Part shown: in pieces, positions 1-64,000 of the stretch
How positions within the stretch are numbered: the first letter of the stretch is position 1
How the letters are laid out: each line of letters starts with the position of its first letter
NCBI GenBank assembly: GCA_030998015.1
Contig: JARWMV010000251.1
Location: 620,001 to 684,000 of the forward strand
Reading direction: 5' to 3'
Length of the DNA stretch: 64,000 nucleotides
From: Ceratorhiza oryzae-sativae
Taxonomy: Eukaryota > Basidiomycota > Agaricomycetes > Cantharellales > Ceratobasidiaceae
Position numbers and translations under genes: made by a program
The notes under the pieces: model-generated
Database searches by the model: none
Told to the model about the DNA's origin: nothing
What the model saw: the letters and a program-made list of their open reading frames with translations, nothing else

Positions 1-348
1 AACAAGCGGCCAACCGTCGTCGATCAACTCGATCAACTTGGTCTATCATCTAGCCAAGAGCAACCAGGTGATATGGAAGATGAGGACGAAGAGGAAGGCT
101 CGGATGTCGAGGTTGGAGGAGTGTCGCAATATCCAAGGATGAGGACACAGGAGGACGACGAACTTCCTGAGGAAGTCGAGGACGAGCTGTCTAAGCTCGC
201 TCAAGAGTACGACGTAAGCCTATCTGCAGTCAAGGCCAATTTCAATCTCGCCAAAGGGATGGATCTGAAGGAGGCGCTGGATGTCACCCGGGAGGCGGTC
301 GAAGAACTGGTTCGGCAAGTTCGTCATCGAGGCGTGAGGCACTCATAG
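1..348 (+). CDS. C-terminal fragment of an unrecognised acidic protein (5' end outside window)
   Basis: The frame is open from base 1 to a stop at 346-348, so only the last ~115 residues are present and the true start lies left of the window. The fragment has an acidic stretch (MEDEDEEEGSDVE), then a predicted helical tail starting DELPEEVEDELSKLAQEY, and ends RGVRHS. The helical tail faintly resembles small three-helix C-terminal modules such as UBA-like or Rap1 C-terminal domains, but I do not recognise the family. The next gene starts 131 bp downstream on the same strand. The frame itself is fairly sure; the function is unknown. Confidence 0.55.
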   Translation, partial: NKRPTVVDQLDQLGLSSSQEQPGDMEDEDEEEGSDVEVGGVSQYPRMRTQEDDELPEEVEDELSKLAQEYDVSLSAVKANFNLAKGMDLKEALDVTREAVEELVRQVRHRGVRHS

Positions 349-479
349 AGCTCAGCGGGGTTTCTTGAGCGCTATGGCTGAGTTGTGTTGAACGCCTCGT
401 TCGTCGATTATTTTATCCACAACTCTGTGTTTCAGTGACTGGGTTGAAATCAAATAATTTTTGGGCTTCACACGTGACC

Positions 480-1205
480 ATGAGCGCACACCAGGAGGAG
501 ACGACGGCAGACAAGTGTCCCGTCGACCACACGAATCGCGCAGCATGGGCGAACCTCACGCCCCCCTCCTGGCATCCCCCCGTACCCTCTGGAGCTGGTG
601 ACTCGACCGCCATGCCTCCCGCATCGCTCGCTACCACCCGTGAAACGTCGTCGATCCCCCGCGTAGATGGACAGAAATGGGTCTACCCATCCGAAGCCCA
701 GTTTTTCTCTGCAATGGCCCGCAAAAACCACAGCCCACACGCGCCAGACATGCGCGTGGTTGTGCCGATTCACAATGCGGTGAACGAGCGTGCTTGGGGC
801 GAGCTCTTGGCTTGGGAGGCTGGGCGCGGAGGCGAGGCGTGCGGGGGTGTCAAACTCGTCAGTTTCAAAGGCAGGCCGGGAGATAGGACGCCAAAGGCAT
901 GGTTCAAGACGCTGCTCGGGTCAGTCGTTTCATATCTTGTATCCATTGTCGACCAAGGCGACTCACTATTTTACTCCAGGTACCAAGCCCCGTTTGACCG
1001 CCATGATTGGGTGGTTGACCGATGTGGGGTACGAATGCGATATGTTATCGACTTTTACACGGGGCGCTCTGCACCTGCGGCATCTAGCCCTATGCATTCC
1101 ACCCAGCCGAACCTTTCTTTTTACCTCGATGTCCGGCCCGCACTTGACAACTGGGAGGGAGTGAAAATGCGTTTAGAAAGGTTGTGGGGTGAATGGATTG
1201 GTTAA
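480..1205 (+). CDS. CYC3: Holocytochrome c synthase (cytochrome c heme lyase)
   Basis: This enzyme attaches heme covalently to apocytochrome c (or c1) in the mitochondrial intermembrane space. The start is the ATG at 480, giving MSAHQEE; the upstream in-frame codons have no ATG. Family marks seen are the heme-regulatory motif CPVDH near residue 12, the segment GQKWVYPSEAQFFSAMARK, VPIHNAVNERAW, and the signature LGYQAPFDRHDW followed by DRCG. The C-terminus (YLDVRPALDNWEGVKMRLERLW) is also typical. One intron at 920-979 (GTCAGT...CAG, 60 nt) sits inside the signature. It is a multiple of three without stops, so an intron-blind reading gives a 20-residue false insertion; removing it restores LLGYQAPF. 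The spliced protein is about 221 aa. Confidence 0.93.
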   Translation: MSAHQEETTADKCPVDHTNRAAWANLTPPSWHPPVPSGAGDSTAMPPASLATTRETSSIPRVDGQKWVYPSEAQFFSAMARKNHSPHAPDMRVVVPIHNAVNERAWGELLAWEAGRGGEACGGVKLVSFKGRPGDRTPKAWFKTLLGSVVSYLVSIVDQGDSLFYSRYQAPFDRHDWVVDRCGVRMRYVIDFYTGRSAPAASSPMHSTQPNLSFYLDVRPALDNWEGVKMRLERLWGEWIG

Positions 1206-1389
1206 ATTGACAGTCTAGCTCCGAGGCAAGCGTGCATGTACATATGTAACATTTATGTCTTAATCACCAGCTCAATATAGATACGAAGATAGGAAAACAT
1301 TGTGCCAGTTGCTCGTGTATCAAAATGTGATATATAGCGAACCCGCATTTCAAAAGGGCCAAGAAGGGATGCATAACACGAGAAGGAAA

Positions 1390-2855
1390 TTAAAGCATGG
1401 CACCAAACGTGCTGAGAATCATGCCAAGTACAATTGTGAGACATGCCACCGGCATTGTGCTTGCGCTGTTCGCATTTGAAGGGATCTACAGAAGCTGTTA
1501 GTTTTGATCTCCAATGGGCAAATGCCTTTGACTCACGAGTGAGGTCTGCAGACTCGCCGAAGACGAAAGACTACCGGTTACGGAAACCGATTGAGTCGGG
1601 ATGCCAGTAATTGTGCTGGTCATGGTTTGTGCGGCGCTGGTAGAAGCTAATCTACTCGGCGGGCAAAACGTCACAGTGTAATCCGCATAACTTGAACCCG
1701 GACACATCTGCAACGCGAGTGCCAGACGGATAGTCTTGGGCTACATAGGTTGGGTGGTCAAAATGGAAACAGTGGGAGGTCGATAGAGTAATGCTCACAG
1801 TAAGCATAAGTAAAGGGACATGCGTTCTTGAAAAAGTCGTAATACTGAACACCGCTCGATGGGCACGCACCAGCTGCCGAGTATTGACCGGTACAACAGG
1901 ACGGACTGTTCCCCGCGTTTCCCCCTATGTTGGCCGTGCACGCAGATTTGCAGCCAAGCGTGGAGTTATCGCTTGGAGAGAGCGGGCCTCGAAGGGCTTC
2001 GGGACCTTGAAGTCGATTAGAAAACGCCAGTAATGCGCCAAAGCATAGAACATACAAGTGCTATCCAAATCGGCAACGCATTCCGCCACACCGCATCCCA
2101 TAGCACTTGGCAACACTTGCATCGGCACGTTGAAACCGCCAACCTACAAAAGAGCCAACCGATAAGCAAACAGAACCGCCAACCATGAGGCCAATGCCTT
2201 CGCAAAGCGACAAAGCAAAAGTCAAATCCCACGCCCCGTCGATCAAACGACGGAAAAAAAAGGTGCTCGAGTCCACCGAAAAGGCAACTCGACTCACAAT
2301 CGACACATCATAATAATCTGCACCAGACCCATCTCCGGGGGCCAACGTCCACTCGGCGCTCGTGATTGGTGCAGCTCCCATCCCCGTGCAATACAACCCG
2401 CCTGGACATCCACCCGAGATGCATCCGCCAATCGTGGTGTTTGTGTCTGCGGGGGTGTTTCCTGAGAAAAGTCGCAGTTTCGGCGAGCCCAGATATGTCC
2501 ATTCGTCCACCCTGTTAGTAAAGGAAACACGATTCAGACGATAATATAACAAATTGCATGCAAATCGCTATACCCTCTGGGACAACAAAAGAGCGGGAGC
2601 TCCCGGGGTCGGCCTGCCATCCGGCCTCGACGCCAGATAGCGTCACGCTTGTGTTCTGGGTGTATATGGCTGGCCCTAGAGCATGGAGAAGGGGGTGAGT
2701 CCAATTCGGGTACGGGAGCCGAAGAAGAATAGCTACCCACAGATAGTGTACGTGCAGTCGTTGTTCACAGTCCACCGACGAGCGTTGACAGCAGAGAAGA
2801 GCGAGACGAGGAAAAGTCCTCGGAGCGCCAGAGTGCATTCAGAGTTCAAGACCAT
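1390..2855 (-). CDS. Thaumatin-like protein with probable GPI anchor
   Basis: Secreted PR5/thaumatin-fold protein, a family that includes beta-glucan-binding and glucan-hydrolysing members. The ATG at 2855 begins a signal peptide (LALRGLFLVSLFSAVNA), then WTVNNDCTYTIWPAIYT, GSSRSFVVPEG, GWTNGHIWARRNCDF, GGCPGGLYC, SAEWTL, DYYDVSIVGGFNVPM, CKSAC, CCTGQY, FFKNACPFTYAY and DYTVTFCP. A Ser/Thr-rich linker and a hydrophobic tail (VACLTIVLGMILSTF) ending at 1390 suggest a GPI signal. Introns are inferred at 2676-2740 and near 2525-2585, 2125-2290, 2010-2060, 1750-1800 and 1490-1545. Two breaks are unexplained by splicing: RNCDF and the following GNTP segment are one frame apart near 2464-2472, and the exon after YAY (about 1740-1790) does not join in phase. 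Either these are indel errors or the gene is decaying. Confidence 0.8.
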
Positions 2856-3328
2856 TTCGGCAGTTGGCGAGAAGTGATAGGTGATTCCCGAGACTCTATT
2901 TTCGTTATAAACGAGCCAATCGAGGCAATATCGACCGAAAAATGTGATGCAAGAGAGCAGTTCGTTCAGCGGGGGGAGTCGTCGAGAGTCGTAGCCGAGT
3001 GGCGGTCGTGCGAAGAGGAGGCGAGGGGGGGCAGTGAGTGTTGTGTAGCTCCAGCAAGACTTAAAATGGCAAAATCAAAGCGCCGCGAGGCCGTCGCGTG
3101 GTGCGCCGAGTGCGCGGCAGAAAAGTCTGGAGCTGCCTCGAGGACGCACCTTGGCCCTTGGCTAGGAGCGGCGCCAAACACAGAGCCATATAGCCACGTG
3201 ACTCGTTTCAGCGTATGACGGCATTGGGCGGCAGGATATATGCGTGTATGATATTAAAACGAACACAATCGTGAGGATACAATTCGTAAAATCTATGTAA
3301 ATCCCGCTTCCGTTTTTGTCCCACAAGG
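2856..3328. other. Intergenic: upstream region of the thaumatin-like gene
   Basis: The stretch lies between the start of the thaumatin-like gene and the end of the MFS transporter, both on the minus strand. It holds a purine-rich tract (about 2940-3050) and no frame I can support as coding. Confidence 0.4.
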
Positions 3329-5326
3329 CTAGAATTTGCCGGTCAGCTTGCCAGTCGAGAGCCACTTGACGCCAATCATCATCAAAACGCAGAGCACGAT
3401 CATGGAACCTGGCGAGACAAATGTGAGTCGAGATTGCAACATGCCTTCTTTTGCTGCGTGCGCACGAGGAGCTCACCTGCGTAGTACCCCACGTGGACGA
3501 AGCTGCCGGTCGTATCCCGAATAGCTCCGGAAATGGGAGGACCGGCCACCGCCCCGGCCGCAACGACCGTCATGAGCATGCCCGAGCGTCGACCAACGTC
3601 TTCCGTCTCACCCATGCGCGCGACGGGTGCAGGCAGCATACCGACGAATACACCGCATGCAATCCCATATATGCACGCTACAGCGATGAGCGAGCCGAGG
3701 CTACGCGCATACGGCCATGCGTACGTGACGACTCCGGCAATGAGAGTACTCGGGACCAGAGTGTTGATCGGCCCAAAGCGGTCTGTCAGGATACCAGAGC
3801 CCACTCGTCCGACGAGGGAAGCCGCGTTGGCAATAGGAATAAGGTAAAAGGCAAAGTCTGGAGAGATGCCAATTTCAGTTCCGTAAACTTCGAGGTACGT
3901 CAAAACTATTCGAGACAATATCAGTCCATTGTCATGCAACGAGGAGAATGAGCGACTCACCTGTGTACAATCCCAGGAAAGACACCAGGGACGCTCCGAC
4001 ATACAATGAGTAGGGAAGATACCGGAACGCCTTGAGGTTCAACAACCCTCCAGAAACATTCTTTGGGGGCAGGCGGCGCCGCAGGGTCAGGACCGCCGTG
4101 GTCAAAACGGCAAGGATAATAAACGCGATACTAGACGTAAGCAAGTTAGTCGACCACCCGTTGAATCGTTACTTAAAAGCAGTCCATGACGTACACTCTC
4201 ATTGCCCATTTGAAGCCCAGGATCGGGATCAGTTTTCGAACTGCGATTGGCAGCACCGTCCCTCCAACACTGGAACCCGACGCGAGGATTCCAAACGCAA
4301 GTCCTCGGCGTGCGCGGACTGTCACCGCGCATGTTAGCATTATCGGTGGCAACAAAAAGGAAACGTACACCAATGCGAGATAACGGCAATAGTCGGCCCG
4401 AACAAAAATCCGCATGAAAGCTAATCAGTCGCTCTTAGGTCAGTTGAGGATCGCCTGTATGCAAAGATATACGCACCCCAACTGCGATTCCCTGGCACAA
4501 CAAAAACTGCCAGTACTCCTTGCATTCGGCCGTCAAAAATGTGGCAACGATGAGCAACACGGTAGCAGTGATTTGAGGAACCCGATAATGTCCCAAATCA
4601 AACAGGCGCCCGGTAAGCAGGCCCTACCATCCCAACACAGCGTCAGCATTTAGAAAGAACAAGGCCAGACGGCTATTTGCTTACGGCAAAAATACAAGCG
4701 CGTACTGAATCGACCCGATCCATGCACTAAAAAAGAAAAATTAGGCGGGAGACATTGATCACCAAGCGGCAAGCTCGCTTACATTGTCGAGGGGGCCACG
4801 TCGGAGAGGATCGTTTCCTGGTAGTACGCCTGAAACACCTAGAAGCATGTTTAGTACTGGGGATACTGGTACTACACATGAATATCACTCACTCCCCAAG
4901 TATTGACAAACCCAAACCTATAAAAAAACACCAACAATCAGTACCACGTCAAACACGACTGTATAGGTACGCTGACCACAGGAAGGAAAGGGTCCGGGAA
5001 AGAAAAAAGAAAGACAAAATGACCTACGTGCCAAACGTAACACACACACCCTTGTGACAAAAAGTAGAAAGTAAGTCGCCGCTCCCAAGTCAATTAAATA
5101 CGCCAACACTTACGCCTAGAACAACCAACCAGGCGCGAATACCTCCGTCCGGAAAATCCTCCTCTGATCCAGCACCCTTTTCGAACTCGTCCTCGTCAGG
5201 CGGAACGTCGACGTTTCCGTGTCGGTGATGACGAGGCTCGGAGATCGTCTTTTCCTCTGCGCTCATGTCAACATCGTCACCCAGGCTTCGTGAGGATGCT
5301 GCTGGAGTCATGGGTGCAGAGGTCAT
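3329..5326 (-). CDS. MFS transporter, monocarboxylate permease (MCT) type
   Basis: Twelve-helix plasma-membrane transporter of the fungal MCT/MCH family; the substrate cannot be read from sequence. The start chosen is the ATG at 5326 (MTSAPMTPAASS); the frame upstream has no ATG. A long acidic cytoplasmic N-terminus leads into the family signature FPDGGIRAWLVVLGVSVGVFN. Later exons give ARRGLAFGILASGSSVGG, YLPYSLYVGASLVSFLG, PDFAFYLIPIANAASLVGR and GSGILTDRFGPINTL, ending ISGAIRDTTGSFVHVGYYAG, then after the last intron GSMIVLCVLMMIGVKWL and GKLTGKF with the stop at 3329. The gene is broken by many short introns. The direction matches the thaumatin gene downstream. Confidence 0.85.
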
Positions 5327-5778
5327 GAGGGACAACGGCGAAAGTTCACCGCGGGAAGAGGTACCTTGCACTCGCTAAGATGACTCCACTTTTATACATA
5401 CTCCAAGCGGGCCGGGGAACTAGGCTCGGATTTCAACCTAATCATGTCAATCCGGCTTCACTTGCTGAGTGATCATGCCGAACAAAATCTCTTCTCCCAT
5501 TAGGAGGCAAAAAGCACGTGCCACACAAAGTCATCGAGTGAGATAAAAGTAAAACTGATATTGCATTGCCAGTGAGGATGAACATGCTATGCGAATAAGT
5601 ATGCGTATGCAACGTGAATCCTTCAGGCAACCTTGAGCGGAGAGCAACCACAACGGACAAGAACAGAAATGAGAAACAAAGGTGATGGGAACAAGAAACA
5701 AAATCGACCCTATCCCGTATCGAGCTAGTCAAACAAATCTTCGTGCAAAAAGTGTTTTTGGCACAATTCAGTACAGGT
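5327..5778. other. Intergenic: MFS promoter and eIF4A 3' region
   Basis: This lies between the ATG of the MCT transporter and the stop of eIF4A, both minus strand. It should carry the transporter's promoter and the eIF4A 3' UTR. I see no coding frame or RNA gene. Confidence 0.4.
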
Positions 5779-7240
<1,462 letters not shown>

Positions 7241-7705
7241 GATTGGGTGAAAAGCGCGATTTCCAAGTAGTCGACTCTAGACTGGTCGACCGAGCTTGGA
7301 CAGTAGTTTGGGGACGTGCTAGGGACGTCGCAGTTGCTGCAGATGGTGGTTGCGGATAGTGCCCGCCACAACCCGGAGATCCTCAATTTTTTGCATCCGC
7401 CGCCCGAGGCGCTGAGCGCTTATGGTCCGTGATCTACCTTTTTACCTAAATCCGCGTAAAATGTGTCGATCTGTGGGGATAGAAGTTCTGTCGCGGCACA
7501 AGACACATGGATTGGGGCGACATGAGCCAGACACGAGGCCGACTATCCAGAGACAGCCTAGATCCGATGGGTCACGTGGTATGAGGAAACGATCACTTCG
7601 TCATGCACAGGCGCCCACAATGGCCCGCAAGTCATCCGCCGAAATTCTGTATATACTGCGCCGGCTTCTCTGCTGACGGCCACCATCCCGTCCCTGTTCC
7701 CCGTC
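7241..7705. promoter_or_regulatory. Divergent promoter region, eIF4A / MFS transporter, with TATA-like box
   Basis: This 465 bp gap separates two genes transcribed away from each other. A TATATA box at 7650-7655 lies 51 nt before the transporter ATG, a plausible core promoter position. No TATA box is evident on the eIF4A side. No coding frame is supported. Confidence 0.45.
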
Positions 7706-9994
7706 ATGGTCTTCTTCTCCAAGTCGTCGCCAGCAGCGTCCCCCGCCGGATCGACGTCTCCCGATGACCCCGAGCCTGTCCAGTCGCCCCCAGAGCCAAC
7801 GCCAGTACCCAAGCTCCAGCTCCTCGCCGTCTGCGTGTCTCGCATAGCAGAGCCCATAGCCTACTCCCAGGTAAGCCTCTGCTGTGTGCACGCCAGCGCG
7901 ACCTAACACCCCTCCACAGATCTTTCCGTATGTCAACCAAATGGTCTGGGAGCTTGGAGTCACCGAAAACCCCAAAAAAGTTGGTTTCTACTCCGGGATC
8001 ATCGACAGCGCATTTGCCTTTGCTCAACTCTTCACAGTCTACAGCTACGGCTCTCTTTCAGGTTTGTCGTTTTTCGCCTCCCCTTTGAGTCCGACCCGCT
8101 CATCTTCGGGCTGATAGATCGGATTGGAAGAAAGCCGGTGATTTTGTTTGGCACATTTGGGGTCTCGATCTGTGCCGCGTTCTTCGGACTGTCGAGCTCG
8201 TTTGTGCACATGGTTGCCGCACGAACTTTGGGTGAGTACCACCCAGCCCTTTGCCGAATACCGCTCATGATTGTCGCCACACAGCTGGATTGCTCTCGGG
8301 CTATGTCGCGTTGGTGTCCCCTGATTTCAGACCCTTAGATTGCGTTTTTCATATTTCTTTCTTATCCCAGGGTTTTGCATTCTGTCCTCGGCGAGATCAC
8401 TGATGCGACTAATCAAGCAAACGGTAGGCTGTCTAGGCCTGCCAACTCTTGGGGCGCTGATTGACCCTCCCACTTCAGTATACCCTCTGTACTCCCTTTG
8501 TTATCCCATTGGAAGTTTCATCGGGTGAGTGCAGTTCGTACCCCACCTCATTGCAGCATGGCCAACCTGCCACAGTCCTTTGATCGGAGGGGCACTCGCC
8601 CAGCCAAACGAAAATATCCCGCATTTGGTACCCCCATTCTTGCGTTCACTTTTCGACACATACCCATACCTTCTTCCGAGTGGAACAGCAGCGACCATTG
8701 CGGCCATCTCCTTTGCGTTTACTTTGACATTCATGAACGAGGTGCGCCATTGTCGAATCCCACGTCATAAGACCGTCCCATACTCAAGCTCCCCACAGAC
8801 CCTTCCATCCAAGGTCCGAAGCAAATTTTCCGAAAACAGCGAGAGTGGCACTTCCACTCCAAGCTCGTCATATGGTGCACGAGGCCGAACAACGCACATT
8901 GGTAGGTCGAGACCCGCAAGTGTTCAAAGGCAGTGGCTCAAGCGAACATTCCTACAGGGTCCTCTCGGAGCACCAGCCCGTCAACGACAGCGGTTTATCG
9001 ATCCCGCGGTTCCAGCATCTCGACATGTGTCGGAGAAGATCGCACAACCAAGCTTGCAGACGAAAACGAGCCACTTCTCGGTTCAGATGAGGTTCCCCGA
9101 AACTGGTCAATTCGAGAACTCTTGAAAATCCAACGCCTAAGGCAGCTCTATGCATCGGCAGTGATGCTCAGCTTTCTAGCAGAAGCTTATGTTGTCGTCT
9201 TTGTGTTGTTTTGCTACAGGTGAGTTTGGAACTCAATCCGACCAAATACGTATTAACGATGTCATCAGCAAGATTCAAGACGGCGGATTAGGCTTTGATG
9301 TACGTCTATTTTTTTATAGTAAGCTATAAACGCCTCGTCTAATCGATCCGATTCACTTTAGCCTTCTGCTATCGGCTTCACACTCGCATCTTCCGGCGCG
9401 ATTGGTTTCACGCTGCAAATCCTTATCCTGCCCGTCCTCCTCCGTCGCTTCAAGCCCACCAGCATCTATCGTATATGCATGATTGGTTGGCCGATCGGGT
9501 TTGCCATTCCCCCAATACTCAACATCATCGCGCGTATCTCGTCGGACAATGGCGCACATCCGATTAAACGACAGGGCGAGGTGGCTATTTGGATTGGTAT
9601 CTGGGTTGCACAGGTATTGACCAAATTTGCGTGCATGTCTTATTCGTGAGTCTGTCCTTTACTCTACATTGGGTAAGATTTGGGCTTATTGGTGCCTGGG
9701 GTGCAGTATGAATATGGTTATCGCTCGACAGAGCGCACCGGATACACGAGCCCTTGGCGCGACAAACGGACTAAACCAGTTTTCCTTGTGTGCGGCACGG
9801 ATGTTTGCGCCTACCGTCGTTAGGTATGGCTCGTCCCTTATCAAATAGATTATTACCTCTTACTATATGCGCTTTCAAACAGTACTCTATTCGCGCTTTC
9901 TTCGGAACACAACCTACTTGGTGGGCATCTAGTATGGATCATCATGGTGTTACTCGGAATTGTTGGAACGCGGGTCTCTCCGGCTGATTTGTAA
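7706..9994 (+). CDS. MFS transporter, ZIFL/peptide-like fungal clade
   Basis: Membrane transporter of the major facilitator superfamily, resembling fungal and plant zinc-induced-facilitator-like proteins; the substrate is unknown. The start MVFFSKSSPAASP at 7706 leads a proline-rich cytosolic tail. Conserved pieces: LQLLAVCVSRIAEPIAYSQ, IFPYVNQMVWELGV, GFYSGIIDSAFAFAQL, DRIGRKPVILFGTFGV (the MFS loop 2-3 signature), and LCYPIGSFIGPLIGGALAQP, then a long central cytoplasmic loop rich in Ser/Arg. Later exons give IRELLKIQRLRQLYASAVML. The last exon, after an intron at about 9823-9879, reads STLFALSSEHNLLGGHLVW and IIMVLLGIVGTRVSPADL, stop 9992-9994. Many short introns; no frame break noticed. 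Confidence 0.85.
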
Positions 9995-11369
9995 GGATAG
10001 TGTACGCATCGTGTGCTTGTCTATCCAAATAAATGCATGTTTAAATATCAGTTTCGCATCCAAGCGTTTCTATTTTTCACTGCAGATGAGTAGGTAGAAT
10101 GTTGCTCTTTCGCACAAACCTACCGTTTGTGTTATATACGCGTCTCATGCGCAATATTAGGGGTAAGCTGGCGCAGATTTCCTTCAATGAATGTTCAACA
10201 GTAGCTATTACATTTAACACTACAAACGAGACATTCAGTAGTCCACAGACGATTGCAGTCGAGGGCAGGAACCAAGTCGTAAGGCTCAAGTGTCGGAGCT
10301 TGTCTGATGTTGTTTCTATCGAAGTGGACGAGCGGAAAGGCCAAGGCGCGCATACATACTTAGATTTGTCCTCAGTTATTGTACTTCCATAGTGGCGGGG
10401 AATGAACAGGGTATCTGTGACGGAAATTGTGGCCCATAGTCGACCTCGAGACTATTCATGGCCGTGACTAGACCCCACATACAAGGAAATCAGTAAAAGG
10501 ACATAAAATTGATAAATTTGTCAATTCGACAGTCCATATAGACGAAGGTGAAAAAAATGATGGCTCGACCATGGGGCTGAATCAGCGGTCCGCCCCTAGA
10601 CCCACACGCCACTTGCTACTTACTACCGCTATTGATTCGAGGGTTAATGTCACCCTGTTGAATTCTGAATACATTGATGGACTACGTGAAAACCTCGCAT
10701 TTACTACTTGTTAGGGCATAAAATTGAGACAAGACAATTTTTTTAAATTCGCAAAACTCCCCATCGCGGGAACAGAGAATTCTTTCCTGGGGGAGGGAAC
10801 TCTTTTTACAGTTCCCGAATCGTCGAGACTACGCTTACAACCACCATACTTTTGCAGACTGAGTGAACACCCGACAGCACAATAGTAAGTTAACATACCT
10901 GCCACGCCACGTATGATTTGGGGATCATACGACTTCGCATCGTAACCATAGCCCATAATAAAGTCGCAGAAGCAATGTAACCGGCTCGTAATAGCTGGAA
11001 CTCTCAGCCAAAACTGCCAACAATACAAGCTTCAGAACTTAGGGTTGAACAAACAGCTAATAATAATAAATGGAAATTGGAGTCCCTCCAGTTCAAGCAG
11101 TAAACACGTCTGCGCAGCCGCATGCGCAAGGGGTTTTATCTCAGATTTGAGCCCATAACTAACCCATGGCGGAAGTGGCGAGTTGGATCTCATGCCAAAT
11201 TCTGCCTACAACATTTTAGCCCCTCCAATGGTCGAGTCACCCGTTTTGGGCAGTGGCAACGTCCCGTGCAACTTAGCTTAATTTCTGACCACAAACCGGC
11301 AAGAGGTTGACTCCAAGTCAGTCTACAGCTTTTTCGAGTCGAGTCAATAATCGAGTTTCAACCCAACGT
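9995..11369. other. Intergenic stretch with one doubtful 97-codon ORF
   Basis: No known gene was seen. An ATG-started frame at 10099-10392 (+) encodes 97 residues without recognisable motifs, and a same-sized frame runs on the other strand, so I do not call it a gene. The sequence is relatively AT-rich and includes several A/T runs. The U2 copy 1 promoter follows directly. Confidence 0.4.
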
Positions 11370-11400
11370 GCACGGACCCTCCTACCAAAGCCTATATATA
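11370..11400 (+). promoter_or_regulatory. U2 copy 1 promoter: proximal element and TATA box
   Basis: GCACGGACC at 11370-11378 and TATATATA at 11393-11400. The TATA box starts 35 nt and the element 58 nt before the RNA start, near-identical to the spacing at the other four U2 genes. By analogy with metazoan and plant snRNA genes, GCACGGACC may act as a proximal sequence element; that role is inferred. Confidence 0.75.
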
Positions 11401-11427
11401 CTCCCTACCTCTCACATTATAGTCCTT

Positions 11428-11617
11428 ACCACTCTGGCCTTTCTGGCTTAGATCAAGTGTAGTATCTGTTCTTTTAGTCTTAATCGACTAAACGCTGGGA
11501 TCCCCAGCTCTACCGATTATTCAATTTTTGCCGCCCGGATCGACACTCCTCTGCTTGTATGAGTGTTTGAAAGAGATGACCTTGCCATTACAGTATTGGC
11601 TTGTGTTGTCCCGGGAT
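11428..11617 (+). ncRNA. U2 spliceosomal snRNA, copy 1 (divergent)
   Basis: U2 snRNA pairs with the intron branch site. This copy has the invariant block GATCAAGTGTAGTATCTGTT containing the branch-site recognition GTAGTA, a Sm site (CAATTTTTG), stem-loop III and a stem-loop IV with the CAGTA loop core. It differs from the other copies in an extra C in loop I (GGCCTTTCTGGC) and in paired changes. The stem IIb helix is GCTGGG/CCCAGC instead of GCTGGC/GCCAGC, stem III has CACTC/GAGTG instead of CGCTC/GAGCG, and stem IV has an A-T pair in place of G-T. The structure is kept, which argues for function. The ends are estimated by alignment among copies. Confidence 0.85.
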
Positions 11618-11643
11618 AGTCTCATTTTTCTATCGGAGTATAA

Positions 11644-11655
11644 GGCCTGACCCTA
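11644..11655 (+). terminator. U2 copy 1 conserved 3' element
   Basis: GGCCTGACCCTA starts 216 nt after the RNA 5' end and matches GGCCTAACCCTA downstream of the other U2 copies. It is a candidate 3' box directing snRNA 3'-end formation; the role is inferred from position and conservation. Confidence 0.55.
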
Positions 11656-12059
11656 ACAGAGTGTTTCGGTATTACCCAACGTGAGTCGGCAGTACCAAAG
11701 TCGCCATACAAGCGCCCAGTCACTAGATACAAGCTTTTGCTGTGTTTGGCTGGAGCGATCTTTATTGCAGTGCCCAATTTGTTCAGGAATTAAATTGAAA
11801 TCCCGCACGAGAGCGTACCTATTAATAGCGACAATACGCTACGCAACCCGAGGGAAAGCAGTCGCTAGGTGGCCTGCTATCGTCGCGTGACATTGCCACA
11901 TTCGAGACTAGAGTAATTCCCAAATACTGGGGCCAAATAGATCATGCTTAACATGCCTATTAGATAGCTTTATGTGTACAGGATTGACGCTCGAAGCTAT
12001 TATGACACATATTTCAACGCCACTTGCCCCAAGTTGCAACATATGACATATAGTACCCT
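11656..12059. other. Intergenic gap between U2 copy 1 and the ABC-F gene
   Basis: A 404 bp stretch after the U2 3' element and before the stop of the ABC-F gene. I see no coding frame, RNA gene or repeat in it. Confidence 0.4.
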
Positions 12060-14957
12060 TCACTTCAACCGCTTCTCGATAATCGCAACGTACTGTAACC
12101 AAGAATAGCTTTAACGGTTTCTTCTTCGGTCATCACAATCCACACTTACATCGTTTACGCCTCCTGGCAACGCTCGCAATCTACCTTTAGGTCCTACTCG
12201 GTATACTGTTCCTACTTTCCCAGGATTATCCTCCTCTTCATCCTCCTCCTCTTCGTCATCTTCGTCTCCATCCCCCTCTGGTATAAGTGGTGCACCCTCG
12301 ATAACACATTGGATCAAATGGCGATCATGACTGACTAGAAGCACTGCGCCCTTGAATCCGCGTAGCGCCCGCATAAGTCCGACGTTTGTGTCCTGATATA
12401 GTGGGCATGAGATCCTGAGCGGTCGGCGGTTACCTTCAAGAGTTGGCTTACCATGTCAAGATGAGTAGACACCTCGTCAAGAACCAAAAGGTCGGGAGCC
12501 GGATACACAATGAGCGCCAAGGCCAAGCGGACCTGTGTACCGCGTTATTGGTTAACCATTTCACATGACCACTCGACTAACCTTTTGCCCTCCAGATAGT
12601 GTGCCGACGGAATTGGTAGCTGTTCGCCCTTGAAGCCCGAAACTTCCAAGGAACCCTCGGGCAGTACCGTCGTCAATGTTGATGTTGTGTACATTCTTCA
12701 GTTCTTCTATGAAATGCTCCACGGAGGATACCGCGGCAACCTTCGGGTCGGAGAGCTCTTCTACCGAATGCTGAGAGTAGTACCTAGTTTAAAGAACCAA
12801 CAAGCTTAGATTGTACGTAGCGGTTTCTAGCGAGGTACGCCTACCCGATTCTTAGTCGTGGGTGTCTTTCGACCACTCCCTTGGTGGGTTTTAGCTGGCC
12901 AATCAAGAGTTTGACTAGTGTCGATTTCCCTTCTCCATTCTTCCCAACGAGTCCAACACGGTCTCCCGGGTGCACAGTTATGGTAACGTTGTCCAGAACG
13001 ACTGGCCCGGATTTCGAGTACTGATATGTTACGTTTGTAGCGGAGCATAGTGAGCCTGGGAAGCGAAGATCTTCCGGGTCGGGGAATGGAAGATTGACTG
13101 GAGGATCCACTCCTTGGATATCTATCTCCCCACGGCTCGTCAAATGAAACCCTATGCGAAACCTTCAGCTTTATTCGAGAAATACGCTGGGAACAAACCC
13201 ACCGGCGAAATCTCTGTTAAGTTTAAATCTGCGATATTCCTCAGTCCAGTGTATTCTCAAACTCGGACATTACGTACTTGTGCCCCTTCTCGTTGACTTC
13301 AAGCCCCCACCGATCGTCAAGTTTCTTCTGTCTACTCTTGACCATTCGCGCTTTGTTCTCGTCTCCGGTCTTCCGTGCTGCCCGGGCGCCTTCGGCGATA
13401 CTCTTCTCAATCAGCTCTCGCTTCTTGTCAAGAGCGTCTTGCATTCGGACTTGAGACTTGCGCTTTTTGGCAGCAGCGCGTTCGCAGGCCGAGATGGCGC
13501 CTTCGTGATATGCGAGCTTCTGCTCGCGTAGAAGAATCGTCTCTTGGGTCACTTGGTCGAGGAAGGCTCGGTCATGCGCCACAATAAGGATGGTAGTTTC
13601 TTCGAGAGTTTCCAAGTACCGCTGAAGCCACATGACTGATGGAATATCAAGGTAGTTGGTCGGCTCGTCGAGAATCAACTACGCCGATTAAATTGGGTTA
13701 GCGTATCCGGGATAAGAGATAGAACATACGAACAATATCGGGCTTCTGCAGGAGTGCACTCGCCAGAGTGCATCGAGAGCGCCAACCTCCACTAAGGTCG
13801 CTAAAAGGCTTATCTAACTGTTCTTGGGAAAAACCGAGGCCAAGGAGAATGACCCGAGCGTTTGACTCGGTTGCCTCCGCATTAACCTAGTAAAATATCA
13901 ACATCGCCAGCTATATGCGGTAAAATCGCTCAAAAGCCCAACGTACTGCGTCTAAATTGTCTTTGATTTCAATTAATAGGTCATTTGCAGACGTGTGGGC
14001 CGCGGTCGTGCTCTCCGGGCTTTGTTCGACCTTTCCCTCCTTGAAATCGGTTAACCTATTGGGATAGGACATTTCAGCAAGTAGGAGAAAGCCAAAACTT
14101 AAACTCATGCCGACTCTTTCTCCAGTCCAGCAACTTGTTTCTCACAGACAAGAAGTTGTTTCCTTGCTTCTGCACCCCGAGCTCCACTACGCTTTGCAGC
14201 TGTTTTCTGTGCGATTTCAAGATCTCGTGAGGCGCGCGAGTGACGTATCGTGACAAGGGCCTCCATCAGCCGAAGCTCCGAATCAGACTCGAGCGCAGTA
14301 GATAGTGCTGAATATACAACGGGCGTAAATACATAATGTGTGTCACGCGCTGGAGTTTTGTACGCACTCTTGTACTCCCACATTGTATATTCCCTGCGTG
14401 AATCGCTCTTTACCACAACCTCCACTACGGTAGCCTCTGTACCGCTCTTGGTCGGGTCCAGCAACGAATCGTCAACCTGACCGACAAGGAGAATCCGGAT
14501 GTTTTCGGGAACACCCGGAATTATCTTTTCGGCTAAAGCTTTTAGGATAGCTAATTAAACAAAAGTCAGATGCGGTTGCTAATCTACGATTCGCGTCGTG
14601 ACACAAACTTGATTTCCCCTGACCATTCCTACCAACAAGTCCGTAGCGAACGTTTGATTTCAAGCGCAGGTGTGCATCCACGAGTATATCGCGGTTGCCG
14701 ATGGAGATGTTTACTTTATTTGGCAAAAATGAGTGCTTCTTCGTCAAGCGTCGGTCGTTGCCATACCCTGTTGCAAATCAATCTAGACCATCAGCGTAAT
14801 TGTCAGTTACCTACAAATGGGTATCGAGGAGATTAGATATTACCTCCTTGGATAAAGTTGTGAGTGTATCGACGTGGAAACGAGAAGTCTGAGAAGTAGC
14901 AACAATCTTGGCTGTCGAGGCTTTCGTGCTCTTGGATACCTTGGATTTGCTTGCCAT
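12060..14957 (-). CDS. ABC-F family ATPase (soluble twin-NBD, ribosome-associated type)
   Basis: ABC-F proteins have two ATPase domains and no membrane segments, and act on ribosomes or in ribosome biogenesis. The ATG at 14957 starts MASKSKVSKSTKAS, a basic tail. NBD1 has Walker A GRNGQGKST (across an intron), signature LSGGW, Walker B ILDEPTNYLD and H-loop VAHDRAF. A charged linker (AAAKKRKSQVRMQDALDKKRE) follows. NBD2 has Walker A GKNGEGKST, signature LSGGQK, Walker B VLDEVSTHLD and H-loop VSHDRHL. The second D-loop reads VSTHLD where most ABC-F proteins have PTNHLD. An acidic tract (EGDGDEDDEEEEDEEED) precedes the C-terminus, which after a final intron reads YVAIIEKRLK with the stop at 12060. 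It could be an ARB1/GCN20 relative or a fungus-specific ABC-F; I cannot decide. Confidence 0.87.
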
Positions 14958-15403
14958 GGTCGTAATCTTGCGTTGAGTGTATGGTCTATGCGTACTAGGC
15001 TTCGGTTTGGAGGAGTTATCAACAACTGAAGCTAAGGGATATCCTCTGTGGTTATGAGGAGTCGAAGATCGTATGAGTCAGTAAAAATGACTCCTATGTG
15101 ATATGTCGGCTTGGCAGCGGTTGACTCGCATGTGTCCGCTGTCAGAGAGGCTCGCACGCCAGGATCCAACGTGGTTTATATCGAGGTGACTCCATCGCCC
15201 CCGGGAGCGTAATGACCATCACGTGAGAGTTCCTCGCGGGAGAAGTTCCATCACAATGACGCTCCCACAAAGCCTGACAGCTAGTATCACCGTCCATCTC
15301 TCCCGACGTGCCCCAAATCCGTACAGAAAATTCTCTAGCACACGCATGTGGGTAAATATCTCCCACGTCAGCTTCACTCATCGAACAGATCGCCAGAACA
15401 CCC
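14958..15403. promoter_or_regulatory. Divergent promoter region, ABC-F / glyoxalase II
   Basis: The 446 bp between two divergent start codons. It contains no coding frame I can support and no clear TATA box. Regulation of both genes probably sits here. Confidence 0.35.
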
Positions 15404-16449
15404 ATGCGAGTCGTGCCGGTTCCCGTTCGCAGTGATAATTATGCGTACCTTTTGATTGATGAAGTCACCAACCAAGCTGCTGCGGTAGATCCTTTTGATG
15501 TACCCAAAGTCCGAGCGCAGGCTGAGAAAGAGGGAGTGAAACTTACTGCGTTGATCACGACCCATCACCATGCTGGTAGGTCACATTACACGTGTACGCG
15601 AGGGGCCGATTCAAAACTAGTGGTGCCGTTCACCTAGACCACTCTGGTGGGAACGAAGACTTTGTATGTTGATCGAGACGTCGACGGGGGCAAGCAAGGC
15701 TGACACTGCTCCACACCCGAAAAGCATTCCGCATTCCCCAGCGCCACAATCTACGGTGGCTCTGACCGAATCCCGGCGTTGAACCATCTTGTCAAAGATG
15801 GTGACACATTCTCCATTGGAGAGAATTTGAAGGTCAAGTAAGTTTCCTACTGCTTTTGTCGAAGAGCGAGGGGTTATGTGGAAATACAGATGTTTAGCGA
15901 CCCCATGTCACACCCAAGACTCGATTTGCTATTACGTTGAGGATCAATCCCGACCAGAGCAAAGAAATGTCTTCACTGGGTATGTCACATCTTTAACCCT
16001 CAGGCGGCCGACCTTGAAATGTGGTGCAGGGATACGTTATTCATTGCCGGATGCGGACGCTTTTTTGAGGGAACGGCGGCCGAGATGGACAAGGCGTTGT
16101 CTTATCTCGGATCCCTACCAGCAGATACGGTTGTGTATAACGGGCATGAATACACCAAGTCCTCGTTAGCTTTTGGTACTCACATCGATCCCAAAAACCC
16201 TGCCATGGACAAGCTTCGCAAACTCGCTGAAGAAAGCGTAACCACCGGTCGAACGACCATATCGGACGAGAAAGAGTGGAACGTATTCATGAGACTCGAT
16301 AGTGCGGCTGTTAGGTATGCCCTCATTTTATTGTAATTTCACTACTGCATTGTTTGATTCTTCTTTGTCCCAGGTCTGCAACCCAGCTAAGCGATCGGGT
16401 TGAAGTCATGGCCAAGCTACGTGAGATGAAAAACTCGTTTAGAGGATGA
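15404..16449 (+). CDS. GLO2: Hydroxyacylglutathione hydrolase (glyoxalase II)
   Basis: Hydrolyses S-lactoylglutathione to lactate and glutathione, the second step of methylglyoxal detoxification. It starts MRVVPVPVRSDNYAYLLIDE at 15404. The metallo-beta-lactamase metal motif THHHADHSGG is restored by removing an intron (from the GTAGGT near 15575 to about 15640). Further marks: ATIYGGSDRIPALNHLV, the CLATPCHTQDSICYYV histidine, [22 protein letters not shown], and the substrate-binding YNGHEYTKSSLAF. The C-terminus is SATQLSDRVEVMAKLREMKNSF, stop 16447-16449. No mitochondrial presequence is evident, so a cytosolic form is likely. Confidence 0.93.
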
Positions 16450-17226
16450 TGGCCGATCGTTCAAGCAACTGGCAATGTCCGGCAGCAGTTGAAATAAAAT
16501 GAAATGTTTTACATGTGCTCGGGATCGTCCCGAAGAGGCCTGGAAGTGTGCGATCGAAGTTTCAGCCGGTGCCACACTCGCTCGGATCAGGTCCTGTGCA
16601 GATGGGATCTTGCGATCTAACTGCCTGCGGCTAGTTTTATGGTGGATCTCATGTCATCGGTGCGCCGATGCCAATCAACCGGCTTCGGGTATCACTTCTC
16701 TGGAGGATATAGGCACCCTCTTGTCGATCCCTCGGTATATCCGACGCTAATTTGGCAATTTCTGGTGCCTTCCCTCAAATCCAATTCGTTGGCCGCGTGG
16801 AGACAAGCTAGCAGGAAGCATGGGGATGCTTGTTATGCCCAGGCATTTCCCTCGATAAACCATAAATCCTGGTCTCGCCTACAACCCCCCGCTTGGTGCG
16901 CACCCAGTTGGGAAAACGTTATTCCCCGCCGCTTTACGAGCGACTAGTGCCTCCTGCCCAGTCGCGCCCTGGACTTCCGGCGATTTGCTTCTCTGCATGC
17001 GTGAGCGAGTTGTCGGTCCCGTGGCAGCTATATAATTGTCTATACCTCTGCGCCGGCTCGCAGTCGCTCTTTAGGTCCCTTCCCCCCTTTTTCTCTCTTG
17101 CTCATCCCGACGTAGGCCTCTACCCCTAGTCCCTCGATCGCTCCCCCAGACGCATAGATCAGACAAGGGCAACTCGTGTGCGATCGGAACCAGCACCCCC
17201 CTCCGGTTTCTCCTACCAAATATCCC
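16450..17226. other. Intergenic; upstream region of the DUF6533 gene with TATA-like box
   Basis: A 777 bp gap. TATATAAT at 17029-17036 lies about 190 nt before the DUF6533 ATG and is followed by a pyrimidine-rich tract (about 17075-17105), as is common before fungal transcription starts. Open frames inside are short and unlike known proteins. Confidence 0.4.
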
Positions 17227-19179
17227 ATGGCGGATCCAGCTAAGGCCGCAGCAATACAAGCTGCTCTCCATGAACTCGAGGCTGCCGTAAATCATGTGAA
17301 CATCAGCAGGCAAGTCGGGAAAGGTTGCTACCAAATGAAAACGGGCAGAAAGCTAAAATTCAAGTAGATACATGGGGATCGCAGGATATGCTCTCCTGAT
17401 TTATGACCATCTTCTGACACTCTCTGGAGAGGTACGGGCAGTCTTGAACGGTTATAATTCAGCTCATGTTTGAGAATTTGAACAGGTTGAACTAGTATGG
17501 AAGGCAGACAAGCGAAACGTTGTCACATGGCTTTTCTTCGTCGTAGGTTGACATGAATCCGTGCTGCTTATATGTTCATCTTTCGCAACAGAATCGCTAC
17601 CTTGTCCCTATCATACTTGGCATCGACTTGTACGACAAGGGTGGGCTAGCGAGTCATTTGACGAAGAATTTTTGCCAAACGTGGTTCGCCTTGGAGGGAT
17701 ACCTGAATGTCTTCTCCTTGTAAGCCGCATTTCTATCCATCTATCTACATGTACGTCTTTATGAAGCTACGTTCACAGTGCCGCTGTCCACGGTAAGTAA
17801 CAGGTATCACTGAGCCAGTTTCTCGCCTAAGCTTCCATACAGCTCTCGTTGCTATGCGCGTAAATGCGGTATGGGGTAGGCGAAAGTGGGTGACAATACT
17901 CCTGTGGGCGGGTGGGTCCCTGTATATCATAGGAACGTTGGCGATCATTTCTCCTGGGATCTTCCAGGTCTTAGGTGAGGCGTTTTTCTGGGAAATGTGC
18001 GAGGGAATACTGACTGGCCGAGACTTCAGGCCAGGTTTGTTTGCTTCTGGAGCTTCCTCCTCGATTCTGGACCCTAACTTCTCATATTCTCAGGTTGGAC
18101 CCAATCCTATATTCAATGTCTGCTTTGGGACGGTAAGCATGCTTCTTGCAACCGCCAACGCAGTCCTCTAAAAATATTCCAATAGATTACTTCCTACTTG
18201 TAAGACTTCGTTCCCGGTTGACATCAACCTGCTAACCAAGGCCGCTCCGTGACGTATAGCTGGGCAGTTTGTACGTTTGAAGCTCCCAATTGTAGCCTGA
18301 ATGCTAAACAGCGTGGTTTTAGGGATCCCCCCGATCCTCTTTGAGGCAATCATTTTCACACTCACGGTGATCAAAGCAATTGAGCATCGAACCAAGAACG
18401 TCAAAACACCCGTAGCGTACACCCTATATCGTGATGGTGTGTGCATGTATACACTGCCGATCGTCAACAACTCACCATGTATTCAGGCTTTTTATATTTT
18501 GTGGTCATTAGTCGTGAGTACACTTCCGAAGGGTCTTGCAAGAGCCACACTAATTAGATTAACAGTGTGTTCCATCTTTCCGTTGATTGTGTGGCTAGCC
18601 GGACCGCCAACCTGTGAGTTGCACTCAAACCAGAATGCTCATGAAAATAACAACTGGCATTAGTGGTTGCGATGCCGAAGTACTTTACTATGGCTAGTAC
18701 GTATCTCTACTACAGGTGGCAGCTGGCCCTTTTGCTGAAAGACTGGCACAGTTGTCAACGTGATGGGTTTCAGACTGGTTTTGAATCTGCGTGGGCTGCG
18801 TGGGGATCGTAAGTCCGGATTTCATTCCGCATACAATCCTGAATTCACGATCCGTCATTGCTCATCAGGTATAATGGCATCGTCAAGGGGCGGCACGACA
18901 GATGACATGGAGCTAAGCGATGTCAAAGGTGCCCACCCTGGCAGAGGAACGCTTTCCCCAGCTCCCCAACAACCAGTAGTCATAATCTCGCGTAACGGTA
19001 TTGTGCCAACCGGTTCGGACGCCCGCCTACCCGATGGTTACGCCCCGGGTAGCCCGGGAATCGAGGCCCGATGGCAGCACCGGCAGGTGGGGTATGCCGG
19101 TCAAGCGGGTACTGATCGATTTTCACGTGCTGAAAAGGGATATCCTCCTGGAATTGATGCAGCGAGGAGGGGATATTAG
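17227..19179 (+). CDS. DUF6533-type multi-pass membrane protein
   Basis: A basidiomycete-expanded family of about seven-helix membrane proteins with no established function. The ATG at 17227 begins MADPAKAAAIQAALHELE. Exon 2 carries the family N-terminal segment YMGIAGYALLIYDHLLTLSGE, then VELVWKADKRNVVTWLFFV and NRYLVPIILGIDLYD. Later comes the typical ALVAMRVNAVWGRRKWV plus hydrophobic segments (ILLWAGGSLYIIGTLAII). The last exon is a polar tail rich in Gly/Pro/Ser, stop 19177-19179. The first intron uses a GC donor (AG/GCAAGT). Exon boundaries in 17700-18900 are only approximate. It may be a receptor-like protein, but nothing in the sequence proves that. Confidence 0.75.
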
Positions 19180-19357
19180 TTCGGACAAATTTTATTTATA
19201 TGCTGGCCTCATTTCGTTCCATCTGTATTCATTTTCTCTGGTTTTGAATCAACGGATGCGCATTGTGTTGAATTGCGCACACAACGGTTGACCATGTTTA
19301 AACAGAAGGTGAAACCCGAGTGTCACGTGACCCTGCGCCCGGCAAGGCATCACCACG

Positions 19358-20212
19358 ATGCTCAGTGAGTTACTTACAATACTAGTCATATTCGCTGTAC
19401 TCAACAAAATTTAGTCGTTGGCCTAACTGGAGGAATTGGCTCTGGTAAATCCACTGTTTCGGCTTTACTTGCTTCACACGGCCTACCTATCGTTGATGCC
19501 GACTTGATTGCCCGGGAGGTTGTCGAACCTGGGACACCGGCACATGCTAGCATTTGCTCTACATTTGGCCCTTCCATTCTGGTTGAGGGAACCCATAACA
19601 TTGACAGGAAGAAACTTGGAGCTATCATTTTCAACGATGAGCAGAAACGTAAGCAGCTGAACGCTATCGTGCATCCTGCCGTACGCAAGGGGATCTTCCG
19701 GAGCATCGTCCGCCACTGGATGCATGGGCAGAGAGTATGCATTGTGGATGTGCCCCTCCTCATCGAGACTGGCATGTGGAAGCAAGTGGGGAAGGTGATT
19801 GTTGTTTACGTGTGCGTTGCCCGTGCCTCTGCTTTCCGTATCGTCTGACAAATATTCTCTTCGTTCTAGGTCTAAAGAACTTCAAATGCAGCGGTTGATG
19901 CGCCGAGACTCGTCCGATCGTGCTGCCGCTCAGTCCCGAGTTTCCGCTCAGCTACCGTTAGCCAGTAAACTCGAATATGCCGACATAGTGATCGATAATT
20001 CAGGGACCCTAGCAGACACCGAACGGCAGGTCAGCTCTCTGGTCCAGAGACTCGAGAAGGAGACAGGTTGGACCTGGCTCATCAGTTGGCTTGTCCCACC
20101 TATGGGGATTCTTCTTGGTGGATGGTGTCTCGCATGGCGCGCGATCAAGAGAAGCAGAAAAACAAAACGGAGGCCGGTGGTTCCGAGGGAGGGTGCTATC
20201 GAGCTGACCTAA
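19358..20212 (+). CDS. CAB5: Dephospho-CoA kinase with C-terminal membrane anchor
   Basis: Last step of coenzyme A synthesis: ATP-dependent 3'-phosphorylation of dephospho-CoA. The first exon is only ATG CTC A; an intron (19365 to about 19413) follows, giving [21 protein letters not shown] with the P-loop GGIGSGKST near residue 8. Family motifs: [52 protein letters not shown], and [20 protein letters not shown] after a second intron. It ends with a hydrophobic segment ([18 protein letters not shown]) and a basic tail. The single C-terminal helix suggests membrane anchoring, possibly to mitochondria or ER (inference). Confidence 0.93.
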
Positions 20213-22246
20213 ATTTTTAGGGTCTCGCATAGTCGAATGTTGCGTTCTTTCAGACCTAATTGATTTTGGAGATACGTTGAATGTAGTCTCGGATAAATTA
20301 TTACATACCCAGTAAAACTCTGGCCGTTACGGCTCTCAGTAGAGCGAATTTCCGCATAGATGGATTGTTGTCCGGGTCTGTTCTAGCCCAGGACTTGCGA
20401 GCTCCAGACTCACTAGTTCGTGCTAGCCACCTGACAAGGCACCTGTTCGAAATTTGGGTAATCGGAGTTTGCTTCCCAGGGGGTGGGTGCGTGTAGGATT
20501 CTGGTCCCACTGCATACTTCCGGGACCTGATCGCCTGCATCTTAGCATGGTGACTTCATGGCTATCCCGATGCATGTGGTCCGTTGGGCTTTGTCCCGTG
20601 TTTGGCACAAGCTTTTATCCCCAAATCGCGGAGCTCCACTGAATCGAACCAGATGGAATGCTCTGTTACATGTCACAGGAGGGGGGGATAAGCTTTCCAG
20701 GGCCAGAGCACGCCAATATCTTGTTTCGACTTGTGCTTGGAAGGTACAACGCCCCACTCTCTCTGGAGCAAATTCCCCACGTTGGGGCGGCTCGCCGGCG
20801 ATTTCACATTTTTTAATCGGTGATATACTCTCAACGACACCACTAATCGCCCACGATCAGACGGGGTCTATACACTGCCGACTCGGAGTGTTATGCAGCT
20901 ATCCCGATAGGGCGCAGAGCTGATGCTCAGACATGATAGTGAGCTGGCCTTCAACTTTTCAAGGATGTTTTTCAAGCTCAGACGCAAACAAGTCGGTAAG
21001 CCAGACGATGGATAGCGAGCTCATCCCTAGACTAAGTCACAAAAATATTTGGCATGCTGCTACTGTGTTGACTACAACTCTTGCTGGTGTCATGGTGGGG
21101 CGAGGCGGAGTTTTCATCCAGAGACGTGACCCTAACGTTACACGAGCCGAATGTAACAACCATGTACTTCTACCTAAAGTGTCGCTTATTTGGCGGTATT
21201 GAGGCTGGCACTCAGAGATATAAGAATAATTGAGTATCTAAGTGTACATAGCGATGGATTAGCTATTACATTTCCATGAAATTACAATAAAACCCGGCCG
21301 GTTCGGTGCATACACGCTGGCTTTGCAGGTCTAACCTGTAGAACACTCGCTAGTCGTCGGATACTCCTAACTAACCATGAGCCAATATCTCAATTCCCAT
21401 GACCAAACTATTTCAGGGTGTGTTTTGTATATCTTGACCGTGCCCATCGATCCTGAGACTGCATCTCAATACCGGAACTTGGAGTTATCCTGCACAATTC
21501 GATGATGTTTCTTCAGCCAGGGCGCTGCGTAGAATCCTCAGCTACATCCTGGTCCCACGCACTATTGGTTTTATAGAGATAGTTTGGGTCCAGCTCGTGC
21601 GCACTATATGGTTCACTGCCTACTCATTAAATTCACCAAGTGTTCTCCTGCATATAAGCTTGGAATTACTACTGTAGAAATCCAATCCAGCAACAAACAC
21701 CATATCTACTTTTGCGGATTCCATGATCTCCAGGATGAGGTCCGCTCCCGCCTCAGATGCTCATGTGAATCTGGCTTTGTCCTCGCAACACGCAGAACGT
21801 ACCAAGAATCCCGCGTACCGATCAACAAGGCGAGCGCTAGACCAGCCGCTACCTCCCCCCTTAGGCCCGCCCTGGGTGTTTGCTTCCAATTCATTCAGAG
21901 ACCATATCAGAAGTGCATCACCAGCCTCTACTCCCGAGTACGAGGCTAGCGTGATTTGTCCAATTTCACAAAGATTCAAATGCCCTATAGAGGTTGAACT
22001 GTACTTCCCTCCTCGGGCTCCGTTAAACCAGGCCAGAAAGCACTGACAGGTAGGTTGAGATACGCTCACTTGAAATTTCAACATATATCTAACTGGGTGT
22101 TCGTAGGGATATTTGGGTTGATTAAATTTTTGATCATGCGCGCATTGGATACTTCAGCGAGAGGCCATCCTTATACGAAAGATGAGACCATTGTAAACTA
22201 TACAGCATACACGAGATCAGCCTGTTATTTTAGATATAATAGGATA
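20213..22246. other. Long intergenic stretch without a supported gene
   Basis: About 2 kb with only short, unrecognised frames. The best are 20558-20923 (+, 121 codons) and 21723-22046 (+, ATG-started, 107 codons, Pro/Arg/Ser-rich). Neither has a motif, a homologous feel or intron signals I can defend. The stretch may include decayed sequence. It ends at the 3' element of U2 copy 2. Confidence 0.4.
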
Positions 22247-22258
22247 TAGGTTTAGGCC
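22247..22258 (-). terminator. U2 copy 2 conserved 3' element
   Basis: On the minus strand this reads GGCCTAAACCTA, starting 206 nt after the RNA 5' end, one base off the GGCCTAACCCTA seen at copies 3-5. It is a candidate 3'-end formation signal. Confidence 0.45.
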
Positions 22259-22277
22259 TAGCTAAACAGCGAAAGAA

Positions 22278-22464
22278 ATTCCGCGACGACACAAGCCAAT
22301 TCTGTAGCGGCAAGGTCATCTCGCCAACGCTCGTGCAAGCAGAGGAGCGTCAACCCGGGCGTCAAAAATTGAATAATCGATATAGCTGGCGGTGCCAGCG
22401 TTTAGTCGATTAAGACTAAAAGAACAGATACTACACTTGATCTAAGCCAAAAGGCCAGAGTGGT
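22278..22464 (-). ncRNA. U2 spliceosomal snRNA, copy 2 (possibly weakened)
   Basis: On the minus strand this copy matches copies 3-5 through the 5' half, including GATCAAGTGTAGTATCTGTT and stem IIb GCTGGCACCGCCAGC. Differences: the Sm flank is TTTTTGACG instead of TTTTTGCCG, stem III begins GGGTTGACG, and the stem-loop IV loop reads CAGAAT where the others have CAGTAC, the region normally bound by U2B''. The TATA box is also degenerate. It is either a low-expressed variant or an early pseudogene. Confidence 0.8.
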
Positions 22465-22492
22465 GAGGAGTTATCATTGCAAGCAGCAGGGA

Positions 22493-22574
22493 TTATGTAC
22501 ATGGGCTGGGTGGTCTGTGCGTGACCTGTTGTGTCTAAAGTAGCATCCTTTTTTTTATGCTATCTGGTCTGTGC
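22493..22574 (-). promoter_or_regulatory. U2 copy 2 promoter: proximal and distal elements, weak TATA
   Basis: On the minus strand the proximal element GCACAGACC (22512-22520) begins 56 nt before the RNA start and a weak TATA (TACATAAT, about 22492-22499) begins 35 nt before it. A second GCACAGACC at 22566-22574 lies 54 nt further upstream. The positions match the other U2 genes exactly even though the TATA box has drifted. Confidence 0.65.
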
Positions 22575-22698
22575 GCATGCGTAGCAAATTTCGGACATGC
22601 TTTGTGGTTTGACATGGGGGTTGCGCTTTTATTTGCTGGACAACAAGGTGTTGCTCTCAAAAGCATTTATATTCAACCATATTTCTAGCCGCATGCCA

Positions 22699-23954
22699 CT
22701 ACAGGCTCTTTTCCAATTCGATCAACTTGCGTATCCATTCCCCTTCCACACTTTGAGTTCGAGCCATGTCGACTGGCAGAAGTGGTCCCCGAGGTCGATT
22801 GTGCCCATAACCAAAGTATTCAGTTACGAAACTCTATTCATCATCAATTCTGCATCCTAGGTGTATGCACTACATTTATCCACGCACCTTGACACCAGAG
22901 ATCCCCCCAATCATTGAGATACCCCAATCTGCATGAGATAGCATGTTCTGAATCTCCATCGCTTCCGCAAGCTTGCCTTGTTTGAACAATTCGTATGCTC
23001 GAACGTGTGCTTTAGGAGCAATATTGGGTAACGCAGCAATCGCGCCTGGCGCACCGCATACAAGAGACGGCACAAGGATATCGGCGCGACCAGGGAAGGG
23101 CGCAAACGAGTTTGATGGCTGGCTGCTCGCTAGGCGATGGACTTTGCTGACCTGACCGCAAGAGAGTTTAACTCCCACGATATTCGGATGTTGTGCAAGT
23201 TGGGATAGCATAGTTGAGTCCTGAGAAATCTCATTAGATTTAGCATGTGTTCTATCACAAGGTCAAATTTACCAAGTCAATCCCTGCAGTGACCACGGGA
23301 AAGTTATATCTAAGAAAAAAAAACAGAGTTTCTCGATGAGATCTTAGGGAGATACACCTCCGGAGAGCTCACATCAGCATCGGAATCGGCGATGAATCTG
23401 CAACCTGTAAAATTTAAATCGATTCCAGAAATTTCGTTTCCAACCTAGCACAAGAACAGACTCACGTCCCGATGAAACTTCAAAATCGCCTCCTTGGTCA
23501 TCATCCCTGGCCATACGCCTGGTGTCAACACCAAAACGAACTCTGCGCCGGCCTCGGCCGCCTGAGAGCACAAAAGCTTCGTCTCTCGTGTGCTTTGGGC
23601 TCCAGTTCCAGCCATCACGACAACTCGCTTCTTTCCATGGTTCTTCCCATCATACCCGGCTTCATCAAGGACGGTTCGAGCGTGTCTGATGAGAGTGGAT
23701 CGTTCTTCATGAGATAGATGTTGCGCTTCACCGTTGCTACCTTGGACGAGTATACCAGTTACACCTCCATCGGCTAGACGCAAGACGTGAGCTTTGATGC
23801 TCGGGAAATCGAGCTCCTCGTCTGGGGTGAAAAATATAACGGCAGGAACGTAGATCCCAGGAGGAGGGACGGCAGACATGATGGTAGTAGAGCTTAGATT
23901 AGACTCATGTGGATTCACGATGTTGTGCTGAGTCGAGTCTGCCGGAGTTGCCAT
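22699..23954 (-). CDS. DapA-family class I aldolase (dihydrodipicolinate synthase-like)
   Basis: A TIM-barrel pyruvate-type aldolase; the fungal relatives are 4-hydroxy-2-oxoglutarate or 3-deoxy-hexulosonate aldolase-like enzymes. The ATG at 23954 gives MATPADSTQHN; a second ATG at 23879 (MSAVPPPGIYVP) sits right before the domain and may be the true start. Seen: VPAVIFFTPDEELD, GVTGILVQGSNGEAQHLS (the GxxGE substrate loop), VVVMAGTGAQSTRETKLL, the Schiff-base lysine in VGVKLSCG, and GAPGAIAALPNIAP. After the last intron comes SFVTEYFGYGHNRPRGPLLP and RKLIELEKSL, stop 22699. The catalytic tyrosine position reads TPGVWPG where relatives have a Tyr two residues after TP. Confidence 0.85.
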
Positions 23955-24100
23955 TTTGGAAAGAAAGAACAGTGTTGGAATTCGTGTCCATGTGGTTCTT
24001 GAGCCAGTCTGAACCCGAAAAGAGTAGTAACACCGGTACGTATTTCCAAAGCATATAAGCCGAATTTATTATTCTCGAATAAACACAATTATACCCTTGC

Positions 24101-26598
24101 CTAATCCTTGAGCAAGGCTTGTACAATATGGGCTACGCGTAATTGCCTCAAATCCGTATACGTCTGATAATGTGGATTCCGTCAGACTATGCTTCGCTGA
24201 ACTAAGCGTTGATGCCTACCTGTCCACAACCGACGAAAATAATAGGTTGGCCGGTGACATAAGTCATTGACAATGCCGCTCCAACCTATATGGAGTTCAA
24301 GCCTGTGCATATTAACGGAGTTCCGGAACACACCTTATCGTCGACAGTATCCCATTTCGTGACCAGCATCCCATCAATACCACGCCCTTTACCAGCTATG
24401 CCAGTACCCGAAAAGTCACGCAGTGCACGGTCAAATTTAGACAGCTGATCTACGGCCTCGTTTCCTACAAGTGCTTCGCCGACGAAGATGATCTTATCAG
24501 GTTGGTTCACTGCGACCAACTGAGCCATGGGATGTTAGTCAGAAAAAAAAAAGTATAAGTAAGGATAGTGAACAAACCTTGGCCAAAGCCTTCATCAAGG
24601 GTTCGTTGTCCTGCATTCGTCCAGCAGTATCAACGAGTACCACATCAAATCCTTTAGCTGAGGCATAAGCGATAGCCTCGCGAGCAATACCAGCAGCATC
24701 CTTTCCGTATCCCTTTTCGTACAATTCGATCCTATCGCCTCCCGGGGTTTGCTGAAGCATTCCCAAGTTCCTAACATGTACACGCAGTTGCTCAACAGCT
24801 CCACTCCTGAATGTATCGCATGCGGCAACAAGGACTCGGAGGTTATTTTGCAGGAGCCAGAAGGCCACTTTTCCAAGAGAGGTAGATTTGCCAACACCGT
24901 TTACGCCAACAAATGTTATGACATAGGGAGCAGGGGATGTGCCTGGTGCCGAGGGCGTGCGAGCTCGGATGGAGAGTAGAAGGTCGGTGGACGTTTTGGG
25001 TGTAAGGATCCGGGTGATCGCTGCGGAGAGGGCGTTGCGAGTTTCGGTTTTGATACCTACGGAAAATAAATTAGTCGCCTTAACGAGGGTAAGAAGACAG
25101 GACATACTGCCAAAGCCGCTAACACGAGTTCCAACAAGATTCTCTCCAACACTCTCGCAAATCTTGTCCGCAATTTCTTTGGCAACGTTCTTCTTCATCA
25201 AGTGTTCCTTCATACCATTCAAGACGGGCGCGAGGTCTTCGGCCGTCAAGACTTTCCCTCCTGTAAATCTGGAAAACAGACCACCCAAAAGGCCGAAAGT
25301 ATTTTTGCTACTACCCTCAGTAGCAGCATCATTATCAGCCTGAGTCTTGCTCAGAGCCCGTGCAATCATATCCTCGGTGTCATCGTCTTTGGCACCTGTC
25401 GCCCCATACAAATCCAAATCCTTCACTTCGTAAAGGCCGTCCGCACCAATAGCGCCACGAGAAGATTCGTCTACAAGTTGGGACAAATCGATGGGTCGAG
25501 GAGCGTGATCTACGTCTGAGTCGCCACCTGGTGCAGAGCTGTAATCGAGCGCGGCCATGTCTTGCGGGCTTAGGGCCGAATCAGCCCATCGGCGTGCGGC
25601 CTTAGTGGCCTTCTTCTTAGGAGTGTGGGAGGTTTCCGAACTAGGGCAAGAGCAATTGAGATGAGGCGGTTTGAGGAGGAATCGCGGAAAACACTCACTC
25701 GGATCCTCCCACACTGCTCGCTGTCCCACTCTTGAGCGAGACTTTGGGGCTGCGGCGAGCCCCTGGGACTGGCCGGCCTTTGAGGCGGGATTTAAGAGCT
25801 TGAACGTTACGGGCTATTTCCTCGGCATCAGTGGCGGATTCCAGGGCGAGTGCTGGAGCTTAGGGGTAGGGGTGGGGGATGAGCCTTTGCAGTATAAATG
25901 TTTTAGTGTTTACTCACCAGTCGATGGATCGTCCGAGGGAGGCGTGACAGGCACAGCCAGGCGGGGTGCGGGTTTGAGACGAGCTTTTCTATCCTGAAAG
26001 CGAAGAAACATTAGCGATAATCGTATTAAACCGGGAAAGCTAACCTGCGTAGCCTTGTCTTGGAGTGAGCGTAAAATCTTGTCGAATGTCGCATCCCAGT
26101 CACGGAGTTGAGTTTTGAAATCCCATTGCGGCGCGAGATTGCTGATGCCAGCAGCTGCGACTCCAACCGAGGCATGTACCGAAGCAAGGAAGGTCTTTAG
26201 GAAAGGAGCAAACATATCGACAAAGACGGTGCGGATGACGTTGAGCAAGTCATCGACATACGTGAGCTGGAGGATGCGTTGGTATGCGACCTGAAAAAGT
26301 GTGAACAGGTTGAAACGTGTTACACGAGGAGACGTACGACGAAAATGAGCTCGAGATCGTTAACAAACTTGAACTTGATGGCATATCCATCCTTTTCAAA
26401 CGTGTCTTCGGCGCGGTCTTGGATTATGGCCTCTCGCACGAGGCTATTTACTGGCGAGACCGCGGATGCCGCCACAGCTGAAGCAGCTGGCGTAAATGAC
26501 CTAGACCAAAGAACAGCGCCGCCTAAGACAAAATTAGCTGCGTTGTATGCGTTCAGATTGAACCTACCCTTGTGGGAGATAGAGCAATGGTCGAGCAT
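24101..26598 (-). CDS. SRP101: Signal recognition particle receptor subunit alpha
   Basis: ER-membrane docking GTPase that binds the SRP-ribosome complex. The ATG at 26598 begins MLDHCSISHKGR, followed by the SRX-type N-terminal domain (DRAEDTFEKDGYAIKFKFV, TYVDDLLNVIRTVFVDMF). A charged linker contains KKKATKAARRW. The NG GTPase has P-loop GVNGVGKSTSLGK, DTFRSGAVEQLRVH, DTAGRMQDNEPLMKAL, VGEALVGNEAVDQL, TKWDTVDDK (G4) and TGQPIIFVGCGQTYTDL. The C-terminus is VAHIVQALLKD, stop 24101. At least five introns. It is head-to-head with the arrestin gene across 169 bp. Confidence 0.94.
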
Positions 26599-26767
26599 GA
26601 TGGTGGGTGGGAGTTAAGATGGATGCTAAGCGCCTGACGATGGCGGGACACGTAAGCAACAATTAATTAAGCGCCAAACCACGGATGCGTCCCTGATCGG
26701 TGACATCTGGCATCGCCGAGCGACTAGCGCTCACGTAGTTCCACCACTAGCACCGGTTGGTACAGCA

Positions 26768-29700
26768 ATGAGTTCCAACTTCAAGCTGTAAGTACCCCCC
26801 CCTTTCGCCTCGATTTTAGCTCACAATGTCTGTAGTATGCTGCGGCCCCCGCCGCATGTCGAGTTTCTTCAAGGTAAGCTCCACGGTATGTGCTCGACTC
26901 ATGCTCATCCGACCCAGGTTTCCCTGGCATCGCCCCATACGGTGATCGCAAGCCTGCTATGGTGCAAGGGGTAAGCGTTCAGTATTAATCCAAAGTTACG
27001 GAACTAATAGTTCGCAGACTCTCGAGGTGCGAGGGACCGTCAAGGCGAAATGGGTTCGCGTCGAGTTGCGGAAGATAGAAATTCTACCCGGTGGCGGTCA
27101 AAACAACACCTTCTCGGAAACCATCGGCGAACGCCCGATTACCCTTTGGGCTAGTCAACAGGAAGAGTTCGCTGAGCTCACTTCAGTATGTCAAACATAA
27201 TCAAATGTCTTGGCTGTCAACTGAGCGCTCGATAGAACGACTTTCCCTTCCACATCAACGTGCCGGATGCTGTTCCCCCCAGTATCGCACTCGAACGCGG
27301 TGCAGCGATCAAATACGAGCTTATCGCGACCGTCATGCTTAAAGGCAAAAAGTCTTTATTCAAACACAATCCTTCGTCGTTCGTAACACACACAACCCCA
27401 ATCGTCATCGAAAAGTACGATCTACTGCAAGCATGGCCCATCTATGCCATCCACCAGTCACGGACATCTACCGCACATGGCGTCACACTAGTCGCCAACT
27501 TCATGCAATCAGGGTTCGGGCCCGGCGATGTTGTTCCTGTCGAAGCCATACTACGTGCCGACGTGCCCGGATCGGGGGCGATACTCCGCGCCTATGAACT
27601 GACTGTGCGCGAGACTCTGATATTCCGTTCGAGTCCACCCCCAGTACTCCAACACAACCATCCGCACCTCCTCCATTCGCAACCGCCCCCAAAGCGAACT
27701 CCTGCAGCCCAAACCCGGTCCAACATTATTTCCGACCAAAAGGTCCCAGTGCCTGTTCAAATCTTCCCTGGCAGCCAACACCGTTGCGACCTGGGTTGTC
27801 AAATTCCTCTTGCTCAGACTAATGTCTCGGTCCGTACTGCGCGCCACATCGAAGTCAACTATATTGTCCAAGTGAAGGCTGTTCTTGCCAACAATCTTGT
27901 TGTGACTGTCGACTTGCCTGTAACAATCACCAATTGGCAACGCCAAGCCAGCCAAGATGCTGTGGCTCGGATCGGTTACGCTCCTGAGCTCATTGGTGGA
28001 TCGCACTCTACAGGCATGGTGTCCCACCCCAGCTCTAACCCATCCCTGTTCCAAGCAACGAACACAAATCCCTCGCCGAATCCACCAAACGGGAACGGCC
28101 ACCACCCCAGCATGGGCAACGGTCGGCCCAACGGTGCACCAAGCTCTACAGCCACCTCGATTCCCGAACGGGTCTCGCGCCGGTCTACCATAGATTCTCC
28201 AGGCCGAAACGCCGTTAGCTCGCCTCCCAGCAACATCGCCACACGAACGGATGAAATTGACGAATTGGGGTATGTCACCGCGCATGCACAAGTTCAAGCC
28301 CAAACCGTGCCTGCAGCTTCATCGAGGCAGAGTGGGTCGGCAGGGCGTAGTGGAGGTGGATCGGACCGCGCGTCTGAGCCTGAAGGATACTTTGGTGACG
28401 TTGCACCACTTAGTCAAGGCCCCACCGTCGGTGTCGGCCCGCGTCCACGCTCGTCTTCGAATCGGCGTTCGGGTGCCCAACAAAGGCTCACGGTCGTAAA
28501 TATCGACCAGCCCGAAGATGGTAAGCATTTGAGCGCGGAAGAGGAAAAGCGTGTGCTTCGGGAGAAATTCGCGAATCAAGACGAACGGCGTCAACGACGA
28601 TCCACGGAGGGCGGGTCCGGTGCCCGGCCTAATTCGAGACCTGGGACGGCGAACAGTAATGGAGGTTGGATGAGTGCCGAAGAGGAAAAGAAACGGTTGT
28701 ATGATCAAGCGAAACAGGCGGCTCTTCGTGTCCAACAGACTGCTGGGTACGACGCTGACGGACTCCTGGAGGAACTCCCACCGTCTGGCGATACTGGCAA
28801 TGGAGGCGGACAGTCATCAGGCACTGGGGGAAGTAAGCCAACTCGGAGGGAGCAGCAAGAATGAAACCCCATGGCCTACTGCTGAAGAAGAGAAACGTCG
28901 AATGTTTGAAAACGCACAAAAAGCGGCACGGCAGACGCATCAAGAAGCTTTTGGCGGCCCTGCACCGTATGCTGACGAGCCTTCCGTTGGTGCAGGAAGT
29001 AGTAATAGTGGGAACGGATTCACCGGGGGGTGGGCATTCAGTTCTGGTGGGCCAATGAGTGGTGCTGGGGATAGCGTTGGAAGTACTGGGGGCAGTGGCG
29101 CAAGCAGCGTACCATACGCCTCTCCCATACCATCCGAACCGCTCCTTATGCTCAGGTGAGCCATTTGTCCCCGCTCCTTTCTATGTGCTTAATCTCGATT
29201 AGCAGCGGCAAGAATCGCCTCCACCTGCAAATCCTGCACCCCAACCGTGGCTTTCTGCTGCAGATGAGAAACGCATACTATTCGAAAGGGCTCGGGCCGC
29301 AGCCGAGAGAACTCATATGGGAATTCAGTATGGCAGTATACCAGTAGACGACACGCATGCACCACCGCCAACATTGAATCCCACCCCGGTTCCCTATAGC
29401 TATCCTCGTTCCGACTCGCTGTTTCCTGGAAGCAGCTCCACGCCCGACCAGTTTGTTTCTTCGCCGACGAGGATTGACCAGCGTCAGCCAACGATATCCC
29501 CACCTATTGTGCACACTCCTGCGGCAGGCAAGTCTGGCCAAGAACTATTCGCAGCCGGGCTGGCTGCTATGGGTCGACAGTCAATGTATGGTGTTCCACA
29601 AACCCAAGCACAGGCACCAACCCCGCCGCCTCCACCCCAGCTACAGCGGGTCGCCACTCCGCCATACTCAACACCTGGTGGATCCTCGCTCGGCCATTCG

Positions 29701-30994
29701 CCTTCGCAACGACGATTCCCAACGGCAGCTGAAGAAAAGGCCGCGCTAGCTTATATGGCTGCTAAGCAGCGTGTAGAGCAGGCTCGAGCAAACGACGAAG
29801 CGGGTGGATCGTCGGGTGGATACGGGAATGAGAGTGCTCAGCCACATAGTCCCATAGTCCCTTCGTATGATGCTCTGTATGGTACCCCAGCGCCGGCTCC
29901 AACTGGATCGCCCATGACACGCCCACTTAGTGTTCAACGTCGAGCTCCATCCGCTCCTATTACCCCGCCTCCACTTCAGAGCTCGCCACCCCCGATGCCT
30001 ATGTCCGATTTACCGCCTAGCTTTACCCCAAACCCTGGTCCAACCGCGAGTGCACTATCCGCATTGGAAGAAAAGGCTAGGTTGCGTAGGCAATACGATG
30101 AGCAGGACGCCGCCGCTGCCGGCAGTGTCAGTAGATTGTCCCCCGCTGGGCCACCACCGGTCACGCCTCCTCCACCTGCATCTTCTGGCCCGTCGACTGG
30201 GTTCGGATACTCAGCTCATGAAGAAAAGGAACGCATGCGGCTTATGTATGCCGAACAGGACGCTACAATCCGGACACACGAGCGTCGCGCGACAAGTGAT
30301 AGTGGTCGGCGTGGTGCATTGCCTGCGCCTCCTACTGCCCCAGCACCTCCTCCCATTGATGCACCTGCATACGAAGCAGCCGGAAGCGGTTCGGACCCCC
30401 CACCTTTTATGGGTGGATTCGTAAATCCTGCGACATTGAAACCTCTCTCCGCAGCCGAAGAGAAAGCGAGGTTGCGTGCACAATTCGAAGCTGAAGCAAA
30501 TGGACATGCCGTCAATGGAGCAGGGCCAAGTGACGAGCCTCCTCCGCCTTCGTTTGACAGCCACTATCAGCCTCAATCCTCATCTCAGCGCTCTCTTGTT
30601 CCGTCTGATCGAAGCGGTGCTCCGACGCCCGAGCCTACCTCCGTTGGTACCGGGCTCCAGCGCGACCCGACCATCTCGTGGGGAAAGAGAAGGGCCACGC
30701 AGACGCCTGCACCTCCTGAGCCCGCCACGCGCTCAACTTTTGTTGCTCCTCCCCCGCCCCCACCCTTGATGCCGGTCAGTCCATTAATAACACTAAGTTA
30801 GCACAATAATCTAACACTTTGTTTCGTAGAAACCACCAGCATCGTACATCCACGATACAATTGCCGCGGATGTTGAGAACAAAGATTGGGACCATTCCCG
30901 CTCCGTCTCTCCAGACCTTTATGATGATGATGAGCTGAGGGCACCAAGTGGCCCGGCCCCTGCACCTCCTCTCCCTCCCAAACCATCTGCTTAA
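26768..30994 (+). CDS. Large arrestin-like protein with EEK repeats
   Basis: Probable alpha-arrestin-type trafficking adaptor; fungal members recruit ubiquitin ligases to plasma-membrane transporters. Exons start MSSNFKL, MLRPPPHVEFLQ, GFPGIAPYGDRKPAMVQG and TLEVRGTVKAKWVRVELRKI. The arrestin core continues FPFHINVPDAVPPSIALERG, IKYELIATVMLKGKK and an ILRAYELTVRETLIF segment to about residue 300. The rest, more than 900 residues, is Pro/Ser-rich low-complexity sequence with eight spaced SAEEEK-type repeats. It ends RSVSPDLYDDDELRAP and PPLPPKPSA, stop 30992-30994. Two joins are uncertain: a 67 nt intron from the GTACGA near 28746 to about 28812, and a join around 29110-29204. Both could instead be small indels. 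PY-like motifs were not clear. Confidence 0.82.
28525..30490 (+). repeat. Eight degenerate SAxEEKxRL protein repeats within the arrestin-like gene
   Basis: In reading order: LSAEEEKRVLREKF, MSAEEEKKRLYDQAKQAA, PTAEEEKRRMFENAQKAA, SAADEKRILFERARAAA, PTAAEEKAALAYMAAKQ, SALEEKARLRRQYDEQD, SAHEEKERMRLMYAEQD, and LSAAEEKARLRAQFEAE. Spacing is irregular (about 40-130 residues) with Pro/Ser/Gly linkers. Each looks like a short amphipathic helix. The last three share R.QYDEQD/MYAEQD/QFEAE extensions and form a subtype. Confidence 0.8.
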
Positions 30995-31295
30995 GATACC
31001 CAACAAATAATACTTTCCTTCCCCTTATCATCATTCGATTCGCTCTTTGTCTTCTTCTCTTGTTTCCTTCTTATCCTGTCGAAGGCCTTGCTTTGTGAAG
31101 GTTTCATACCCCAATATATCCGCCAAATATCACAGCTCATGCTCTATTTACTATATTTGAATTTTTCATGTAAGTACAATACACCAGAAGAGAAGGGTGG
31201 TACAAAAAGAATAAGACTAAAACTATGAAACGTTAGACTGAAGATGCCAACGAATGATTAAATATGACAAAGGCCATGCTATAAAAATGTTCGTT

Positions 31296-33650
31296 TTATT
31301 TTCTAGCACGGGTAGAAATGGCTGGCTCGTCCATAACAAACGCTGGCGTCTCGCCCGCCAAGCTCCTCCGCTTCTTCCCGCGCTTGCCAGCTGAGCTAGT
31401 GGGGGCGGGGGCTGACGTAGACGTAGTACGGTTGATCACTGGTGCTGTTGTGGCAGGATTCGCGACAGCAGGAGTAGAGAAACGAGCAGTACTAGATGTG
31501 GGAGCGCCTGAAGCAGTCGTTTGCGAAAAATCGTCTAAAAGTGGGATCGCAGGAGATAACGACGTGTCAGACGCAGCCGAGGGAATCGGGTGTACCTCAT
31601 CCAAGAATGACGTTGAATGTGCGCCTGGATTTGCAAGATCAAACTCCGCCGCGAGCGGGACAGGTGGAAATGCGGTGCGGTCAGAGATCGACTGGTTGGA
31701 AGTGGCCGCAGGGTGAGAGGCAGGTTCGTCCGGGAACTCGAACTGGTTGAGGAAACTATCGATGTCGACATGGTCTCCCTCTGGAGCAATACTCGCGAAC
31801 CCCGCTGCGTGGTCCGGCGTGCCCAGGTTGTTCACGTTAGAGAAGTTACCATTGGGTGCAAATTGATGGGCATGATCGAACCCAATGGGATGCATGAACT
31901 CGTTCGCCAAGTGATGATCCCCTTGTTGCTCGTGTAGTATCTCAGGACTTATATCCCAGTCACGCATGAGGTTGTCGATCTCTTGCTCCGTACTCGCAAT
32001 ACCATGACCCAAAGTTTCGGTCGCTTGCTCGAGTCGAGTTGCATTGAACGCGAGGGCTGGATCCTGGGCGCTGTCTAGGTTCATGTTCATCAATCCGCCA
32101 TAGTAAGGTGCGAGCTCCGAATGAGGCTGAGTAAAGGCAGGAGGATGTTCTGGCCCTTGATTTATCGCAGCGAGAATACGCTGGAGCGCACTGGGAGAAC
32201 TAAGAAGCTTTGGTGATTGCTTCTTGATAGAGCTGATCCTGGGTTTGCTCATCGGATTGAGACGCGTTCGTTGTTGTCGAATGAGGCGGGTTGATCGTTG
32301 TGGATGGTGACATAGAAACATTCCCCGCTGGTGTTGAAGGAACGTTTGTGTTTTGAGATGAGGAGCGTCGAATAACAGTGTTCATTGGACCTGCTGCGGG
32401 CGTAGCGTGTACGGACGCTGGGGGTTGCGATTGGCTCGCAGCCACAGGCGGCGAATTACCCAAAATCGTCGTTCCAGGGGTTGGTGCAACCGATTCCAGA
32501 ACAGGAGTCGGAGGCGGCTCCGATTTGGTCACTGTAGTCGTTTGGTCAGGCTGAGGAACAGGCGATGGCATCACCTCCGGCGGCGCCTCACTTATTCGTC
32601 CTGATCGGAGCAGTATGAGGTAGATCTCCTATTTTGGGGAAGAAGATGCTTACCCTCTGTCATTTCCTCGTCTTGGTGGTCATTGAGCATCGACATATCC
32701 GGGGATTCATGCGGACCAAAATGAACAAAATCCTCCTCGTCGGCACTGCCATTCTCGATCATCAAACGTGGCCGCTTGCGTGGCACTAATGCACCAGGAC
32801 TCGCGCGCCCGTCTCGGCCATTGGATGAGCTTCCCGCGGATGCAGAAGGAGTAGCGCCAGTGGCCCCGTTGCCGAACACGCTGGCGAGAAATTTGAGAAT
32901 CTTGTTAATCGTGTCTTGGTGCTTCTTGTGACGATCCCTCGCGGCGAGCGCCTCGTTCCACAGGTGCTGATTTGATTCCTGCAGCGCCTTGAGTTCGGTG
33001 GATAACGAAGTTTGGTGTTTTTTGATTGCAGCCAAGGACGAATTCAAGAGGGTCATGTCCAGTGGTCCCGCTGACTGGAGCGAGTTGGGTGTCGGACCAG
33101 CGGTGGCGCGGCTATGCTGCACCTCATCCATAGTATTGTCCTGGTTGGCGCCCGTCTTCTTGCGCGTGATGAGACAGAGCAGATCGGGTTGTCCACGCTG
33201 GAAGTGTGGGTTCTGAAACTCCCAGAGTTCGGTTTCCGTGCTATTTTGGAGCACGCCCTGCTGAAGATGCTGGACCTTGTGGAAGCCGTACATGTTGAGT
33301 TGTCGGACGAAAGAAGAAAAGTTGCCGTGCTTGAAGAACCGAGGAAGAAGCTCTTTGCTAAGTCTTTCATGGTTGGGGACTAGGAAAGGGTTAGATTTAG
33401 CACTTGGAGAGATGATATAGAGAGTACCATAGAACGAATCCCCTTCATCCGACCAGCGAATGAGTTCATCCGATTCTGGACTGTTGACTATGCTTTTGGC
33501 TAGCATAAACAAACGCATGCCGGTCGCGCAGCTTGCCACTTACTTGTAGAGTTTGTTCAAGAATGCTGGAACCGCCTGGCGGGTCGAGGTCGATATTGCT
33601 GAGGCACGGGTGGCTTTGGTGAGGGCGAGTTGGTCGGTTGTGGCGGCCAT
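31296..33650 (-). CDS. HSF1: Heat shock transcription factor
   Basis: Trimeric activator of heat-shock element promoters. The start chosen is ATG 33650 (MAATTDQLALTKAT); the same frame runs further upstream but without an ATG, and an ATG at 33808 is in another frame unless spliced. The DNA-binding domain spans QAVPAFLNKLYKMVNSPES, LIRWSDEGDSF, ERLSKELLPRFFKHGNFSSF and VRQLNMYGFHKVQ. A heptad-repeat trimerisation region follows (LAAIKKHQTSLSTELKALQ, NQHLWNEALAARDRHKKHQ). The C-terminal half is Ser/Thr/Pro-rich with acidic clusters (MRDWDISPEIL, DIDSFLNQFEFPDEP), typical of activation domains. It ends DEPAISTRARK. It is convergent with the arrestin gene, stops 301 bp apart. Confidence 0.92.
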
Positions 33651-34579
33651 GTTGCCGTTGCCGTTGAGCTCGACGTTCGAGCGCGAGGAGTTCTTTGTCG
33701 ACGGCAGGGTGGAGCTGTGGTGGGTGAATTGCAGGATGGCCTTGCGCCAATCTCGGCTAACCGCTGATGGGGTGGCTGTGCTACTGCCACATTGGGGCTG
33801 GCGGCCATTGTGTATTCCCCGCCTGAGCAAGTCTATCTCGGCTTGGCTTGGGCGACGCGAAGGTGCGAACAAGAGCGCGTGCTATATACCTCCCGTGAGT
33901 TCACCTTGGTACCTCCATCTCTCGGCTACGAGGCACCGTGTGACGACATCTTGTAAGCTATATTACGTTTAGACTCGCATTCGTCGACACGGTGACGCAG
34001 AATTACTCCAAAAGTCGTTAACCCTTACGCCCTTAGCCTATCCCCCAGTCTACCTTCTCCGTGAAAGATTAGTACTTTGAGCTCAAGTATGTAACAGCAT
34101 TTTAGAGGTGAACTCGGCCGGGGACTAACAAGACTGAGTTTAAGTCGCAGAAAATGGTGTAAGCGAGGAATGAATAGTTCGTGGGGCAAGAAAATCGGTA
34201 TAGTGTGTGCAGAGGTCCCTGGCGGAGGCTGGCAGTCTCAAAATTGAGATGACAACTATGAGTATTTCAAGACAGCGATTTATTTCAATCATCAAAGTCT
34301 AGACCTAGAAAGCGCAGCCCAGCTTCTTAGGGGTCATGCTACCCAAAATTTGAGCACTTTTGACGTCAATTACATAGAAATTTGGTGTGAGTGTAACCCG
34401 GATGATCTCACATACAAATGCGCTGGCCAAGCTACATCAGTTCCGACACGAGACTCACTACGACTCGCCAAGTTTGATCAATATCCCAATGCGTGGTGGT
34501 TTTTACGGATGCATCTGCCGAGCTAGCTCTCGCTCATATTATCACAAATCATAAATATTAACCAAAATGTATGTTTGAC
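33651..34579. other. Intergenic: upstream of the heat-shock factor, before U2 copy 3
   Basis: About 930 bp with no supported gene. The first part extends the factor's own frame without an ATG and may be 5' UTR or an unrecognised first exon. The rest has no ORF of note. Confidence 0.4.
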
Positions 34580-34640
34580 GCACGGGCCACAGTCCTGGTC
34601 TTCACAGGCGGCGCACGGACCAGTCAGGACAGCTATATTA
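34580..34640 (+). promoter_or_regulatory. U2 copy 3 promoter: distal and proximal elements with TATA
   Basis: Distal GCACGGGCC at 34580-34588, proximal GCACGGACC at 34613-34621, and TATATTA at 34634-34640. The proximal element begins 56 nt and the TATA 35 nt before the RNA start, identical to copies 4 and 5. Confidence 0.75.
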
Positions 34641-34668
34641 ACTCTGCTGTTCGCACCTGTTGTTCTTC

Positions 34669-34855
34669 ACCACTCTGGCCTTTTGGCTTAGATCAAGTGT
34701 AGTATCTGTTCTTTTAGTCTTAATCGACTAAACGCTGGCACCGCCAGCTATATCGATTATTCAATTTTTGCCACCCGGGTCGATGCTCCTCTGCTTGCAC
34801 GAGCGTTGGCGAGATGACCTTGCCGCTACAGTACTGGCTTGCGTTGTCGCGGGAT
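34669..34855 (+). ncRNA. U2 spliceosomal snRNA, copy 3
   Basis: About 187 nt, the usual U2 length. It contains GGCCTTTTGGCTTAGATC, the branch-site recognition GTAGTA, stem IIb GCTGGC-ACC-GCCAGC, Sm site CAATTTTTG, stem III (ATGCTC/GAGCGT with a G-T wobble) and stem-loop IV with the CAGTAC loop. It differs from copies 4 and 5 at only a few bases (CCACCCGGGTCGATG). The internal T runs would stop RNA polymerase III, so polymerase II transcription is expected. Confidence 0.9.
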
Positions 34856-34885
34856 TTTTACTTCTTTCTTTTTGAGAGTCGACTG

Positions 34886-34897
34886 GGCCTAACCCTA
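34886..34897 (+). terminator. U2 copy 3 conserved 3' element
   Basis: GGCCTAACCCTA begins 217 nt after the RNA 5' end, preceded by GTCGACTG as at copies 4 and 5. It is a candidate 3' processing or termination signal. Confidence 0.6.
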
Positions 34898-36212
34898 TTA
34901 TTAGATTTTCCTTCCGTCTGAAACGTTAGTTGATTCTCTCCCCCTTTTTCTTTGGAGATTTACAGGCCGCTTTGAACGAATAAAGTGACTATATGCGTCG
35001 TAGATTGAAATCTGGTTGAGTCCATTCGACGCTTCATTGAATGGATCACCTCATGAGGTGCCCACAAAATTGTTGGGCGCGATAGCGATGAGGCTGGTTT
35101 GAAAGTCTTTGGCTTCGCAACTGAATTAGAATTGAAAGAAACCCTAGCCGCTTCGGTGATGGCGCTGGCGACTCCTTTTGCAGTAGTGAGTTTAGCCCAT
35201 GCGGCTTCGTCATGCTCGACGTAGTGGGTTTTGTCGTTCGCAAGTACGAAGGTGTATACCCCATATTAAATAATTGATGGTTAGCATTCATGCCGTTCGA
35301 TATTATAACGAAGAGATAGATCAAGGTAGCTTCTCTGACCAAGCTGGCATCTTGTGACGGCGGAAATACGCCTACAGCATGCTTCAAATCAGATCAAGGT
35401 TCAGACCTACGCAATGCAACTCGATTATTTAATGGAGAAGCTATTCACGGCTAGTCAAATGGACTTAGAGTAAACAAACAGAAAACCTCACTGGCGGTAT
35501 GACTCAAGGACATCCGCGAGCTCGCAAGAACAATAAAGCTATTCACGCCCTCGATGGACGGCAACATTCCCAAATCTTGTTATCTCTATATATTTTCAAG
35601 TTATTTTATCCTTAGTCGATAAATCGTACATGATCACGAGATAATGCTGTTTTGGTAAACCCCCACGAAGTTCGCTCACCGCCCAAAATTTAGCTACAGG
35701 CTACATGAGGCGAGAGCACCAGAGGTAAATTTACATTCCGCTATGAGTTTTCTTTTGGATACTCGCGCGTACAGTCAGCGGGATATAACCCCTTCTAGAG
35801 TTTGTGAGATCGAGCGGATCCCGTACAAACAAACGAAGCGTAAGCCACATCATGGCCCGAGTTAGACACTTGCACAGCCCAACCACTACACTTTTAGTCT
35901 CTTTGCCTCGTGCCCTACACACTTACGATAGCGCAACGCATCCAGCACGTTCTATCTGGACCGCGTACTACTCCTAGTGCAAACCAAGAGCCTTTACGAG
36001 TTTCGACGCGTGGAAATTCTGCAATCGGACTTTGCCACTGATCCTTAGTTGATCGACAATATCTTATCGAGCCTCAGCTTACAGGTCTTGTCTTGCCCCT
36101 TACTGCTCGGCTGGGGTTGACCTGTTCTAGGCGATTCCATCTACGCCTTCGCATTTTTCATAAGCCTCCTGGCCAAGCTTGAAGAAACATTGCACATAAA
36201 CCTTCAGTAGCC
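34898..36212. other. Intergenic stretch with a possible gene remnant near 35.1-35.3 kb
   Basis: On the minus strand, about 35100-35260, one frame reads VYTFVLANDKTHYVEHDEAA and continues AWAKLTTAKGVASAITEA, which looks protein-like. It has no ATG, is bounded by stops, and slips frame before a plausible C-terminus (AIAPNNFVGTS). It may be a decayed gene or an exon of an unrecognised gene. The remainder has no supported feature except the J-domain gene's promoter. Confidence 0.35.
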
Positions 36213-38121
36213 ATGGATTTTGACATGTTCAATGTTCCTGTCATCAACCTGAACTACTACGGTGCCCTAGGCTTGAAGGAAGAGGAAAACCCGTCGATCG
36301 AAGAGATTAAAGCTGCGTATAGTCACTTGGTGCGTTTAATATTTTGTTGTCGTGGTTTCTACAACACAATAGTTGTTATGGGTTGTAGGCACTTCAATGG
36401 CATCCGGAACGTAACAAGGATCTTGGAAAAAGAGAGACTGCATCGTTAAAGTTTGTGGAGGCAAGTCAACGAGAAAACAGAACGTTCCAGTGATGTGACT
36501 TATTACCCTAGATCAATGAAGCCTACAAGGCACTGATGGACAAGAAACAGCGCGAAGCGAAACAAGCTGCAAAAGCCGCCAAATCCAAACGGAAGGATGA
36601 ACGTGTGCTTAGTCCTCGCGCGCTTAGTCCTCGGGCCGGAGCTATGTCTCCTCCTCGCACGTTGAGCCCTGGACGTTCTAGGGCAGTGTCGCAGCCTCCC
36701 CCTCCGATGCCAGACATGTGAGTTTGTTTACCTAAAATTCTGATAGCGAATTTTTGACTCTATCCTCGCAAATCCAGCATGATCAACGGCTCTTTTGCGC
36801 CGTCTGTAAGCGGGTCGACCACCGAGACCGAGAGCACGACATTCTCCAGTGTATCTGGTGTTTCTTCATCTACCTCTCGGCCCTCTCGGTCGACGGTAAC
36901 TAGCCCTAGCCATCTCTCGACCTCCCTTCCAACACCTTCATATTATTCCCAACCTCGGAGCGCAGTTTCGGCCCCTCGCACGCCGCACTCGCCAGGCCCA
37001 TCCCCTTCAGGGCGATCAGGCTCTCCGTACACGCACTCTCATTCCCGCGAACCCTCGCCCGGAGGTCGAACCCCAACACGTCTTCACCACGAGGAACGTA
37101 CACGTGCCAGCGCGGTGAGATCGCCACCCGCGATCTTCACGTTCGAAGAAGACCATCGCGGGCGCCATCGAGACCGCGAACGGCGCGATAAACGTCCGAT
37201 GAGCGACATGACATCTGAGCTTGGGAGCGAGGCGTCCTCGAGCAATGGATACTCGGCTTCGGTCGTCAGCTCGTCCTCCACGGCGACCAATATCCCCGAC
37301 GATTGGATGTTCCCACTCTATCTCACGTTGGAAGATCTCTACACGTGCAAATCCCATCGTTTCAAGATAAACAGACATTTATTGAACGGCACGTCGAAAG
37401 AGGGTATGTTCGCGTTTTTGGATCCGTGTTGGATACGCGAATTGATTTGGTATTTGTTCACGTAGTGTTTGTTGATGTAAGCGTTCAGCCTGACTGGCGA
37501 GACGGAACCCAAATACGGTGTAAAGGTCTTGGAAACGAACGCGAAGGGCTGCCACCCCAGGTATGTTTTTCTTGCTAGGTATATCAACCTATGCAAATTA
37601 ATCAAACCAAAAATAGGACGTTATTTTTGTTGGTCAGTCCCTGGCACTTCTGATCTACCCCTAGACCCGTCTTGCTCACCCGGCTTTCTTGCAGTCAAAG
37701 AGAAACTTCACGCCCGATTCCTACGCGACCCCGTCGGGTACGACGTCTATGCTCGCCTCGAGATCAGTCTTGTCATCGCGCTAGGGGGCGCTGTAGGATC
37801 TGACGAGGCGCTTATGATCAAAGGGGTTGATGGACGAGAGATTGTTGTCGAAGTTCCTCCACCAGTCGTGCGACATGGGTCGATGACGAGGATTAAAGGG
37901 GCTGGTATGCCCAAGTACAAGAGCAAGGATGGGAGTGTCCCGTTGCGAGGTGATTTAATACTCGAGTAAGTGCTATCACGATAGTCGTAGTTGGATGTTT
38001 TTCATCGAGTTCTTTTGTTAGGTGGTGTGTTTTGCCGCCAGAGAAAGTCTTGAGCGAAGAAGCTTTGGCCGAATTGAGACAAGCATTGGGTAATAGTTGG
38101 CTGCGAGATGAAGAGGAGTAG
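36213..38121 (+). CDS. J-domain protein (DnaJ/Sis1-like) with HPE in place of HPD
   Basis: Hsp70 co-chaperone-like protein. The ATG at 36213 gives MDFDMFNVPVINLNYYGALG; the J domain continues NPSIEEIKAAYSHLALQWHP and INEAYKALMDKKQREAK. The loop between helices II and III reads HPE, whereas the Hsp70-stimulating tripeptide is HPD. A Ser/Pro-rich middle (about residues 85-330) with LSPRALSPR repeats follows. The C-terminal substrate-binding domains resemble type II J-proteins: PLYLTLEDLYTCKSHRFKI, VFVDVSVQPDWRDGTQI, IKGAGMPKYKSKDGSVPLRG, DLILE and WWCVLPPEKVLSEEAL, ending RDEEE at 38121. One intron uses a GC donor (GAG/GCAAGT). Confidence 0.87.
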
Positions 38122-38460
38122 ATGGTGGTGGATACGTCGTAACACACATCCTAATACTTGACCTGATACGACATAAACACTGTCCCTTTCGTTTTACTTT
38201 GGTTGGATAATCCTACACACACACTGTACTCTATACCATCTCACGATTCACACCAACACGCGATCCTACGAAAACACGCATTTGATTCAAAAGTAAAAAC
38301 GTACAAACACATAGATCATCCCGAGCGGGGACAACAAGCCACGACGATAGAGGTCTAGAGAACAAACAATTGAGCAAGCATACATGCACTAGGATTCATC
38401 TTCAACCTTCCTAGTTCCGGTCCGGATCCAACAGTCTAATATGTGTTTACCTTTAATCCA
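38122..38460. other. Convergent 3' intergenic region
   Basis: This lies between the stop of the J-domain gene and the stop of the minus-strand GBD/FH3 gene. It presumably holds both 3' UTRs; nothing else is seen. Confidence 0.4.
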
Positions 38461-40570
38461 CTACTTCATCGCAGGCCGCGGTCCAGCCGGGGTGCCGGAC
38501 CTGCTACCTTCTGCATGTTTCATCACGCTTGATGGTGGGTTCCCAACCATCCTGGCGAGGGTCCACGGGACCTCGAATTTGGCATCTTGGGTGAGCTGAA
38601 TGTAACGAGAGATTTCGAGGTGGAGTGTTGGGTAGTAGGTTGTGGAGGCCTTTCGAGCAGTCTAGTAGAAGCATGAGAAGCAAGGAGAGAGGAGGTACGG
38701 AAACAATGACGCACCGCAAGGATACGCTCAAAGCCGGATGCGAACAAGTCCGAGTGCCACCTATGCGCAGACATTTCGTCCGAGGGAGGCAACCTCAACT
38801 CAGCGGCTATTCTCGAAATGGAATTGACCAGCTTCAAATGTGTGGTCTACACAACCGGGCATCAGCGGCTTCCTCGAAACGACCAAGGGAAAAGCACTTG
38901 CAAGATAACCCATCGCCTCAAACTCGACACCACCTGTCATACCTCCCGGCGCCCTCGGTCTCTCTACCTTGGCCTCATCTACCTTGGCCAAAAGCCAAAT
39001 CGTGTTTTGGGGGTGGCAAAACACCCAAAAGTAGTCTCTGCATATATCACTCAACTCTTGCAGATAAGTTTTGTATATCCGGGGAGTGTGCAGGGATTGA
39101 ATAAATGCGTGTGGCGATACTGGTGCCGATGGAGATTCCGACGGGAGAGGAGCGGGGGTCAGAAGCAAGGCTCGAATTAGACTGTAGAGTGTCGTGTGGG
39201 GAGCTGGGAGTATGTATTGGGGCGGGGGTGTTGCTGCACGGCCGGAGGTAGCAGGGCTGGAACGGGGTGGGAGGCTAGGTGGTACAGATGGGTAGATTTC
39301 AAAGAGAATGAGAATCATGTCGACGATGAGTTGGCGAGAACAGACATCTCCGGGTTTCTTGTCCGAGTAGAGGAGGGACATGAGTTGAACAAATGGTGAT
39401 GGGACCGAGGATCGCAAGGCAAAACAGCCGATTGACGAGGTGGACAGAGCTTTGAAGCAGCGGAGAATTTCGTGTAGAAGAATGTCGTCACGTTGCTCTT
39501 CTCTAGGGTTAACTCAGCAAGTCAGACCAATGTCAGGGCGAACAGAGGCTGCCCGTACCTCCATTCCATCTCGAGAATTTCATGGAGCCTGGACATGAGA
39601 GCGGAATATCCACCGAGTCGAAGGAAGTCTTCGGACCAGCTGAATCGCGATCGTTAACCATGGGCAAGCGCATATACATATCAACCTGCATACCTTGCTG
39701 CCTCGTTCCGTAGCATGATCCTCAGCTTCCTCAGAATGTCAATGTCCAAATCGACCGTCTTATTGGTCTGGAGGATTTGACAAAATTTGCTGGGTGAGAT
39801 AATCTCACGCTCCTTGACACCCTTGTCCTTGGGCTTTGTCTTGTCCGTCTCTTTTGGTTTTGGTTTTTCTGTCTCTTTGGCCTTTTTGTTCTTGGCGCTA
39901 TTCAAATCCGAAAGGGAGCTGGACTTGGGCAAGTCTAGAGATGATCCACGTGCATGGCCGCCACGTTTCGAGGGCGTACCCGGCTCGTCGGCCAAAAATG
40001 CAGGACGCGGTGCTACAAGTTCTTCGTTTGACGCAGTGGCCCCTGCGCCGAGTGCAAACATTGGCTTTGGAGATGCCAGAGAGTCGTTGCTCCTCGTTCG
40101 ACGTAGGCTAGGGGGCGTAGCAGGGGCGGCAGGGACACTACCAAGGACGTGAGAGGACCGGAGCATCGCAGCTTTTACGGGCGTCTCGAGCGTGGTGAGC
40201 TTGACGCGCACGGTAGATGGGATTTGGAGGTCGTCCTGTCCAGCGCATCGATGTCATTTGATGAATATGAATTAGTCCCACGTAGACTTACGAGCATGCG
40301 TTCGAATGCAACATTGGTCGTTCCTCCCGTTGGCTGTGGCTCGAGCTTTGAAGCAATATTGGGCTGGGATTGTTTGCGAGGCATGTCGACGCTGCCTCGG
40401 TTGGATGAGTACCACGACTTGGTGCCCTCTGGCTGTGGACGTTGGGTCTGGGCGTGGGGCACATTCTCCTTTCCGTCGCCCTTTTTCGGGAGTGTCGGCG
40501 GAGTCACAATCTCGAACGGAGACTCGTCGCTCGACAGCTGCCGGCGGGACGGGAGCACCTTTTTGAACAT
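38461..40570 (-). CDS. GBD/FH3 (formin N-terminal-like) armadillo protein without FH2
   Basis: It resembles the Rho-GTPase-binding and FH3 armadillo regions of diaphanous formins. The ATG at 40570 begins MFKKVLPSRRQLSSDE, a Ser/Pro-rich disordered N-terminus with a Lys/Glu-rich tract (KKAKETEKPKPKETDK). The domain follows: SPSKFCQILQTNKTVDLDID, ILRKLRIMLRNEAA, WSEDFLRLGGYSALMSRL, DDILLHEILRCFKALSTSS, IGCFALRSSVPSPFVQLMSL, RQLIVDMILILFEIYPS, and YLQELSDICRDYFWVFCHP. It ends GTPAGPRPAMK at 38461. No FH1 or FH2 domain follows, so it cannot nucleate actin itself; a Rho-regulated scaffold is my inference. Confidence 0.78.
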
Positions 40571-40879
40571 GGCGCTGGCACGGGGCATGAGCCGACATTG
40601 CGCGGCACGCACATGGAGCCACTCACGATGCAGACGGGGGCTATGACAGGACAGCTAGTAGCTCATTCAAGACCGAGACCGAGGCGGATGGGTACCAGCA
40701 GATGTTGGTCTCTAGGCGCGCTCCCCTCAACACCACGTGATCGCGCTCTTATTATGTAATAAATATGCTCCTATGTCAAAGCACTGCCGCATGACATCAC
40801 ATGCACTCCACCATCCCTATATTTACCCAGTCGCCTGAGCATCTCGTCACCTCTCGTCAACATCTTACCTCCCAACACC

Positions 40880-41761
40880 ATGTCTGGCATTGCCAAGAAA
40901 GCGGGCCTGGTCAGTCTATTTCTGTCGTGCTCGATGTGATGCTCACCTGCCCGCAGAAAGTGTTTGAGAAACACTTGGACAACTATACCCCCGCCGACCC
41001 CCTGTATGAAGAGTACACCGACGACCGCGGCCGCAAGAGGCGCAGAAAGGCATGTCCACCCTGTTCTCGTGTGTATGTGCATCGTCTTACATCCACCCAG
41101 CGTGAGCTCCCCCCCGGTCTCTCCAAGCGCGACGCGGCCATCCTCAGGAAGGTTAAATCTCGAGCACACTACCTCGACAAGGGCTTCAGCGTCTGCGGCC
41201 TGCGCTTTGGCTGGACATTTATCATTGGTTTGTTCCTCCACCTCGTCAACCCCTTTATCTCGACTGACGACCCGTTCTCCCACAGGCATCATCCCCATGG
41301 CGGGCGACATTGCAGATGCATCCCTCAACTACTTCCTCGTAGTGCGAAAGGCCAGGCAAGCTGAAATCCCCGGCTGGCTGCTGCGCAAGATGCTCGCCAA
41401 CAACGCAGTCAGCGCCGGCGTTGGGTTTATCCCGGTCGTGGGCGATATCATCTTGGCCACCTACAAAGCGAATAGCCGGAACGCCGCATTGCTCGAAGAG
41501 TTCCTCAGAATTCGGTGCGTTCTTTCGGTTGCTGTGCTTGGCTGTGCCGTCCTGACAGTGGAGCGTGCTGTGGCGCAGAGGTGAGGAGTTTCTGAAAGCT
41601 GAAGCTGCCCGGAACGAGGATGAGGCCGTCATCAAGCCCGGCGCTGGACGCGAGCAAGGCGAGACTATCCCAGGAAAGAAAACAGGCACGATAAAGGCCT
41701 GTTTACCGGCCAGCCAAAGGCGGGGTCCTCTTCGGCTTTGGTCAATACCAATGTCAAGTGA
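40880..41761 (+). CDS. DUF4112 family protein
   Basis: Small fungal protein of unknown function with a hydrophobic core. Exons: MSGIAKKAGL, then KVFEKHLDNYTPADPLYEEY, RELPPGLSKRDAAILRKVKS, AHYLDKGFSVCGLRFGWTF, IIPMAGDIADASLNYFLVV, and AGVGFIPVVGDIILATYKAN; the paired IP-GD motifs are the family mark. The last exon reads GEEFLKAEAARNEDEAV and GREQGETIPGKKTG. A natural-looking C-terminus (HDKGLFTGQPKAGSSSALVN) ending at 41761 is one base out of frame from about 41690, suggesting a single missing base. Without it the frame runs on to 41831. Head-to-head with the GBD/FH3 gene across 309 bp. Confidence 0.8.
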
Positions 41762-41979
41762 TGGACGGTCTGCATCTACTATACTACTATCATTTACATA
41801 TGCTCAATTACTTCACGTCGTGATACCCTGATGTATATTTCATAAACGATCCACTTTTGCTCAATAAATGTCATTTTTGGATATCCAAGCCGAGGGTGCC
41901 CCACGAGACCACAAATCCTCTTCGAGAGTACCCTGACATTTGTCGGTAGGGGCAACGTGTTTTTGTGTCTCGACGCAAC

Positions 41980-42006
41980 GCACGGACCAGCCTCGGTTTC
42001 TATATC
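41980..42006 (+). promoter_or_regulatory. U2 copy 4 promoter: proximal element and TATA
   Basis: GCACGGACC at 41980-41988 and TATATC at 42001-42006, respectively 56 and 35 nt before the RNA start, the same offsets as at copies 2, 3 and 5. No distal second element was found here. Confidence 0.75.
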
Positions 42007-42035
42007 AACGTCGCCGTTCTCGTCTTGCATTCCTC

Positions 42036-42222
42036 ACCACTCTGGCCTTTTGGCTTAGATCAAGTGTAGTATCTGTTCTTTTAGTCTTAATCGACTAAAC
42101 GCTGGCACCGCCAGCTATATCGATTATTCAATTTTTGCCGCCCGGGTCGACGCTCCTCTGCTTGCACGAGCGTTGGCGAGATGACCTTGCCGCTACAGTA
42201 CTGGCTTGCGTTGTCGCGGGAT
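42036..42222 (+). ncRNA. U2 spliceosomal snRNA, copy 4
   Basis: Full-length copy, identical by eye to copy 5 throughout the body. It has stem-loop I, branch-site recognition GTAGTA, stem IIb, Sm site CAATTTTTG, stem III (ACGCTC/GAGCGT), and stem-loop IV with CTACAGTACTGG. It sits in the gap between DUF4112 and RMD1 with its own promoter and 3' element. It probably represents the functional consensus. Confidence 0.92.
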
Positions 42223-42250
42223 TTTTTCTTTTTTTTTTGAGAGTCGACTG

Positions 42251-42262
42251 GGCCTAACCCTA
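42251..42262 (+). terminator. U2 copy 4 conserved 3' element
   Basis: GGCCTAACCCTA begins 215 nt after the RNA 5' end, following a T-rich tract and GTCGACTG. Same arrangement as copies 3 and 5. Confidence 0.6.
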
Positions 42263-42451
42263 TAAATAAACCACTGTCATAGCAATATCATGTGCTTTCG
42301 CGGGCACTGGTAACCCATGTTGCTACTTATGGCAAGCGAGTCTCCATATTAGGAGACTGATCGAGTGATCTAATTCAAATGCGAGTGTGGATTGTTCATA
42401 AATAATTACAAAGATTATGCAATGGCGAATCGGCTAGGTTGGAATAGCGAA

Positions 42452-43755
42452 TCAATGTTTTCGTTTCTTCGGCTCTTCCCGGGATTCGCTCTCCAAGTTT
42501 TCTGGCCCTCCAACGACCATGTGCCAAAGCTCGGGACCATCCCTGATAATCGCCTATGCTCGCATACATAGACATTAACTTGATATACCAACTACTCATC
42601 TCGATCAAAGCACTCACGATCACGACCTCGACGGCAATTAGCGCAATGATGATCAGCTCCATCCTGTGTCCGGAACTTTCCGCCAACAATTCTCAACAAA
42701 CCCTGCAGTTCCGCCGCATACGTGATCTTCGCATTGACCGAATCTGCCCGAGCTTTGATCTCCAACGCCTCGCTCACGGAATCAAAGTATCCCTCGAGGA
42801 CGGGCTCGGCCCAATAATCGTCCGGCGTATCTCCAAACGATTCCCGACCCAGATTCACGCCCTGTCGGAAACGCATGAGTTGACCCAATTTCATTCGGAG
42901 CTCCTTTCGGCCTAGACCGGGTTTGCCGGTTGTGCCCAGAGTCGAGGGTAACTTTGAGACGGAAGATAGGTAGCTATCGAGCGACGTTTCGAGTGCGGCC
43001 AAGGCAGAAGAGCGGGCGAGAGCGTGGGAGAATGCGTAGCGCGCCGGAAGAGTATCGTATGGTAATGCGGTAGGTGTTTGGGGCTGGGACGGAAACTCGA
43101 GTTCAGTGATGGGTGGCATTTGGCCGAGAATAATGAGATCTCCCTGGAGGCGAGTTGCCCTAGGATACGTTACCACCAAGCCCACAATATAGATGATAAT
43201 TCAGGATACGCACTCGTTGGGATCCGTGACAAACTCGAGCTCCTCAATTTCCATGGCCTTCAACCGTCCGTTCTCAACGCCTTTCACCCTCATGATCACT
43301 TCCGCGACAAACATCCTCGCTTCTGCCTCACTAAGACCCCAAAACACACAATTCCCCGAGTCAAACACCCAAACTTCTCCGCCGACGTTTTCCCTCCATT
43401 GCGGTATCCACCAAGCTGCATGAACCCTCTGTGCACCGGGAGGAAGCACACCCGGAGCGCCGAGTACGTGAGGGTGGTACGCTTCAGCAGTGGCTAGTGT
43501 CAGCACGGGTTTGATAGGGCTCCGAGTTGGAGTTGGGTTGGATCGGATGGGAAGAGATGCCTGAGCTGCTCGTCGAAGAGTTTGCGGTTTCGCTTTTGGA
43601 GACGTAGGAGCGGGCGAAGGGGCGGATGCGAGTCGCACAGACGACAGACTGAATGCTCGAGTAAACTGCAACCCAGGGCGAGTTATAGGTGTCCGAGCCC
43701 CTCTGATCATAGTTCTACTTTGTAGAGCCGAGCGCGTCAGCTGTCTCAAGTTCAT
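42452..43755 (-). CDS. RMD1/DUF155 mitochondrial family protein
   Basis: DUF155 proteins (yeast RMD1/YDR282C, human RMND1) act in mitochondria, the latter supporting mitochondrial translation. The ATG at 43755 begins MNLRQLTRSALQSRTMIR, an Arg/Ser-rich likely presequence. The domain shows VWVFDSGNCVFWGLSEAEAR, IEELEFVTDPNE, GDLIILGQMPPITELEF, LPYDTLPARYAFSHALARS, LGRKELRMKLGQLMRFRQG, DTPDDYWAEPVLEGYFDSV, then LLAESSGHRMELIIIALIAV with a C-terminal membrane segment. It ends DGPELWHMVVGGPENLESES and EEPKKRKH, stop 42452. LLR should run into ELLAESSGH, but two bases appear to be missing near 42690. The last intron runs from a GTGAGT next to 42616. Confidence 0.88.
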
Positions 43756-43932
43756 GATCGTAGAGGTCCAGATGAAAGCAAGGACAAAGCGAGTTTCTAT
43801 TTTCCCAATTAGGACACGGCGTAAGCCCCGGCCGGCGGCAGTGAACGGTGAAACAAGTGATCACGTGATATTTTGTACTTTACGACCCAACTCCACTCGC
43901 CTTTTGCACGTTTCTTGACGACAGTAGGAATA

Positions 43933-45383
43933 ATGAATCAAGGAGGGGTACGCAATTACGGGACCACTTGGTAACTCGATATCCATTCTGACTCGACCCT
44001 TTTCCTTGTAGCTCGAACGAGATATTTTCGGTGGCTCGGATGATTCGGACCTTTCTGAGGATGGTACGTCAACGATGGTTCGATGACAAGCAAAAATATT
44101 GATTGGATTGATTGGATTAGAGCGCCAAAACTTCCGTGCTCAGCGCAAGGGTGCAGCATCCCGTTCTGAATCACCCGCGCCAGTCCGGCAAGACGCAGGT
44201 TCGGACTATGGGGACGAGGAGATGGGCGAAAAGCCGAGTAGCAGTGGTGGGATCCCTCGCTTCACCAAACGCAAAAAGTCTCTGGGTGGCGAGGGTGATG
44301 GTGTTGGGGGAGGAAGCTCGAATCCAAAAAAGCGGAGAAAAAGGAGGGAGCGCGAAAGGGAGCCTAGTGTCGAAATGGACACACTACCGGACCTGACACC
44401 TGAAGAGCGTGAGTATCTCTTTTGACCAAACTGCTGTAGGCCTCATACATAACTCCGTTTTAGGCAGAAAACTTGAGCTTAGCCAAAAGATTGATTCGAT
44501 CATCAAGCCAGGTAAGGCTGGAAAGAAGAAAAAGAAGACTAAAAAGGGCGATGAAGAGGTGTGCCATACGTACTCGCGGCTCTAATTACATTTTGACCGT
44601 TTACAGGAGTTGGACCTTCATGCTGACGAAGAGGTCATTCGTCTCCGTCAGGCTATGCACGCGGCTGCCGACCGTGACATCGAGGCGAATGCCAACAAGC
44701 AGCCGGCTGTAGCCAAACTTAAAATGTTGGGCGAGGTAATGGATATGTTGCAAAAGTGAGTGTCCTCGTCTAGGACATTTTCATATACCTGACCATTTGG
44801 TCACAGGTCGTCGTTTAGCCAGTCAGTCTTGGACAACAACCTCTTTGAAGGGGTTAGGCGCTGGCTTGAACCGCTCCCCGACAAATCTCTCCCAGCGCTC
44901 AGTATTCAAAACGCCTTTTTCGACATCATGCCCAAGGTTTTCATCGACACTGCTACGCTCAAGGAATCCGGCTTGGGGAAGATTGTTCTTTTCTACACAA
45001 AATGCAAGCGTGTCACCCCCAACATTCGCCGCATCGCCGATACCCTTGTCGCCAATTGGTCTCGTCCGATCGTCAAGCGCTCGGCGTCGTACCGTGACAG
45101 GCTCGTGCCTACGGCCGAAGCCGAGGTGAGCACTCGTCAGGAAAAGCTGGGAAAGCTTCTCGAACGCACTGCGCCCAACCCGGCCAACAGTCGTGGACGA
45201 AAAAACGCGGTGCGTATCCCAGAGAGTACGATTGGGAGGTATACCGTGGCGCCCAAGGTCGGGGGCGTGACCATTGCGGCGGGCGTGGCGGAGGATGTGG
45301 AGAGGAGAAGGTTGAACCAGGAGAGGCTGAGGAAGATGCAGAGAAAGTTGGATTCGGCAAAACAGAAGACTGCAAAGCCGTAG
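43933..45383 (+). CDS. SPN1: IWS1/SPN1 transcription elongation factor
   Basis: Partner of Spt6 on elongating RNA polymerase II. The ATG at 43933 starts MNQGG, then LERDIFGGSDDSDLSEDE, an acidic Spt6-binding-like N-terminus. A basic region follows (IPRFTKRKKSLGG, PKKRRKRREREREPS). The conserved TFIIS-N-like helical core has EVIRLRQAMHAAADRDIEAN, AVAKLKMLGEVMDMLQK, LFEGVRRWLEPLPDKSLPAL, SIQNAFFDIMPKVFIDTATL and SGLGKIVLFYTKCKRVTPNI, ending KLDSAKQKTAKP. Five exons with short introns. Divergent from RMD1 across 177 bp. Confidence 0.93.
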
Positions 45384-45759
45384 GTTTGTGCTTGTGTTTG
45401 ACTATAATATGTAGTACTATATTATATTATATGAGCTTTCACCCCATCATTGTTGGACTATACGCGTGCTGACGATACATTGATTTGTCACTTCGAGGCG
45501 TGATCGAACGTTGCAGATCATGAGGGTGACTGTCTCTATCGAAGGATGTTCAGTGATTCAAAAGCGCGATATACAAATGCACAACTAACAAGATCGGAAA
45601 ACGTGAAAACTGGACGACGCAAGGGAATCAAAGTGGGTCATAGGTATATACAAGGATACGAGTGGAAAGCTACACAACGGATAGCAAAATATAAAAAAAC
45701 GAATTGACAGTAGGGTTGCAGTTGACTGCATATATTCCACAAAACGTCAAATCCACTGA
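45384..45759. other. Convergent 3' intergenic region
   Basis: The 376 bp between the IWS1 stop and the BAH-PHD stop. AT-rich at the left end; no gene seen. Confidence 0.4.
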
Positions 45760-47337
45760 CTAAATGACTCGCCCGCAATACATACAACGAAAGAGTCGGC
45801 CCCGGTGAGGCCTCTTGAAGTCGTTGAACAACTTGACATCGTCTTCGTGCGGGTACAATGCAAACTCGTCTCCATCGCGATCGTCCCACATCTCGCGGAG
45901 CAATTGGCGTGCTTTCTTCACAATTGCTTCGTTGCCGACTATGCCAGCACCGCACCCGCGCTTGATGGGAGTTTGTGCGCAATAAATAATATTGCATATC
46001 GATCCTTCGTCAAGGTCATAGAGGGGGAATATTGGCTCATCTCCTCCTTCCTCCTCACCAATACCTTCCCGGAGCATATCATAGAATCTCTTCGGAAGGT
46101 CTTCGTGAGTGCGCCCTGTGGTGGTGTCCGTCCAGGTCGTGCACTCGTCGGTGCCGAAAAGCATCGCCGGGAGACGCTGAGAGGGCGGGATATCACCCTT
46201 GGGAATGCGGAACCCGAGGTTTTCGAGACACACGTCGTGGTACCAAAACCCGCACCCCTCACGCGGGCAGAGTCGCTGGCGATGCTCATCTGGCTTATAT
46301 CGAACACGGCAAGTCTCGGCGGCACATCGTGCGGGAGGGAGCTGAAACACGTGAGCAACGAGCGAGCAGTCTAAGAAACGGTGGTACTTACATGACCATT
46401 CTCTCCTAGAACTATACGAGTGGATGCTATTCCTCGCCTTATTCGAAGGTTAAACCTTGAAACGTGACGACCCAGATTAGTTTACTGCGGGAATGTAAAC
46501 ATAAAATTGTCTCACCGATACCAAAAATCGTCCTTTCCGATCGGCTCTTGATTCCGGTCGAGCTCGTTGAAAAAGCGAATGTCCACTTTACGGATAATCG
46601 ATTCGGCTGAAATCACTTGCCTGTGATTAGACAAGACAAATTCGTTCAAGCTGAACGGGCAGAGCGTACTACAGCGAACGAGTTATGCGAGAAGCGGGAT
46701 CCAACATCCATATGACTTACAGATTGCCGACCGTAACACGGAGACTCTGAACATCTGAGGATCAAGGGCAAGGCAGCCGGTGAGCACGGGTGCTCTAGCG
46801 AGCAACAATGGATACTTACTGATCGAAGAGTAGAACCAATCACAAAGTAAAAAGAGCTGAAAGAATGATCAGCGGCCGTGCGCCATGCCAATTACTCGAA
46901 CCGCTTACCTCCATGTTACCCGAATCTTCGTGCTCGCCTTTGATCTCAATCACCTTCGCGAACCAGCGCTCACCCTCGTAAGAAGTTCTAGAGTAGTCTT
47001 TTCCTTGGTCAACCTCGATGCTGCGAAATGAAATTGATAAACACACCAAGAGTAGAACAAAATCTCAAACGTACCAGTCGCCTATTTCAATCGTAACATT
47101 TCCATTGTGCAAAGACACCTGGCGATGGGGAACGCCGTAGAGGCCAAACAGCTGAATTTGTTTGTCAAAGTCCTCTCGCTTATGCACGAGCTCGGCGATG
47201 ACGTCGTAATTCAACTTGAACCCGCCCGATACCGCTCGAAGATTCGGCCCGGGTTTCGGTCGGCCGTTGCAGTGGTTAGACGTGCGTTTTCCAGACCTGT
47301 GGTTTTTTGAACGGGTGCTCGCTCCGTGCGGAGACAT
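45760..47337 (-). CDS. BAH-PHD chromatin-type protein
   Basis: Likely nuclear histone-reading or chromatin protein. The ATG at 47337 gives MSPHGASTRSKNHRSGKR, a basic N-terminus, then FKLNYDVIAELVHKREDFDK. The BAH domain includes IEIGDWYVSIEVDQGKDYSR, ERWFAKVIEIKGEHED, SSFYFVIGSTL, GRQ, VISAESIIRKVDIRFFNEL and KDDFWYRFNLRIR. A zinc-finger exon follows: CAAETCRVRY, RLCPREGCGFWYHDVCLENL, resembling a PHD. The C-terminal part has CNIIYCAQTPIKRGCGAGIV and ends RLFRCMYCGRVI. The domain order BAH then PHD is as in several fungal chromatin proteins. Many introns, so exon edges are approximate. Confidence 0.8.
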
Positions 47338-47791
47338 GGCAACCGTGTTTATCGCTAGCACTCAAAAAGAGGGTTGTTGGAGAAGAAAGTGATCTACGAG
47401 AGCTTGGGGGGCGTCAGAGTCTATCTTTTAGGAAATCAAAATCTGGAGAATATGAGGGAGCAAGCAGGGCGCAATCTGGGCTGAAAGAGGCTTGGACGAT
47501 TCCCGGTGGAGAAAGGATGAGAGCTCGAAACGTTTTGAACCAGGTGAGCGCCGCAAACAAGCCACCACTCTTCCCCGATTTGGATGAGGACGTGATGGGC
47601 TATGGCCGGCCGCAACACACTTTAATTTCCGGAGGCTGAAAGCGGCAAAGATCCATGAAGGATTAATTGAGCCAATGTCTAACAATAGTACAACAATGTT
47701 TTGTGCAAACGAAAGCCTATACTCATTGGCGAGCAACATAGCCACGCTGCTGATGTGGTGTGTTGGTTCAGGCGCCGCCTCGTCGGGACGC
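47338..47791. other. Intergenic: BAH-PHD upstream and TRM8 3' region
   Basis: This lies between two minus-strand genes. Open frames here are short and unsupported. It presumably contains the BAH-PHD promoter. Confidence 0.35.
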
Positions 47792-48831
<1,040 letters not shown>

Positions 48832-48901
48832 GGTCGTCGGCGCTTCTCAGGAACAGGAAGACGGGCCTTGGCGTGGCGCTTAGCACCTAAACTCGACCAC
48901 G

Positions 48902-51900
48902 ATGCAGCAGGAAGTCCGGCTCTGCATCGTCTGCGACTCGGCGCTGGGCGCGGCGATGTTCGTCGGGCTCGCGATGCAGATCATCCAGCCCACGGTGCTG
49001 CGCCTGCAGGAGAAATACCCGGGCTGCAAGCTCAGTGTCGGAATGGTCACCTACACCACATCCACCATTCGGCCTGCCATCATCGCCCGGCGCGCGTTTT
49101 GCAACCCCACCACTCTCTTCCCGCTCTTCAGGGCTGCGCCACATCAGCTCGGCATCGGCACCACCGGACTCGGAGGTCCCAGCGGAATGGCCATGCTTGA
49201 GGGGCTGGTTGCGGCAGTAGAGGTGAGCGCTTGATTTTAGCGCGCTACGCCATTCGTGTTTAATTACGACGAGCCAGATGTGCGACGATATTCTCGAGTC
49301 ACCTGCTAGGAATCTACGCACGAGGCATCCGAACGTCGCGCAACACCCAGCACGTCTCCCACCTGTCTTCTACATCTTATTGATCGGAAACTCGAAGGTC
49401 GATCAGGCTCGTCGACCGCTCTACAACCGATCTGGTACGTTGGATGATGTTACTTGGGAAAGTTTGCCAGAAGAGCTCTCAAAGGTGTGTTTGCTATTGG
49501 TGGTGTGTATACATTTGACTCAACATCTTGCAGCGAAACATCCATCTCTCCCTATGTATCTCAACTCCGAAAGACGCCAAAGACCAGCCTGTTCTCGCCC
49601 TTCACAACAAGGCAGGTATTCTGCTCTTTATGCCATTTCATCACTCACCGTCCCACAGCTCTGGCCCGAGCCTGATCCGGTTTGGTTCCACAAGCCGAAG
49701 GGTTACATCGTCATCTTGTCCGGAACTCATATGCCCGGTGCACCCACCGCCAACCCCTCCAAACGCCCACCCGAGCAACCTGCGTCAACAGGTACACCCA
49801 AGCGCGTCAAACACGATTCCCCCAAACCCGCTTCCAGGCCTGTTCCTGGTCGGATCGACATCCCTCCTCCGAGCTTTCCGACGGCGCAAGTGCTACCCCA
49901 AGCCCAGCCTCAACCTCAAGCTCCTGCTCAGCCCACACCTACACCTGTTCCTGCTCCAGCCCCAGCCCCAGATCCTGCACCAGCGCCCCCCGTCACTGCC
50001 CCACCGCCAGCTCCCTCCATTCCCGCCCCACCCCCACCTATGATTCCAACAGCTTCATCTCAGCCTCATACTTCCCCACCCCCTCCCACTAATCCCACGA
50101 TTCCAGCATCGGCCCAACAAAATCCGCCCCACCCGGGGCAGCCGAACGTCCCCCTACCTGGTCAGGCCAATCCCCAGGTGCTCCATCTCTATCGCCAGAT
50201 CCATATGGCACTCCGCACACCCAACACGCCCCAGGAATCTCGAAACAAGCTGACGGCTAGCGGTTTTCGCATAGACGCAAGCGGTCAGTTGATTGGTGGA
50301 GCTGGAATAGTTTTCGATGCTAGAGGCGAGCCAGGTATAGGCGCAACCATGCCACCTAGAATGCATGCGATGGCGTTTGAACGGGCACGGCTTATGGCTA
50401 CCCAGGGTGCTGGGGTGGCCGGAGCGAATCCTGCAGCTCTCGCTCAACGGGCTATGGCAATCCAGGCGATGAAGCAGCAAGAACTCCTACAGCAGAGAGC
50501 CGCACAAGGGCAGGCTCAAGCTCAGGCGGGGCCTTCTCAGCCGCAGGTGCAAGTACAGCCTGGACAATTACAACCAACACAACCTGCACAGAACTCTCCT
50601 CCTAAAAGCAATGCCTCTCCGTCCCTCGTTAATCGCTCGCCCAGTCACACCCATTCTCAGCCCCATCCCATCCAAGGAGCCCTTCCGCCACAACCGCCAC
50701 AACCGATTGCTGGGACCCCCAAGCGAAGCGATATGGGAACCCCTCAGCATATTGGTATGACTCCTCAAGCCCAGAGCATAGGTACCCCTCAACACATCGC
50801 AACTCCTCATAGCCAACCGGCCCAGACCCCACAAACATACGCCGCCCCAACCCCCCAGGCTCACCTCGCAAACACTCCCCAAGGACCCGTTGCCCCCACC
50901 CCTCAGCAGGTCGTCTCAACGCCACAGCAGCCACAGTCCCATGGAACTCCTCAGCATATCGCTGGCACGCCCCAGCTATCCCATGCTACCCCCCAAACCT
51001 CGGCCACGCAGCAGTCGCCACAGAGTACGAACATGGGCTCGCAGCAGAATCCAAACATCGGAGGACAGGCAGACTTGAAGCCAAATCCCAACCCGACCAT
51101 ATCACAAAACCAAAATGTGAGCTCCGTCCAGGGATACCCCCAAATCCGAGCGCGCCGGCTCCGAATCCGGTTACGACACAAACATGGAAAGGTCAGATTG
51201 TGTACTTGCTTCGACAGCGGGACGATCAGGCACCTGCACGTTTGCACTTCCATGCTATTGCCGCTGGTGCACCCAATAATGCTATGTGAGTGCTGTTTGC
51301 CGCCGCTGCCACCTAGTTTTGTGTTGAGGCCCGACATAGCGAGACGAACAAATGGCCGTCGCGTTTGACGGCGACTAGTGGGTTCAAGGCACTGAGTAGA
51401 CCCGCGGCGCTACAGCTTTATTCGACACCATGGCCGTTTGGGCAAATCATCATCGATCCGGCGCACACGGCGACGGACCAGCAAAAGCATGCGGTCTTCC
51501 ATAAAGTTATTACGGCCGGCTATGTGAGCTTTGATTCCCTTCTGTTGTCTCTGAGCGCGTCTAAACCATGCTTGATTCGTAGAGTATATTCTACGAGTTC
51601 CCCCAAGACCCGATGAATCCGCTTCCCGCAAACGCTCCGCCTGGCTCGGCTCGCGGTTTGCTGTTTTTCAGTACCCCAGGTGCTCAGGCCCGAATCCTGT
51701 TCAAGGTGTTTTTGAATCATCTATGCCCTGCCGCGTTGTGCCGAGGTGGACAGTCTGCTGGTCCTGGTTTGATGGGAAACAACGCAAACCCGGCTGCGAC
51801 TCCTAGCACCGCCAACGGTGGAGCAGGCGCTGCCGCCGTTCCAGGAGCCGGCGCTGGTCTTCCAGCGGGACTACCAGGTGCAGCCGCTGGAATTACACCT

Positions 51901-52673
51901 ATGCCACCAGCCACAGCTGCAACACTGCCTGGTTCAGGAGTCGGATTGCCAGGAGCTGGGCTAGTAGGTATGCCAAACGGGGCGAGCAGCATAATGGGTA
52001 TCCAACCTTCAAATCCCGTTCCTGGGACTGGTTTACATGGCGTCATCCCCGGGTCGGGTACCATTCCTGGCGCCGGGGGTCGACCAAACCCAGCACCAAC
52101 CCCACCAAACATCAATGCCAACGGGAACCCGAACCCTGCGATGGGCATCAATCCTGCGATGATACCAGGCTGAATGCAAGCGGAATTCCGGGACTTGGTT
52201 CGGGTGCACTGTCAGGGCTCGGTAATGGTAGCATTCCAAGCTTAGGAGGACCTGGGATCAACCCGGGCAACGTTCCAGGCCTTTCTCAAGGTAATATACC
52301 GGGTCTAACTCCGGGCAATTTTCAAGGACTGGGGGGAGGGAACGTTCCGGGACTCGGTCCTGCTGGTCTAAACATGGCGCGGAACCCACAACAAAACGCG
52401 CTGTACCAAATGGCACTTGCTCGAATAGGTTTCACGCCAGCACAGTTTGCAAGTGCGACGCCACAGCAAAAGCAGCAGATCATGGAGCAAATCCAACGAC
52501 TCTTGATGCAAGCGAACCACCAGCGGCAGCAACAGCAACGGACAGCGGCAGTCGCGAGCGGAATGGGTTTGGCGGGTATGAGTCCCCGACCAGGCTTGGC
52601 TCCTGGACAACCTGGATTCGAGCAGTTGCAGGCGTACATGAGGCAGCAGCATCAGCGGCAAGGCGGACAATAG
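48902..52673 (+). CDS. MED25: Mediator subunit 25-like protein (VWA domain plus ACID-like domain)
   Basis: Mediator subunit that contacts transcription activators. The ATG at 48902 starts MQQEVRLCIVCDSALGAAMF; the VWA domain runs through YPGCKLSVGMVTYTTSTIRP, GGPSGMAMLEGLVAAVE, MCDDILESPARNLR, FYILLIGNSKVDQ and RNIHLSLCISTPKDAKDQP. A very long Pro/Gln-rich linker has repeated TPQ/GTPQHI units. The ACID-like part is TWKGQIVYLLRQRDDQAPAR, LHFHAIAAG, then NKWPSRLTATSGFKAL, PFGQIIIDPAHTATDQQ, VFHKVITAGY, and GLLFFSTPGAQARILFKVFL. The C-terminus has Gly/Pro repeats (IPGLxPGN type) and a Gln-rich helix, stop 52671-52673. A one-base loss is likely near 52172, where the repeats change frame. Confidence 0.85.
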
Positions 52674-53124
52674 TTGTTATGTAGGATTGGATGTTTGTCA
52701 TGTTTTGCTTTCGTATTATATTGGGATGATGTATGCTAGGATGTGTGTTGTACATACAGCAGGTTAATTGAAGTTTTCCTTTTGATTGTGAAGAATGTTG
52801 GTACGGCTGATAGACACGCAGAGAAAGGAACAGGTCTATGAAGTGATTACCCCGTCTCAGGAAGGGCGGATTTGAAAAATCTGGCATATTCCTGTTCATC
52901 ATCAAGTTTGGATCAACTTCTTGGACGATCTGAGATAGACTTTGTGGCAAGCAATTAGGTATCCATAGAATTGCAATGGTTCATGAGAATGTAATTTATC
53001 GCTCAACGGGGGGAACAAGAACATCCGAGATAGAGACATGCACACAACTATGGTGTGGAATTTACACCAGGCACCGGGAAACAGTCTCAGAATTCGGGAC
53101 CAAGTGCATTATGCTCCCGCCGTC
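52674..53124. other. Intergenic: MED25 3' region before U2 copy 5
   Basis: About 450 bp, AT-rich at the left, without a supported gene. Confidence 0.35.
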
Positions 53125-53136
53125 TAGGGTTAGGCC
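53125..53136 (-). terminator. U2 copy 5 conserved 3' element
   Basis: On the minus strand GGCCTAACCCTA begins 217 nt after the RNA 5' end, preceded by GTCGACTG. Same as copies 3 and 4. Confidence 0.6.
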
Positions 53137-53166
53137 CAGTCGACTTTCAAAAAAAGGAAAAGAAAA

Positions 53167-53353
53167 ATCCCGCGACAACGCAAGCCAGTACTGTAGCGGC
53201 AAGGTCATCTCGCCAACGCTCGTGCAAGCAGAGGAGCGTCGACCCGGGCGGCAAAAATTGAATAATCGATATAGCTGGCGGTGCCAGCGTTTAGTCGATT
53301 AAGACTAAAAGAACAGATACTACACTTGATCTAAGCCAAAAGGCCAGAGTGGT
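53167..53353 (-). ncRNA. U2 spliceosomal snRNA, copy 5
   Basis: Minus-strand copy whose body matches copy 4 base for base as far as I can read: GTAGTA branch-site recognition, stem IIb, Sm site, stem III and the CAGTAC stem-loop IV. It is the second minus-strand copy. Its position between MED25 and RRP41 fits the pattern of U2 genes placed in gaps between protein genes. Confidence 0.92.
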
Positions 53354-53382
53354 GGGGAACAGGGGTAGCGAGCAACAGGGTT

Positions 53383-53455
53383 TATATAGACGATACGACT
53401 GGTCCGTGCGCTACTGGTGGGGATCAGAAGCGACTCTGTCCCTGGTGGTCCGTGC
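53383..53455 (-). promoter_or_regulatory. U2 copy 5 promoter: distal and proximal elements with TATA
   Basis: On the minus strand: distal GCACGGACC (53447-53455), proximal GCACGGACC (53401-53409), TATATA starting at 53388. The proximal element is 56 nt and the TATA 35 nt upstream of the RNA start; the distal copy is 46 nt further out. Both elements are preceded by AGC (AGCGCACGGACCA). Confidence 0.78.
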
Positions 53456-53747
53456 GCTAGCCAACTCAAGTCTGAGGGTTTGTGGCTGGCTGGAACCACG
53501 AGGTGTTGTAACGCATAGAGCTGATCAACAAGGCCATCCGTAGCCTTTCGAACATCTGATGGAGAACTTGAAAAATAACAAGTTCGAGAAAAAAAATTAT
53601 GGTGTATTAAGTGGATGTAGTTCCACAATGCTTACCAGGCATCTCCTGCATGTACGGTTATGTCGTCATGGTTTGGAATGGGGTGATTGGATCCCAGTCC
53701 CAGAATATGAGAACGATTGTGTTAACTCGTGTAAAATGGATTTTGTC

Positions 53748-54644
53748 TCATGGATCATACATTTCGGTGTCACCCAGGGTACCCTTTCCCTCTCCTTGCC
53801 CAATCGCACCAACCACCATACTTTGTACAAGCTTCCCGGTATGCTCACGTACGGCCGCGCGCATCTGCTCGTGTAATACATCTCCCGCCTGGATGGCCAG
53901 CTTGAATATCTGTTCGAATCTCTCGATATGTAGCCGTGTTTCCATTGTCACGAGTGTTACTCGACTTGAGCGGGGCAGAACGGCTAGGGTAAGGTTGGGT
54001 AGGTCTGATTCTTCAGTATTTGTGAGGTCGAGCAGTGGGGTGGTATCGATGCATGCGGCAGTACATGCACAAACATAGTCGGTGAGAGCGATTCCAGCGT
54101 CAATCAAGGCCAGAGTCGCCGCGTTGATTGCTGCTTGAAGGACACCTCCGTCTTGCTGGAGGACTTGGATAAAAATATCGATCTCTGACCGTGGATAGAG
54201 CGAAACTTGGATTACTGGTTCGAAGGTAGCACGAATGGAAGCAGCAAACTCTAGGTTACGTCTACCAAATTATTGAGCGTCAGGATGTGGACAGGTTGCT
54301 GCGAAGCCAACTCACTTGTCTCCTCGTCCACGTCTCCTTCGATCATTGCTGCTAAACGGAGCTTCGGCAACGTCTACGCTGATCAACGCTTTATCATGCA
54401 TCGCTTGGGACCTGTTTCGTGCTTCACGCGGCCCGAATACCGAGACGTTGACAGTTGTCAAACCATGCGATACGGTAGCTGAGCCATCCGCAGAAGGATG
54501 TGGGGAGTGCTCGATAACAAACGACCGCAACTCTTTAGCCTTGCGTCCATCTGCACGGTATCCGCCATCATTAAGAATTTCTGCACGAGACTAAGGATGA
54601 GATTGGTGTAAGTCAGGCGAGCAGGTCAAACTCGGGCTGACCAT
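53748..54644 (-). CDS. SKI6: Exosome complex subunit RRP41 (RNase PH family)
   Basis: Ring subunit of the RNA exosome, which degrades and trims RNA 3' ends. Coding starts at ATG 54644, and that exon supplies only the ATG: an intron (GTCAGC...CTTAG) follows at once and joins M to SRAEILNDGGYRADGRKAK. RNase PH marks follow: SFVIEHSPHPSADGSATVSH, TVNVSVFGPREARNRSQAMH, then EFAASIRATFEPVIQVSLY, SEIDIFIQVLQQDGGVLQAA, INAATLALIDAGIALTDYVC and DTTPLLDLTNTEESDLPNL. The C-terminus (GEGKGTLGDTEMYDP) stops at 53748. The eukaryotic subunit is normally catalytically inactive. Confidence 0.93.
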
Positions 54645-55272
54645 CTGTTTCCTGGTAGCGGCGCTGGCTCTACCAAACGAAGCCGTTCTGTGTTACACCA
54701 TGATGACGACATCATTTATTAGGTTTCAGGACTTACAATCCCAATACAAGGGTGCCCTCCGAATCCCCGGCGACAAATCACAAACGCCCGGTGTGATCGT
54801 GGTTGGTGTCAAGACCTGTCGAGGATAAAATTCGTATGAATGTATCACGTGCCGAGCAGCATATTCGCCTGTCAACTAAATGTCAACGACATTTTTACAC
54901 TTTCAGTTCTGTCTAGCTTTGTGATCAGTGGTGCGAATTGTTTCATGGTTGCTGAATGATCCGCATGCATCGTCCAGTTGCAGGTTCGTTATCACTAGAC
55001 ACTATTAACATTTTTGAGCCGTCTTCCCTGCCGAATGGCGCATCGACGCAGGGTTGAGACCAATACCTTGCCACTCGATGCCATGTACCTTGCGTTTATT
55101 GAAATAAGATTCTACAGACAACATGCGTAATTTTGGCATGAATCCACAGAACCAGACGAACTATTCAAACAGTAACAAGATTTTGCCGATGACACTTCTA
55201 GTTAGAGTTGTATAAGAAGGCACCAGATGAAGCACTTTGTATCATCGTCATCCACCCCATTCACTTGTAGGC
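54645..55272. promoter_or_regulatory. Divergent intergenic region, RRP41 / carboxylesterase, with TATA box
   Basis: A 628 bp gap between divergent starts. TATAAG at 55211-55216 lies 62 nt before the esterase ATG and is a plausible core promoter. No coding frame is supported. Confidence 0.4.
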
Positions 55273-57027
55273 ATGTTCCTCACACACATCGCAGCGCATG
55301 CACTCGCTATTTCGGCCCTTGCAAAGGCCTCGGAAGGCCAAAATTCTGTAGCCTGTGATCCCCTTCAGACAATGTGCAACCCGCTCGTTGTGTCTACTAC
55401 ATCTGGTTCACTCTCTGGTACATACAAGGCGACCGGTGTTCGTGCCTTTCTAGGGGTCCCGTATGGTGCAGCGCCTGTCGGAGACTTGCGATTCAAAGCA
55501 CCAGTTTCCTACAGTCCCAATACGACTGAACCACGCGACGCGACTCGTTTTGGCGCTACGTGTCCTGGAGAATACTATCCTGCTCCGACCATCTATACCG
55601 AACTGCCCTTTTTGCCGTTCACAGCCCAGGATGAGGATTGCTTGAACTTAAATGTGTGGACCCCAAGCCCGGGTCGAACACAAGGTAACAACCAGAAGCT
55701 ACCTGTGATGGTTTTTATACCTGGGGGTGAGCATATTACACCCTGCGCTGGCCGAAAGCTAACGGCCAAATTCGAGGTTACTTTACTCAAGGTGGTTCAG
55801 CCATCGAGGCCACTGACGCAACCAACTTGGTGGCTAACAACGATGCGAGTATATCTTCTTTATCTCTCGTATGCGTCTAATAAATGCGAATGAATAAAAA
55901 TCAACCAGGTGATTGTTGTTACCATGAACTACCGCCTCTCGATCTTTGGCTTCCCCAACCACGGTCCTGCCCGGAATGCCGGCCTGCTCGACCAACGTCT
56001 CGCACTCGAATGGGTTCGAAACAACATCGCCCAGTTTGGTGGCGATGCCTCGCGCATCACTCTAGTCGGTCAAAGTGCAGGTGGTATCTCTGCCGATGCG
56101 CATATGTTTGCTCAGTGGCCCACGCTAAACTCGAGCACCAGCTACAATCCATCCAACTGGAGCCTTCACGACGCTAGCCCGATTGCCAATGGATTAATTA
56201 TACTGAGCGGAGGAGTTTTTCTTGACATATTCTCGGACGACACGAAACAAGAACAGTTTGGTCAGGTTGCAGCCGCCGTTGGATGCACTGACCCCAACTC
56301 GACGGACGAATGTATGCGGGGTATTCCAGCTCGGGTTCTTATGAACGAGATCGTTGCAAATGGGTCAACTCGGGGCTGGTCGTTTGCACCGATCCCAGAC
56401 GAACAGATTATCTTCTCAAACTATACCGAGAAGGTATTGAAAGGACAGATGGTCAAAGTTCCCACCATCGTTTCAACGCTAGAGAACGAAGCCACTGGAC
56501 TCATTTCGTTTGATCCAATGGGGGTCAACCAGACGCTTGCGGATGAGTGGCTTGTTGGAAGGTTTATCTGCCCCAGTTCCATAAATGCAAGGTCGGTGTA
56601 TGCCGTTCGTTTTCGCATCGAAACTCACACCGTGATTAGACTTCGATCCCAGGTCGGCGTTCCAACCTATCGTGTCCGTTACTCGGGAAACTTTACGAAC
56701 ATTTCTCCCTATCCATTCCTGGGAACATATCATGGCGCAGAGCTTCCTATGCTCTTTGGTTCAGCCGCGCCATTCTTTGGCGGGCGCCCGGCCACGCATA
56801 GGCAAAAGGCCTTGATGTCCCAAATGCAGTCGTATTTGGTCGCATTCATGAAAGATCCTAGGGACGGGCTGAAGAACATGGGGTGGCCTTTGTATAGGGG
56901 CGAGGATACAAGGGATATGGTTGTACTCGGGTATGAAGAGGACTCGGAGAAGTCCAAGAAACTTGGGACTGTTGTGTCTTCGGAAGTAAAGGTCGATATG
57001 AGTATGTACTATGACGCTGTTTGTTGA
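55273..57027 (+). CDS. Secreted type-B carboxylesterase/lipase
   Basis: Alpha/beta-hydrolase of the cholinesterase-carboxylesterase family. The start is ATG 55273 (MFLTHIAAHALAISALAKAS), a signal peptide; the longer frame upstream has no ATG. Seen: SGSLSGTYKATGVRAFLGVP, PVGDLRFKAP, the type-B signature DEDCLNLNVWTP, VMVFIPGGGYFTQGGSAI (the oxyanion loop, completed after removing an intron), MNYRLSIFGFPN, GLLDQRLALEWVRNNIAQFG, GDASRITLVGQSAGG (nucleophile Ser) and YHGAELPMLFG (catalytic His). The nucleophile elbow is GQSAG rather than the common GESAG. Two introns near 55727-55790 and 55845-55905. It ends MSMYYDAVC. Confidence 0.9.
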
Positions 57028-57218
57028 ACTCGATAGATATGTACCCGCGATCCACGTGTTAATTTACCTAGAGCTTATGTAAACGTTTAACCTAATAGAG
57101 CTAGATTACTACAAGTGCGCGATTTGTTTGTGTTGACTTAGGCGCCTCAAGCAGGACTGATTTGTTACGTCATCCAGAGTCCCGTTCCCAAATCAAACGA
57201 GCACCTCCCGTGCCAGAC

Positions 57219-58532
57219 ATGATCCTTCTTGAAGTAAGTCGATAATCGGTTCAAATATCTCTCATCACAAAACAATTTCTCCACAGTCTCACAACGTTAT
57301 CCTCCAAAATACCCTCACCGAGAAATTCGCCAAGTACGTACTTCAACCCTTCTCCAGTTTCACGCGTCCTTGCTTGTCCTGACATTGTGAGCTCCCAAAT
57401 CCAACAGGCCAGGAGGAATAGATGTTAGCTTTGTAGATTATGATGGTGTTCGATTCCGAATCTCGACGCCCGAGAAGAAGACCGGGCTACTGGTGTCGAT
57501 GAGTATCCGGTGCTGGGAGGAGCTCGTGCAATATGGTGCCAACGACGTGTTGACGCGCGAGTATGGAAGCTATATCACCGAGCCTGAACAGGGCTACAAT
57601 TTCTCGTTGGCTTTCGATTTGGAGGCTGTTCCTCCGGCTGGAGGTACGTTCCATTCATCCCATCAAAGTCCCACGACGCGTCGATTCTAACGAGTGGCTC
57701 AAACAGAGGAACGAGAGAACCTCATCAAGTCCGTCGCTCTCCTCAAGCGAAACGCACTTGCCGCGCCGTTTGAAGCAGCTTTCGCGACCCAAAAGCAACT
57801 CGAAGCGGCCGGACTGCCGACCGACGGCTCGGCACCTCCGACCGGCGACTTGATGTCGATTCACTACCGGGATCGAGAGGCGATCTACGTTCGAGCTGGG
57901 CACGATCGTGTCACAGTCGTGTTTTCGACCGAGTTTCAGGACGAGACGGATAAAGTGGTTGGGAGAGTGTTTTTGCAGGTGCGTGGTTTGGAGGTTCTAG
58001 AGGACGGGCTTTGATTTTGGACTTGGAATGTTAGGAATTCGTGGATGCTCGCCGTCAACCGTCGATTCAAAACGCGCCGCAGGTGCTGTACAACAACCGA
58101 GAGCCGCCACTTGAGATTCGCGGTGTAGCAGGATTGAATGTGAGCGACGATGTCGGTTATGTGACGTTTGGTACGTTATCTATCTGTTCACTTGTCTTGC
58201 CGTATGTCAACTAACTATCGTGCCGAAATTGAATCAACTAGTTATCTTCCCACGACACTTTGCGAATCCTCTGGTAGCCGCAAATACGATCTCACACATC
58301 CAGCTGTTCCGAGATTACTTGCATTACCACATCAAGTGTTCGAAGGCGTATATGCACAGTCGAATGCGTCATCGTGTGACTGAGTTCCTCAAGGTCCTCA
58401 ACCGCGCAAAGATGGAATCTGGGGGCGAGAAGGAACGCAAGACTGTGACGTGCGTGTATATTTATCTGATATCCCGGATTTATGGCGCTCATCTACCCAC
58501 TTGGCAGGGGCCGAACGTTCACATCTCGATAA
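57219..58532 (+). CDS. ARC35: Arp2/3 complex subunit 2 (p34)
   Basis: Core subunit of the actin-branching Arp2/3 complex. The ATG at 57219 gives MILLE, then [55 protein letters not shown], and [20 protein letters not shown]. Then [79 protein letters not shown], the family signature [20 protein letters not shown], and LKVLNRAK. After the last intron (GTGCGT...GGCAG) it closes KTVTGRTFTSR with the stop at 58530-58532. Seven or so exons. Confidence 0.94.
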
Positions 58533-58826
58533 ACCAGGGCGCAACGGATGTGTATAGTAGCCTAGATCAAATGATCAATTTAACAAAGATGATTAAGAGA
58601 TGCCGAGTTCGTGTGCGATAAGATGTCAGTGCGAGGAGTTCCCAGCCTGCGACTAGCTTGATCATAGTCGCGCGTCGCGGGTGAGACCGGCGCCATTAGC
58701 GTGAGAACGTAAGCAGAGTCCCTTGGATTTGGAAATCTTTGAATTTCGAGCAGCCCCGATGAAAGATTTCTGTCGCTCGTCCCCAACTCCCCAACCACCA
58801 CCACTCCGTCTTTTCTCCCCTCTACA

Positions 58827-60868
58827 ATGGCTTCTGCTCTTCGCACCGCTGTGCGGCTTCAGGTGTGCTCGTTGTCGACTGACTATGGTGTGGTTACTGA
58901 CGCCGCCGTCAGGCTCGCCAGACCCAGGCGTTCTCCCGTGGTGTGCCGTTTGCGGCTCGCGCCTACGCGACCTCCAAGCCCCAGACACTCAAGGAGCGCT
59001 TCGCCGAGCTTATCCCCGGCGAGATTGAGAATGTGAGCATCGTGCCAGACTTGGATGCACGACGCCAACTGCTAAGTAGGTCAAAGCCATCCGCGCCGAA
59101 CACGGAAAGAAGGCGTTTGGGCAGGTCGTTGTCGACCAACTCTACGGGTGAGTTGTGCGTGTACTTTTGGGTGTTTTTTTTTTTTGCTGAAGTGTCTGCA
59201 GCGGCATGCGAGGTCTGCCTGCACTGATCTGGGATGGTATGTCCCGCTTTACCACCGGTCAGCCGGATGTCACCCATGTTCCTCCTAGGCTCCGTCCTCG
59301 ACGCTGAGGAAGGCATCCGTTTCCGCGGCAAGACCATCCCCGAATGCCAGGCCGAACTCCCCAAAGCTCCAGGCGGATCCGAGCCCCTCCCAGAAGGCCT
59401 CTTTTGGCTCTTGCTCACCGGTGAAGTCCCGAGCCAAGAACAAGTCAAGGCTCTCTCCGCCGAATGGGCTGCACGCGCCGCCCTGCCGAAATTTGTTGAA
59501 GAGCTGATCGACAAATGCCCCAACACTCTCCATCCCATGACGCAATTCTCTATCGCAGTCAACGCGGTAAGCGCGAAAACTTATTTGTAGATCAGGGTCC
59601 AAGGAAGATTAATTAGGTTCACTTTGCCTAGCTCAACCACGATTCGGCATTTGCTAAGGCTTATCAAAATGGAATTTCGAAGAAGGATTATTGGGGGCCG
59701 ACGTTTGAGGATTCCATGGATCTGTGAGTTGGGCTGTTTGGTGGGGCTCAGCGGATATTGACCTGTTGATCAATAGGATTGCCAAGCTCCCGAACATTGC
59801 TGGTCGCATCTATCGCAACGTCTTTGGTGACGGCAAAGTGCCTCCCATCGACCCTGAAAAGGACTACTCGCACAACTTGGCTACTCTTCTTGGCTTTGGC
59901 GACAACGAGGGCTTTGTCGAGCTTATGCGTCTCTACATCACCATTCACTCGTTCGTATCCGACCTCTGAGATACCGGGCCGTTGACTGACAAGTCACTGT
60001 GCAGTGACCACGAGGGTGGAAATGTTTCTGCTCACACTGGCAAGCTAGTTGGCTCTGCCCTGTCCGACCCTTTCTTGGCGTTTGGGGCTTCGTTGAACGG
60101 CCTCGCTGGTCCTCTTCACGGGTATGTCTATCCCATTTAATTCTCACGCCAAAAATAAGCGCTAGTATTAAAATTTACTGTTTAGACTGGCCAACCAGGA
60201 GGTCTTGATTTGGTTGATGCGCATGCGCTCCAAGGTTGGAGAGGGCGCTACTGACGAACAGATCAAGGAATACATCTGGAGTACTCTTAAGGGCGGGCAG
60301 GTGGTTCCTGGATATGGACATGCCGTGTTGCGCAAGACTGTGAGTATTTCCCCAATAGGTATTCATTTAAAAACGTATCTTTGTCCATACAAATATATTC
60401 GCTTCTATGTACTCCCACATCTGACATCTCTGTGGGCATTGCGGCACTAAACTGACGGATTATTGGTAACAGGACCCTCGCTACATGGCCCAACGAGAGT
60501 TTGCGCAAAAGCACCTGCCCAACGACCCTCTCTTCAAGCTCGTTGGTCAGGTATACAACATTGCACCCGGTATCCTGCTCGAGGCTGGAAAGGCCAAGAA
60601 CCCGTGGCCCAATGTTGATGCTCACTCTGGTGTCCTACTCACTCACTACGGGTGGGTTTAATTCATCTCTCATTCAACTTCAAGCGGCTGACTCCCTTTA
60701 CGCAATAGACTTAAGGAGATGCAATTCTACACTGTCTTGTTCGGCGTGTCCCGTGCATTTGGTGTTGTTGCGCAGCTCATCTGGGATCGTGCGCTGGGAG
60801 CGCCGCTTGAGCGCCCCAAGTCATACTCGAGCGAGGTGATCAAGAAGATGTTTGCCAACCGCTCATAA
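58827..60868 (+). CDS. CIT1: Citrate synthase, mitochondrial
   Basis: Condenses acetyl-CoA and oxaloacetate, entering the TCA cycle. The ATG at 58827 gives [12 protein letters not shown] and, after an intron, [20 protein letters not shown], an Arg-rich mitochondrial presequence. Then [107 protein letters not shown], the active-site [30 protein letters not shown] (catalytic His and Asp), [20 protein letters not shown] and [17 protein letters not shown]. It ends FANRS, stop 60866-60868. About nine introns. Confidence 0.96.
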
Positions 60869-61443
60869 ATACGACATGTAATTTCAAAAACAGTACCAGC
60901 TGGGAGCAGTTGTTCTATGTAGCCATTCTTGATATCCTACTTATATGATTTTGTGCATCACCACTCTGCTTTTACTAAATTGGGCGACTGTTTGGCCTCT
61001 GACTTCACGCTAGTACGGCATTGGCTAAAGGCGCGTATTTCTTTGTTCTATGTGAGTGGTTGGCATACAGTTTAAGTGTTTAAGATACCTTGAATAAATA
61101 ACGTTGAAGGTATCATTCTGTGGTACTGTGATATTTGTACCAGGAATCCCACTGATGCTACACCAAACGTTGCGTTCATCATGTAACTTGAAGGTTTTGG
61201 TCACTCGATACGGCTTCGCAGACACGCCCCGAAGGCCTGACTCTGGTCCTCCGCGAACACACAACTTATATACCCGCAAAACAGAGATCTGTATTGTTCA
61301 CGTCGCCCCCATTTGGGGGGCGATAATTGATCACAAAGCCCATATTCCATTTGAAAGATGTATCGTAATGCAGACTTCTTGTTCTCCTATCCACAAACCC
61401 CCAACAACTCAAGATTCAAAGTTGAAACACTAAATTTTAGTCA
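60869..61443. other. Convergent 3' intergenic region
   Basis: The 575 bp between the citrate synthase stop and the stop of the kinase-ACID gene. No coding frame or RNA gene is seen. Confidence 0.4.
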
Positions 61444-64000
61444 TTAGGGAGCAGAATAAGGAGCCGCGGGCATCAAGTCCCTCTCGCTAGGACGTTCGTT
61501 AAGTGCGCTGAGATCAATGGGCTTGCCATGCAGCGCAAACTCGGGCGGGCATGGCCTTTCTAGGAACAACTTGAATAAGATTCGGCCTGGAGCATCAGGA
61601 GAGCTGAAAAACAATAAGCCATGAGCGGAGTTTGGTGAAGTCGCTACACAGCTCGGAGAGCTTAAAGAGAATTTGTAGAATATAGTCTGTGCACACGGGG
61701 CATTCAGCAGTCCCGAGGTATATCAAAACGATAACTTAAGTAACGCACATATCCAATTGAAACAGCCTTGTGGAATACCCTGTAGTTCTCCTGATCCGTG
61801 TCCAAGTGCGCGGTGTCTACGATGATCTGCCCAGATGGTAGACCTAACAAATACATTTCCGTCGCCGCCATGGACGACATCCACTCGAACCCTTGTGTCT
61901 CAGCCAGTTGTAATGGCCACAAACCTGCCTGGCTATCTCCCAGGTCAATTCACAAACCGGATATGATGTTGAAATATATCAAACGTACATGTTATGCCCA
62001 GATCCGCCCACAGCGATAGCATGGAAATGTAGCCGTGAGCATGTAGCCTGGCCTGCTCTATAGATTTGATACACAATTTTTCCGCTCCAGGTATGCTGCT
62101 CAGAAGGCCGGTTTAGGCTATGATAGATAGGCGAGTATACTTTCATCTGCATATCACAATGGGTGCGCGTTTTGCATCAGAAACTCGCGCCATAGGTTCA
62201 CGAATATCGAGACTACGCACTTGTTCGCTGGGTAGCGCCGTCGGCTCGGTGCCTGGCACCTCGCGCATCCGTGGGGAGTATCGATGAGTCGGGTACTTTC
62301 TATGCCCAGGTGGGAGAGTCGACCAACGGACGTTTTCCAAGCTGCTTGATTCTAGAATCTGCGGGGGCAGGTTGTGTTTAATATCAGCGATGAAACCCGT
62401 GAAAGTTTGTTCATGGATCTCGTCGAGCATCCCAAGCGCTGAGTGAAAGGGAGCAGGGACTATGGTGTCCTGGGGAGGGGAGGGGATTGCTTTCTCTGGT
62501 TGTGCTAGATCCCTCATCTATCTGATTGTAAGAATGTTTAGAAGAAAGCCGCTGCATATGTACGCGCACGCATTCAACAACCTGGGATGCGGTAGGCCGC
62601 TCCTTAGGAGAATCGGCCCAGCAGCTCTTCAACAGCGACCAAATTCTATCGCCGTAGTAGGTATTTGATGGTATATAATTTTCCGGTCGCGCAGGTATCT
62701 CTTTTGTGACAGCTTTTGCGAAGTAGATTGCGTGAACTGTTTTCATCACTTGTCAACATCACCCAATCCGCTGAAAGACATTTAAGAAAGCACTAAACTG
62801 TTTTTCTTTTCGCAATAAGGAATCTTTCCCGTGATTGTCTCCTATACTGCCATCGTAAGCTCCGTCAATTCGTTTAGTAGATGGATGATCGTTACCAGTA
62901 CAGTCTACCCAAATCTGTAGTTAGCGTAGACGATATGGAGTAACGATTTTAATAAGTATACCATCCCAAGCGAGTACACATCCGCCTCCCGAGTATTGCT
63001 GCTCTGCCTCTCGTCCATCAGCTCAGGAGCCTGTACTTGCTAAATACCAAAGTGACCTCGTACGACACAGCCCAGCACCTTACCGTCCAGTGGGGGGTAT
63101 TCCAATTCTTTTGTGTTGTTTCAATGATCGCTAATGTTCCGTCGTGAACTGCGTTGCCGAAGTCATTGATCATGGGGACACCTTCATTCGACACAAGAAC
63201 GTTAGACTGGAATTTACTAATTAGAACACCCGCTAGATTTAATGTACCGGGTGACTTACTCCCTTGAGATCTCCATGAACCTGTAGTACGACGAATTCAG
63301 TGTAATGGAGAAGAAATTAGGAGAGCACCTACGATTCCGACACAATGCAGATATTCCAGACCCTCGCATACTTGCATACTCTACTTAACCAGCTTTATGA
63401 GTCAGCACTCCCCTACAGAAAAAGAACACTCCGTACTAGAGAGTGGCGATCAATATTTGGGTGCTTGGTGAGGTATAGAGGCAAATTGCCATTGTCCATC
63501 CATAATGATATCATCCGAAGTTGGCTGTGAAACTCAACTAGTCCAAGCAGTGGCAGCACATTGGGGTGACGGCATTTTGACCACACATATAGCTCACGGG
63601 CCGCACGCTGTGGTCGTATCAGCTTCATTATAGAGAATTAGACACAGGATAACTTGCCCTTAGGAGTTTGCCAACGTTCTCCTCGGGTTCAGGACTATAT
63701 GGCAAGCGCAAGGTTTTGATTGCAACCCTTGTTCCGTCGGATAGTTCTCCTTGGTATACGTCTCCAAAGCCGCCAGTTGCTACTGGTTGGAGAGTGGTCG
63801 ATCCAGGACGGAGCTCATTTGTGAGATTTCTGCAACCACGTGCGGTAAGATGTGCTGCAATCTCGTGCAATGGCTAAATACCCAGTTAAAGCCCAAAGCT
63901 ATATGATCTGGAGCAACTGATCTTACGGTGCTTCTATCAATAGCCTTATTCTCCACGATCTCGAAAACCGCATGAACATGGATATTCAGATTGAATGGTA
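61444..64000 (-). CDS. TKL-type protein kinase fused to a MED25 ACID-like domain (5' end outside window)
   Basis: The left part is a kinase: LHEIAAHLTARGCRNLTNEL, glycine loop VATGGFGDVYQG, RVAIKTL lysine, RHPNVLPLLGLVE, YLHCVGIVHGDLKGSN catalytic loop, INDFGNAV, HWTAPELMDE and WADSPKERPTASQV. The frame then runs to PTALPSEQ and a stop at 62143. Removing an intron at 62147-62220 (GTGCGT...TGCAG, phase 0) instead joins SEQ to MKVYSPIYHSLNRPSEQH, then TWSGKIVYQIYRAGQATCSR, LHFHAIAVG, then LWPLQLAETQGFEW, LPSGQIIVDTAHLDTDQENY, VFHKAVSIGY and GLLFFSSPDAPGRILFKLFL, stop 61444. Introns at 61933-61988 and 61687-61748 share position and phase with MED25. All exons are open. The alternative is two adjacent genes with overlapping ends. 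Confidence 0.7.

Follow-up and report, generated by a model that had tools for sequence, protein, structure and literature searches.

The minus strand at the end of the window—by which we mean the whole stretch of 64,000 nucleotides of Ceratorhiza oryzae-sativae that was analysed—raises the question of whether a kinase and a domain resembling the activator-interaction domain (ACID) of MED25 are encoded there by a single gene or by two adjacent ones. A sequence-only reading had proposed the fusion, and that proposal is now well supported by three lines of evidence: an independent protein (P0001) with the same order and with orthologous domains, a linker exon that is in frame, and introns within the ACID that are shared with MED25. 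The spliced model comprises 15 exons and 619 residues with no internal stop, spans approximately 64250-61444, and leads from a TKL-type kinase (exons 3-11) through linker exon 12 and intron 12 into an ACID-like domain (exons 13-15). Judged from these sequence comparisons, the arrangement has the look of a genuine protein architecture that has been inherited, and not of a misreading.

The 5' part of the gene extends beyond the end of the window: exon 2 (64007-63927, the portion 63927-64000 lying within the window) aligns loosely with P0001 from residue 25 of that protein, and exon 1 (64253-64221), outside the window, is tentative, a guess. The kinase domain starts in exon 3 (63658-63873), which contains the GGFGDV loop and the VAIK lysine and is followed by a GC-AG intron (intron 3, 63657-63608) with the donor GCAAGT, in which position the paralogs L013 and L018 use GT. 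Exon 4 (63437-63607) carries RAAREL, with the alpha-C glutamate, and continues through the end of the N-lobe; after exon 5 (63333-63380), the catalytic loop VHGDLKG lies in exon 6 (63260-63280), SNVLVS and the DFG-containing NDFGNAV in exon 7 (63084-63206), and the stretch from the APE motif through SLGM in exon 8 (62962-63030). Comparison with L013 and L018 placed a micro-exon 9 at 62909-62914, with 6 nt (IW) in the fusion gene versus 9 nt (TIL) in those paralogs; as a result, the C-lobe after APE has one residue fewer in SLGM-IWE than P0001 and the two paralogs. Exon 10 (62799-62841) encodes ETITGKIPYCEKKN, and the following intron 10 (62798-62737) has a weak donor and no counterpart in L013 or L018, yet yields a spliced protein that agrees with P0001. 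A change of frame near 62760 had been considered as a candidate and was discarded in favor of that intron. Exon 11 (62570-62736), whose donor was picked by the P0001 alignment, completes the C-lobe through SQVVEC.

The motifs VAIK, alpha-C Glu, HxDLKxxN, DFG, and APE, whose roles in kinases are familiar, are thus all present; and an earlier, 621-residue version of the model matched the Pfam families PF00069 (E 1.2e-39) and PF07714 (E 1.4e-37) above the curated cut-off. Most of the kinase introns sit, by eye, at the splice-site positions of L018 and L013, which paralogs were read base by base and end shortly after the kinase domain, whereas the fusion gene continues into the ACID. At least 140 exon-level matches to the kinase were found in the same genome, four of them belonging to the fusion gene. 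The TKL family is accordingly a large one here, and many of those matches hold one or more stops.

The ACID-like domain is encoded by exon 13 (61989-62146; HTWSGKIVY, LHFHAIA), exon 14 (61749-61932; WP..L, GQIIVDTAHLDTDQ, VFHK), and exon 15 (61444-61686; GLLFF, RILFK, and the stop codon). The homology that the sequence-only reading had drawn with the C-terminal domain of the window's own MED25 stands, at 46% identity (47% in an alignment of eight rows) and with eight motifs common to the two copies, one of them with a difference: where KIVY had been given as shared, MED25 has WKGQIVY. The MED25 gene lies on the plus strand at 48902-52673, in a model of our own in which the start codon and some joins are uncertain and for which P0002, P0003, and P0006 are full-length relatives; its ACID exons are 51140-51285, 51340-51523, and 51583 onwards. 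Both internal introns of the fused ACID coincide with those of MED25 in position and in phase (2 and 0), and in either gene an exon of 184 nt separates them; therefore, the ACID copy arose by duplication at the DNA level and not as a retrocopy. When the ACID was used as a query against the same genome, the five exon-level matches at E ≤ 0.001 belonged to only two loci, the fusion gene and the window's MED25, the latter being the likely source of the copy. The two genes are approximately 9 kb apart; in Ceratobasidium sp. AG-Ba, P0001 and MED25 (P0003) are on contigs that differ in length. The frame of the window's MED25, as assembled, breaks at 51125-51140, where a run of C directly precedes the ACID exons, and at 52165-52175, in the C-terminal repeats; at both sites P0002 and P0003 read through, and the breaks are probably assembly indels.

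Pfam PF11232 gave no match to the fused ACID in any search, E 0.22 with the window's MED25 in one search and no match in two others, and matches below the cut-off in four of the six domains from relatives (best E 0.066; P0001, 0.0057); while a search of the whole genome with that profile returned nothing, the control genomes being equally silent. A sequence search of the PDB had no match at E ≤ 10. P0004 of Ceratobasidium sp. UAMH 11750, with 651 aa, contains the C-terminal half of MED25 only, without the VWA part, and may be either a further ACID copy that has become detached from MED25 or an incompletely predicted protein.

A protein-database search returned P0001, a 1377-aa protein of AG-Ba deposited at NCBI as "Tyrosine kinase specific for activated," in which the order is kinase-ACID-kinase-ACID. 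That protein was found with the MED25 query (7 matches at E ≤ 10 among 1014 candidate proteins); the ACID alone gave nothing at E ≤ 1e-3 among length-limited candidates, P0001 being outside the length range, and the whole fusion gave no match to its ACID part at E ≤ 1 with a length range that excluded P0001. Both nulls carry little weight; in the second, P0004 and P0005 were within the range and still went unfound. In BLASTP with the 621-residue version, the second unit of P0001 aligned in a single stretch from kinase to ACID (257/514 identical), and the first kinase at 229/331 identical. As in the window gene, each of the orthologous kinases of P0001 is followed by an ACID; P0001 differs in having two such units in one predicted protein instead of one, with extra MED25 linker stretches in the first, and in its second kinase the N-lobe is missing its beginning.

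In a tree of 29 kinases—the window's, the two of P0001, and 26 paralogs from the same genome—the window kinase and both P0001 kinases formed a clade (100/100), within which the two P0001 kinases were sisters (91/88); a pairing of the window kinase with P0001 kinase 2 was disfavored and not rejected (p-AU 0.0522), and one with kinase 1 was not rejected (0.232). Ten residues were common to the window's fused ACID and P0001 ACID2 and occurred in none of the six other ACIDs among the eight domains compared; with any other ACID, the window's fused domain shared at most three such residues, and ACID2 shared four with the window's MED25. The tree agreed weakly with that grouping (71/89). Because of the clade of orthologous kinases and the ten exclusive ACID residues, the combination of kinase and ACID probably predates, as far as these sequences tell, the split of the two fungi. 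The first ACID of P0001 is 90% identical to AG-Ba's own MED25, and was therefore probably acquired in a second and recent capture.

We consider, with a confidence of about an even chance, that a single gene encodes a TKL-type kinase together with a C-terminal ACID-like domain, that this domain derives from MED25, and that the ACID docks the kinase onto the partners of MED25, such steering of the kinase being the most likely of the readings. Before the divergence of the two fungi, a DNA-level copy of the 3' half of MED25, introns included, would have been placed downstream of this kinase; the AG-Ba lineage would have copied MED25 again recently. The human MED25 ACID grips gene activators; the fused domain may likewise dock the kinase onto the proteins bound by the ACID of MED25, which partners the docked kinase might then phosphorylate. 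In animals the VWA domain is the part of MED25 that anchors it to Mediator, and because the model is without that domain, the fusion protein would act off Mediator, in competition with MED25. No Pfam match to the VWA family was found in the fusion model, in which 66 residues lie ahead of the kinase match and the 5' end is uncertain; Pfam likewise misses the VWA in the window's MED25.

The pace of change bears on a first alternative. Kinase identity between the window and AG-Ba is 75% and MED25 ACID identity 78% (the window's MED25 ACID being 78% identical to its counterparts in two Ceratobasidium isolates, against 60% in the case of Rhizoctonia solani), whereas the fused ACID, measured against ACID2, is only 49% identical. 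If the ACID copy were an integrated decoy, it would serve as bait for an attacker or hijacker of MED25, whether a mycovirus or some competing microbe, with the kinase turning the binding into an alarm; in which circumstance one could understand both this faster divergence and the near identity of the first P0001 ACID with its MED25, as if refreshed. The kinase-vWA protein Lr9 of wheat, for which such a bait role has been proposed, provides a precedent in the excerpted text of PMC10260399. Nevertheless, faster divergence equally fits a relaxed constraint, and we regard the decoy as unlikely, if worth keeping in view. A broader version—that the kinase lineage has on more than one occasion captured the ACID of the MED25 encoded in the same genome, and so parallels in a fungus the integrated-decoy kinases of plants, with an old copy diverging fast and a second one refreshed from MED25—seems to us distinctly unlikely.

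If, alternatively, the preferred single gene were in fact two, the kinase mRNA would end at 62143 or at 62411 and a short ACID gene would follow with its own start. The kinase frame does reach SEQ at 62221, as had been claimed, though not straight, since an extra intron (intron 11, 62569-62518) is required to keep it open; left unspliced, the frame stops at 62411, 264 nt ahead of an ATG at 62146. Exon 12 (62221-62517; MRDLA...SEQ) then follows, and the 74-nt phase-0 intron 12 (62147-62220, GTGCGT...ATGCAG) connects it with the ACID exons as described in the sequence-only reading, which had also correctly placed the ATG and the stop at 62143; that stop lies in the frame with the intron retained. 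Compared over its whole length with the two P0001 linkers and the MED25 linker, exon 12 had no significant similarity (264, 59, and 119 of 300 shuffles reaching the score). The 24 residues spanning the 62221/62146 join do match the linker before P0001 ACID2 in a shorter test that was picked after the match was seen (46, 15, and 7 of 2000 shuffles reaching the score, the 46 being on 60 by 80 residues). The score of that match was 34 for exon 12 alone, 36 with the intron retained, and 38 when spliced, the signal thus residing mostly in exon 12; and with retained and spliced forms so nearly equal, the linker match leaves the splice undecided. Codon bias was not decisive either, a fraction of 0.038 of 4000 random stretches reaching the score of the linker exon and the bias of the gene's kinase and ACID exons being about zero (-0.13 to +0.04). 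P0001, as a predicted protein, could moreover be a merger of neighboring genes in the annotation. Against a separation into two genes, however, the kinase frame runs through all 99 codons of exon 12 with no stop, the intron that precedes it has a counterpart, by eye, in two paralogs, the 62143 stop overlaps the ATG and so leaves no room for a promoter, and AG-Ba presents the same order with orthologous kinases. We therefore hold two adjacent genes to be improbable.

A gene in decay, with a fusion that exists but whose kinase or ACID is on the way to becoming non-functional, would be in keeping with the missing C-lobe residue, the GC donor of intron 3, the weak donor of intron 10, the long branch of the fused ACID (0.87), and a Ty3/gypsy-like pol outside the window, approximately 12 kb upstream of the kinase (L007:5525-7819, with protease, reverse-transcriptase, RNase H, and integrase zinc-binding matches). 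The model nonetheless has neither stop nor frame break, the core motifs of the ACID are retained, and neutral simulation of the 142-codon MED25 ACID left 66 of 2000 frames open at 47% identity and 234 of 2000 at 69%; decay appears quite improbable, and the fused ACID evolves fast yet is probably not free of constraint. In the same flanking DNA beyond the window, a frame of 429 codons (L007:1089-2375) with no Pfam match at 1e-3 and with related frames nearby resembles a geminivirus-type Rep.

With respect to the fold, the predicted model of the AG-Ba P0001 ACID2, and not of the window's own domain, had human MED25 ACID as its best Foldseek match, which lends support to an ACID fold; of the seven-stranded barrel with three helices by which an ACID is recognized, helix alpha-3 was not predicted. 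In the excerpted text of PMC7564715, that helix is part of the activator cleft of human MED25. An AF2 model of the whole P0004 was too poor for use (mean pLDDT 34.8). The remaining alternative, SPOC-like binding by which the domain would carry the kinase to phosphopeptides (those of the RNA polymerase II tail, for example) instead of to activators, could draw on the missing helix of that cleft and on the SPOC domains that rank next in Foldseek and tie with MED25 ACID in VIA-align (10.2 against 11.1), but Foldseek gave five matches at E ≤ 0.001, every one of them a MED25 ACID, and the closest sequence kinship is with fungal MED25, which leaves it a similarly slight probability.

The sequence-only reading knew of no described kinase-ACID protein, a statement that holds insofar as no paper on such a fusion was among the literature matches listed, and that has to be qualified in view of P0001, already in NCBI under a kinase name; the architecture is thus best called a kinase fusion of new form whose sequence had been deposited under a plain kinase name. 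If docking through the ACID is true, it would physically and directly connect the activator-binding part of Mediator with a kinase family that is strongly expanded in mushroom-forming fungi and largely uncharacterized in function; the MED25 partners would constitute a named candidate pathway in which to seek substrates. The locus is also a test case for the addition of bait domains to kinases in fungi, a process proposed for plants.

Among known systems, the MED25 proteins of the Ceratobasidiaceae (P0002, P0003, and P0006) have the ACID-like domain in common with the fusion and differ in possessing no kinase and in carrying a long N-terminal part that resembles the MED25 VWA domain, PF11265 being matched in P0003 and P0006 below the cut-off only (E 0.25-0.3) and not in P0002. 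The kinase, for its part, is of the type that the excerpted texts describe as expanded in the Agaricomycetes, in Laccaria (PMC2838846) and in the FslK lineage (PMC3937382). The wheat Lr9 kinase-vWA belongs to another organism and bears another domain, and for Lr9 a resistance function was demonstrated, whereas the window fusion is known from sequence; nevertheless, Lr9 shares with the window gene the plan of a kinase with an extra C-terminal domain, a tandem-kinase form exists there too, and its authors infer, in the excerpted text, at least three such kinase fusions in grasses (PMC10260399).
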